Origin: Bacteroidales bacterium
GTDB taxonomy: Bacteria; Bacteroidota; Bacteroidia; Bacteroidales; WCHB1-69
Reading direction: 5' to 3'
Length of the DNA: 38,676 nt
Assembly (NCBI GenBank): GCA_017961265.1
Contig: JAGCXN010000020.1
Span: 1-38,676 of the forward strand
Each line of letters begins with the position of its first letter. Positions within the stretch are counted from its first letter, which is position 1. The translations under genes and the position numbers were made by a program. Below, piece by piece: positions 1-38,676 of this stretch. The notes beneath the pieces were generated by a model, which had not been told where the DNA came from, did not search any database, and saw only the letters and a list, made by a program, of their open reading frames with translations.

Positions 1-861
1 CTGCTGGCTGAGACTGTCGCCGCTTTTGCGGTAGTAGCGGTAGAGCCATCCGTTGTTGACCTCATCCTCGTATTTCACTTGGTAAGAAAAACGGAGGGCG
101 AACTTCTGGCCGGTATAGTTGAGGGCGATGTTGCCATTGACGAAGTGGTTGAACCCATAGTTGGCGGCCACCATCCCGGTAAGCCCTTTCATTCCGCCTT
201 TTTTGGTGACGATATTGATGATGCCGCCGGTGCCTTCCGCGTCGTAGGTGGCGTTAGGGTTCGTAATGATTTCAATGCTCCCCACGTTGGAGGAGGGGAT
301 GGCGTGGATGGAGCCGAGGTTGGTGGGCACGCCGTCGATGAGAAGCAGCACGTTGCTGTTGCCTCGGAGTGCGACATTCCCGTTGGGGTCAACGGTCACC
401 GAGGGTTGGCCCCGAAGCACGTCGGCCACCGAGCCACCCATCAGATCGGTGGGATCGGTCGGGGTGATGACGGTACGTTCGCCGGACACAATCGTCCGTG
501 ACTTTTCAGCCGAAACGGTCACCCCGGCCAATGCTTGGGAGGTGGGTTCCAATACTATTTTCCCCAAGTTGATATAAGATGTATCGGCGTGAAAATCAAT
601 ATATTTTGTTTTGTAACCCATATAGACGGCCACTAATTTGTAAGCATTTGGCGACTGTGGCACCTGAAGTTCAAAAAGGTCGTCCGTATTGGTCAGCGTT
701 CCCGTGATGATGCTGTCCTGTTGTTGTACATACACAGAGGCATAGACTGGAAGACTATCGGTAGTAGTCACTTTTCCCGACACCTTGCACCAATTTTGCT
801 GTGCGGCAACAGAAAAACTGACAAGCAGGAGGATGATGAAAAGCGGGAGGCGGCGGGACAT
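1..861 (-). CDS. TonB-dependent receptor-like outer-membrane protein, N-terminal part (cut by window edge)
   Basis: The frame reads open from an ATG at 861 to the left edge (287 codons, no stop), so only the N-terminus is present. Residues 1-21 form a signal peptide ending in VAAQ. A carboxypeptidase-regulatory-like beta-sandwich follows (about residues 25-105), then a TonB plug-like domain with the motifs ADVLRGQPSV, ALRGNSNVLLLIDGVP and GGIINIVTKKG. This layout matches the Bacteroidota outer-membrane beta-barrel family related to SusC/TonB receptors, which span the outer membrane. The start is supported by a -7 box at 887-894, about 25 bp upstream. The substrate cannot be read from this part, and no SusD partner is visible in the window. 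Confidence 0.85.
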   Translation of the reverse strand, partial: MSRRLPLFIILLLVSFSVAAQQNWCKVSGKVTTTDSLPVYASVYVQQQDSIITGTLTNTDDLFELQVPQSPNAYKLVAVYMGYKTKYIDFHADTSYINLGKIVLEPTSQALAGVTVSAEKSRTIVSGERTVITPTDPTDLMGGSVADVLRGQPSVTVDPNGNVALRGNSNVLLLIDGVPTNLGSIHAIPSSNVGSIEIITNPNATYDAEGTGGIINIVTKKGGMKGLTGMVAANYGFNHFVNGNIALNYTGQKFALRFSYQVKYEDEVNNGWLYRYYRKSGDSLSQQ

Positions 862-886
862 GGGAACTTTATGTAAAATAGTGAGG

Positions 887-894
887 CAAAAATA
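887..894 (-). promoter_or_regulatory. Bacteroidota -7 promoter box of the receptor gene
   Basis: Read on the minus strand this is TATTTTTG, matching the TAnnTTTG -7 consensus of the Bacteroidota primary sigma factor. It lies about 25 bp upstream of the ATG at 861, giving a leader of about 20 nt. Confidence 0.6.
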
Positions 895-997
895 CGCTTT
901 TCCAAGAAATTCACAATACTTTTACCACGCTTTTCCAAAAATATCCCTCTCCACCCAAGCCCCCACATCCTTTTTCCGTTTATTAAAAGAAAAGACA

Positions 998-1555
998 ATG
1001 AGATTCCGGCTGCTTTTCTTCCTTCTTTTTATAGGGTTGATGATGATGGGGAACGCCCAGCACATCACCATGAAAAACTACCAGCAAAAGGTGCCGCCCA
1101 GCGGGTTGGTACAGATTTCACAAAACGCGTATAGGGACCGCACTCCCATCACCAACCTCGACTGGCTCGAGTACCTTTATTGGTTGGAAAAGATTTATGG
1201 AAAAGAATCGGAAGAATACCGCGCCGCCCAGCCCGATATGCAGATTCTTCTACAGCAGCTGCCCGACAGCATCGCCACCTACTATTTTCGGAATCCAGGG
1301 TACAACTCCTTTCCCATGTTGGGCATTCCGCCCCAGCAGGCCCGCGCCTACTGCCAGTGGCGCACCGACCGCGTGGCAGAATGGATGCTCGTCAAGTTGA
1401 AACTTTTACCCAACTACAGTGATTGGTCTCGTGAAAATTGTTTTACCATTGAAAATCAGGAAATTCCGAAGGATTTGAAAATCCTCTACTTCTTCCTGCC
1501 CACCGAAAATACAGAGACCCGCTACGGATTCGTCTGCTTCGCCGAGTGGCGGTAG
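998..1555 (+). CDS. Small secreted FGE/sulfatase-modifying-like protein
   Basis: The protein has 185 residues. I chose the ATG at 998 because it starts a clear signal peptide (hydrophobic run of about residues 3-18, ending near GNAQ); the open frame extends further upstream but that part has no signal-like start. The mature part contains NAYRDRTPITNLDWLEYLYW and PMLGIPPQQARAYCQWRTDR. These resemble the formylglycine-generating-enzyme fold also found in GldJ/GldK-type lipoproteins, where a core of the form P-V-x-x-(I/V)-x-x-x-x-A-x-x-(F/Y)-C-x-W-R recurs. The protein is far shorter than a complete FGE domain (about 250 residues), so it is a minimal or reduced version and enzymatic activity is doubtful. 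It is divergent from the receptor gene and probably acts in the envelope. The family call is moderate and the function is unknown. Confidence 0.65.
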   Translation: MRFRLLFFLLFIGLMMMGNAQHITMKNYQQKVPPSGLVQISQNAYRDRTPITNLDWLEYLYWLEKIYGKESEEYRAAQPDMQILLQQLPDSIATYYFRNPGYNSFPMLGIPPQQARAYCQWRTDRVAEWMLVKLKLLPNYSDWSRENCFTIENQEIPKDLKILYFFLPTENTETRYGFVCFAEWR

Positions 1556-1619
1556 CGAAATTTTGTCACCCTTTTCCGCCAAATCGTCACCAAAAGTGGA
1601 CAATATGGCAAAACGGTTT

Positions 1620-1636
1620 TTGGCACACTCCTTGTT
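1620..1636 (+). promoter_or_regulatory. Sigma-54-like promoter upstream of hsp20
   Basis: The sequence TTGGCACACTCCTTGTT matches the sigma-54 consensus TGGCAC-R-N4-TTGC at every fixed base except the last (T for C), with the correct spacing between the -24 GG and the -12 element. It lies 80 bp upstream of the Hsp20 ATG. I saw no TAnnTTTG box nearby. A sigma-54 gene (rpoN) is present in this window at 16716-18149. No activator-binding site was identified. Confidence 0.45.
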
Positions 1637-1715
1637 AACTATGTCCGCGGTTGCTGAAGCGAAAGCGGAGGCGCCAAGAATAAAATGTTTAACAATTTAA
1701 AAATGGAGGTGTATT

Positions 1716-2141
1716 ATGCTACCAGTAATGTTTAAAAACAGTTGGTTTCCGACAGTGTTTGAAGATTTCCTGAACAATGATTTTATGCCTCGTGCCAATA
1801 CAACCGCACCGGCAGTCAATGTGAAGGTGGACGACAAGGCCTACACGATGGAGGTGGCCGCCCCGGGTATCAAGAAGGAGTTCTGCCGCGTGAGCATCAA
1901 TGATGAAGGCAACTTGAATGTCGCCATTGAGAACAAGGTGGAACACAAAGAGGAAGAGAAGAAACACCACTATCTGCGCCGTGAGTTCTCGTACACCAAC
2001 TACGAGCAGGTCTACACCCTGCCCGAGGACGTGGACAAAGACAACATCGAAGCCAAGGTGGAGAACGGCATTCTGACCGTCACCCTGCCGAGAATACAGA
2101 AAGAGGTGAAGAAACTCGGCCGCAACATCAACATTGGATAA
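1716..2141 (+). CDS. Hsp20 family small heat-shock protein
   Basis: This is a 141-residue small heat-shock protein, an ATP-independent holdase that binds unfolding proteins in the cytosol. The alpha-crystallin domain covers about residues 30-128. It begins with APAVNVKVDDKAYTMEVAAPG and ends with the conserved strand motif NGILTVTLP. The N-terminus (MLPVMFKNSWFPTVFEDFLN) is the family's short aromatic substrate-binding arm. A strong Shine-Dalgarno sequence, GGAGGT at 1705-1710, sits 5 nt before the ATG, which is unusual for this phylum and suggests a high translation rate. A sigma-54-like promoter lies 80 bp upstream and a strong intrinsic terminator follows at 2163-2197, so the gene appears monocistronic. 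Confidence 0.95.
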   Translation: MLPVMFKNSWFPTVFEDFLNNDFMPRANTTAPAVNVKVDDKAYTMEVAAPGIKKEFCRVSINDEGNLNVAIENKVEHKEEEKKHHYLRREFSYTNYEQVYTLPEDVDKDNIEAKVENGILTVTLPRIQKEVKKLGRNINIG

Positions 2142-2162
2142 TCTTCAAACGGAAACGCTAGC

Positions 2163-2197
2163 AAAAAGAGACGCGATTCATCGCGTCTCTTTTTTTT
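2163..2197 (+). terminator. Intrinsic terminator after hsp20
   Basis: AGAGACGCGA at 2167-2176 pairs perfectly with TCGCGTCTCT at 2181-2190 around a TTCA loop. The stem can be extended by A5:T5 pairs, and the T-run continues to 2197. The outer arms (AGAGACG/CGTCTCT) are the same as in the REP-like palindromes at 3584, 6565 and 8575, so the terminator may derive from that repeat family. Confidence 0.85.
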
Positions 2198-2312
2198 GCC
2201 CTTTTTTGCCGATTTCCTCCTAAAAATTTCCATTTTTTAGTGGAACACAGACATAAAAATTCGCCTTAGTTTGCAAATTTTATTTGTAAGTAATTGATTA
2301 TAAATGATAAAA

Positions 2313-2385
2313 ATATTTGCGTAAAAATCACACAAACTTATTGTATCTTCAAATAAAGTTGTATTTTTGCGTACTTTTTACACAA
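2313..2385 (+). promoter_or_regulatory. Promoter and direct repeat upstream of the Nudix regulator
   Basis: A -7 box TATTTTTG lies at 2362-2369 with a TTG at 2341-2343 as a possible -33 element. The -7 region is part of an imperfect direct repeat: ATATTTGCGTA...CACAA at 2313-2335 and TATTTTTGCGTA...CACAA at 2362-2385, exactly 50 bp apart at the shared GCGTA core. Autoregulation by the downstream NrtR-like protein is an inference. Confidence 0.45.
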
Positions 2386-2399
2386 TTAAAAACACAACA

Positions 2400-3113
2400 A
2401 TGAGTTACACTTACGAATATCCTCGTCCGGCAGTGGCTACCGACTGTGTGGTTTTCGGCTTCAATGGGAGAGATCTACAAATCTTGCTTATTGAGCGAGG
2501 CAACGAGCCGTTCAAAGGGTGTTGGGCGTTCCCCGGTGGGTTTATGAATATGGACGAAACCGCCGAGCAGAGCGCACTCCGCGAACTACAGGAGGAGACG
2601 GGCCTTGCTATCAATAGGATAAAGCAGTTGGGGGCGTTCTCCGACGTGCAGCGGGATCCCCGCGGACGGGTGGTCTCCATTGCCTTCTACGCTTTGATCC
2701 GGCCAGCGGAAGTTACTGGCGGCGACGATGCGAGTGAGGCCCGCTGGTTCGCCCTCGACGATGTCCCCCGCCTCGCCTTCGACCACGACTACATCCTCCG
2801 TAAGGCCATGCAGCAATTGCGCAAAGACATCCATTTCGAACCCATCGGATTTGATCTGCTCAACAAATCTTTCACCATGCCGGAATTGCAACGGCTTTAT
2901 GAGGCCATCCTCGGGGTACGCTTCGACCGACGCAATTTCGAGAAGAAGATGTTGCAGACAGGCATTCTTCAAATTGTTGAAGATGAGGAAGATGATGATG
3001 ATTTGTTTGAGCAGCTAACCAGTAAACCCGGCCGAAAAGGGCGGAAATTCTCCTTCAATAAGGAAAACTACGACCGCTTCAAGCAGGATAACAATTTCAA
3101 ATTGGAATTTTAA
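2400..3113 (+). CDS. Nudix domain/winged-helix regulator or hydrolase (NrtR/AraR-like)
   Basis: The protein has 237 residues starting at the ATG at 2400 (MSYTYEYPRP). An in-frame start 33 bp upstream overlaps the -7 promoter box and is rejected. Residues about 10-140 form a Nudix domain. The Nudix box lies at 46-68 with GG(F), E53 and RELQEETG (61-68), so the metal-binding glutamates are present and hydrolysis of ADP-ribose-like substrates is possible. Residues about 150-210 contain SFTMPELQRLYEAILG and DRRNFEKKMLQTG, the winged-helix signature of NrtR-type regulators. In that family the Nudix part senses ADP-ribose or another nucleotide-linked ligand and the winged helix binds DNA; a Bacteroides member regulates arabinose genes. 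The macro-like gene starts 31 bp downstream, probably in the same transcript. Whether it is enzyme, regulator or both is open. Confidence 0.85.
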   Translation: MSYTYEYPRPAVATDCVVFGFNGRDLQILLIERGNEPFKGCWAFPGGFMNMDETAEQSALRELQEETGLAINRIKQLGAFSDVQRDPRGRVVSIAFYALIRPAEVTGGDDASEARWFALDDVPRLAFDHDYILRKAMQQLRKDIHFEPIGFDLLNKSFTMPELQRLYEAILGVRFDRRNFEKKMLQTGILQIVEDEEDDDDLFEQLTSKPGRKGRKFSFNKENYDRFKQDNNFKLEF

Positions 3114-3144
3114 CCCGTTTATTCATCATACAAAACCCTTATTT

Positions 3145-3558
3145 ATGGATACAACAGAAGAAAAACTGAAAGTTCATAACCGCATTACCCCCGACTTTAT
3201 CACCTCCTTGAAAGACAATGAGATTTTTGTCTTCGGCAGTAATTTGGAAGGGATGCATGGCGGCGGCGCGGCACGCGTGGCAAGAGAAAAATTCGGTGCC
3301 GTTATGGGACAAGGTGTTGGTTTGCAAGGCAAAAGCTACGCCATCCCAACAATGCAAGGTGGCGTGGAAACCATCGCCCCATACGTGGACGAGTTTGTGG
3401 CGTTTGCCAAGCAGCATCCCGAACAGACCTTCCTCGTGACGCGCATCGGCTGCGGCATCGCCGGCTTCGACGATGACGAAATAGCGCCGCTGTTCGTGAA
3501 GGCCATCGACGTCCCCAATATCCATCTGCCAGAAAGTTTCTGGAAGGAACTGGTATAA
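3145..3558 (+). CDS. Macro-like domain protein (A1S_2505-type)
   Basis: The protein has 137 residues and no signal peptide or membrane segment. Around residues 26-45, NEIFVFGSNLEGMHGGGAAR resembles the glycine-rich ADP-ribose-binding start of macrodomain-like proteins (annotated in phage and bacteria as A1S_2505-like). YAIPTM (65-70) and TRIGCGIAGF later in the chain match the second conserved loop. Macrodomain relatives bind or hydrolyse ADP-ribose adducts. The gene follows a Nudix/NrtR-type gene by 31 bp, and the two together suggest a small ADP-ribose or NAD-derivative module; that is inference from family and context. It is convergent with the YgjP gene, and a palindromic repeat lies between them. 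Confidence 0.75.
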   Translation: MDTTEEKLKVHNRITPDFITSLKDNEIFVFGSNLEGMHGGGAARVAREKFGAVMGQGVGLQGKSYAIPTMQGGVETIAPYVDEFVAFAKQHPEQTFLVTRIGCGIAGFDDDEIAPLFVKAIDVPNIHLPESFWKELV

Positions 3559-3583
3559 ACCTGATTGTCTGTTGATTTGTACC

Positions 3584-3613
3584 TGTAGAGACGTGGTGCA
3601 CCGCGTCTCTACA
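3584..3613. repeat. REP-like 30-bp palindrome acting as a convergent terminator
   Basis: TGTAGAGACG at the left pairs with CGTCTCTACA at the right around a GGTGCACC-type centre, with one G-T mismatch. It sits between two convergent genes (stops at 3558 and 3618), is followed by six Ts on the plus strand, and so can terminate transcription. Related copies lie at 6565-6586 and 8575-8602. Confidence 0.75.
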
Positions 3614-3617
3614 TTTT

Positions 3618-4307
3618 TTATGAATCCAAACTCAACGTCACACCATAATCGTGCAGCCAATTCTCATACTCTTTGTAGTTGGGCATGACCGAGAAAACAG
3701 AATCCCAGAATTGACGAGTATGCTGCGGATATTTTAAATGAGTAAGTTCGTGAACTATCAAGTAATCAATGATTTCCGGCTTTGCCATAATACATTTCCA
3801 ATGGAAATTGATGGTGTGTTGCGGGGTACACGATGCCCAATGCCCACCCAATTCGATGAGACGGATAGAAGTGGGTGTGCGGCCGACTAATTCTGAAAAA
3901 TGGGCAATTCGCTCCTGCAAGTAAGGCAGGCCTTGCTTTTTGTAAAACTTGATGAACGTTTCTTTGGCTTTAGGTAAACAAGATCCTTTCAGCACAAATT
4001 TGTCGTCAACAATCTCCAAGGACTTTTTGGCCGTCTCGGAAATGAACAAATTATACGATTTCCCCATAAACAGGAATGCCTGCCCGTTGACAAAATTCCG
4101 GTTGATGTGCGCCTTGTTTACAGCCTTACGGTTGGCTACATGCTTGCAAATCAAATATTCCCTCGCCTCAAGCTCTTTACGGATGGCTCCCTCATCGCAG
4201 TCGAACGGCGCCACTGCGTTCACTGATCCGTCACGCTCAATGTTTACCGTGATGGTTTTGCGACGTTTCGAACGCTTGACCTCTATGTCCAAATCACCGA
4301 TCCTCAT
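3618..4307 (-). CDS. YgjP-like (DUF45) zinc metallopeptidase
   Basis: The protein has 229 residues. The zinc-binding motif HELTH is at residues 186-190 with a downstream histidine at 196 (YPQHTRQFW) as the likely third ligand. The N-terminal beta-rich part (IEVKRSKRRKTITVNIERDG) and the motif GGHWASCTPQHTINFHW (about 154-170) are typical of the YgjP/DUF45 (WLM-like, SprT-related) family. The family is often carried in accessory loci, sometimes beside restriction genes. I chose the ATG at 4307 because it begins just after the stop of the upstream ATPase gene (13 nt gap), so the two genes are probably cotranscribed. The substrate is unknown. Confidence 0.88.
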   Translation of the reverse strand: MRIGDLDIEVKRSKRRKTITVNIERDGSVNAVAPFDCDEGAIRKELEAREYLICKHVANRKAVNKAHINRNFVNGQAFLFMGKSYNLFISETAKKSLEIVDDKFVLKGSCLPKAKETFIKFYKKQGLPYLQERIAHFSELVGRTPTSIRLIELGGHWASCTPQHTINFHWKCIMAKPEIIDYLIVHELTHLKYPQHTRQFWDSVFSVMPNYKEYENWLHDYGVTLSLDS

Positions 4308-4320
4308 ACGAAAGCATTGA

Positions 4321-5472
4321 TTATTTTGGACTGATAATCTTACCAGCCCATAATCTTGACAGAAATTCTTTTGCAGGCCACACTTCAACATCATTAAACA
4401 ATCTTGGCGTTTCTTCCAACGAAACAACCACAAGTTTACATTGCGGATGTTCTTCTTTAAATGCCTTTAATCCTTTGAGATGTGAAGAAGCGATCCTTTC
4501 GGAAGACTTTATCTCAATGGCGAGTTCGGCGTCTCCTATCACTGCGTCAACCTCGTATGCATTATTTAAAGTGTGCCAAAAAGACAGTTTTTTGTTTGAT
4601 TCGGAATAATCCAGATAAGCCGCCAACTCTTGAATGATAAGATGTTCAAAAGCATGTCCGTATTCCGCAGTGCCATGCTGAAGTTTTTCTCTATGCAAGA
4701 GATAGTTTGTTATACCAACATCAAAATAATAAAACTTTGGTGCCAGCTGCACTTTGCGTTTTATCACTTTTGTATATGCAGGAATAAACATACCAACCAG
4801 TGTCTCCTCAAGGATTGTAAAATATTCCTTGATGGTTTTGGAAGACACTCCGCAATCGCTGGCTATTTTGGTGTAATTAACCATTTCGGTGTCACTCAAT
4901 GCCGCCACCTCTAAAAAACGGGTGAAGGAATCAAGGTTGCGGACCAAAGCCTCTGCAATGATTTCCTGCTGTAAATAATCTCCGATGTATGCTTGCAGAC
5001 GTTTTTGGGGGTTTTCAATCAGATAATGTCGTGGAAGCATACCATGGTTTATTGCTTTATTCAATTCAAAATCAGGAATTTCGGCACTTACCAAAGGATG
5101 CAGAACTTTACGAATAGCCCTTCCGCCAAGCATATTGGCACTTGTTCGTCTCAGTTTTCTGGCACTTGAGCCGCAAAGTATGAAACGAATGTCTTTGTTG
5201 GTCATAAGCCAGTGTACTTCATCCAACAAGGCGGGAATCTTCTGAACCTCGTCTATAACCACCACAGAGCCTTCATCTAGCAACATGCACTCGTCTCTCA
5301 GCAAATAAGGTTTGAGTTTATATTTTGTATAAACGTCGGATTTAAGCAAGTCGTAATATGGGACATTGGGAAACAATTGTTTCAACAAGGTGCTTTTACC
5401 CGTTTGGCGAGGTCCCCATAAAAACAGGCTGTCGCTTTCTATATCGCTGAGTGACAATAATCTGTTTAACAT
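4321..5472 (-). CDS. AAA_14/DUF4143 ATPase
   Basis: The protein has 383 residues. Walker A is GPRQTGKS (20-27), Walker B is VVVIDEVQK (70-78), and a sensor segment GSSARKLRR follows, as in AAA_14 domains. The C-terminal half contains a helical DUF4143 region and the motif EVDAVIGDAELAIEIKSS, which looks like the E-(V)D-x(n)-E-I-K core of a PD-(D/E)XK nuclease fold. Members are common, strain-variable ATPases with no settled role; links to mobile elements or toxin-like activity have been proposed. The region is richer in A+T than the flanking genes. The upstream region holds three 12-bp operator-like sites (5538-5581). The metallopeptidase follows 13 nt downstream. Confidence 0.88.
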   Translation of the reverse strand: MLNRLLSLSDIESDSLFLWGPRQTGKSTLLKQLFPNVPYYDLLKSDVYTKYKLKPYLLRDECMLLDEGSVVVIDEVQKIPALLDEVHWLMTNKDIRFILCGSSARKLRRTSANMLGGRAIRKVLHPLVSAEIPDFELNKAINHGMLPRHYLIENPQKRLQAYIGDYLQQEIIAEALVRNLDSFTRFLEVAALSDTEMVNYTKIASDCGVSSKTIKEYFTILEETLVGMFIPAYTKVIKRKVQLAPKFYYFDVGITNYLLHREKLQHGTAEYGHAFEHLIIQELAAYLDYSESNKKLSFWHTLNNAYEVDAVIGDAELAIEIKSSERIASSHLKGLKAFKEEHPQCKLVVVSLEETPRLFNDVEVWPAKEFLSRLWAGKIISPK

Positions 5473-5495
5473 ACCAATAGATATTTTCTCGAATG

Positions 5496-5581
5496 CAAAG
5501 ATACAAGAAAAAACAATACAAACATTATTTTTGAGTGAAAATTTGAAGTTGTACTTCAGATTTTACGATAAAATTTGAAGT
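5496..5581 (-). promoter_or_regulatory. Promoter with triple 12-bp operator-like sites upstream of the AAA_14 gene
   Basis: The minus strand has a -7 box TATCTTTG at 5503-5496, 24 bp before the ATG at 5472. Upstream lie AAAATTTGAAGT at 5538-5549, its inverted copy ACTTCAGATTTT at 5553-5564 (one mismatch), and a third exact copy AAAATTTGAAGT at 5570-5581. The first two form an inverted repeat with a 3-bp spacer. This is a credible binding site for a dimeric regulator; the protein is not identified. Confidence 0.5.
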
Positions 5582-5742
5582 AGAAGGTCAAAAAATCACT
5601 TTAATTTTTGTTGATGATGAATTGTCTCAGCACACTCTCATTACTCTTTGCCAACTTAATCAACTCTGTATGTCATTTTTTGCCAAAAAAAGTGCAGAAA
5701 AATCACAGAATTGTGATGTTTTTAAAAGGAAAGAGGTCTCTT

Positions 5743-6441
5743 TTACCCTAGCATTTCTACCAGCTCCCGAATATTCCCGACCTGCTGCATCCGTTCGTGC
5801 TCGAAGTGGTCGATGACCTCGTGCTGCCACATGATTTCGTAAGGGATATAGATGGTGCTGGCCCCGATGTTGAGGGCGGGTAGAATGTCGGATTTCAGGG
5901 AGTTGCCGACCATCAGCAGCTCCTCCGGCACGATGCCCATCTCCCGACATAAGTCGCGGTACTGCTCCTCCGTCTTGTCGGTGACGATGAAAACTTTGTC
6001 GAAACAGGGCTGTAATCCCGACCGTTTCAGCTTGTTCCCCTGCGTGAGCAGCTCCCCCTTGGTGAAGACCACCAGCCGGTAGCGTCCGGAGTCCTTCAGT
6101 GCCTTTAGGGTTTCCGCCACTCCGTCCAACGGCTTCGCGTCCAACCGTAGCAGCTGCCGTCCCATCTCAATGATTTTCCCGATTTCGGTGGCCGTCACCT
6201 TTCCCTCACTGATCTTTATCGCGCTCTCTATCAATGACATCGTGAAGGCGATGGCACCGTACCCGTAGTCGGGCATATTGGCCATCTCCACCCCGAAGAT
6301 CCGTTCCGACAATTCCTCCTCCGTCCCATACGGCGCTAACATCCGGCACAATTCGTGCTCCGCATTCCGAAAATAGGGCTCGTTGTTCCACAATGTGTCG
6401 TCCGCATCAAACGCAATAACCTTTATTTTGCTGTAATTCAT
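5743..6441 (-). CDS. HAD-superfamily hydrolase (phosphatase-like)
   Basis: The protein has 232 residues. HAD motif I is DADDT (D12 nucleophile, D14 acid/base). Motif II is VVFTKG (Thr). A lysine region (GNKLKRSG) follows, and motif IV is MVGNSLKSDILPA (Asp for Mg2+). A helical C1 cap lies between motifs I and II. This fits the YjjG/phosphoglycolate phosphatase-like branch of soluble phosphomonoesterases. The substrate is not predictable. It lies downstream of the ABC-F gene on the same strand but is separated by 175 bp of repeats, so cotranscription is uncertain. Confidence 0.88.
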   Translation of the reverse strand: MNYSKIKVIAFDADDTLWNNEPYFRNAEHELCRMLAPYGTEEELSERIFGVEMANMPDYGYGAIAFTMSLIESAIKISEGKVTATEIGKIIEMGRQLLRLDAKPLDGVAETLKALKDSGRYRLVVFTKGELLTQGNKLKRSGLQPCFDKVFIVTDKTEEQYRDLCREMGIVPEELLMVGNSLKSDILPALNIGASTIYIPYEIMWQHEVIDHFEHERMQQVGNIRELVEMLG

Positions 6442-6452
6442 TGTTTTACATT

Positions 6453-6536
6453 TTCATCAATACGGGGATTTACATCCTCCGATTCATCAATACGGGGATT
6501 TACATCCCCGTCTAAGTTCTGGCACCCCTGCGGGGT
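6453..6536. repeat. REP-like cluster: 30-bp-period direct repeat and two small palindromes
   Basis: A 25-nt unit (core TACGGGGATTTACATCC) occurs at 6453-6477 and again at 6483-6507, a 30-bp period. In the second copy the unit becomes a perfect hairpin: ACGGGGAT/ATCCCCGT with a TTAC loop (6492-6511). A separate small palindrome, ACCCC-TGC-GGGGT, is at 6524-6536. Both forms recur in modified shape near the Y1 transposase (15653-15815). They lie in the 3' region of the ABC-F gene. Confidence 0.75.
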
Positions 6537-6564
6537 TCCTGTAGGTATTATTTTTTTTCATATT

Positions 6565-6619
6565 GAGACGATGTGCACATCGTCTCTACTATACCCTATT
6601 TACTATACCCTATCCCCTA
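6565..6619. repeat. Composite repeat: palindrome plus TAG heptads (copy 1)
   Basis: A perfect 22-bp palindrome (GAGACGATGTG/CACATCGTCTC) at 6565-6586 is followed by five 7-bp units. On the minus strand each unit begins with TAG (at 6619, 6612, 6605, 6598 and 6591). The 55-bp stretch matches 8578-8632 at 53 positions. The ABC-F stop codon is the first TAG of the series. Confidence 0.85.
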
Positions 6620-8545
6620 ATTATCAACTAATTCCATCCATTCCCATTCTTTTTCCTCGATGGCGCTTCGCACTTGTTCGTATTGTTTGTACAATTCGCC
6701 GGAGGCGATTTCGGCAGCGTATTGTTCGGGCATCGCTAATTTCAGCTCGATTTCGTTCTTTTGGGCGGTTAGTTCCTCGATTTCTTTTTCTAACTTTTTG
6801 GCCTGATTTTCCTTTTTCCGTTTGGCCGCTTCCTGTGCCTTTTTCTGTTCGTATTGGACCTTGTTGGCGCTGACTTTCGGCGCGGCGACGGGAGCGTTCC
6901 CGTCCTTTGCAGGCGTTTGGAGCGCGTTGAACGAGTCGATTTTCTTCTTTTCGAGGAAGTCGTAAACATCGCCGAGGTAGGTCTTGATTTTGTGGTCTCG
7001 GAACTCGAACACCTTGGTGCTCAGCCCTTGCAGGAAGTCACGGTCGTGGGAGACGAGGATCATGCTGCCCTCGTACTGGAGCAGGGCGCTTTTGAGCACG
7101 TCCTTCGATTGCATGTCGAGGTGGTTGGTCGGCTCGTCAAGGATGAGGAGGTTGAAAGGGGAGAGGAGGAGCTTGGCGAGGGCGAGACGGGCTTTTTCGC
7201 CGCCCGACAGCACGCTCACTTTTTTCTCGGTGTCTTCGGTGGAGAAGAGGAAGCTGCCAAGGATGGTGCGGATTTTGGGACGGATGTCGCCGACGGCCAC
7301 GTCGTCGATGGTTTCGAAGACGGTCTTGTCGGGGTTCAGCATCTGCGCCTGATTTTGGGCGTAGTAGCCGATGACCACCTGATGGCCCAGTTTCACCTCG
7401 CTGTGCTGGGGCTGCAACTCACCCACAATGGCTTTCACCATGGTGGATTTGCCTTCACCGTTGCGCCCGACGAACGCCACTTTCTCGCCCCGTTCCAAAT
7501 GGAAATCAATATCTTGCAGAACCACGTTGTCGCCGTAGCCGAGGGTGAGGTGCTCCGTCTCCACAGTGACGCGGCCGGAGTGCGGCGCGGGCGGGAAACG
7601 GAACGAGATGTGCGAAGTGTCAATGTCGTCAACCTCGATTTTGTCCATCTTGTCTAACAGTTTCAGACGGCTCTGCACCTGCTTGGCCTTGGTGGCCTTG
7701 TAGCGGAACCGCTCGATGAACTTTTCAATCTGGGCAATCTCCTTCTGCTGGTTTTCGTAAGCATTCTGCTGTGCTTCAATGCGTTCCAGACGCTGCTGCA
7801 CATAGTCGGAGTAGCTGCACTTGTAGTCCTGTATGTTGCCGAGGGTGATCTCGACGGTGCGGTTGGTGACACGGTCGAGGAAGGCGCGGTCGTGCGAGAC
7901 GAGGATGAGGGCGCCCTCGTAGTTGGCGAGGTAGTCCTCCAGCCATTGGATGGACTCGATATCGAGATGGTTGGTGGGCTCGTCGAGGAGGATGACTTCT
8001 GGCTTCTGGAGCAGGATTTTGGCGAGGGAAACGCGCATCTGCCAGCCGTTGCTGAACTCCTTCATCGGACGGGCGAAGTCGCTTTGGCGGAAGCCGAGAC
8101 CAGTGAGCACCTTCTCCGCGTCGCCCTCCATGGTGGAGCCGCCGAGTTGGTGGAAACGGTCGGTGAGGTCGGAAAGTTGCTGCGCCAACTTGGCGTAGCC
8201 GTCGCTTTCATAGTCGGTGCGGTCCGACAGCTGCTGGGTGATGTCGGCGATGCGCCGTTCCATACTCTTCAGTTCGCCGAAAGCCGTCAGCGTCTCGTTC
8301 CAGACGGTGGTGTCGTAAACGCCGTGCAGCTCCTGCGGCAGGTAGCCGGTATGGTGTCCCGCCGTGATGGTGATTTCACCGGAGGTCGGTTCCTGTATCT
8401 TGTGCAGGATCTTCAGCAGCGTCGATTTCCCCGCGCCGTTCTTTCCCACCAACCCGATGCGGTCGCGGTCGCCCACCACGAACGACACATCCCGGAACAG
8501 GAAATCACCCGTGAAATTAACCGATAATTTATTGATGGAAATCAT
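6617..8545 (-). CDS. ABC-F family ATPase (YheS/Uup-like)
   Basis: The protein has 642 residues with two ABC domains in one chain and no membrane segments, as in ABC-F translation factors that act on the ribosome's E site. Domain 1 has Walker A GKNGAGKS (34-41) and a signature followed by VILLDEPTNHLD. Domain 2 has GRNGEGKS, LSGGEKARLALAKLLL and LLILDEPTNHLD. A long linker between the domains and a lysine/glutamate-rich C-terminal coiled coil (AQEAAKRKKENQAKKLEKEI) match the Uup/YheS branch. I chose the ATG at 8545 (MISINKLSVNF); a longer frame begins inside the upstream REP palindrome and is rejected. The stop codon is the first TAG of a heptad repeat. The gene follows sufE on the same strand by 77 bp. 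Confidence 0.93.
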   Translation of the reverse strand: MISINKLSVNFTGDFLFRDVSFVVGDRDRIGLVGKNGAGKSTLLKILHKIQEPTSGEITITAGHHTGYLPQELHGVYDTTVWNETLTAFGELKSMERRIADITQQLSDRTDYESDGYAKLAQQLSDLTDRFHQLGGSTMEGDAEKVLTGLGFRQSDFARPMKEFSNGWQMRVSLAKILLQKPEVILLDEPTNHLDIESIQWLEDYLANYEGALILVSHDRAFLDRVTNRTVEITLGNIQDYKCSYSDYVQQRLERIEAQQNAYENQQKEIAQIEKFIERFRYKATKAKQVQSRLKLLDKMDKIEVDDIDTSHISFRFPPAPHSGRVTVETEHLTLGYGDNVVLQDIDFHLERGEKVAFVGRNGEGKSTMVKAIVGELQPQHSEVKLGHQVVIGYYAQNQAQMLNPDKTVFETIDDVAVGDIRPKIRTILGSFLFSTEDTEKKVSVLSGGEKARLALAKLLLSPFNLLILDEPTNHLDMQSKDVLKSALLQYEGSMILVSHDRDFLQGLSTKVFEFRDHKIKTYLGDVYDFLEKKKIDSFNALQTPAKDGNAPVAAPKVSANKVQYEQKKAQEAAKRKKENQAKKLEKEIEELTAQKNEIELKLAMPEQYAAEIASGELYKQYEQVRSAIEEKEWEWMELVDN

Positions 8546-8574
8546 TTTGTGCGATAATGGTGTTGTTTGTTCCT

Positions 8575-8632
8575 GTAGAGACGATGTGCACATCGTCTCT
8601 ACTATACCCTATTCACTGTACCCTATCCCCTA
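8575..8632. repeat. Composite repeat: 28-bp perfect palindrome plus TAG heptads (copy 2)
   Basis: GTAGAGACGATGTG pairs perfectly with CACATCGTCTCTAC (8575-8602). It is followed by heptads matching copy 1 at 6565-6619 with two substitutions; the third TAG is mutated to CAG. It lies between sufE and the ABC-F gene, and its heptads supply the sufE stop codon (8623-8625). Confidence 0.85.
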
Positions 8633-9039
8633 TATTTTTCCGCGTACCCTTTAATTTGTTCAATCATCGACATCAGGCCGTTGGAACGGGTGGGGGAGAG
8701 GTGTTCTTTGAGACCGATCTGGTCGATGTAGGCGAGGGGCGCGTCGGCGATTTCCTGTGGGGTGCGGTTGGAAAGCACGCGGATCAGCAGGTTGATGATG
8801 CCCTTGGTGATGATGGCGTCGCTGTCGGCGCGAAAAATCAGCTTCCCGTCCGCAAACTCGGCGTGCAGCCACACCTGCGACTGACATCCCGGGATGAGGT
8901 GCTGCTCATCCTTATACTGCGGGTCAATCAGCGGCAGACTTTTCCCTAACTCAATGATATAGTTGTATTTGTCCATCCAGTCATCGAACAATTCGAACTC
9001 TTCGATGATCTCGTTTTCAGCTTCTAAAATCGTGCTCAT
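8623..9039 (-). CDS. sufE: SufE-like cysteine desulfurase sulfur acceptor
   Basis: The protein has 138 residues, the usual SufE length. The conserved active-site cysteine is C52 in HLIPGCQSQVW. In SufE this residue accepts persulfide sulfur from SufS and passes it on for Fe-S cluster assembly in the cytosol. The C-terminal LSPTRSNGLMSMIEQIKGYA is also typical. No sufS, sufB, sufC or sufD is adjacent. The promoter is at 9071-9102. The last two codons and the stop (RG-TAG) are encoded inside a heptad repeat, so the repeat has shaped the C-terminus. The 9103-9287 stretch upstream shows no supported gene. Confidence 0.92.
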   Translation of the reverse strand: MSTILEAENEIIEEFELFDDWMDKYNYIIELGKSLPLIDPQYKDEQHLIPGCQSQVWLHAEFADGKLIFRADSDAIITKGIINLLIRVLSNRTPQEIADAPLAYIDQIGLKEHLSPTRSNGLMSMIEQIKGYAEKYRG

Positions 9040-9070
9040 TGGGTGATAATATTAAATCAGAAATGAGCGG

Positions 9071-9102
9071 CAAAAATACCACCTTTTTCCCTATTTTTGC
9101 AA
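9071..9102 (-). promoter_or_regulatory. sufE promoter
   Basis: The minus strand reads TTG (9102-9100), a 21-bp spacer, then TATTTTTG (9078-9071), about 32 bp upstream of the ATG. It fits the Bacteroidota -33/-7 pattern. Confidence 0.55.
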
Positions 9103-9287
9103 CGCCAACCTATAAATATGGTTTCTGATAGCAACCGCCAAAGCTGGTGCCGAGGTGGAAGCAGCTGTAAAGCGGGCGCAAGAGGAGATGTGGTGGGAAA
9201 GTAGGGAATCATGAAAATCTTCTGCGGAACTAGCGTGCTCGATGGAAGATAAAAGACCGCAGAAAGCGCAGACTGACGCAGAATCAA

Positions 9288-9647
9288 TTACTTCTGTTTG
9301 GCATCCTCTTTTTCCTTCCTCCGTATCCGGATTGTCAGCTGCACCTGCGCTTCGGGGTGGGCATCCGGGTTGATACGGTTGATGCGGCACTCGAAAAGGT
9401 CGTCGTGGCCTGTGTCGAAGAAGGGTGAGAGTTTCTGGTTGTCACCGCGGGGAATGTAGCCGAGGAGGAAGTCCTCGCCATCGCTGTTGAGGATGACCTG
9501 CACAGCTTCAGGGTCGTAGCGGTTGTCGGCTTCACGCTCCAAGCGCAGCGGCATTCCTATTTTCAAACGGTCCCAAACAAGATCTGCATCGTGAAACTTG
9601 CGACCAGCCAAGTGGCAGTCCATGTAAAATTTGCTTTGTGCTTTCAT
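9288..9647 (-). CDS. HIRAN domain protein
   Basis: The protein has 119 residues. The segment FYMDCHLAGRKFHDADLVWD, then IGMPLRLEREADNRYDPEAV and FLLGYIPRGDNQ (about residues 7-75), matches the HIRAN domain. This small SH3-like fold is best known from Rad5/HLTF, where it binds DNA ends; stand-alone bacterial copies also occur. The start at 9647 is fixed by the -7 box at 9673-9680, which excludes the longer frame beginning at 9689. It is the last gene of the 9.3-15.1 kb block and carries its own copy of the shared promoter box. A role in DNA repair or stress is plausible but unproven. Confidence 0.8.
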   Translation of the reverse strand: MKAQSKFYMDCHLAGRKFHDADLVWDRLKIGMPLRLEREADNRYDPEAVQVILNSDGEDFLLGYIPRGDNQKLSPFFDTGHDDLFECRINRINPDAHPEAQVQLTIRIRRKEKEDAKQK

Positions 9648-9672
9648 AATCTGTTGTTTTAAATTCACGCTG

Positions 9673-9708
9673 CAAAAATATACAGGCACTGCACCAAAAA
9701 ACGGGCCA
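9673..9708 (-). promoter_or_regulatory. Shared-box promoter of the HIRAN gene
   Basis: The -7 box TATTTTTG (9680-9673, minus strand) is preceded, exactly 8 bp upstream, by a 20-bp box at 9689-9708. On the plus strand the box reads CTGCACCAAAAAACGGGCCA, two mismatches from the copies at 10842 and 15084. The box covers the -33 position. Confidence 0.65.
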
Positions 9709-9734
9709 GTGGTGGTTTTTTTTCAGAAAAAAAA

Positions 9735-10625
9735 CTACTCTTCCGCTGCTTCCATGTGCATCTGTTTGATTTTCAGCGCTATTTCTTTCGGTTCCAACAC
9801 CTTCAGCCAGCGGCCGCGGGAGAGAATCTGCGCCAAGAAGTCGCTCGTGGGGTGCAGACAGAGCTCAAAGTCCACGTAGTCGGAGCCTACTGCCAGCTCC
9901 TTTTGCGAGTGGTGCAACGGCAGGTCGCGCATGGCGTACCGCTCGTTGCCGAACGCCCGCAGCACCATCCGCTGCTTCGGCTCACTGCCGCCCTGCATCA
10001 CACCGTAATAGTTTGAAAAATAGGTCTGTGCATCAAAATCCGGAGCCAGTTCAAACGTCTTGTCCAGCAGCACCATTTCCGTGATGCGGTCGAACGAGAG
10101 GGTGAGGAAGCCGCCGTCAGCCATACGCCCCAGCAGGTACCAGCGGCGCCGGAAAAGTTTGATGCAGTAGGGTTCTATCACCCAGTGGCTTACATTATCC
10201 TTCCCATAACGCTGGTAGCTGATGAAAAGGCACCGGTTTTCGCGCATCGCCTCCACCACCATCGGCAGGTGCTCGCTCTCGCTGGGGATGCTTTCGAGCA
10301 GGATGCGGTCGTGCAGACCGCGTGCCTCGCTTACGATATTGCTGACCGTGAGCGTGTTCAGCATCCACTGCTGCACACTCTCCTCGCGGAACAGCTCCGT
10401 ATCATCGATGTAATAGCGGTTTTCATTATCGCACTCGATGATGATGCCGAACATCTCCTCCACTTCGGTGCGGTGTCGGCGGAAGGTGGTGCGGCTGAAC
10501 TCCATGCCGTCGCTCATCTCGGTGCGCAGCCAACGTTCGTTGATTTCGCGCAGGCTGATGCGCCCCGCCCGTCGGATGGTGCCCACTAACCATACATATT
10601 CTTTGAAAAGTGCAGATGCTTTCAT
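9735..10625 (-). CDS. WYL-domain transcriptional regulator
   Basis: The protein has 296 residues. An N-terminal helix-turn-helix region (about 1-80: RAGRISLREINERWLR and EFSRTTFRRHRTEV) is followed by a WYL domain (about 125-195). The literal WYL triplet is at 162-164 in RRRWYLLGRM, preceded by HWVIEPYCIKLF. A WCX-like C-terminal region follows (about 225-290). WYL regulators sense ligands such as nucleic acids or nucleotides through the WYL fold and often control defence or DNA-damage genes. It is the only clear DNA-binding regulator in a block where four promoters share one box, so it is the prime candidate to bind that box, including at its own promoter. A 33-bp-period triple repeat lies about 100-180 bp upstream. 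Confidence 0.88.
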   Translation of the reverse strand: MKASALFKEYVWLVGTIRRAGRISLREINERWLRTEMSDGMEFSRTTFRRHRTEVEEMFGIIIECDNENRYYIDDTELFREESVQQWMLNTLTVSNIVSEARGLHDRILLESIPSESEHLPMVVEAMRENRCLFISYQRYGKDNVSHWVIEPYCIKLFRRRWYLLGRMADGGFLTLSFDRITEMVLLDKTFELAPDFDAQTYFSNYYGVMQGGSEPKQRMVLRAFGNERYAMRDLPLHHSQKELAVGSDYVDFELCLHPTSDFLAQILSRGRWLKVLEPKEIALKIKQMHMEAAEE

Positions 10626-10670
10626 ATTTCGATAATTTCGGCAAAAATAGGAAAAATGTTTTCAATGCGG

Positions 10671-10706
10671 CAAAAGTACCACCCGACTGCGCCAAAAAGC
10701 GGACCA
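10671..10706 (-). promoter_or_regulatory. Shared-box promoter of the WYL gene
   Basis: The -7 box TACTTTTG (10678-10671, minus strand) and the shared box at 10687-10706 are separated by 8 bp. On the plus strand the box reads CTGCGCCAAAAAGCGGACCA. A second possible -7 box, TATTTTTG, is at 10649-10642, nearer the ATG at 10625. Confidence 0.65.
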
Positions 10707-10723
10707 GCTGCAAATTGCTATCA

Positions 10724-10808
10724 CATTTTTCTTGACGAATAATTGATGTTTTTACACACTTTTCTTGACGAATAACCGCTGTAATGATACAATTTTCTTG
10801 ACGAATAA
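10724..10808. repeat. Three direct repeats with an exact 33-bp period
   Basis: The 19-nt unit CANTTTTCTTGACGAATAA occurs at 10724-10742, 10757-10775 and 10790-10808, identical except at N. The intervening 14 bp are unrelated. The period is three DNA turns, placing all copies on the same face of the helix. The array lies between the AAA+ gene and the WYL gene, upstream of the WYL promoter. With only three units and no nearby cas genes it is not called CRISPR. Confidence 0.85.
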
Positions 10809-10841
10809 TGAGCGGGCACTTTTTTTTCTGAAAATTTATAC

Positions 10842-10861
10842 CTGCGCCAAAAAGCGGGCCA
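10842..10861 (-). promoter_or_regulatory. Orphan copy of the shared promoter box
   Basis: CTGCGCCAAAAAGCGGGCCA on the plus strand is identical to the copy at 15084-15103, but no TAnnTTTG follows at the expected 8-bp distance. It lies 21 bp beyond the stop of the AAA+ gene and upstream of the 33-bp repeat array. It may be an operator without a promoter or a decayed promoter. Confidence 0.55.
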
Positions 10862-10882
10862 AAGTGGAAGTTTTTCTCGTGA

Positions 10883-12523
10883 TTACCCTTCGATCGCCAA
10901 ATCTTCCTTTATGATTTCCGCCAGCTTTGCCGTGGTAAGATTCACCTCTTTGGAGAGACGGTTCGCCTGCTTCTGCAACGTGTGCTCAAAAACATTCCTG
11001 ACAAAACGGGCGTTGCCGAAGTTTTCGTCCTTGTGCGCCACCACTTGGGTAAAGTAAGCCTTCAGTGTTTCCGATGCTTCGCTTGACAAGGTGTAGTCGA
11101 ACTGTTTCAGCTGTTTGCAGAATATCTGATAAAGTTCGTCGGCGTTGTAGTCGGGGAACTCAATGTAGCGGCTGAACCGCGACTGCAGGCCGGGGTTGGA
11201 GTTGATGAACGCCTTCATCTCGTTCGTGTAGCCGGCCAAGATCACCACCAATCGTTTGCGTTCATCCTCCATGCGTTTGAGCAAGGTTGCGATGGCTTCC
11301 CTGCCGTAATCCCTTTCGTCGCCAAGTAGCGAATAGGCCTCGTCGATAAAAAGGACGCCGCCCAAAGCGTGGTCGATGACTTTGTTCGTCTTCACGGCAG
11401 TCTGCCCGACATACTCCCCGACAAGGCCGGATCGGTCGGTTTCCACCAGATGTCCTTTCGACACCACACCGAGCTCCTTGTAGATTTTGGCCAGAATACG
11501 GGCCACGGTGGTCTTTCCCGTGCCGGGATTGCCGGTGAAGACGCAGTGGTACGATATCGGGGAAACCCGCATGCCCTTGTTTCCGCGCGCGCTCTGAATA
11601 CGGATGTAGTTCGTGAGTGCCGCCACATCCTGCTTCACGCTTTCCAGACCAATTAGATCGTCCAAAGCTTTCCGCGACCCGAAATCCCCATCCAAAGGCG
11701 CTCTATAGTATTCTGTCTCCGGCATGTCCATGTCTCCTGCCACCGCAATGTTGTTTCCATCGCTTTGCAGTTGCATGATGGAATTCAGAAACTTCGCCTC
11801 TTCTTCTGTAACTGTATTGTCGGCTTTGGCCATGATGGAGGTGAAACGGTACAGCAGCACCAGATATTTCTGCTTTTGAAGCTCGTCGATTTGGTCCAAG
11901 ACGTGCGCAACCATGAACAAATTTGAGTCTTCGGCATCATGCCATGAAAAATAGCACTCTTTTAGGACGCTTTCTGCCAGAATATGGTTAGAGTAGCGAT
12001 ACAAATCCCGATAGTTGTCGTAAGTGAGTCTCTCCCCACCCATTGTCCGCTCCATGAAATAGAAGAGCGCATAACTGGTTTTGTCAAGACGGTCATACGG
12101 AAGGTGGAGTCCTTTGCCGCAATGTGCCATATCTATCCAAAAAAGATATTGTATTTTGCTGGTGGGATCTTTAATCGTATTATCGCCATCGTGCAGCTCA
12201 AATCTGTCAGATGCATCCCTGAACTCCTGCGAGGAGATGGCAGAATCATACACGGTCATCAGGTCGTCCACCACCTTGGAGATTTGGTTGAAATAGTCGC
12301 GGTCGATATCCCTTGAAGTTGTAGTTATACTATTGGAGGATGAGAATGTAGATTTAGAAGAAGTGTTAGAGGAGGACGCATCATCACTTACTCCGTTAAT
12401 AACGTATGTGATAAAAATAATCAAAGGAACGCCAATGATTACACCCAACCACCATGGTTCATCAATGAATACTGCCATTATCAGAAACGCCACAATCCAA
12501 AAACCGCAACCTAACTTTTTCAT
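10883..12523 (-). CDS. Membrane-anchored TerB-like/CbbX-type AAA+ ATPase
   Basis: The protein has 546 residues. Two closely spaced hydrophobic segments at about 5-20 and 25-43 anchor the N-terminus; a Ser/Thr-rich linker follows (46-70). Residues about 215-255 include RFTSIMAKADNTVTEEEAKFL, resembling the acidic core of TerB-like helical domains. The C-terminal part is a CbbX/SpoVK-type AAA+ domain: Walker A GNPGTGKTT (331-339), Walker B GVLFIDEAYSLL (389-400), GLQSRFSRYIEF with the arginine-finger region, and FGNARFVRNVFE (sensor 2). Relatives remodel protein complexes. The cytosolic ATPase held at the membrane next to a TerB-like domain recalls stress-response AAA modules, but the function is unknown. 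It has its own shared-box promoter (12549-12583). Confidence 0.85.
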   Translation of the reverse strand: MKKLGCGFWIVAFLIMAVFIDEPWWLGVIIGVPLIIFITYVINGVSDDASSSNTSSKSTFSSSNSITTTSRDIDRDYFNQISKVVDDLMTVYDSAISSQEFRDASDRFELHDGDNTIKDPTSKIQYLFWIDMAHCGKGLHLPYDRLDKTSYALFYFMERTMGGERLTYDNYRDLYRYSNHILAESVLKECYFSWHDAEDSNLFMVAHVLDQIDELQKQKYLVLLYRFTSIMAKADNTVTEEEAKFLNSIMQLQSDGNNIAVAGDMDMPETEYYRAPLDGDFGSRKALDDLIGLESVKQDVAALTNYIRIQSARGNKGMRVSPISYHCVFTGNPGTGKTTVARILAKIYKELGVVSKGHLVETDRSGLVGEYVGQTAVKTNKVIDHALGGVLFIDEAYSLLGDERDYGREAIATLLKRMEDERKRLVVILAGYTNEMKAFINSNPGLQSRFSRYIEFPDYNADELYQIFCKQLKQFDYTLSSEASETLKAYFTQVVAHKDENFGNARFVRNVFEHTLQKQANRLSKEVNLTTAKLAEIIKEDLAIEG

Positions 12524-12548
12524 CTGAATATCAGTTTATTTCAGTCTG

Positions 12549-12583
12549 CAAAAATACAATAAATATGCATCAAAAGCAGGCCA
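12549..12583 (-). promoter_or_regulatory. Shared-box promoter of the AAA+ gene
   Basis: The -7 box TATTTTTG (12556-12549, minus strand) lies exactly 8 bp from a diverged box at 12565-12583 (ATGCATCAAAAGCAGGCCA on the plus strand). This is the most diverged copy and is one base shorter in the A-tract, yet it keeps the GGCCA end and the same spacing. Confidence 0.5.
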
Positions 12584-12593
12584 GTATGAACAA

Positions 12594-13643
12594 TTATTGT
12601 TCTTTTTCGGGCCTTCCCGCCCTGCCTAATACCTCCTTCCCCGTCGCACGGCTGTAGAGGATGCCGTCTTTGGAAAAATAGACCGGGTTGTCGGGATGAA
12701 CTTCCACGTAGGGCTTGTCCTCTTCGGGATCGTCAATCATCTCCTCGAAGTAGAAGTCGTAGGCGATTTCTATTGTGCTTTTGGGAAAATAGACTTTATC
12801 GCAAATACCTGAAATCGACCAAGCTTCCACCTCTTTCGTACCTTCAGGGATATTCAACTCATTACAATAAAATCCCACAAAGGCACCATATCTTATATAT
12901 TTCAGATTGTCAGGCAAATGCAGCTTTTCAATAGGTACATATTGGAAACAAAACGCTGGAATCTCCTCTATTTTATCTGGAAGCGACACTTCACTAAGAT
13001 TTGTCCCGCAAAAGGCATACTTTCCTATAAAGCGCAGACTACTGGGAAAGTTGATGGCGACAAGGCCGTCGCTCATATTGAAAGCCTGCTCTTCAATGCT
13101 AACAAACCCATCAGGAAGAACGACCTCAAACTCGGGTTTGTCAATGCCTGCTAAAGCCAGACGCCCGATGGTATTTATTGTACCCGGTATTGTAGTTGTG
13201 CCTTTAACATTCTGGTAATGAATCAGGACTTGTCCATCTTCAGAAGTTAGAATCCCATTCTGATATAGAAATCGTGTACCATATTTCTTATTGACCAGCA
13301 TTTTCAAGATTGAAGAAGGCTGCTTTTCTGTTGCATCATAGGGAATGTCTTCGTCGTTGATTTCTCCGTCGCAGTCCAACAAATGCATGTCTTTGACATC
13401 AAATTCTGCCGGATGGAAATCTTTTGCAATGAGGTCAAAGCCAAAAAGCAAATCAAAGCTGTCCCATCCGATGTTTATTTCCCGTCGTATTTGAGAGACA
13501 TTTTCGCTGACCTTTTCTTTAAAATTGTCATCCCATAAGTTACAACGGACTTTACCGACGAGAACCATTTTTTCGCAATCCTGATTCTCCGCAATCCAGT
13601 TGGCAAGCGATTGTTTTCCGTATTCAAAAATGGCTGTTTTCAT
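12594..13643 (-). CDS. BspA-type leucine-rich-repeat protein, cytosolic
   Basis: The protein has 349 residues and no signal peptide, so it is probably cytosolic, unlike most BspA-like surface proteins. Residues about 130-310 hold LRR_5-type repeats: VVLPDGFVSIEEQAFN, INFPSSLRFIGKYAF, VSLPDKIEEIPAFCF, LHLPDNLKYIRYGAF and LNIPEGTKEVEAW. The N-terminal 120 residues (MKTAIFEYGKQSLANWIAEN and onward) match nothing I recognise. The C-terminus has an acidic patch (EEMIDDPEEDKPYVEVHPDN). The ATG lies 4 nt after the stop of the upstream unknown gene, so the two are almost certainly translated from one mRNA. A recognition or scaffold role is a guess. Confidence 0.82.
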   Translation of the reverse strand: MKTAIFEYGKQSLANWIAENQDCEKMVLVGKVRCNLWDDNFKEKVSENVSQIRREINIGWDSFDLLFGFDLIAKDFHPAEFDVKDMHLLDCDGEINDEDIPYDATEKQPSSILKMLVNKKYGTRFLYQNGILTSEDGQVLIHYQNVKGTTTIPGTINTIGRLALAGIDKPEFEVVLPDGFVSIEEQAFNMSDGLVAINFPSSLRFIGKYAFCGTNLSEVSLPDKIEEIPAFCFQYVPIEKLHLPDNLKYIRYGAFVGFYCNELNIPEGTKEVEAWSISGICDKVYFPKSTIEIAYDFYFEEMIDDPEEDKPYVEVHPDNPVYFSKDGILYSRATGKEVLGRAGRPEKEQ

Positions 13644-13647
13644 AATC

Positions 13648-15039
13648 TCAAATGTGTCTTGAAATGTTTGTGACGGCTATATTAGTTTTATCATCAAAAT
13701 CCAACATTTTCTGAACATACTTGGAGAACAAGTCTTCCAATTTCTTTGCTTGTTCTGTATTTAAAAGTTGGCCAGAATGTCCCTTGCTCCAGTCGAAGTC
13801 AGGAATGGCCTCGTAAAGCTGTGAAGTGGTGATGATGGGGTGTACCTCAGGGTTTATCATAAAATTGGGCTTCATATCCATGTAATGAATCCTTCTGCTG
13901 TTTCTTTGGGGATTCCAATCCTCGTCAGCGTATGGCTGCGAGATGAAAATTCCGCTCATCACGATGCCTGTATTTCCATCACCCACCCTTACCATATAAA
14001 AACGGTCACCCATTTTGGCTTTTTCCCACTCATAGACGCTCCAGTTAAAATAGCCTGTGTGAATAATCTTTATTCCTTCAATATGATTCTGCATTGTGAT
14101 GCTTGATATGGAAGGATTCCACTTCAGAATAAAGGTTTGTTGTTCTTCCGAATAGCCATTTCCTGGATATTCTGGATATTGAAAGAGGTCGTCTGGTTGA
14201 AAGTGTTCTGCGACTTCCATCATCTGGCGTGCATCTTTGACCGTAAATTCAGGGGCACGATAAAACTGATAATCATCAATGCGAGCCAATGGATGATTGT
14301 ATGCGACGTAAGGCAATGCCTCAAAAGGAATAACAACCTGTTTGCCGCTATCATGATCACAAATGGAAAACAATGGGGCAAATTCTATATAATTGAAATC
14401 GTCAAGTTTATTATCTTTAATGTGAATGATGGACAAACGTTTGGAATCAGAATTGTCCTTGGGATTCTGTATGGCCAGTCTGGACCATGTGCTTTCTTTT
14501 CCCGATAGTGACCATTGAATTTCGACGAAATAATCAATCAACTTCAAAAAACTTTGCATATCAGGATGATGCAAATCAATGTTGAAATCTTTGAGACTAT
14601 TTGGCCCGATGCAATACGGCAGAAACAATCCAAAATATGTTATAGCAGACGAAGAGTGGTTTGCCAATGCGCATGTCGCCTGCATAGAACTTTCCATTTG
14701 TGCCTCTACCCATTCTTTATCATAGAAATCAGAAACGGCTTCAATCTCCTCATCATCCTCTGTATAAACTTGCACTTGATATGTCTCTTTCAATGTTTCT
14801 ATGGCATTGATAAACAGATAATAATCCTCTTTTGAAGCGCAAGAACAAATTCGTACTTCATATTCGTCATTCTCGCGATTAATTTCAATACCCCGTAAAC
14901 TTTTTTCCTTTACACCACATTTCAAACTCGGAAAATCATCACTTACAATAATAAGAGGCGAAGATTTAGCACACAAAGAAGTGAATAGTTCATCTGGAAC
15001 AATTTGTCTGTTTGTCTTAAAATAAACCGAATAACTCAT
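13648..15039 (-). CDS. Unknown protein with a possible PUA/EVE-like C-terminal region
   Basis: The protein has 463 residues, no signal peptide and no membrane segments. I chose the ATG at 15039 (MSYSVYFKTNRQ) because the -7 box at 15075-15068 places transcription start near 15062, so the upstream GTG at 15063 would not be in the message; an ATG at 15051 is the alternative. I do not recognise the N-terminal 330 residues. Further on, the segment EKAKMGDRFYMVRVGDGNTG followed by IVMSGIFISQPY resembles the core of PUA-like/EVE-like domains, which bind modified bases and often sit in restriction-type proteins. That match is by eye. The region is A+T-richer than the housekeeping genes. It is the first gene of a two-gene operon with the LRR protein. 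Confidence 0.7.
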   Translation of the reverse strand: MSYSVYFKTNRQIVPDELFTSLCAKSSPLIIVSDDFPSLKCGVKEKSLRGIEINRENDEYEVRICSCASKEDYYLFINAIETLKETYQVQVYTEDDEEIEAVSDFYDKEWVEAQMESSMQATCALANHSSSAITYFGLFLPYCIGPNSLKDFNIDLHHPDMQSFLKLIDYFVEIQWSLSGKESTWSRLAIQNPKDNSDSKRLSIIHIKDNKLDDFNYIEFAPLFSICDHDSGKQVVIPFEALPYVAYNHPLARIDDYQFYRAPEFTVKDARQMMEVAEHFQPDDLFQYPEYPGNGYSEEQQTFILKWNPSISSITMQNHIEGIKIIHTGYFNWSVYEWEKAKMGDRFYMVRVGDGNTGIVMSGIFISQPYADEDWNPQRNSRRIHYMDMKPNFMINPEVHPIITTSQLYEAIPDFDWSKGHSGQLLNTEQAKKLEDLFSKYVQKMLDFDDKTNIAVTNISRHI

Positions 15040-15067
15040 AATATCATACATTTTTAATTTCACGCGG

Positions 15068-15103
15068 CAAAACTACCACACAACTGCGCCAAAAAGCGGG
15101 CCA
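15068..15103 (-). promoter_or_regulatory. Shared-box promoter of the unknown/LRR operon
   Basis: The -7 box TAGTTTTG (15075-15068, minus strand) and the box CTGCGCCAAAAAGCGGGCCA (15084-15103, plus strand) are separated by 8 bp, as at the other three promoters. This copy equals the orphan at 10842-10861. Confidence 0.65.
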
Positions 15104-15160
15104 TCGAGAAAAAAATTTTTAAAATTAGTTTTTTATTATCTACTTTGTTTTCAATAGAAT

Positions 15161-15619
15161 TCATTCCTTTTCAAATGCATATTTTTCGTCATATTGTATC
15201 CCGTGCGTGTCCAAAATTGACTTATATTCTTCATAGAATGTCTGTTTTTTATGGTGTTCCTCCTGATTGCAAATGTACTTTATTGCAGTATCTAACAAGG
15301 AAGGACTAACGGAAAAAGCTCCGTAACCGTCTTGCCAACAAAATTGTGCATAATAGTCATCAATTTGTTTAATCCATTTGCTGCTGTTGGCTTTGATGGT
15401 CCTAACAAAGTCCGTAAGAGCCATCGTTTTCGGGAGGGTTGCCAGAACGTGGACGTGGTTCTCTACCCCACCAATGGTGATGGGAACACCATTTATGTTT
15501 TTGATGATTCCACCAATATATTCGAATATTCGCGGAAGATCTTCTTTTCGCATAAGGATTCCTCTGCTCTTCACGTGGAAAACAAGATGGATGTCAATTT
15601 TTACAAGTGCGTTTGCCAT
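15161..15619 (-). CDS. Y1 (IS200-like) REP-associated transposase
   Basis: The protein has 152 residues. The HUH motif is HVH (55-57, in GGVENHVHVLATLP). The catalytic tyrosine is probably Y115 in AIKYICNQEEHH, followed four residues later by Q119, as in IS200/TnpA and TnpA_REP (RAYT) enzymes, which nick single-stranded DNA at hairpins. SKWIKQ and FCWQDGYGAFSVS are family signatures. The gene appears intact. It has no adjacent tnpB. The flank holds several REP-like palindromes (15653-15815) instead of IS ends, which favours a domesticated RAYT over a mobile IS200. I prefer the ATG at 15619; a start at 15649 is possible. Confidence 0.88.
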   Translation of the reverse strand: MANALVKIDIHLVFHVKSRGILMRKEDLPRIFEYIGGIIKNINGVPITIGGVENHVHVLATLPKTMALTDFVRTIKANSSKWIKQIDDYYAQFCWQDGYGAFSVSPSLLDTAIKYICNQEEHHKKQTFYEEYKSILDTHGIQYDEKYAFEKE

Positions 15620-15652
15620 ATTATGTTTTGTTTGTATGGGTACATACAACCT

Positions 15653-15815
15653 CGTTTGTGTTCTGTCGCCCCTACGGGGCTACTATTTAGTGGTGACACT
15701 TCATTCGTGCCGTGGACTTACGTCCACGTTTGTGTTCTGCGACCCCTACGGGGCCGCGCCGTATGCTGAACCCTGTAAGGGTGACCGACTACAGCCGCGG
15801 GTGTAAACCCACGGC
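15653..15815. repeat. REP-like palindrome cluster next to the Y1 transposase
   Basis: A 28-nt unit (CGTTTGTGTTCTG followed by a CCCCTACGGGG hairpin) occurs at 15653-15680 and 15727-15754, 74 bp apart, with three substitutions. Between and after them are CGTGGAC/GTCCACG (15711-15728, TTAC loop), ACCCT/AGGGT (15770-15782) and GCCGCGGGT/ACCCACGGC (15794-15815). The CCCC-TRC-GGGG and GG-x-TTAC-x-CC forms recur at 6453-6536. The cluster fills most of the 267-bp gap between the transposase and tcdA. Confidence 0.8.
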
Positions 15816-15886
15816 TGATATGGATGCCATCAATTGGGTTCGTCCTCCCGATTGGGATACGCCCTTCCCATTTTATCATTATAAAA

Positions 15887-16612
15887 TTATTGAATTCCGT
15901 CCACCACATCCCGTATCACCACCGAGGCGCAGGTGCAGCCGAACACCGCCGGCATATACGAAATGGTGCCGACCGTTGACAGCTTGTTGATTTCCGGGTC
16001 TGCGTCGATGCGGACGCTGCCCTCGCGCACAGGCTCCGGCGAGAACACTGCCGTGAAGCCGCTGCGAACCTCCATCTTGTGCAACCGCTTGCGGATGGTG
16101 TGCGCGAGGCGGCACTGGTACGTCTTCTCGATAGGCGCCACGCGCACCTGCGTCGGGTCCATCTTGCCGCCCGCCCCCATCGCCGACACCACCTTAAGAT
16201 TACGTTGTAAAGCGTGGTACAACAGGAACACTTTCGGGGAGATGGAGTCGATGGCATCGACCACATAACCGTAGGGCGCCTGCTGCAGCAACTCTACTGT
16301 CCGCTCGTCACGGATGAACTCGTGCACGCAATGCAATTTGATTTCCGGATTGATTTGCAGCAGGCGCTCCGCCATCACTTCCGCCTTGGGCCGCCCAATC
16401 GTCGTGGTCAGCGCCAGCAACTGCCTGTTGAGGTTCGTCTCCTCCACGCAGTCCGCATCCACCAGCGTCATCTCCCCTACCCCGGCCCGGCACAGCATCT
16501 CCGCAGCGTATGCACCTACACCGCCTAATCCCACCACCAGCACATGCAACGCCCGCAGCCGGTTCAATGCTTCCGTACCTACCAGTAAATCAGTTCGTTG
16601 TAACCAATCCAT
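15887..16612 (-). CDS. tcdA: tRNA threonylcarbamoyladenosine dehydratase
   Basis: The protein has 241 residues of the ThiF/E1-like family. The Rossmann nucleotide-binding loop is VVGLGGVGAYAAEML (27-40). LVDADCVEETNLNRQLLA is the conserved adenylation-site segment, and SAMGAGGKMDPTQVRVA is a TcdA hallmark. TcdA uses ATP to cyclise t6A37 to ct6A37 in ANN-decoding tRNAs in the cytosol. The C-terminal part has PAVFGCTCASVVIRDV. The gene lies downstream of rpoN on the same strand, but a hairpin with a T-run and repeats separate them (16613-16705), so it may be transcribed independently. Confidence 0.92.
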   Translation of the reverse strand: MDWLQRTDLLVGTEALNRLRALHVLVVGLGGVGAYAAEMLCRAGVGEMTLVDADCVEETNLNRQLLALTTTIGRPKAEVMAERLLQINPEIKLHCVHEFIRDERTVELLQQAPYGYVVDAIDSISPKVFLLYHALQRNLKVVSAMGAGGKMDPTQVRVAPIEKTYQCRLAHTIRKRLHKMEVRSGFTAVFSPEPVREGSVRIDADPEINKLSTVGTISYMPAVFGCTCASVVIRDVVDGIQ

Positions 16613-16640
16613 AAGTTGAAAATTGAAAGTTGAAAATTGA
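16613..16640. repeat. 14-bp tandem duplication upstream of tcdA
   Basis: The unit AAGTTGAAAATTGA occurs at 16613-16626 and again at 16627-16640 without a gap, directly before the tcdA start codon. Confidence 0.85.
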
Positions 16641-16668
16641 AAAAAAAATTTAGAGGTTAGAAATAACC
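16641..16668 (-). terminator. Possible terminator downstream of rpoN
   Basis: On the minus strand GGTTA-TTTC-TAACC (16668-16655) is followed by TCTAAA and a run of Ts. The stem is only 5 bp, so termination would be weak. Confidence 0.4.
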
Positions 16669-16670
16669 GA

Positions 16671-16705
16671 ACCTTATACTTCTTACCTATTACCTATCAC
16701 CTTCT
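16671..16705. repeat. ACCT heptad repeat (copy 1)
   Basis: The tetramer ACCT or ACTT recurs every 7 bp at 16671, 16678, 16685, 16692 and 16699 on the plus strand. The same phase pattern (ACTT then ACCT units) is found at 35009-35040. Confidence 0.65.
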
Positions 16706-16715
16706 TCCTCACTCC

Positions 16716-18149
16716 TCAACTTTTCACTTTCCTTACGGACGTTGCGGAGATGCCGAGCTGGTCGCGGTACTTGGCGACGGTGCGACGGGAAATCTGAAGG
16801 CCCTGTTTGGCTAATAGTTCCGCAATTTTTTCATCCGTCAGGGGATGGCGTTTGTCCTCGTTGTCAATGATTTCACGGATGTGTTCCCGAAGTGCCGTGG
16901 CAGCCACGCCGTCCTCCTTGTTGGTAGCTTCGGAAAAAAGGTCTTTTAATCGGAAGATTCCGAACGGGGTTTGGACGTAACGGTGTGAGGTGCAGCGCGA
17001 TACCGTGGATTCGTCTAACTTGAGACGGTCAGCAATGTCCTTCAGGATCATCGGTTGCAGCAGCTTGGAGTCGCCTGTCAGGAAGAATTTTTCCTGAATG
17101 ACAAGAATGACGGCCATTACGCTGTACAGAGTTTTATGGATTTCCGGTAGTATCTCAATGAAATTGTTCGCTTTGTCTATCAGCTCCTTATACTGGTTGG
17201 CGGCGGCGGGCTGCTTGGCGTTTTTGTAGTGGTTGTAGAGGTCGTTGTACTCCTTGCTCACGCGCAGCTTCGGACGGTACTCGTTGACAAGCGACAGCTT
17301 CAGCTTGCCGTCTTCAATCTCCACCAAAAAGTCGGGATTGATGTATTGGGTGCTTTCGCCGGGGCCAGGGTGTGGAGTGAGCCGCCGGATGATTTCCAGC
17401 ACCTCTGCAAACTCACTTTTTGTCAGATCCTCCTTGCGCACCAGCTGGTCAAACTGTTTTTTGGAAAAATCCTCAAAGCTGTTTTCTATGATATGCAAGG
17501 CTTTGGCAACCAATGGATTGTTACTTTGAGAAAGTTGTAGTTTCAGCTGAATGGCGAGACATTCCGGCAGATTGCGGGCTCCCACGCCAGCGGGTTCCAA
17601 TTGCTGCACCACCGTGAGCAGCACCCGCTCCATTTCCTCTTTGCTTATCCGTTCCCCGTATGTGATGAGCAGGTCGTCGGCCAAATCACGCAATGACCGT
17701 TGCAGATACCCCGTAGTTTCCAGATTACCAATGATATAAGTGGCGATTTTCTTATCCTTTTCCGACAAACTCATTTCATCTAACTGACGAAGCAAGTCGC
17801 TGTAGAAGGAGTGAGAAGAGGTGCTTTTACGCTCGTACGTGGTGTTTTCGACAGGCGAGGTGCGCTCGTCGTAGCGACAGGGTTCCCAGTTGTCATTCTC
17901 ATCCAAAGCATTAGTTAACAATTCGTTGTCTTCTTTTGGACGAAGGTCATCAAGGGAAATGTTGCTCTGGTTTTCCGTCGGGTCGTTCTCCTCGAGTTCT
18001 AATGCGGGATTCTCTTCCGTTTCCCTCGATACGATTTCCCGGAGGTCCATATCCGACCCCAGAATACGGGCAACCATCGTCTGCCGCTGGCTGGCGGTCA
18101 TCCGCTGCTGTTGCTGCTGGCTCTGGACCTGTTTCTGGGAGATCTTCAT
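16716..18149 (-). CDS. rpoN: RNA polymerase sigma-54 factor
   Basis: The protein has 477 residues, normal for RpoN. It starts at MKISQKQVQSQQQQQRMTAS; an upstream in-frame start lies inside ychF and is rejected. The glutamine-rich region I (about 1-50, ending ETEENPALELE) is the activator-interacting part. An acidic region II follows, then the core-binding region, a helix-turn-helix and the RpoN box (ISRRTVAKYRDQLGI) near the C-terminus, which contacts the -24 element. RpoN drives promoters that need an AAA+ enhancer-binding activator; none is encoded in this window. The start is 10 nt after the ychF stop, so it is the last gene of a nifU-like/ychF/rpoN operon. A sigma-54-like promoter precedes hsp20 in this window. 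Confidence 0.95.
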   Translation of the reverse strand: MKISQKQVQSQQQQQRMTASQRQTMVARILGSDMDLREIVSRETEENPALELEENDPTENQSNISLDDLRPKEDNELLTNALDENDNWEPCRYDERTSPVENTTYERKSTSSHSFYSDLLRQLDEMSLSEKDKKIATYIIGNLETTGYLQRSLRDLADDLLITYGERISKEEMERVLLTVVQQLEPAGVGARNLPECLAIQLKLQLSQSNNPLVAKALHIIENSFEDFSKKQFDQLVRKEDLTKSEFAEVLEIIRRLTPHPGPGESTQYINPDFLVEIEDGKLKLSLVNEYRPKLRVSKEYNDLYNHYKNAKQPAAANQYKELIDKANNFIEILPEIHKTLYSVMAVILVIQEKFFLTGDSKLLQPMILKDIADRLKLDESTVSRCTSHRYVQTPFGIFRLKDLFSEATNKEDGVAATALREHIREIIDNEDKRHPLTDEKIAELLAKQGLQISRRTVAKYRDQLGISATSVRKVKS

Positions 18150-18159
18150 AAAATCAGTT

Positions 18160-19254
18160 TTAGACGTTGAAGCGGATGTGGAGGATGTCACCGTCTTGTA
18201 CGACGTAGTTTTTGCCTTCCACCGACAGCTTGCCGGCCTCCTTGCACTTGAGTTCGGAGCCGAGGGCCTTGAGGTCTTCGTATTTGATGACTTCGGCACG
18301 GATGAAGCCGCGTTCCAAGTCGCTGTGGATAACACCGGCGGCCTGCGGGGCGGTCATTCCCTCGCGGATGGTCCACGCGCGGTTCTCTTTTCCACCTACG
18401 GTGAAGAACGAAATGAGGTTCAGTAACTTATAGGCGGCACGGATCACTTTGTTGACGCCGGGTTCGGTGAGTCCCACATCCTCCAAGAATGCCATACGGT
18501 CGGCTTCGTCCTCCAGTTCGGCGATTTCCGACTCGAGCTTTCCGGCGATAACGAGGATTTCGCAATCTTGTCCCTTCAGCGCCTCACGGACGGCATCGAC
18601 GTAGTGGTTGTTTTCCAACGCGTTGTCGTTGACGTTGCAGACGAACAGGACGGGCTTGTCGGTCAGCAGCATCATGTCGGCCACGACAGCTTTTTCGTCG
18701 TCGGTGGCTTCGAGCGTGCGGACGTTCTGGAAGTTTTCGAGATGGGCCTTGTATTTCAGCAGGACCTCCAAGTCACGTTTGGCGTTCTTGTCGCCCACTT
18801 TCGCCGCTTTTTCCACCTTTTGGATTTTGCGGTTGATCTGTTCCAAGTCCTTGACCTGCAGCTCAAACTCCACGATTTCGATGTCGCGCACAGGATCGAC
18901 GGAACCTTCCACATGGGGGAGGTTGGGGTTGTCAAAGCAGCGCAGCACGTGGATGAGCGCGTCGCACTGGCGAATGTCGGCGAGGAAAGCGTTTCCGATG
19001 CCTTCGCCCTCGCTCGCACCTTTGGCCAAACCGGGCACGTCCACCACATCCACGGTGGCATAAATCAACTTGTCGGCTTGGATGAAAGTGTTGATATTGG
19101 CTAGCCGTTCATCGGGCACATTGCACACGCCGATGTTGGACTTATTGGTGCTGTAAGCAAAGTCGGTGATAGCCGCCTTGGTGTTCGATATGCAATTGAA
19201 CATCGTCGTCTTACCGCAGTTGGTAAGACCGATAATACCACATTTTAAACCCAT
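18160..19254 (-). CDS. ychF: Obg-like ATPase YchF (divergent P-loop)
   Basis: The protein has 364 residues, the normal YchF length. It is a cytosolic ribosome-associated P-loop ATPase of the Obg clade. The P-loop is GLTNCGKTT (9-17), where most YchF proteins have GLPNVGKST. The G3 motif is DVPGLAKGASEGEGIGNAFL, intact. The G4 position reads NVND, where YchF usually has NxxE; this is the position that gives the family ATP over GTP preference. A TGS-like C-terminus (HSDLERGFIRAEVIKYEDL) is present. The changes are coding-consistent and the gene is in a compact operon, so it is probably a functional divergent form. The start codon follows the nifU-like stop by 10 nt. Confidence 0.92.
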   Translation of the reverse strand: MGLKCGIIGLTNCGKTTMFNCISNTKAAITDFAYSTNKSNIGVCNVPDERLANINTFIQADKLIYATVDVVDVPGLAKGASEGEGIGNAFLADIRQCDALIHVLRCFDNPNLPHVEGSVDPVRDIEIVEFELQVKDLEQINRKIQKVEKAAKVGDKNAKRDLEVLLKYKAHLENFQNVRTLEATDDEKAVVADMMLLTDKPVLFVCNVNDNALENNHYVDAVREALKGQDCEILVIAGKLESEIAELEDEADRMAFLEDVGLTEPGVNKVIRAAYKLLNLISFFTVGGKENRAWTIREGMTAPQAAGVIHSDLERGFIRAEVIKYEDLKALGSELKCKEAGKLSVEGKNYVVQDGDILHIRFNV

Positions 19255-19264
19255 AATGTTGTTT

Positions 19265-19513
19265 TTAGAAACCTAAATTGATGTCCTGAACCCCTTGTAT
19301 TTCGGGAAGATGTTCTTTAATGACAGATTCAACACCCTGTTTGAGAGTCATTTTAGCGTGGGGACAGGAGCCGCATGCACCCTGCAACTGCACGAGGACG
19401 ATGTTATTTTCAGTGAGTTCTACGAACTCGATGTCGCCGCCGTCGGCCTGAAGGTAGGTACGGAGCTGGTCGATAATTGCTTTCACTTTCTCTTCTAAAG
19501 TCGGATTTTCCAT
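19265..19513 (-). CDS. NifU-like C-terminal (Nfu) Fe-S scaffold protein
   Basis: The protein has 82 residues and consists of the NifU C-terminal (Nfu) domain only. The cluster-binding CxxC is C47/C50 in QGACGSCPHAKMTLK, which in this family binds a [4Fe-4S] cluster between two subunits for delivery to apo-proteins. LQADGGDIEFVEL is the other family signature. The ATG at 19513 is supported by the -7 box at 19547-19540; a longer frame starts upstream of that box. It heads the operon with ychF and rpoN. Confidence 0.9.
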   Translation of the reverse strand: MENPTLEEKVKAIIDQLRTYLQADGGDIEFVELTENNIVLVQLQGACGSCPHAKMTLKQGVESVIKEHLPEIQGVQDINLGF

Positions 19514-19539
19514 TGTTTTCAGTTTTAAAAATAAGGCTG

Positions 19540-19612
19540 CAAAGGTACGAAAATCTTCTTTACAAACTTTATCCGCATTATGTGCAATGTGAGCCAAAAA
19601 ATTGTACCTTTG
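19540..19612. promoter_or_regulatory. Divergent promoters for the nifU-like operon and the PLP enzyme
   Basis: The minus strand has TACCTTTG at 19547-19540 (27 bp before the nifU-like ATG). The plus strand has the identical TACCTTTG at 19605-19612 (44 bp before the PLP-enzyme ATG). The -33 elements are not obvious. Confidence 0.55.
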
Positions 19613-19655
19613 CCGCTCAATTCTTCATTCAAAAAAATCTTTAAATAAAATACGT

Positions 19656-20852
19656 ATGAAAAAATTTGATCCAGCAACCAACATTCAGTTTGCAAGCGCA
19701 TTAGGCGACAAGCGCGGTGTCAATCCAGCGATTTGCGACAGCGCCACCTTCACCTTCAACAAGGCCAAGGAGATGACCGACACGTTCCACGGCGAAACCG
19801 AAGGGATGTTCCTTTACTCCCGTCATTGGAATCCGAGCAACCTCGCCCTTTGCACGGCTTTGGCCGCAATGGAAGGCACTGAGCTGGCTTGGGCTACCGG
19901 TTCCGGTATGGCTGCCATCACCTGCGCCCTTCTCCACGAAGTGAAGAGCGGCGACCACATCGTCTCCAGCATGACCACCTACGGCGGTACCTTCGCCTTC
20001 ATGAACAACTATCTCAAGAAGTTCAATGTCGATGTCACCTTCGTCAACTTCCAGGATTTGGACGCCGTGAAGAAGGCCATCCGCCCGAACACGAAAGTGC
20101 TCTACACCGAAACGATGAACAACCCGTTGCTCCGTATCGCCAACATTCCGGAACTTTCAAAGATTGCTCACGCTGCTGGTGCCAAGCTATTGGTTGACAA
20201 CACTTTCACCCCGATGATTTTCTCACCCTACCGTCTGGGTGCCGATGTGGTGATCTACAGTATGACCAAATTCGTCAATGGCAAGAATGACTGCGTGGCC
20301 GGTGCCATCTGCGGTTCTGCCGAATACATCAACTCCCTCATCGACGTGAACGACGGTACGGCAATGCTCCTCGGTCCCGTCCTCGACCCGATGCGTTCGA
20401 CCAGCATCCTGAAGAACCTCAGCACCCTGCACATCCGTATGAAACAGCACGGTGCCAACGCCATGTATCTGGCCCAGCGTTTCAAAGAGACCGGCTTGAA
20501 ATACAACTATCCCGGCCTTCCGGAGCATCCCGACTATGCTTTGTTCAACTCGATGAAGAACGAAGGCTACGGCTACGGCGGTATGATTTCCATCGATATG
20601 GGTACGGCCGACCGCGCCAGCGCCATCATGGAGAAGATGCAGGAACTGGGCGTCGGTTATCTCGCCGTCAGTCTCGGTTACTTCAAGACCTTGTTCAGCA
20701 ACTCCGGCAAGTCCACCTCCTCCGAGGTTCCGGAAGAGCTCCAGAGAGAAATGGGCATGAGCGAAGGCCTCATCCGCTTCTCCGTCGGTCTGGACAACGA
20801 CATCGAGAACACCTTCAACCTGATTGTCGAAGCTATCAACGCTACGAAATAA
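19656..20852 (+). CDS. Cys/Met metabolism PLP-dependent enzyme (methionine gamma-lyase/sulfhydrylase-like)
   Basis: The protein has 398 residues. The pyridoxal-phosphate lysine is K205 in VVIYSMTKFVNGKND, and D181 in LLVDNTFTP contacts the pyridine ring. ATGSGMAAI (80-88) and TTYGGTFAF (107-115) are cofactor-binding loops. Overall this is the Met/Cys-metabolism family that includes methionine gamma-lyase, cystathionine gamma-synthase/lyase and O-acetylhomoserine sulfhydrylase. At the position where known methionine gamma-lyases have Cys (YGCTF), this protein has Gly111 (YGGTF), as in synthase/lyase relatives, so methionine gamma-lyase is not certain. The ATG at 19656 is downstream of the -7 box. 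A strong terminator follows. It is monocistronic, with C- and G-rich codon use typical of highly expressed genes here. Confidence 0.85.
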   Translation: MKKFDPATNIQFASALGDKRGVNPAICDSATFTFNKAKEMTDTFHGETEGMFLYSRHWNPSNLALCTALAAMEGTELAWATGSGMAAITCALLHEVKSGDHIVSSMTTYGGTFAFMNNYLKKFNVDVTFVNFQDLDAVKKAIRPNTKVLYTETMNNPLLRIANIPELSKIAHAAGAKLLVDNTFTPMIFSPYRLGADVVIYSMTKFVNGKNDCVAGAICGSAEYINSLIDVNDGTAMLLGPVLDPMRSTSILKNLSTLHIRMKQHGANAMYLAQRFKETGLKYNYPGLPEHPDYALFNSMKNEGYGYGGMISIDMGTADRASAIMEKMQELGVGYLAVSLGYFKTLFSNSGKSTSSEVPEELQREMGMSEGLIRFSVGLDNDIENTFNLIVEAINATK

Positions 20853-20883
20853 CCCGAAAAGGGAATGTGTTTTTCATTGAAAG

Positions 20884-20909
20884 GAGGATGGCGAAAGTCA
20901 TCCTCTTTT
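20884..20909. terminator. Bidirectional terminator between the PLP-enzyme gene and uvrC
   Basis: GAGGATGGC (20884-20892) pairs with GTCATCCTC (20897-20905), with one G-T pair and a GAAA tetraloop, followed by TTTTC. It sits between convergent stops at 20852 and 20919. Confidence 0.85.
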
Positions 20910-20918
20910 CTTGTACCG

Positions 20919-22745
20919 CTACTTTTTCAGTCCTTCCGCCACCACTTTGGCTTTGGCCGGCCCGATGACGGCGGCGAGTTCCTCTTCCGAAGCCGCCGCG
21001 ATGCGCTTCACGCTCTTGAAATGCTTCAGCAACTTCTCCTTCGTGGCTTTACCGATGCCCTTGATGTCGTCCAGCTCGGAGTGGACGAACCCTTTGGCGA
21101 ACTTCTTGCGGTGGTGCGTGATGGCGAACCGGTGCACCTCATCCTGAATGTGGGTGAGCAGCCGGAACAGCTCCGAATTGATCTTGATGCCGACGGTCTT
21201 CGGCGGGAAGCCGTACAGCAGCTCGTTGGTGCGGTGACGGTCGTCCTTGGCCAGTCCAGCGATGGGGATGTCAGCCTTGAGTTCGTCCTGCACCACCTGC
21301 CGCACGACCTCCATCTGCCCCTGTCCCCCATCGGTGATGATGAGATCGGGCAGCGGCTTTTCCTCCTCCAACAGACGGGCGTAGCGGCGACGCACCACCT
21401 CCTTCATCGAGGCGTAGTCGTCGGGGCCCTCCACCGTCTTGATGTTGAAGTGGCGGTAGGCGCTCTTGTTGGGCTTGGCATTGACGAACTGCACCATCGC
21501 GGCCACGGCGTAGTCGCCCTGGAAGTTGGAGTTGTCGAAACACTCGATGACGTTCGGCAGCTTCTCCAGTTCCAGCTCCTTTTGGAGCTGCGACAGCACC
21601 CGCTGGCCGCGCCTTTCGGGACTGACAAGGTCGCGGCGGCGGTTCTTTTCCGTCATAAAGTTGAAGGCGTTCTTGAGCGACAAGTCCAGCAGCTTCTTTT
21701 TGTCACCGCGCTGCGGGACGGCAAACGTATGTCCCTCCGCCTCCATTTCGGGCAGGAACGGAACCAGCACGTTCGGACAAAGTTCGCCGAAACGGCTCTG
21801 CATTTCCGCCATCCCAAGAAGCAGAAGCTCTTCCTTGGAGGTATCGGCCTTACGGGAGATTTCTATCGTATAGGATTGTACAACAGCGCCTTCCATCACC
21901 CGCATAAAGTTGACGTAGGCGCTCTGCTCGTCTTCCACCATAGAGAAGACGTCCAACTGTGTGAGTTCTGGGTTGACCACCACCGACTTGCCCCGGAACT
22001 GCGTCAGCACTTCGATTTTCTGTTTGATTTCCTGCGCCTTCTCAAACTCCCAACGTTCGGCACAAGCCATCATTTCCGATTGTAACTGTCTGATGATGAA
22101 ACTACTGTTCCCTTTCAAAATTTCGATAACACGCCGCACGTTCTCCTGATACTCCTCTGCGGTGATTTTTCCGGCACAGGGGGCGGGGCACTTTTTCAGC
22201 TGGTACTGGAGGCAGGGGCGGTCGTTCTGGCGCAGGAGCTTACAGCGCCGGAGAGGAAAGATGGCGAAGGCCGTGTCCAACAGCGTGTTCATGTACTTGA
22301 CGGAGGCGTAAGGACCGAAGGTCTCCTGCCGCCGGTGGTCGGGCGAGCGCGTGGGGAACACCCGTGGGAACTCCTCCTTCGTGACGGCAATCCACGGATA
22401 GGTCTTGTCGTCTTTGAGCATGATGTTGTACCGGGGCTTGTACTCCTTGATGAGGGTATTTTCGAGCAGCAGCGCCTCCCATTCGGTATCGACTACCGTC
22501 ACTTGGATATCGCGGATCTTGCTCACCAGCATCCGCACTTTCGGAGAATCCTGTGTTTTGTTGAAATAGGAGGAGACGCGCCGTTTCAGGTTTTTGGCCT
22601 TGCCGACATAGAGCACCTTGCCGTTTTCGTCGAGATGGCGGTAAACGCCCGGCTTGGTCGGCAGGGTGGAAAGGATGAGTTGGATGTTACTCCTCTCCTT
22701 CCGTTTGCTGCTGCCGTTCCCGCTGCTGCTGGCTGAGCTTGTCAT
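20919..22745 (-). CDS. uvrC: Excinuclease ABC subunit C
   Basis: The protein has 608 residues. An N-terminal GIY-YIG nuclease domain (GVY at 33-35, YVG at 46-48) makes the 3' incision. Four cysteines, C168, C178, C186 and C190, match the family's [4Fe-4S] site. A UVR motif (FEKAQEIKQKIEVL) binds UvrB. An RNase H-like domain (VIECFDNSNFQGDYAVAAMV) makes the 5' incision, and the C-terminus ends in a helix-hairpin-helix (DIKGIGKATKEKLL). UvrC acts in nucleotide excision repair of DNA. The start codon lies inside the upstream gene, giving a 59-nt overlap in another frame; AAGGA precedes the ATG. As a result the first 18 residues are a Ser/Lys-rich tail with no family match. Confidence 0.95.
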   Translation of the reverse strand: MTSSASSSGNGSSKRKERSNIQLILSTLPTKPGVYRHLDENGKVLYVGKAKNLKRRVSSYFNKTQDSPKVRMLVSKIRDIQVTVVDTEWEALLLENTLIKEYKPRYNIMLKDDKTYPWIAVTKEEFPRVFPTRSPDHRRQETFGPYASVKYMNTLLDTAFAIFPLRRCKLLRQNDRPCLQYQLKKCPAPCAGKITAEEYQENVRRVIEILKGNSSFIIRQLQSEMMACAERWEFEKAQEIKQKIEVLTQFRGKSVVVNPELTQLDVFSMVEDEQSAYVNFMRVMEGAVVQSYTIEISRKADTSKEELLLLGMAEMQSRFGELCPNVLVPFLPEMEAEGHTFAVPQRGDKKKLLDLSLKNAFNFMTEKNRRRDLVSPERRGQRVLSQLQKELELEKLPNVIECFDNSNFQGDYAVAAMVQFVNAKPNKSAYRHFNIKTVEGPDDYASMKEVVRRRYARLLEEEKPLPDLIITDGGQGQMEVVRQVVQDELKADIPIAGLAKDDRHRTNELLYGFPPKTVGIKINSELFRLLTHIQDEVHRFAITHHRKKFAKGFVHSELDDIKGIGKATKEKLLKHFKSVKRIAAASEEELAAVIGPAKAKVVAEGLKK

Positions 22746-23130
22746 TTTCCTTTTTAATGATGAACACCTCGAAAGCGGCGTACAAGAAATAAATAATCAG
22801 AAAGGCGAAAGCGAAATTCCATCTATCTTCTTTATTTATAATAATATAAATCAGCATAAAAAGAAGACAGGACATAAATTTCACGGTTCGTGAGACCACG
22901 TAGCCGGAGACGAACTTCTTGGATTCGCGCATGGACGAATCACGCAGCACGATATAGAGTGTGAAGAGGGTCAGAAAGAAGAAGAAGAGGACGATGAAGG
23001 GCAGGACGGGCGACGAGTACTTCGGCAGCACCACGGGCATCACGATGGTGGGGGCGGCCACAATGATGGAAAAAAGAAGGAGCCGGAAGACGTACTTCGG
23101 CACCTTGAAATCCTTATTCATTTTCTTCAT
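22687..23130 (-). CDS. Unknown small membrane protein next to atpI
   Basis: The protein has 147 residues with four hydrophobic segments (about 14-34, 41-62, 85-97 and 104-121), a charged C-terminus and a Gln/Arg/Glu-rich tail (SQQQRERQQQTEGEE). I do not recognise a family. In related genomes a small membrane protein commonly sits between an atpI-like gene and the F0 a-subunit gene, which suggests a role linked to the ATP synthase or membrane; here uvrC follows instead. The start is ATG 23130 or ATG 23121; both overlap the atpI-like gene. The 3' end overlaps uvrC by 59 nt. Confidence 0.75.
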   Translation of the reverse strand: MKKMNKDFKVPKYVFRLLLFSIIVAAPTIVMPVVLPKYSSPVLPFIVLFFFFLTLFTLYIVLRDSSMRESKKFVSGYVVSRTVKFMSCLLFMLIYIIINKEDRWNFAFAFLIIYFLYAAFEVFIIKKENDKLSQQQRERQQQTEGEE

Positions 23131-23350
23131 ACGATTTTTTCTTCTGGTTGATTCTTGTCAACTTATTAATCATCACATACATAGCCAAGGCAATGGAGGC
23201 GAGGGCGCACACAATAGTAAACAATGGCGAAAGGTTGAGCCAATCGTCCAACTTGATTCCGCCGTAGGTGCCGCCGGCGATGATGATACCCATTTGAAAA
23301 GCCATTCCGGAGTAGCTGGCGCCGGCACTCCATTGCTTTTTGCCTGCCAT
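23114..23350 (-). CDS. AtpZ/AtpI-like membrane protein
   Basis: The protein has 78 residues with two membrane segments (about 16-34 and 42-62). GIIIAGGTYGGIKLDDWLN contains the glycine-rich helix and the aspartate/tryptophan turn typical of the AtpZ/AtpI family, which helps assemble or supply Mg2+ to the F0F1 ATP synthase in the inner membrane. The ATG directly abuts the bactofilin stop codon (TAAATG). No ATP synthase subunits are visible nearby. Confidence 0.85.
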   Translation of the reverse strand: MAGKKQWSAGASYSGMAFQMGIIIAGGTYGGIKLDDWLNLSPLFTIVCALASIALAMYVMINKLTRINQKKKSYEENE

Positions 23351-23746
23351 TTACTTCTTTTCGGGGGCGTGAACTTCGGGCATGACGGTGCTGCCGTTCT
23401 GAATTTTGCAGTTACCCACGAAGTTAGCGCCAGGCTCGATAGAAAGTTTCGAGGAGACGATGTTACCCGCAAGGATGGCGGTGGCACTCAAGGCGATAAG
23501 GTCCTTGGCCGTCACGTTGGCTTTCACTTTGCCGCGGATTTCGATGCTGTGGCACTCCACATCACCTTCCAGCATACCGGTCTGACCGATGATGACTTTA
23601 GATTCACACTTGATGTTACCTTTGATGCTGCCGTCAATACGGCAGTCACTCTTGGCGGTGATATCGCCTGTCAGCACAGTGCCGGCAGCGATGACGTTTA
23701 CGTCGTTTCCGTTCGGTACGGAGATATGGGGCATTTCGTTTGCCAT
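23351..23746 (-). CDS. Bactofilin (polymer-forming cytoskeletal protein)
   Basis: The protein has 131 residues. A right-handed beta-helix with the repeat pattern GxI/VxxxSxIxIxG is visible: AGTVLTGDITAKSDCRIDG, SIKGNIKCESKVIIGQTGML and EGDVECHSIEIRGKVKANVT. This matches the bactofilin domain (DUF583). Bactofilins self-assemble without nucleotide into filaments on the inner face of the membrane and organise cell shape or protein localisation. The gene lies 23 nt after porW and abuts the atpI-like gene, so all are probably in one operon. Confidence 0.9.
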   Translation of the reverse strand: MANEMPHISVPNGNDVNVIAAGTVLTGDITAKSDCRIDGSIKGNIKCESKVIIGQTGMLEGDVECHSIEIRGKVKANVTAKDLIALSATAILAGNIVSSKLSIEPGANFVGNCKIQNGSTVMPEVHAPEKK

Positions 23747-23769
23747 AATTGTAAATTTAAAAGGTTATT

Positions 23770-26454
23770 TTATTTTTTGTCCAAATAATTTTCCTTGAAA
23801 AAGTCGTCATATTGCGACCGTATCTCTTTCTTTTTGTAGTAGTTGCTATAGTTAGCCGCACTCATTACGTAGAGGGTAATCACACCGGAGGCAATATCAT
23901 CCGCAAACTTGTCGTTGCGGCTGATGGCGTGAAAATAATCCATCGCCGTTTCCTTGTTCTCAAAACGTGACACTGTCACAATTTGACGATCCTGCGTGAT
24001 ATAGAAGCTATTAATGGTGAATTTCTGCAAGCTATAGAACTCGCGGTTGAAATTAGAGACGTCTGTTTTGAGCGTCATTACATTACGCTGGTGCACATCC
24101 ACAATAAGTGTGACGTAGTGCCAGTCATTGGGGGCAAAAACGAAGGGGGATTGTCCAGCGTTGGCGATTTCCTCCGCAGCAGCGGCAGTCGGTTGTGATA
24201 CTGGCGTAGGGTCGAGGTCGGCGAGCAGGATACGGGCCAATTCCGCAACAGGCAGGTCGCCATATTCTGAGAGAATACCTTGTAGCGCAATGCGGTAGGC
24301 TTCCGTGTTTTGTACCTGTCCCACCGATACGGCACGAATATAAGCGTACTTGGAACGGAGCGCTTTGTCAGAACATATAGCTAATGCCTCATCCGAAAGG
24401 GAAATCACCCGTTGCCACTGTTTGCCTGTAAAAGCCTGATAAGCAGTCTCATACTGTCGTTCCATCTTCTGATTGTCTTCCGCAAGCTTCTTGTAATAGT
24501 CGGGGTCACGGATCAGACGGGCATAGTCAGTATCGGCGTACTTGGTAAGGATAATCTGTTTCGGGGTCTCCTGCTTGCTACTGCCCATCTCCTTATACCT
24601 ATTATATTGTATAAAAAGCACCGATGGGGCGAGTGTATGGTCTGGGAAGCGTTTGTAGAACTTGTCCAACATATCCATGCCACGGGGAACATCATTGAGC
24701 AAATCAAAATAAATGATAGCGGCCTGATACATCGCCTCGGCAATCATCTCATTGGAAGTATCAATGGCACCCGGCGTCAACGGGAGATCCTGCGTGTAGT
24801 AGCGTTCCTTTTCAGGGTCGGTCTCTCTCTTCTGAATCGGGTTGCCATCTTCGTCGTATTCGGTAGTGTCGGTCTTTGCATTGGGGTCATTCATTGCAGC
24901 CATATCCTCGAACGAGATCTGCTGCTTGTTGCTGATACGCCAGTTGTCCGCTAACTTACGGTTGCCCCATTTGCGCAAGAATTCGGTTTTACCGCTCTGC
25001 ATCAGAGTAGAGTTGTAAAAATACCATTTTCCACTATTGCCCGAATTGTTCAGTTGGTTATAGTTCTGATAGCCAAGAGCACTTTGGAGGGCAAGTTCCT
25101 TGTCACGCTCCTCCTTTTCCTTGCGGGCTTTTTCCGCTTTGTAGGCGGCAATCTGACTTTTCACCCAGCGTTCACGATCTTTGTCGCTCATTTTTGCAAT
25201 CCGCTGTAAGCTGTCTTGTACATACACGATTTGCAGATTGTCAACCAAATCGGTCAGTACCTCCGACTTCCGCTTGATGGCTTCGTAGTTCGGATAGCTC
25301 TTGGGCATAGAGGTGGAAGCCGTATCATAATAGGCCTTGGCCTGCGGATACTTTTCCTGAAGGAAGTACAGGTCGGCGAGCTGGATGGAGGAGTGTGTGC
25401 GCTGGAAGTTGTTCTCCTGATAAGCCGCCACCGACTTTGCAAGGTTCACTATCCGTTCGGTCGTATCCTCATCAATGCGGTTGATTTCCGCCATTGCATA
25501 GTAAATCTGATCGCGATAGGGTTCGTTCTTCTCCTCCTTGAGCATTTTGTTCAACTCCTTCATAATCTGGGTACGTTTGGAAGGAGAACCATCATAATTG
25601 GTAGCAAGGTGCATCCGCGCATTGAACTCCATCTCGTAGGAATTGCTCTTCTTGGCCACCTTCATGAAATAGTCGTGCGCCGAAGCGGGCTGTTCCAACT
25701 TTTCGTACAACTGACCCAGAATGTAGTACATACGGATGCGGAAATCCTTCTTGGGTTTGTTTTTCAGGATGTCGTCGATGTAGTTGGTGGCCGTTTCGTA
25801 GTCGCCGTCGGGGGCGGTCAGCTCATACTCGGCACCGGCAGCGGCATACAACAGGTTCAGTTTTTTCGATTTCTTGGGCTGGACGTAATATTTGGTTTCG
25901 TTGACCAGCTCTTCCGCACGGGTGAAATAGGACTGCCGGATGGCGCACCGGATATTCCATATCATCGCCTCCTCGATGCAGTTGCCGTTCTTGTGGGTGG
26001 AGATGATGTAGCTGAAAATGCGCTGTGCCTGAACGTAATCCTGCTTGTAGAAGTAGGCCTTGCCCATCATCAGATAGGCATCGTCAATCGGCTTGACATA
26101 CTCCTTGCCCTTGAAGAACATCGAATGTTTGTAAATGGATTTTGAAGCCTTCTCAATCACCCTGTCCATGGACGGATAGATGCTGGACAATTCCGTTTTT
26201 TCAGGATAGCAGTATATCGGTAAAATATTGATATAATTGTCTTTACACAACTTCTCGTGCTCTATCTCCCCTGCTTTCAATGCCTCTTTTCCGTTGAAGT
26301 TGACATTGAAGCGTGAGGTGAGGTTATGGTAGGCGCGGTTCACTGCCGTATTCTTACGGGTGGAACACGAAAAGCAGACCCCCAGAAGCATCAAAGCAAG
26401 GACACAACGAACCAAATATTTTGTTATTCTATTGATTTTCAAAATATTAAACAA
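23770..26454 (-). CDS. porW: Type IX secretion/gliding lipoprotein PorW (SprE)
   Basis: The protein has 894 residues. The signal peptide ends in LLGVCFSCSTRKN, with a lipobox-like cysteine near residue 30. The N-terminal sequence after it (NTAVNRAYHNLTSRFNVNFN) matches the SprE/PorW start. Several TPR-like helical repeats fill residues about 120-400, with a charged coiled-coil stretch (KAEKARKEKEERDKELAL) near 430-450. SprE/PorW is an essential periplasm-facing lipoprotein of the type IX secretion system, linking the outer-membrane Sov translocon to the Por complex. Its presence means this organism probably secretes CTD-tagged proteins, including the cargo protein encoded at 28599-30497. The -7 box is TATTTTTG at 26483-26476. 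Bactofilin follows by 23 nt. Confidence 0.9.
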   Translation of the reverse strand: MFNILKINRITKYLVRCVLALMLLGVCFSCSTRKNTAVNRAYHNLTSRFNVNFNGKEALKAGEIEHEKLCKDNYINILPIYCYPEKTELSSIYPSMDRVIEKASKSIYKHSMFFKGKEYVKPIDDAYLMMGKAYFYKQDYVQAQRIFSYIISTHKNGNCIEEAMIWNIRCAIRQSYFTRAEELVNETKYYVQPKKSKKLNLLYAAAGAEYELTAPDGDYETATNYIDDILKNKPKKDFRIRMYYILGQLYEKLEQPASAHDYFMKVAKKSNSYEMEFNARMHLATNYDGSPSKRTQIMKELNKMLKEEKNEPYRDQIYYAMAEINRIDEDTTERIVNLAKSVAAYQENNFQRTHSSIQLADLYFLQEKYPQAKAYYDTASTSMPKSYPNYEAIKRKSEVLTDLVDNLQIVYVQDSLQRIAKMSDKDRERWVKSQIAAYKAEKARKEKEERDKELALQSALGYQNYNQLNNSGNSGKWYFYNSTLMQSGKTEFLRKWGNRKLADNWRISNKQQISFEDMAAMNDPNAKTDTTEYDEDGNPIQKRETDPEKERYYTQDLPLTPGAIDTSNEMIAEAMYQAAIIYFDLLNDVPRGMDMLDKFYKRFPDHTLAPSVLFIQYNRYKEMGSSKQETPKQIILTKYADTDYARLIRDPDYYKKLAEDNQKMERQYETAYQAFTGKQWQRVISLSDEALAICSDKALRSKYAYIRAVSVGQVQNTEAYRIALQGILSEYGDLPVAELARILLADLDPTPVSQPTAAAAEEIANAGQSPFVFAPNDWHYVTLIVDVHQRNVMTLKTDVSNFNREFYSLQKFTINSFYITQDRQIVTVSRFENKETAMDYFHAISRNDKFADDIASGVITLYVMSAANYSNYYKKKEIRSQYDDFFKENYLDKK

Positions 26455-26543
26455 TTTTTTCTATAAAACAAGCTGCAAAAATAACGCTTTTTGCTGAATT
26501 ATAGTATTATTGTTGAAAACTATCTTTTATCTTTGGAATTTTC

Positions 26544-28580
26544 CTACCATTTCACCTGTAGGCCGATCCGGAAGCTGCGGCCCTGCATCGGATAGTTGCG
26601 GATGATTTCGTAATGGAGGTCGGCGAGGTTCAGCAACTCCGCCTTCACACCGAGGAGGAGCTTCCCCTTGATGTCGAAATCGTGCCCAAGGGTGAGGCTG
26701 TGGTCAGCGTAAGGAGGCAGCTCGTTGGCCGCCACATTCTGTTGCAAAGCATACCGTCTTCCCGCCGCCACCATCGTATAACCGATTTCAAACCAAGTGG
26801 TTGAAATAATCACCCCGACCGAGCCGGAATGTAACGGCGTATAGGGAATCTGGTGCAAGTATGTCTTGCTTTTGGGGTCGGTTTTGTCCACGGCACGCTG
26901 TAACGTGTAGCTGCCGCTGACAGATACTGACAAATCTTTGATTATCTGATATTTGAAACTAAGATTGGCATCCACCCCATCGATTTCCACCTTCCCGAAA
27001 TTGAGCATCGTCCAGACGAAAAGGTTTTTGCTCGGGATGGCCACAATTTTGTCCTTCACAAGATTGTAGTAGCCGTCGGCATTAATGGTAATACGGATGG
27101 TGTTTTTCAGGAAGGATTTAGTGTAGGCGGCACCAAGGTCGAACTGGTGCGTGTCCTCCGGACGCAGGTTCCGGTTGCCTACTTCCGTGTAATACAGATC
27201 GTTGAAGGTGGGCAAACGGAAAATATTCTTGTAAAAGGCGCGGATGTGGAAATCCTCCGACAGCAGCGGCTTCACGGAGATGCCCACCGACGGTGAGAAG
27301 CGACTGAGGTTTTTGCCGGCCTCCCCTACCCTGGACCAGTTGGCCACGCCCGTGTGCAGCAGCCCCGCCCGTATATCCACGTGCCGCACGGATACGTATG
27401 CGTTGAGCATCGTGAGCACCTGCAACCGCGATGGATAGACAAAGTCGTAGAGATTGGCACTCATGTTCCCGTAAATCAGGTCATTGGAGAGGGAGAGCGA
27501 GATGACGCGGTGCGGCACGTACAGGAACGTGTTCGATAGGTAGTACTCCCGTTGCACATACACATTGTCAATAAAGCCCGCCGAGTTCAAGTATTCGGGA
27601 TTAAGGTACCGTTGTTTGGCAAAGTTGAACTTGGCGTTCACCTGATAGGCGAACTTATGGTTGAAATGGTTTTCATAATGAACTTGCCCGAAGGCATTAT
27701 GGTCGGTGAGGCGCTCTTTGGAACGGGTATTGTAGAAGATGATGGCCCCCGGGAGACCTCGTTCCGACCAGTAATAGTAGAGCTTCACGTTGAGCTTGGA
27801 ATGGCTGTTGAAATCGGTGAAGACGTTACCTTCGACCGAAGCCGTCCGGACATCCGAATTGGTGCGCTTCTCCACGGAGGTGCTGTCGCCGGCACCGCCG
27901 TAACGGATGGTAAACGGATAGTGTCCGTCCGACTGCAAGTAACTGACATTGATGGAGGAATAGACGAATGGATAGCCACCCTCCTTCTGGTAAATCTTGT
28001 TTTCAATAAGGAGCATAGGATTCCAGAGGCCGAAGGAGCCGCCGGTGAAATGGAAGTTGAGGTTGACGGGCTTCTTCTCACGGAAGGTGGGACGGATCGT
28101 CTGGATACGGATGAGGCTGGCAGAGGCCATCAGCCGCGCCGGAAGGAAGATGTCGTCGGGGGTGCCGCTATTGAGGGAGATTTGCTCCACATTGCCGAGC
28201 GGGAACTTCGAGAGGTCGATCTGGCCCGTCTGGCAGTCGGAGGCGGCGATGCCGTCGTAGCTGACGGCGGTGTGCTGGCTGCCAAAGCCGCGCATGGCCA
28301 CGGTCTTCATCCCCCCTACCCCGCCGTAGTCGCGGATGACGAGGCCGGCGAAGGTTTTCAGCACGTCTGAAACGTTCAAAGCCGGAAGAGTTGAAATCTC
28401 CCGGCTTTTGAGAACTTGTAATGATGATGTCGCTGTAACGGGTGAGTGAGTACGGTCTGCAGAAACCCCCACGGTTTCCAGCCGGTGGGGGATGCTGTCA
28501 ATCTGACCTCTGGCAGACTGGACAACACAGAACAAACAAACCGTAAAAAAAAGCAGCCGTACTCTCATCCCGCGTTGCAA
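26544..28580 (-). CDS. btuB: BtuB-like TonB-dependent receptor
   Basis: The protein has 678 residues, a normal TonB-receptor length. A signal peptide is at the N-terminus (MRVRLLFFTVCLFCVVQS, from the ATG at 28568 or 28580). The plug domain has TLPALNVSDVLKTFAGLVIR and the barrel ends in a terminal aromatic strand (RIGLQVKW). Receptors of this type take up vitamin B12 and other chelates across the outer membrane using TonB energy. The gene is third in the riboswitch-led operon, 18 nt after the T9SS cargo gene. B12 as substrate is inferred from the operon's cobalamin riboswitch and BtuG. The TonB box is not obvious by eye. Confidence 0.85.
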   Translation of the reverse strand: MQRGMRVRLLFFTVCLFCVVQSARGQIDSIPHRLETVGVSADRTHSPVTATSSLQVLKSREISTLPALNVSDVLKTFAGLVIRDYGGVGGMKTVAMRGFGSQHTAVSYDGIAASDCQTGQIDLSKFPLGNVEQISLNSGTPDDIFLPARLMASASLIRIQTIRPTFREKKPVNLNFHFTGGSFGLWNPMLLIENKIYQKEGGYPFVYSSINVSYLQSDGHYPFTIRYGGAGDSTSVEKRTNSDVRTASVEGNVFTDFNSHSKLNVKLYYYWSERGLPGAIIFYNTRSKERLTDHNAFGQVHYENHFNHKFAYQVNAKFNFAKQRYLNPEYLNSAGFIDNVYVQREYYLSNTFLYVPHRVISLSLSNDLIYGNMSANLYDFVYPSRLQVLTMLNAYVSVRHVDIRAGLLHTGVANWSRVGEAGKNLSRFSPSVGISVKPLLSEDFHIRAFYKNIFRLPTFNDLYYTEVGNRNLRPEDTHQFDLGAAYTKSFLKNTIRITINADGYYNLVKDKIVAIPSKNLFVWTMLNFGKVEIDGVDANLSFKYQIIKDLSVSVSGSYTLQRAVDKTDPKSKTYLHQIPYTPLHSGSVGVIISTTWFEIGYTMVAAGRRYALQQNVAANELPPYADHSLTLGHDFDIKGKLLLGVKAELLNLADLHYEIIRNYPMQGRSFRIGLQVKW

Positions 28581-28598
28581 TAGTTATGAAAAAATTGG

Positions 28599-30497
28599 TT
28601 ACATCTTCACGATGCGTGCCGCACGGTTGCCGCATTTCACAATGTAGAGGCCGGCGGGGTAGTCGCTCATGTTGAGGGTTGTCGTGGTGTCGTTGGCATT
28701 CGTACGATAGACAAGGGTACCCACGGAGTTGAACAGCATGACGGGCTCGCCAATGACAGTTTCCACCGTAACCTGCGTGTTGCAGGGATTCGGATAGACA
28801 TTGAGACGGCTATTTTCAACATATTCCTGAACAGCAGCCGGTCTCCAGCCATTCATCACACAGACGCCATCAAGATCGAAGCCGCTCTTTTCGCCACCAC
28901 CCTGAACATTGTTCGGATAGGGATCGTTGATGATATGGCCACGGCTGTCGCGTGTAGCATAACGCGGATTGATGCTGCCTACCACGTCCACAAGTTTCAC
29001 ATGGGTGATGTTGTTCTTGTCAAGGAGCGTGTCATCGGGAAGGTCTTCCAGATCGAAGGGAGTACCCCAACCGGCCTGATACTTGCCAGCAAGGTTGTTC
29101 AGCTTGCTGCAAACAAGCGTGCCGTAAGGGCCGACCTGCTCATCGGTGGGCGTGTTGGAGATGGCGGGGAAACGGAAGTAGTTGATACCGTCGGAGCTGA
29201 CTTCCACGAAAGCCAATTCGAGGAAAGTGGCGTCGAAACCGTTTTCAAAAACGGCGAAATCATAACCTTCACCATTTTGGATCGGAACATCGAAAGTAAG
29301 GACAGCCGTGCCGTAGTCACCGAGACTCACCACATTCATGGAGTTGATAGTGTCGATGGCGCCAATGGCATTTTCTTCTGAACCGAAAGAGGCATAGACG
29401 GAAGGTTCGGCAGCATTCTGAAGGCCGCGGTTGATAGTGCAGGTGGTAGCCCAGCCAAGGATAGCGGGGTCGCTGTAACGGATGGCCTGACAGCCCTCCG
29501 TGCCGACAGCACCGTCAAACACCTCGTCGCTCGGACCCACTTCGGGGAGCGCGGGAGCGGGAGTGATACGGTTGGCCCAAGTGGAAATCCATGTGGTAGT
29601 GTCATAATCCGAGCACATCCATCCGCCGAATTTCACATAGTCACCGGGGAAAATGTACTCCAAATCTGTCGTGTTGGCATAGCTTCCGTTGTGGTTATAA
29701 GCGATATAGTCGGGAGTGATTTGGTAAGCAGTGTCGTTGCCATTCATATAATAAAGATTGGTAAGCCAAGAGAAGGATCCTTCGTAGCCGAAGTTGGCAT
29801 CGGCGGCGGCAATCTCCTGAAGCATCGTGGCCACAGTCACGGAATCCTTGTTGAAGCGGTAGCCCCAAGCGAGGGCAACGCCGTCATTGCACCAGTCCAC
29901 AATCATCATGGCTTCGTTGAGGCCTTCGCCCACCCAAGCCTGGAGATGGTTGGCGGTGAGGGTGGCGTCGGCACCGGGGACGAGAGCCGGCAGAACAGGA
30001 GTCGTCCATGAAAGGTAGGTCCATGTGGCATCCGTCACAGCGCAAGCATAACCGCCGATTTTGACAGTATCGCCGTTACCAATAGGCTCACTGGCCATCC
30101 CATTTTGGCCCCACAGTCCATTAATGCTATGCATCGGAACATCGTAATCGTCATCGCCCCATTCCGCATCCGGATTCGGACACATCGTCAGAGTGTCAGA
30201 ACCTTCGATATATAGGATGTTAGAGGGGGCAGCACCTACCACCGTGAGGCGGCTGTCGGCATTGGCGATGGCGGTCAGTGCATCAAACAGCATCACAGTC
30301 TCGCCGTCGAAACGGTAACCCCAAGCCAATGCTTTTTGGGAGTAGGAACACCACGTGATGTTAATCACCACCTGGTTGCTGCCTTCGCCCACCCAGTACT
30401 GGACTTCGTCGGCAGGGAGGACAGGATTCTCAGTTTGCGCCTTCACGGCACCGAACATCGTGCAGAATGCGACTAAAAACAATAAAGTTTTTTTCAT
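28599..30497 (-). CDS. T9SS-sorted surface protein of the B12 operon, with duplicated domain
   Basis: The protein has 632 residues. The signal peptide is MKKTLLFLVAFCTMFGAVKA. Two tandem domains (about 28-165 and 175-320) share the pattern W-V-G-E-G-x-N, then I-x-W-C, then ALAWGYRF, showing an internal duplication. A third domain (about 325-545) has GYDFAVFENGFD and FLELAFVEVSSDGINYFRFP. The last 75 residues are a type A T9SS sorting domain (NPCNTQVTVETV to ARIVKM), which PorW-type machinery would export and anchor at the surface. It lies between btuG and btuB in the operon. A helper or B12-binding role, like BtuH-type proteins, is inferred from context; I recognise no conserved B12 ligand. 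Confidence 0.85.
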   Translation of the reverse strand: MKKTLLFLVAFCTMFGAVKAQTENPVLPADEVQYWVGEGSNQVVINITWCSYSQKALAWGYRFDGETVMLFDALTAIANADSRLTVVGAAPSNILYIEGSDTLTMCPNPDAEWGDDDYDVPMHSINGLWGQNGMASEPIGNGDTVKIGGYACAVTDATWTYLSWTTPVLPALVPGADATLTANHLQAWVGEGLNEAMMIVDWCNDGVALAWGYRFNKDSVTVATMLQEIAAADANFGYEGSFSWLTNLYYMNGNDTAYQITPDYIAYNHNGSYANTTDLEYIFPGDYVKFGGWMCSDYDTTTWISTWANRITPAPALPEVGPSDEVFDGAVGTEGCQAIRYSDPAILGWATTCTINRGLQNAAEPSVYASFGSEENAIGAIDTINSMNVVSLGDYGTAVLTFDVPIQNGEGYDFAVFENGFDATFLELAFVEVSSDGINYFRFPAISNTPTDEQVGPYGTLVCSKLNNLAGKYQAGWGTPFDLEDLPDDTLLDKNNITHVKLVDVVGSINPRYATRDSRGHIINDPYPNNVQGGGEKSGFDLDGVCVMNGWRPAAVQEYVENSRLNVYPNPCNTQVTVETVIGEPVMLFNSVGTLVYRTNANDTTTTLNMSDYPAGLYIVKCGNRAARIVKM

Positions 30498-30532
30498 AAA
30501 ATTTTGATTTTAAATTATTTATAAAAGTTGGT

Positions 30533-31606
30533 TTATTTAAAAACGATACAAGAGGGCGAGACACCCGCCTCAAATTGGAACCTTAACCGCCCGTCCGCAC
30601 TGAAACAGAATACATCCCCGTTGGTGGTGTATTGGTACGCATCCGTAAGATAGACATCCCCGTTGGACGGATCGACTGCAATGCCGTACGGCGTGGTGAG
30701 TACCGTACCGTCCGTTATAAATTGTTCTTTTACAATCTGTTCTGTAGTAACATCCAGCACTTTGATGGAAGATTGCTGCGTACTATAATTATAATTGTAC
30801 AAATAGCAGAGCGAGCCGCTGATAGCGAAGTTGGTGACCGCGAAATCGAAGGTTTGCACAACCTCATCGGTCTGACTGTCAATGCGCTGGAAGGTCATCG
30901 GCACATCACCGTAATTGCCGTTGGAGACCAGATACACATCCCCTTGGCTGTCGGCAGCAATGCGGGTGGGGTTAATCACCACTGTGATGTTCTTTATCGG
31001 GGAGAAGGTGGCAAGGTCGAACACGGTAACGGTGTTGCCGTAGTTGGGGTAGTTGAGCCCGCCGGAGTTGGCGACGTACAGCTTGCCGTTGGCCACGCAG
31101 ATTCCGTCGGGATTGCTGCCAGCCTGCGCCGTGGCCGTCACCTCCATCGTGGCAGTGTCAATTTTCACCACGCCGCCGTCGAAGCAGCATACGTACGCAT
31201 AGCCCCCGTCAAAGGTGATCCGGCGGGGCTGCTTGCCTGGCATCGTAATCTGCTTCAGCGACTTGGCTGTATGCAAGTCCATAATCTCCACCGTTTCGGA
31301 GATATTGACCACGCAGTACAGCTTCGAGCCGTAGGCTTTCAGGTCGTTGCCCGTGTCTCCGAGACCACGGTTGTTGGCTGCGAGGAACACATCCGGGGAG
31401 ACGGTTCCTGTAGAAAAATCATAAAAAGAAAGTGAGCTGTTGTTGTAGTTCATGATCCCCTCGCTAAGGACGTAAACGCCGTGGGCGACAGGCGTTACCG
31501 GCGTGTTCTGTGGCTCCTCTTGGGGTTCCGGCTTTTCGCACGAAACGAAGCACGCCGCTACAAGCGACAACAGCAGGATGATGGTTTGCGGAACAATTCT
31601 TTTCAT
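30533..31606 (-). CDS. btuG: BtuG-like surface lipoprotein (beta-propeller)
   Basis: The protein has 357 residues. The lipobox is CFVSC with C23 as the lipidated residue, and an acidic/Pro-rich tether follows (EKPEPQEEPQNTP). The rest is a seven-bladed YncE-like beta-propeller with repeats such as QPRRITFDGGYAYV, NPDGICVANGKLYVANSG, NPTRIAADSQGDVYLVSNG and TPYGIAVDPSNGDVYLTDA. BtuG proteins of gut Bacteroidota bind B12 very tightly at the surface and hand it to BtuB. The start at 31606 is set by GGAGGA at 31613-31608, 1 nt before it. The gene directly follows the cobalamin riboswitch. Confidence 0.92.
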   Translation of the reverse strand: MKRIVPQTIILLLSLVAACFVSCEKPEPQEEPQNTPVTPVAHGVYVLSEGIMNYNNSSLSFYDFSTGTVSPDVFLAANNRGLGDTGNDLKAYGSKLYCVVNISETVEIMDLHTAKSLKQITMPGKQPRRITFDGGYAYVCCFDGGVVKIDTATMEVTATAQAGSNPDGICVANGKLYVANSGGLNYPNYGNTVTVFDLATFSPIKNITVVINPTRIAADSQGDVYLVSNGNYGDVPMTFQRIDSQTDEVVQTFDFAVTNFAISGSLCYLYNYNYSTQQSSIKVLDVTTEQIVKEQFITDGTVLTTPYGIAVDPSNGDVYLTDAYQYTTNGDVFCFSADGRLRFQFEAGVSPSCIVFK

Positions 31607-31607
31607 T

Positions 31608-31690
31608 TCCTCCAAAATTTTACGGGAGGACACAAAAAGAGCAAAGTGCAGTGCAGATTGCTGAAAAAGCCTACCTCCCGAAGCTTTTTC
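31608..31690 (-). promoter_or_regulatory. Translational expression platform of the B12 riboswitch
   Basis: On the minus strand the Shine-Dalgarno GGAGGA (31613-31608) can pair with TCCTCC (31630-31625) across an 11-nt loop, hiding it. The same anti-SD segment, CCTCCCG (31629-31623), can instead pair with CGGGAGG (31680-31674). That anti-anti-SD is displayed in the loop of a hairpin with perfect arms GAAAAAGC/GCTTTTTC (31690-31663). The two pairings are mutually exclusive, as expected of a translational switch. This is read by eye without energy calculation. Confidence 0.65.
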
Positions 31691-31701
31691 CATCAGATTT
31701 A

Positions 31702-31860
31702 ATGGCAGGTTTTCTGACTTGTCTCACCGTGGTTGCCTTCCCATCCTTCTACGGACAGTGGCTTGTAACTTCGGGTTTTTCAGAGACTTACAGCAGCGGG
31801 TACTGTGCAGGACTTTCACCTGCTTCCCTCTCGAAATCCATAGGGGATTTCTCACCATAA
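31702..31860 (-). ncRNA. Cobalamin riboswitch
   Basis: On the minus strand the aptamer has the conserved B12 features in order: GGGAAGCAGGTGAAAGTCC, CTGCACAGTACCCGCTGCTG, the B12 box GCCACTG (31762-31756), GGAAGGC, and GTCAGAAAACCTGCC at the end. The flanks ACAAGTCAGAAAACCTGCC and CCCTATGGATT fit the closing stem. It precedes btuG. The promoter is TACTTTTG at 31877-31870. High adenosylcobalamin should close the platform downstream and lower uptake of B12. Confidence 0.92.
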
Positions 31861-31869
31861 AACCGGCGG

Positions 31870-31877
31870 CAAAAGTA
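31870..31877 (-). promoter_or_regulatory. -7 promoter box of the B12 operon
   Basis: The minus strand reads TACTTTTG, immediately upstream of the cobalamin riboswitch. Transcription would begin near 31863. Confidence 0.6.
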
Positions 31878-31970
31878 CAACTTTTTGTTGATTGCGATAA
31901 AAAATTTTAGGAAGAAATATTTTCCTTATTAATTTCGTACTTTTGCACCCATAATTGCAGATAGTTTATT

Positions 31971-32258
31971 ATGGACAAAAAATACACTCCCCATCCCATA
32001 GATACTACAGATATCGAACTTTCCGAAGATTTGCAACTGCTCACCGAACAATTGGCACGTAATGTGCACGACATATGGGCAATCGGGCGTATGAATAACG
32101 GCTGGACTTATGGTCCCAAACGCGACGACACGCACAAGCACCACCCATGCCTGATAGATTACGACGAACTTCCCGAAAGTGAAAAAGAGTATGACCGCAA
32201 CACCGCCATGGAGACATTGAAATCAATACTGAAATTAGGCTGGGAGATAAAAAAATAA
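31971..32258 (+). CDS. RyR-domain protein
   Basis: The protein has 95 residues, one RyR domain in full. The core LLTEQLARNVHDIWAIGRMN, then NGWTYGPKRDDTHKHHPCLI and YDELPESEKEYDRNTAMETL, matches RyR domains, first described in ryanodine receptors. Bacterial stand-alone copies are common in Bacteroidota and their role is not settled; a nucleotide-derived ligand has been proposed. The -7 box is TACTTTTG at 31938-31945, 25 bp before the ATG. The gene is convergent with the GT39 gene (3-nt gap) and divergent from the B12 operon. Confidence 0.92.
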   Translation: MDKKYTPHPIDTTDIELSEDLQLLTEQLARNVHDIWAIGRMNNGWTYGPKRDDTHKHHPCLIDYDELPESEKEYDRNTAMETLKSILKLGWEIKK

Positions 32259-32261
32259 ATT

Positions 32262-33917
32262 TTACAAATCATACAGAATTTTCACCCCGTCAATCTTCAT
32301 CACCTCATCGTCTTCCATCATATAGTCGGGAACGGGAAGGTGTGTTAGAACGGCGATATGATAGCCCTGCGATTTCAGCATTTGCAACTGCTCCTGGTCC
32401 GGAGTATAGCTGTAGCAGACGGCGCCACTATAAAACATAGCCTCCGTCGTAGTACAATAAACGCCCCAATCTTCTATAGCACGGACATTGAACAAAATGG
32501 TCTTTTCTGGAAGAATTTTCTGCAAATTCTTATAGTCCCGCACATTTTCAATCATTGCAGAACGCCACCACACATATCGGGATGTATGATGTTGCTTGTA
32601 CCACGTGAAATTGAACTGATAGAGTGCGACTAAAGCCATCATTGGGAACCAGACAGCAAAGGCAACTCCTCGGTTTTTAAGGAATTTTTGGATGAATTCC
32701 TCCAAACAGCAACACACCATCCCAAGGCTCATAAAACCCGCCGCGCAAATGCAGAACGGATAGGCGGGCAGCTTCATTGCCGCTATGGAGAAGAAGAGAT
32801 AGACAAATAATACCGTGACCAACAGCGGGATACGTTTTTCCCATTTTCCAGCACGCCACACCAGCAGCCCAAAACCTGCGAGTAGAATCAAAATATGAAA
32901 AATTCTCAGCGGAGTATAGTCAATAACTTTGGAGCTTATCTCATCATAATCCTTGTCTCCAATATAGATGAACGGTAGGGTTTCAAGGTAGAAGTTCCCC
33001 TCTTGTCCGTGCTCTTTTTCTATCACAGTAGAAAAATGGATGGCATTGTTATGCATCTCCACCCGTGCCACTTTGGGATAAGCTTTCATGGTGAAAATCT
33101 GCCACGGAAGCGCCACCGTCACCGTAACAGCAAGAGCAGCCACAAACTGCAGTATCTTCCATTCTTTCAAATGAAAACGATATTTAGCAAGCAGATAAAC
33201 ACCCCAGACGAGGTAAACCAGCAGGCCCGTCAGCCACTTGGTAAGGATGGCGCAGCCGCTCAGCACGCCCGTAGCTACGGCCCAACCCCACTTGCGCCCA
33301 CTCCGCACGTACTCCATCCACGACCACACAGAGGCGGTGACATAGAAAACAAAGCAGACATTGTTGTGGTCGGAAACACCGTGACCGGAAACCAAGTCTA
33401 ACAGGAACCACGAAAAAGCGGCGGAGAGGGCTGTATAGAATCCCAACCTCCTGTCAACAAACAGTTTGCCGATGCGGTAACATAGCGGAATCATCAGGGT
33501 GGACATAATGACCGACGGCAGACGCAAGGTAAATTCGGAAACACCGAACAATTTGAAACAGAGGGCGATCTGCCACGTAAATAGTGGCTGTTTGTGGAGC
33601 CATATATAAGCGTGCGGCCACACGTTCGGATCAAATTCCCTCATCGGAAGTTCAGGATAAAGACGTGGCATCATCGGCGTTTCCATGCAATTCTTGGCCA
33701 CCAAGGCGTGGAAACGCTCGTCCCAGAAGTGAAGGAACGGATCCGTGAGTGCACCGAAAATGTAAAGACAGAGTCCGCCCAACGTCAACAGAAGCAAGGC
33801 AAGACGGTCTTTTTTCAAATAATAGAAAATAAAAGAAACGGCAGCCAACGAAAAACCGAAGACCAGCCACATATTTTTGGCGGCGGAGAATCCGGAAAAG
33901 TCAAAAAATTCTGCCAT
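32262..33917 (-). CDS. GT39/ArnT-like membrane glycosyltransferase
   Basis: The protein has 551 residues with about eleven hydrophobic membrane segments. The first periplasmic loop has FWDERFHALVAKNCM, whose D-E pair is the conserved catalytic acidic motif of GT-C (PMT/ArnT-like) transferases. HKQPLFTWQIALCFKLFGVS and FTLRLPSV follow as in ArnT. These inner-membrane enzymes transfer a sugar from a polyprenyl-phosphate donor to a lipid or protein on the periplasmic side. The acceptor is unknown. The ATG is 13 nt after the LysM hydrolase stop, so they form one operon. Confidence 0.88.
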   Translation of the reverse strand: MAEFFDFSGFSAAKNMWLVFGFSLAAVSFIFYYLKKDRLALLLLTLGGLCLYIFGALTDPFLHFWDERFHALVAKNCMETPMMPRLYPELPMREFDPNVWPHAYIWLHKQPLFTWQIALCFKLFGVSEFTLRLPSVIMSTLMIPLCYRIGKLFVDRRLGFYTALSAAFSWFLLDLVSGHGVSDHNNVCFVFYVTASVWSWMEYVRSGRKWGWAVATGVLSGCAILTKWLTGLLVYLVWGVYLLAKYRFHLKEWKILQFVAALAVTVTVALPWQIFTMKAYPKVARVEMHNNAIHFSTVIEKEHGQEGNFYLETLPFIYIGDKDYDEISSKVIDYTPLRIFHILILLAGFGLLVWRAGKWEKRIPLLVTVLFVYLFFSIAAMKLPAYPFCICAAGFMSLGMVCCCLEEFIQKFLKNRGVAFAVWFPMMALVALYQFNFTWYKQHHTSRYVWWRSAMIENVRDYKNLQKILPEKTILFNVRAIEDWGVYCTTTEAMFYSGAVCYSYTPDQEQLQMLKSQGYHIAVLTHLPVPDYMMEDDEVMKIDGVKILYDL

Positions 33918-33930
33918 ATAAGCTCTATAA

Positions 33931-34932
33931 CTATTTGACTTTTAGTTTTTGACCAATCTGGAGGATGGAGGTCTCCTTGATATGGTTCAGTTTGCACAGC
34001 TTGGCAACCGTAGTGTGGTACTTGCGGGCGATGGAGCTGAGGGTCTCCCCTTTCTTCACGCGGTGGTGGGTAACATCGGATCTGGAAGAATTGCTATCGG
34101 AGGACGTTTGGGCAGGCTCCACCTTGCCAGTCTGTCCGTTCACCACCTCCACCTTGATTTTGTTGCGGTCAATGTTCTGGTAGGCTTTCTCCATCGTCTT
34201 GGTGGTGATGTCAATGTCCTTGTTCACCTGCCGCACGCTGTCGTCAAGGCGGTGTGCGAAAAGCCATTCGTAGGTTTCGTCGAGATAAAAGATTTTGGCG
34301 AGGGCGGCGTGGCTCTGTCCCGGCAGTTTGGTGAACCGGAGCAGCGGGGTGTCGCCGCAGGCCTTCATCGCGTTCACCACCTTTTGGGATTCGCCCACGC
34401 CCACAGCGCGGTCGGCGGTGCCGTGCATAATCCACAGCGGGAACTTGTTGAGATTGCAGTACCCTTTGAGGTTGCCCCCTCCGCACAAGGCCATCGCTGC
34501 CGCCACACGGTCGGGATAAGTGCCCGTATAATTGATGGTTCCGTAACCACCCATACTCATCCCGATGACATAGATGCGGTTGGTATCTACGGAATAGTGT
34601 GCCAGCGTCCAGTTGAGGACGTTCTCCACGTTGTCGGCTTTCCAGCTGCCACCGGGCGACTGTGGCGCAAGAATCACCGCGTCGATATCGTGCCCGTAGG
34701 AGATGGCCGTCAACGGACCGTACTTCCGTACCCGCGACAGGTCACTGCCGCTCAGACTCGCTCCATGCAGGAACAAAATCAGCGGCTTCTCGGCGCGGGT
34801 GGAGTCGTAATCACCGGGGGTATAGACCCAAAAATTGTAGCCGTTCGGCACCACATTGCGGAACGAAGCCAATTTCTGGCCGGACAAAACGAACGGCAAA
34901 AGCAATACTATCAGGAATATCAGTTTCTTCAT
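33931..34932 (-). CDS. Secreted alpha/beta-hydrolase with C-terminal LysM
   Basis: The protein has 333 residues. A signal peptide (MKKLIFLIVLLLPFVLSGQ) is followed by an esterase/feruloyl-esterase-like alpha/beta hydrolase. The likely catalytic triad is S126 (GMSMGG), D174 (HGTADRAVG) and H208 (GQSHAA). LFLHGASLSGSDLS carries the oxyanion-hole HG. A Ser/Asp-rich linker leads to a LysM domain (about 290-333: HRVKKGETLSSIARKYH and onward), which binds peptidoglycan. The protein probably acts in the periplasm, tethered to the wall. The ATG at 34932 is chosen to start the signal peptide; 34941 is possible. The fusion of an esterase to LysM is uncommon. Confidence 0.85.
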   Translation of the reverse strand: MKKLIFLIVLLLPFVLSGQKLASFRNVVPNGYNFWVYTPGDYDSTRAEKPLILFLHGASLSGSDLSRVRKYGPLTAISYGHDIDAVILAPQSPGGSWKADNVENVLNWTLAHYSVDTNRIYVIGMSMGGYGTINYTGTYPDRVAAAMALCGGGNLKGYCNLNKFPLWIMHGTADRAVGVGESQKVVNAMKACGDTPLLRFTKLPGQSHAALAKIFYLDETYEWLFAHRLDDSVRQVNKDIDITTKTMEKAYQNIDRNKIKVEVVNGQTGKVEPAQTSSDSNSSRSDVTHHRVKKGETLSSIARKYHTTVAKLCKLNHIKETSILQIGQKLKVK

Positions 34933-35008
34933 TGGGCTCATAAAGTTTGTATAAGGTATGAGGTAAAAAGTAGAAAGTCGCCAACACACATTCCTTTCTT
35001 CATACTAC

Positions 35009-35043
35009 ACTTATTACCTATTACCTTTTACCTTCTACCTTCA
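35009..35043. repeat. ACCT heptad repeat (copy 2)
   Basis: ACTT at 35009 and ACCT at 35016, 35023, 35030 and 35037 on the plus strand, all 7 bp apart. The phase pattern matches 16678-16702. It lies between queF and the LysM hydrolase gene. Confidence 0.65.
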
Positions 35044-35070
35044 TAGAAGGGGAATTCTATCTTTTCGGAA

Positions 35071-35532
35071 TTAATAGATTGAAAACTGTCCGAGCCGCTG
35101 TTCCGCCAGCTTCTCGTATTTCGTGCCAGGGCGTCCGTAGTTGGCGTAAGGGTGGATGCTGATACCGCCACGGGGAGTAAACAGGCCCAGCACTTCGATG
35201 TAGCGCGGATCCATCAGTTTGACCAAGTCCTTCATAATGGTGTTGACACAGTCCTCGTGGAAGTCACCGTTGTTGCGGAAGGAGAAGAGATATAATTTCA
35301 AACTCTTGCTTTCCACCATGCGCTTGTCGGGGATGTAAAGAATCTTGATTTCGGCATAGTCGGGTTGCCCGGTAATAGGGCAGAGTGTCGTAAACTCGGG
35401 GCAGTTGAACTTTACCCAGTAGTCATTTTCAACGTGCCGGTTCTCAAAGGTTTCCAACATTTGAGGGCTGTAAGTGTCCGGATATTGGGCACTATTGCCT
35501 AACAGTTGGAGGTTTTCGTCTTTTCGGTCCAT
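35071..35532 (-). CDS. queF: NADPH-dependent preQ0 reductase QueF
   Basis: The protein has 153 residues, the type of the unimodular QueF. The catalytic cysteine is C51 in [16 protein letters not shown] with D58 next to it, and [14 protein letters not shown] is the second signature. QueF reduces 7-cyano-7-deazaguanine to preQ1 with NADPH on the queuosine route. The start at 35532 is fixed by the preQ1 riboswitch, whose pseudoknot ends 3 nt upstream; a longer frame starting at 35580 would run through the riboswitch and is rejected. No other queuosine gene is in the window. Confidence 0.95.
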
Positions 35533-35535
35533 AAT

Positions 35536-35571
35536 CTTGTTTTTTTTATAGGAGGGTTCCCAAGTACCTCC
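35536..35571 (-). ncRNA. preQ1-I riboswitch of queF
   Basis: On the minus strand P1 is GGAGG (35571-35567) with CCTCC (35555-35551). The pseudoknot P2 is CTTG (35564-35561) with CAAG (35539-35536). Between them is the A-rich loop TATAAAAAAAA. The order P1, loop, P2, P1', A-rich L3, P2' is the preQ1-I H-type pseudoknot. The start codon lies 3 nt beyond P2', so ligand binding would block initiation. The ligand-contacting C was not confirmed by alignment. Confidence 0.85.
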
Positions 35572-35591
35572 TTGGTTCATAAAATCGGCGG

Positions 35592-35621
35592 CAAAAGTAC
35601 GACTTTTTTTGCGTATTTTTG
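35592..35621. promoter_or_regulatory. Divergent promoters for queF and the GT4 gene
   Basis: TACTTTTG on the minus strand at 35599-35592 drives the queF leader of about 50 nt. TATTTTTG on the plus strand at 35614-35621 lies 25 bp before the GT4 ATG. The two -7 boxes are only 15 bp apart, so the promoters may compete. Confidence 0.6.
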
Positions 35622-35645
35622 CCGCCTTGTTTTCAGCAACTTCTT

Positions 35646-36764
35646 ATGAAACGCAAACGTGTTGTACTATCTGTAACCAACGACATCTTCGCTGACCAAA
35701 GGTTAGACAAGGTGTGTCACACCTTGCTGGATTGCGGCTTTGAGGTGTGCTTGGTGGGCCGAAGGCTGAAACACTCAAAGCCTGTTGACGACCGTCCCTA
35801 CCAATGCCGCCGCTTCCGGCTCCTTTTTAACAAAGGCCCCTTCTTCTATGCAGAATTCAATCTGCGCCTTTTCTTCTACCTGCTGTTTGTCCGTTGTGAC
35901 ATACTGACTGCCAACGATTTAGACACGCTCCTTCCCAATCTTTTGGCTTCTAAAATAAGGAGAAAAAAACTCGTTTACGACAGCCACGAATACTTTTGCG
36001 GGATTTTGGAGGTAATTGATCGCCCGCGTGTGCAGAAATGCTGGCACGCCATTGAGCGTTTCTGTTTTCCTAAATTGCAGAATATCACTACAGTAAGCCA
36101 GTCCATCGCCGACCAGTACAAGAAAGAGTACGGCAAGGTGGTGCGGGTGGTGCGCAACATCCCACGCGCCGCCACCTTCCCGATTACGGAAACCCGCTCC
36201 TCGCTCGGACTTCCCGAAGACCGCCCCATCGCCATCATCCAGGGGACGGGGCTGCACCGCGACCGCGGAGTGAAGGATACGGTCGAAGCCATGCGCCTTA
36301 CCGACAATCTGTTACTGCTGATCGTGGGCAGCGGTGATGAAGTTCCACCAGCCAAGGAACGTGTCAAGGAGCTGCATATCGAAGACAAGGTGATGTTTGT
36401 ACCCCCCGTTTCGGCACAGATGCTGTTCAACTACACCTCCCTCGCCGACATCGGTGTCGCCCTCGACAAGGATGTCAGCCCCAACCACCATTTCAGCCTG
36501 CCCAACAAGGTTTTCGAGTACATCAAAGCCGGCACACCCCAACTTTCTACTGACCTTATTGAACGAAAACGCATTATCGAACACTACGATGTCGGCGTGG
36601 TCATCCATGACCTTTCTCCGGAAAACCTTTCTCAAAAATTGCAAATGATGGCACAAGACGAAACTGCCCGAAAACGCTGGAAAGAGAACTGCAAAAAAGC
36701 CGCCGCTGAACTCTGCTGGGAAAATGAAGAAAAAGTGCTGAAGGATATGTACTTGTCGCTATAA
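35646..36764 (+). CDS. GT4-type glycosyltransferase
   Basis: The protein has 372 residues with the GT-B fold. The N-terminal domain has MKRKRVVLSVTNDIFADQR and TANDLDTLLPNLLA. The C-terminal donor-binding domain has GLPEDRPIAIIQGTGLHRDRG, and FSLPNKVFEYIKAGTPQLST is the conserved E-x7-E region of GT4 enzymes. It probably transfers a sugar to a cell-surface glycan or lipid in the cytosol. The start is set by the -7 box at 35614-35621. The GT39 gene lies nearby but on the other strand. Confidence 0.88.
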   Translation: MKRKRVVLSVTNDIFADQRLDKVCHTLLDCGFEVCLVGRRLKHSKPVDDRPYQCRRFRLLFNKGPFFYAEFNLRLFFYLLFVRCDILTANDLDTLLPNLLASKIRRKKLVYDSHEYFCGILEVIDRPRVQKCWHAIERFCFPKLQNITTVSQSIADQYKKEYGKVVRVVRNIPRAATFPITETRSSLGLPEDRPIAIIQGTGLHRDRGVKDTVEAMRLTDNLLLLIVGSGDEVPPAKERVKELHIEDKVMFVPPVSAQMLFNYTSLADIGVALDKDVSPNHHFSLPNKVFEYIKAGTPQLSTDLIERKRIIEHYDVGVVIHDLSPENLSQKLQMMAQDETARKRWKENCKKAAAELCWENEEKVLKDMYLSL

Positions 36765-36840
36765 AATATTGTTGATACACATTATGTATTATTGTATCAA
36801 TACCTGATAAACTTGTAACTTTATAAACTTGTAACCATAT

Positions 36841-38124
36841 ATGCGTTATCAGCCACTTAATTCCAAATTTTATATTGAGAACCGCAAGAAAGTTGTCGGT
36901 GAAATCGAACTCAACTCATTGGTCATCCTGACCTCCAACAGCGAATTCCCGCGTTGCGGCGACACCACGATGCCGTTCCGTCAGAACTCCGAAATGCTCT
37001 ACCTCTCCGGCATCGACCAGGAGGAGACCTACCTCACCCTCGCCCCGTGGCACCCCGTACCCGAGTACCGCGAAATCCTCTTCATCAAGAATCCCAGCCC
37101 CGAAATGGTGGTCTGGTTCGGACACCGCCTCAGCAAGGAACAGGCTTCGCAACTTTCCGGCATCAAAACGGTGATGTTCGCCGATGATTTTCAGGATACG
37201 CTCCAGAACCTGATGTGCTATGCGCAGAATGTCTATCTGCACCTGCCCGAAAACCCGCGGCTGCGTTGGGAGCCCATCACCCGCGAGCACCGTTTCGCCA
37301 AGCAGCTGATGGAGGAGTACCCACTCCACACCTACCGCCGGCTCGCCCCCATTCTCTATCCGATGCGGGCGTTGAAAGCACCGGAGGAGCTGGCCGCCCT
37401 ACGCCGCGCCTGCGACATCACCACCAAAGCTTTCGGACGTGCCATCAAGGCGGTGAAACCCGGCAAGTACGAATACGAGATTGAGGCGGAACTGGCCTAC
37501 GAGATGCTCCGAAACGGCGCCACCGGCCATTCGTTCGCCCCCATCGTGGCCGCCGGCCCCGACACCTGCATCCTGCACTACATCAAGAACGACAAGGTGA
37601 TGAAGGACGGCGACCTCCTGCTGATGGACTTCGGCGCCGAATACGCCAACTACGCCGGCGACGCCACCCGCACCATCCCCGTCAACGGCCGCTACACGCC
37701 CCGCCAGAAGGAGATCTACAGCAGCGTCCTCGCCATCTTCAAAGAGACTATCCCGCTCTTCAAACCCGGAATGAACATCCATAAAATCAACGACTTCGTC
37801 TTCCGCCGTATGGAGGAGGAACTGGTGAAACTCGGCCTGCTCAAAGAGGCCGACATCAAGGCTCAGGACCCCGCAAAACCGCTGTTCAAAAAGTACTATA
37901 TGCATAACACCTCCCACTTCATCGGGCTCGACGTGCATGATGTGGGCCAGCGCGACTGGACTTTCCAGCCCGGTATGGTGCTCAGCTGCGAGCCGGGCAT
38001 CTATGTGGCAGAGGAAGGCATCGGCGTGCGTATCGAAACAGACGTGGTGGTGGCCGACAACCCCATCAACCTGATGCCGGATATGCCCGTGGAAGTTGAA
38101 GAGATTGAAGCACTTATGAATTAA
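36841..38124 (+). CDS. pepP: Xaa-Pro aminopeptidase (M24B, aminopeptidase P)
   Basis: The protein has 427 residues. The pita-bread fold carries the five metal ligands: D263 (LLMDFGAEY), D274 (YAGDATRT), H359 (HNTSHFIGLDVHD), E384 (LSCEPGIY) and E399 (GVRIETD). The N-terminal domain (about 1-175) is of the aminopeptidase P type. The enzyme uses two Mn2+ ions to cleave the N-terminal residue before proline and probably acts in the cytosol. phoH follows by 3 nt. The 76-bp upstream gap has AAACTTGTAAC twice (36809-36819, 36825-36835) and no clear promoter. Confidence 0.95.
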   Translation: MRYQPLNSKFYIENRKKVVGEIELNSLVILTSNSEFPRCGDTTMPFRQNSEMLYLSGIDQEETYLTLAPWHPVPEYREILFIKNPSPEMVVWFGHRLSKEQASQLSGIKTVMFADDFQDTLQNLMCYAQNVYLHLPENPRLRWEPITREHRFAKQLMEEYPLHTYRRLAPILYPMRALKAPEELAALRRACDITTKAFGRAIKAVKPGKYEYEIEAELAYEMLRNGATGHSFAPIVAAGPDTCILHYIKNDKVMKDGDLLLMDFGAEYANYAGDATRTIPVNGRYTPRQKEIYSSVLAIFKETIPLFKPGMNIHKINDFVFRRMEEELVKLGLLKEADIKAQDPAKPLFKKYYMHNTSHFIGLDVHDVGQRDWTFQPGMVLSCEPGIYVAEEGIGVRIETDVVVADNPINLMPDMPVEVEEIEALMN

Positions 38125-38127
38125 AGA

Positions 38128-38676
38128 ATGGAAAAAGTCATCACCCTTGAACCCGTTACTGCCGTCGGTGTTTACGGCAAAAACAATAAAAATCTTGACC
38201 TCCTTCGCAACATCTACCCCAAACTGAAACTCACCGCCCGCGGCGATGAGCTGAAAGTGATGGGACCGGACGAAGAGGTCGCCCTCTTTGAAACCCGTTT
38301 CAACCTGTTAGTCGCTTATTATGAGCATTTTGAAAGACTGACCGAGACGGACATCCTGAATATCACCGCCAGCGAGGACGAGCATTTCTATCTTCTGGAC
38401 AATGACAAGATGAACGGAGATGTGATTCTGCACGGCCGTGAGGGCAAGGTCATCAAGGCCATCACGCCCAACCAGAAGCTGTTAGTCAAAAGTCTGGCCG
38501 ACAACGATATGGTGTTCGCCATCGGGCCGGCGGGTACGGGCAAGACCTACACATCGGTGGCGCTGGCGGTGCGTGCCTTGAAAAACAAGCAGGTGAAGCG
38601 GATCATCCTCACCCGCCCCGCCGTGGAGGCCGGTGAGAACCTCGGCTTCCTCCCCGGCGACCTCCGCGACAAGCTC
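38128..38676 (+). CDS. phoH: PhoH-like ATPase, N-terminal part (cut by window edge)
   Basis: 183 codons are visible and the frame remains open at the right edge. The Walker A motif is GPAGTGKT (133-140), and RIILTRPAVEAGENLGFLPG is the characteristic PhoH segment. An N-terminal region of about 110 residues precedes the ATPase domain, as in the long PhoH type. PhoH proteins are cytosolic ATPases linked to RNA metabolism or stress. The start at 38128 is 3 nt after the pepP stop, so the genes are probably cotranscribed. Confidence 0.92.
   Translation, partial: MEKVITLEPVTAVGVYGKNNKNLDLLRNIYPKLKLTARGDELKVMGPDEEVALFETRFNLLVAYYEHFERLTETDILNITASEDEHFYLLDNDKMNGDVILHGREGKVIKAITPNQKLLVKSLADNDMVFAIGPAGTGKTYTSVALAVRALKNKQVKRIILTRPAVEAGENLGFLPGDLRDKL

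What the first reader, a model, noticed from the sequence alone, without database searches (positions are those of the whole stretch)
9673..15103. Shared promoter box defining an undescribed minus-strand regulon around a WYL regulator
Four promoters (HIRAN, WYL, TerB-like/AAA+, unknown+LRR operon) carry a 19-20 bp box (consensus CTGCGCCAAAAAGCGGGCCA on the plus strand) at exactly 8 bp from a TAnnTTTG -7 element: 9689-9708, 10687-10706, 12565-12583, 15084-15103. A fifth copy at 10842-10861 has no -7 box. I noticed no copies elsewhere in the 38.7 kb. On the coding strand the box holds two TGGC half-sites 12 bp apart and covers the -33 position, as for an operator or an activator site. The block ties a DNA-binding sensor, a membrane AAA+ ATPase, a DNA-end-type HIRAN domain and a PUA-like protein to one signal, suggesting a stress or defence system.
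Basis: partly seen in the sequence, partly recalled or inferred. Interest (0 to 1): 0.8.

Follow-up and report, generated by a model that had tools for sequence, protein, structure and literature searches.

The report
WYL regulator with matching promoter box
A repeated promoter signal in a gut bacterium belongs to a family of switch proteins (WYL regulators), many of them paired with their own version of the signal at a fixed distance from the start of transcription, and the genes behind it often handle DNA ends or defence, which makes it a candidate damage or phage alarm.

Summary
The box stands three times exactly 8 nt before TAnnTTTG, once without a -7 element, and once in a degenerate gapped form; within 2 mismatches it occurs nowhere else in the 1.89-Mb (76.8% complete) genome. 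In the genus it occurs within 2 mismatches only in the 4 of 13 genomes with a close WYL orthologue. It is a variant of a 19-bp dyad, TGNNCC-N7-GGNNCA, centred 19 nt before TAnnTTTG, found around WYL homologues of about 35-84% identity in Bacteroidales. The register peak is sharp (64 dyads against 8-21 at 21 other distances) and absent from control regions. Dyad letters change with WYL identity. Box promoters lack the -33 TTG and carry an oriented TTG 14 nt before TA, the spacing of the mycobacterial PafBC promoter. Best reading: a WYL homodimer activates these promoters, replacing -33 recognition. Targets: HIRAN most often, LRR/'FWNP' proteins, a PD-(D/E)XK nuclease, a UvrD helicase, cas3, cas12a. 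Binding, activation and signal (ssDNA?) are untested.

The parts
9689..9708 (-). WYL box (dyad) of the HIRAN promoter, TGGCCCGTTTTTTGGTGCAG on the coding strand
   Evidence: dyad in the same place before HIRAN in relatives
9673..9680 (-). -7 element TATTTTTG, 8 nt behind the box
9288..9647 (-). HIRAN-domain protein (ATG start taken at 9647)
   Evidence: PF08797, 57.1 bits
10687..10706 (-). WYL box of the WYL gene's own promoter
10671..10678 (-). -7 element TACTTTTG of the WYL promoter
9735..10625 (-). WYL transcription factor, 296 aa
   Evidence: PF13280 45.8 bits, above cut-off; WCX 19.4 bits, below cut-off 23.9; PDB sequence relatives PafBC, DriD, CapW, BrxR
10842..10861 (-). perfect box without a TAnnTTTG
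12565..12583 (-). degenerate box (one deletion, four mismatches) of the AAA+ gene
   Evidence: read; in relative G004 an AAA+ gene of the same kind has a 1-mismatch box
12549..12556 (-). -7 element TATTTTTG of the AAA+ gene
   Evidence: read
10883..12523 (-). CbbX/SpoVK-like AAA+ ATPase with a hydrophobic N-terminus
   Evidence: PF00004 and PF17866; TIGR02881 314 bits, below its cut-off 423
12594..13643 (-). BspA-type LRR_5 protein, presumably co-transcribed with the gene before it
   Evidence: PF13306
15084..15103 (-). perfect WYL box of the FWNP-domain gene
15068..15075 (-). -7 element TAGTTTTG
13648..15051 (-). protein with a C-terminal 'FWNP' domain (about 165 aa, my name) that recurs in ORFs of relatives' loci; ATG at 15051 or 15039
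   Evidence: no PDB match and no convincing Pfam match for the domain

Best explanation
The box is the binding site of the WYL protein encoded inside the block. A WYL homodimer (inferred from the dyad) sits on a 19-bp inverted repeat centred 19 nt before TAnnTTTG. There it takes the place of the missing -33 element and recruits the housekeeping RNA polymerase, as PafBC, SiwR and DriD do: an activator, with ligand binding by the WYL domain as the probable trigger. In this genome the regulon is one island (HIRAN, WYL, AAA+, LRR and FWNP proteins). In three Prevotellaceae relatives, WYL homologues with other dyad letters have 10-13 candidate sites spread over the genome. Shown here: box, register, co-occurrence, co-variation, missing -33, oriented TTG. 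Inferred: binding, activation, and the signal, probably DNA ends or ssDNA from damage or phage attack.
For: Co-occurrence: (4 of 4 genomes with a >=81% identical WYL have box clusters; 0 of 9 others have a match within 2 mm). Spacing: 17 of 18 window-type boxes and 16 of 17 (one site in both) have TAnnTTTG at 8 nt, none at another offset. Register test: 64 dyads with >=5 of 6 pairs at distance 19 against 8-21 at 21 other distances; 19 against 0-8, on the set that suggested the arms; flat in 40 control regions (5 against 0-7 at 13 other distances; core-type dyads 0.15 against 6.85 per 100 kb). Co-variation at non-homologous genes: arm identity 0.87 within a locus, 0.86 at WYL identity >=75%, falling step by step to 0.56 below 35%; 0 of 1000 permutations. 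-33 replacement: TTG at spacer 18-19 in 0 of 76 distinct boxes against 66 of 501 other promoters; TTG 14 nt before TA in 52 of 76, mirror image in 5. Two dyads have a -7 element in register on both sides (L069, L110). Precedents: PafBC motif tTGTCRgtg-8nt-TannnT (passage, PMC5656591); SiwR 19-bp palindrome (passages); DriD site overlapping -35 at constant distance (passages). My HIRAN profile finds nothing in the 12 distant WYL loci L059-L070, several of which carry the dyad, so WYL rather than HIRAN is the constant partner.
Against: No binding or transcript data. A repressor on the same site is not excluded. One of the two arginines that PafBC needs for ssDNA (passages) is missing: the second R of RxxR is R in 60 of 60, the first is S 43, A 15, G 1, C 1. 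umuD, a classic damage gene, has the dyad in only 1 of 26 upstream regions scanned. 27 of 97 loci with a WYL gene show no box by my rule. In 10 loci at least one dyad stands one nt further away (L080, L082, L084, L087, L091-L096). 9 of 33 genome-wide dyad matches have no TAnnTTTG within 30 nt. TGTACC..GGTACA recurs with WYLs only 47-49% identical to the window's (L120, L134, L136). My box rule fixes some arm letters, which raises all identities.
Confidence: 0.72

Rival explanations
1. The WYL protein is a repressor (BrxR/CapW-like) that covers the -33 region; a ligand releases it and turns the genes on.
For: WYL regulators of defence systems are known (titles and abstract starts; that BrxR and CapW repress is recalled). 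The window's WYL gene and 17 of 25 distant homologues carry the dyad in their own promoter, as autorepressors often do.
Against: Strict register, loss of the -33 TTG and an oriented TTG at N14 are not needed for a repressor and match the activators PafBC, SiwR and DriD.
Confidence: 0.22
2. The box is recognised by another factor (an alternative sigma factor or an unlinked regulator); the WYL gene is only one of its targets.
For: The box is asymmetric in the window, and oriented letters are typical of sigma contacts.
Against: The box varies with WYL identity at non-homologous genes and is present or absent with the WYL gene in the genus; different WYLs have different dyads of the same geometry.
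Confidence: 0.05
3. The copies are chance or a spread repeat element without function.
For: Repeats exist nearby: three 33-bp repeats at 10723-10809 and an IS200-like gene at 15161-15649.
Against: Fixed distance to the -7 element, sites before many unrelated genes, conservation across genera, and a nearly empty control.
Confidence: 0.01

Closest known systems
PafBC (mycobacterial WYL heterodimer, sigma adaptation)
   Same: WYL activator; promoter TTG-N14-TA with an 8-nt gap; PafBC sits between promoter DNA and the sigma domain that would contact -35 (passages)
   Different: heterodimer with a genome-wide DNA damage regulon at sigma A promoters; here a single protein, a dyad, and Bacteroidota -7 promoters
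SiwR (Mycobacterium smegmatis)
   Same: 19-bp imperfect palindrome between -35 and -10, adjacent targets, activator (passages)
   Different: DinB-like targets; needs two WYL arginines, of which only one seems kept here
DriD (Caulobacter)
   Same: 20-bp pseudo-palindrome overlapping -35 at the same distance from -10 in the five promoters compared; PDB sequence relative of the window protein (passages)
   Different: ssDNA ligand shown there, not here; different targets
BrxR / CapW
   Same: WYL regulators tied to phage defence; weak PDB-sequence relatives
   Different: repressors of one defence system each (recalled; only titles and abstract starts seen)

Membership tests
WYL-domain transcription factors | WYL domain | tested here: met
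   PF13280 45.8 bits against cut-off 21.8
WYL-domain transcription factors | WCX extension domain | tested here: inconclusive
   19.4 bits, below cut-off 23.9
[quoted passage not shown]
   no Pfam hit in residues 1-117; structure prediction never ran
DriD/SiwR/PafBC-type WYL activators | site over or next to -35/-26 at fixed distance from the -10 element | tested here: met
   one nt further in some loci
DriD/SiwR/PafBC-type WYL activators | poor or missing -35 element | tested here: met
   0 of 76 boxes with TTG at spacer 18-19 against 66 of 501
DriD/SiwR/PafBC-type WYL activators | both arginines of the RxxR ligand pair in the WYL domain | tested here: not met
   second R in 60 of 60, first R in 0 of 60; position mapped through the alignment, the pair from passages
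DriD/SiwR/PafBC-type WYL activators | transcription activation, ssDNA or genotoxic trigger | not testable with these tools
   needs bench work
PafBC | heterodimer or tandem fusion of two WYL proteins | tested here: not met
   single 296-aa protein with one WYL domain; of the neighbouring ORFs scanned by Pfam none is a second WYL protein
LexA SOS regulon | LexA repressor with CTAA-N5-TTAG or GGA-N5-TCC box | not tested
   both LexA ortholog groups are reported absent from Bacteroidales (passage of PMC8565304); no LexA search was made in this genome

The most novel reading that the evidence does not exclude
In Bacteroidales, which are reported to lack both Bacteroidetes LexA groups, a multiplied family of WYL activators with orthogonal, co-evolved dyads does the work of a DNA-end or damage alarm. 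It uses the same promoter geometry as mycobacterial PafBC (TTG-N14-TA, no -35/-33) and switches on HIRAN, nuclease/helicase and CRISPR effector genes (cas3, cas12a).
Probability: 0.3. Interest if true: 0.9.

Novelty: new variant of a known kind. Interest (0 to 1): 0.7.

Why it matters
My searches of the open-access library listed no paper on a WYL regulon in Bacteroidota; most subscription papers are not held there. The dyad rule would let the targets of many WYL proteins be read from sequence alone. It suggests that WYL sigma adaptation also works on the unusual -33/-7 promoters of this phylum, and it offers a testable candidate for damage or phage sensing in an order reported to lack the known LexA groups.

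Tried and rejected
Direct TGGC half-sites 12 bp apart: rejected, since relatives show perfect inverted repeats in the same place (TGTACC-N7-GGTACA, TGTCCC-N7-GGGACA) and the window box is an asymmetric form. A WYL-driven umuDC regulon: one fine site (L168/L183), but only 1 of 26 upstream regions scanned (28 loci looked at, 2 not located by my motif; L188 has a weak AT-rich repeat not of the core type), so not general; umuC was not looked for. The 920-aa nuclease as the housekeeping AddB: rejected, found in only 9 of 45 genomes; 8 of 10 copies have the dyad. Cas12a: dyad before 2 of 4 genes found. CbbX as a constant partner: P0003 profile found in 6 of 100 loci. PADLOC hits: the HIRAN protein matches the unnamed candidate PDC-M03B (1.4e-16), the AAA+ protein IetA weakly (2.3e-10). 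FWNP domain: no PDB sequence match and no convincing Pfam match.
Full report
OBSERVATION. The box CTGCGCCAAAAAGCGGGCCA is in the window at 9689, 10687, 10842 and 15084 within 2 mismatches (mean 0.01 in shuffles within 3 mismatches). A degenerate gapped copy lies at 12565. On the coding (minus) strand it is TGGCCCGCTTTTTGGCGCAG, followed after exactly 8 nt by TAnnTTTG at three of the four sites; 10842 has none. The own genome (1.89 Mb, 76.8% complete) has no other match within 2 mismatches, and two at 3.

GENES. HIRAN protein (PF08797, 57 bits), WYL protein (PF13280, 46 bits), an AAA+ protein with the AAA_lid_6 of CbbX/SpoVK, and a BspA-type LRR_5 protein. The gene behind the 15084 box (13648-15051) ends in a domain I call FWNP after its sequence; it has no PDB sequence match and no convincing Pfam match, but a profile of it finds 25 matches in ORFs of L053-L152.

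GENUS TEST. Of 13 genomes of the genus, four (G000, G001, G004, G006) have a WYL protein at least 81% identical. The same four have clusters of boxes within 2 mismatches; the other nine have none within 2 (G003 and G009 have one 3-mismatch hit each). G060, of another family, has a 68% identical WYL and one box before HIRAN. In these relatives the box precedes other genes too: FWNP-LRR proteins, a 649-aa protein, an AAA+ gene (G004). Of 18 window-type sites, 17 have TAnnTTTG at offset 8; two 3-mismatch hits elsewhere (L071, L072) have none.

FAMILY TEST. The best 80 of at least 579 loci with WYL homologues (41-84% identical; mostly ruminant-gut Bacteroidales by record title, one titled Lachnospiraceae) were fetched. 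L079 is the same contig as G060/L058. For every TAnnTTTG on both strands I scored an inverted repeat (arms 4-9 nt from the centre, chosen on the earlier loci) at each of 22 distances. At distance 19, 64 of 1371 have at least 5 of 6 pairs, against 8-21 at the 21 other distances; the highest of these, 21, is the neighbouring distance 20, used by the clade L084, L091-L095 and before cas3 in L080 and L082. The earlier set of the window and 20 loci gave 19 of 406 against 0-8. Forty control regions from 20 genomes (0.66 Mb) gave 5 of 490 at distance 19 against 0-7 at 13 other distances, and 1 core-type dyad against 93 in the 80 loci (0.15 against 6.85 per 100 kb); one control region (L232) shares DNA with the WYL locus L070, and the controls were not otherwise screened for WYL genes. 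The core-type rule was made on the WYL loci.

CO-VARIATION. The dyad before HIRAN reads TGGYCC..GGCGCA or close to it where WYL is 68% or more identical to the window's, mostly TGTACC..GGTACA or a near form at 59-67%, and TGTTCC..GAAACA in two Prevotella-type loci at 52-54%. Not all follows identity: L120, L134 and L136 (47-49%) again have TGTACC..GGTACA. Distant WYLs (36-43%) have TATGCC..GGCATA, TGTGCC..GGCACA or TATGAC..GTCATA-like dyads, up to six in 19 kb. Over 121 boxes in 70 of 97 loci that hold a WYL gene, comparing only boxes before non-homologous genes, arm identity is 0.87 within a locus and falls from 0.86 (WYL identity 75% or more) to 0.56 (below 35%); 0 of 1000 label shuffles reach the within-locus value. 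The rule fixes some arm letters, which raises every figure. In 17 of 25 distant loci the WYL's own promoter has the dyad (some of these loci are near-identical pairs). My HIRAN profile finds nothing in the 12 distant loci L059-L070, so the WYL gene is the common partner.

MECHANISM. Of ordinary ORF-linked TAnnTTTG promoters here, 132 of 506 carry TTG 18-20 nt upstream, against 0 of 48 dyad promoters. In a cleaner count, none of 76 distinct boxes has TTG at spacer 18-19, against 66 of 501 others (Fisher p 7e-5). Instead 52 of 76 have TTG exactly 14 nt before TA; the mirror image, expected equally often for a pure dyad, occurs in 5 (p 6e-11). The G of that TTG lies in the dyad arm. Two dyads (L069, L110) have a -7 element in register on both sides. 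The mycobacterial PafBC promoter is tTGTCRgtg-8nt-TannnT, that is TTG-N14-TA (passage in PMC5656591). SiwR binds a 19-bp imperfect palindrome between -35 and -10 and activates (passages in PMC10693628). DriD binds a 20-bp pseudo-palindrome overlapping -35, at the same distance from -10 in the five promoters compared, and activates (passages in the preprint PMC12340889). PafBC sits between promoter DNA and sigma domain 4 (passages in PMC11804915). I therefore take the WYL protein for an activator that replaces -33 recognition. This is inference from geometry.

TARGETS. In the window, six loci of G-genomes (L053-L058) and the 80 loci, 112 boxes gave 100 downstream ORFs. Clusters: HIRAN 30 (one record counted twice), FWNP/LRR group 19, PD-(D/E)XK nuclease 8 (domain tested in one, L114), WYL itself 7, a 509-524-aa orphan 5, cas3 2, others 1-4 each (domains). 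HIRAN is next door to WYL in 23 of 80 loci and within 2.5 kb in 27, those included. In 11 relatives searched genome-wide for one Prevotellaceae dyad within 3 mismatches, counts were 0-13, with 10-13 on many contigs in three, and one reversed-control hit in all 11 together. Of 33 sites read in the 30 fetched loci, 24 have TAnnTTTG, all at 9 nt behind the 19-mer, and 9 have none. Genes behind them include a UvrD helicase, the nuclease, a Cas12a start, an SNF2-PLD helicase, one umuD-like S24 peptidase, but also secreted-looking and unknown proteins. Cas12a has the dyad in 2 of 4 genes found.

AGAINST A SIMPLE SOS ANALOGY. umuD carries the dyad in 1 of 26 upstream regions scanned. Of the arginine pair that PafBC needs for ssDNA (passages; position mapped through), only the second is kept (60 of 60); the first position is S 43, A 15, G 1, C 1. 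The ligand may thus be another nucleic acid or nucleotide. Both LexA groups of Bacteroidetes are reported absent in Bacteroidales (passage in PMC8565304); I did not search for LexA in this genome.

VERDICT. A real, conserved WYL-dyad regulon, a Bacteroidota variant of the WYL activators. The local block is one of many.

Noticed in passing
window 10723-10809: Three head-to-tail 33-bp repeats with the core TTTTCTTGACGAATAA between the two boxes upstream of the WYL gene; by eye not in the 190 bp upstream of the WYL gene in G001, G004, G006 or G060.
   Followed up: partly
window 15161-15649: IS200-like (Y1_Tnp) transposase gene on the minus strand next to the box-bearing block, with a 39-nt direct repeat at 15642-15754.
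   Followed up: no
L132:9919-10413, L148:11136-11579, L117:17605-18036: The FWNP domain also occurs inside open frames of about 1400-1800 aa in WYL loci.
   Followed up: no
L080:11070-13259, L082:3143-5323: A cas3 gene downstream of the WYL gene, with a weaker dyad (TGGCTC-N7-GACGCA, 4 of 6 pairs) centred 20 nt before the -7 element.
   Followed up: partly
L263, L265: A WYL-type dyad in register before two cas12a gene starts (genomes G099 and G134); absent before those in G133 and G105.
   Followed up: partly
L069:14957-14975, L110:10968-10986: One dyad shared by two divergent promoters, each with TAnnTTTG in register 19.
   Followed up: partly
L068:5045-5731: A short FtsZ/tubulin-like GTPase (PF00091, 228 aa) behind a WYL-type dyad, near a dyad-driven AAA+ gene.
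   Followed up: no
L053:11212-12963: A GmrSD-type (type IV restriction-like) protein downstream of HIRAN and a SIMPL protein in G001.
   Followed up: no
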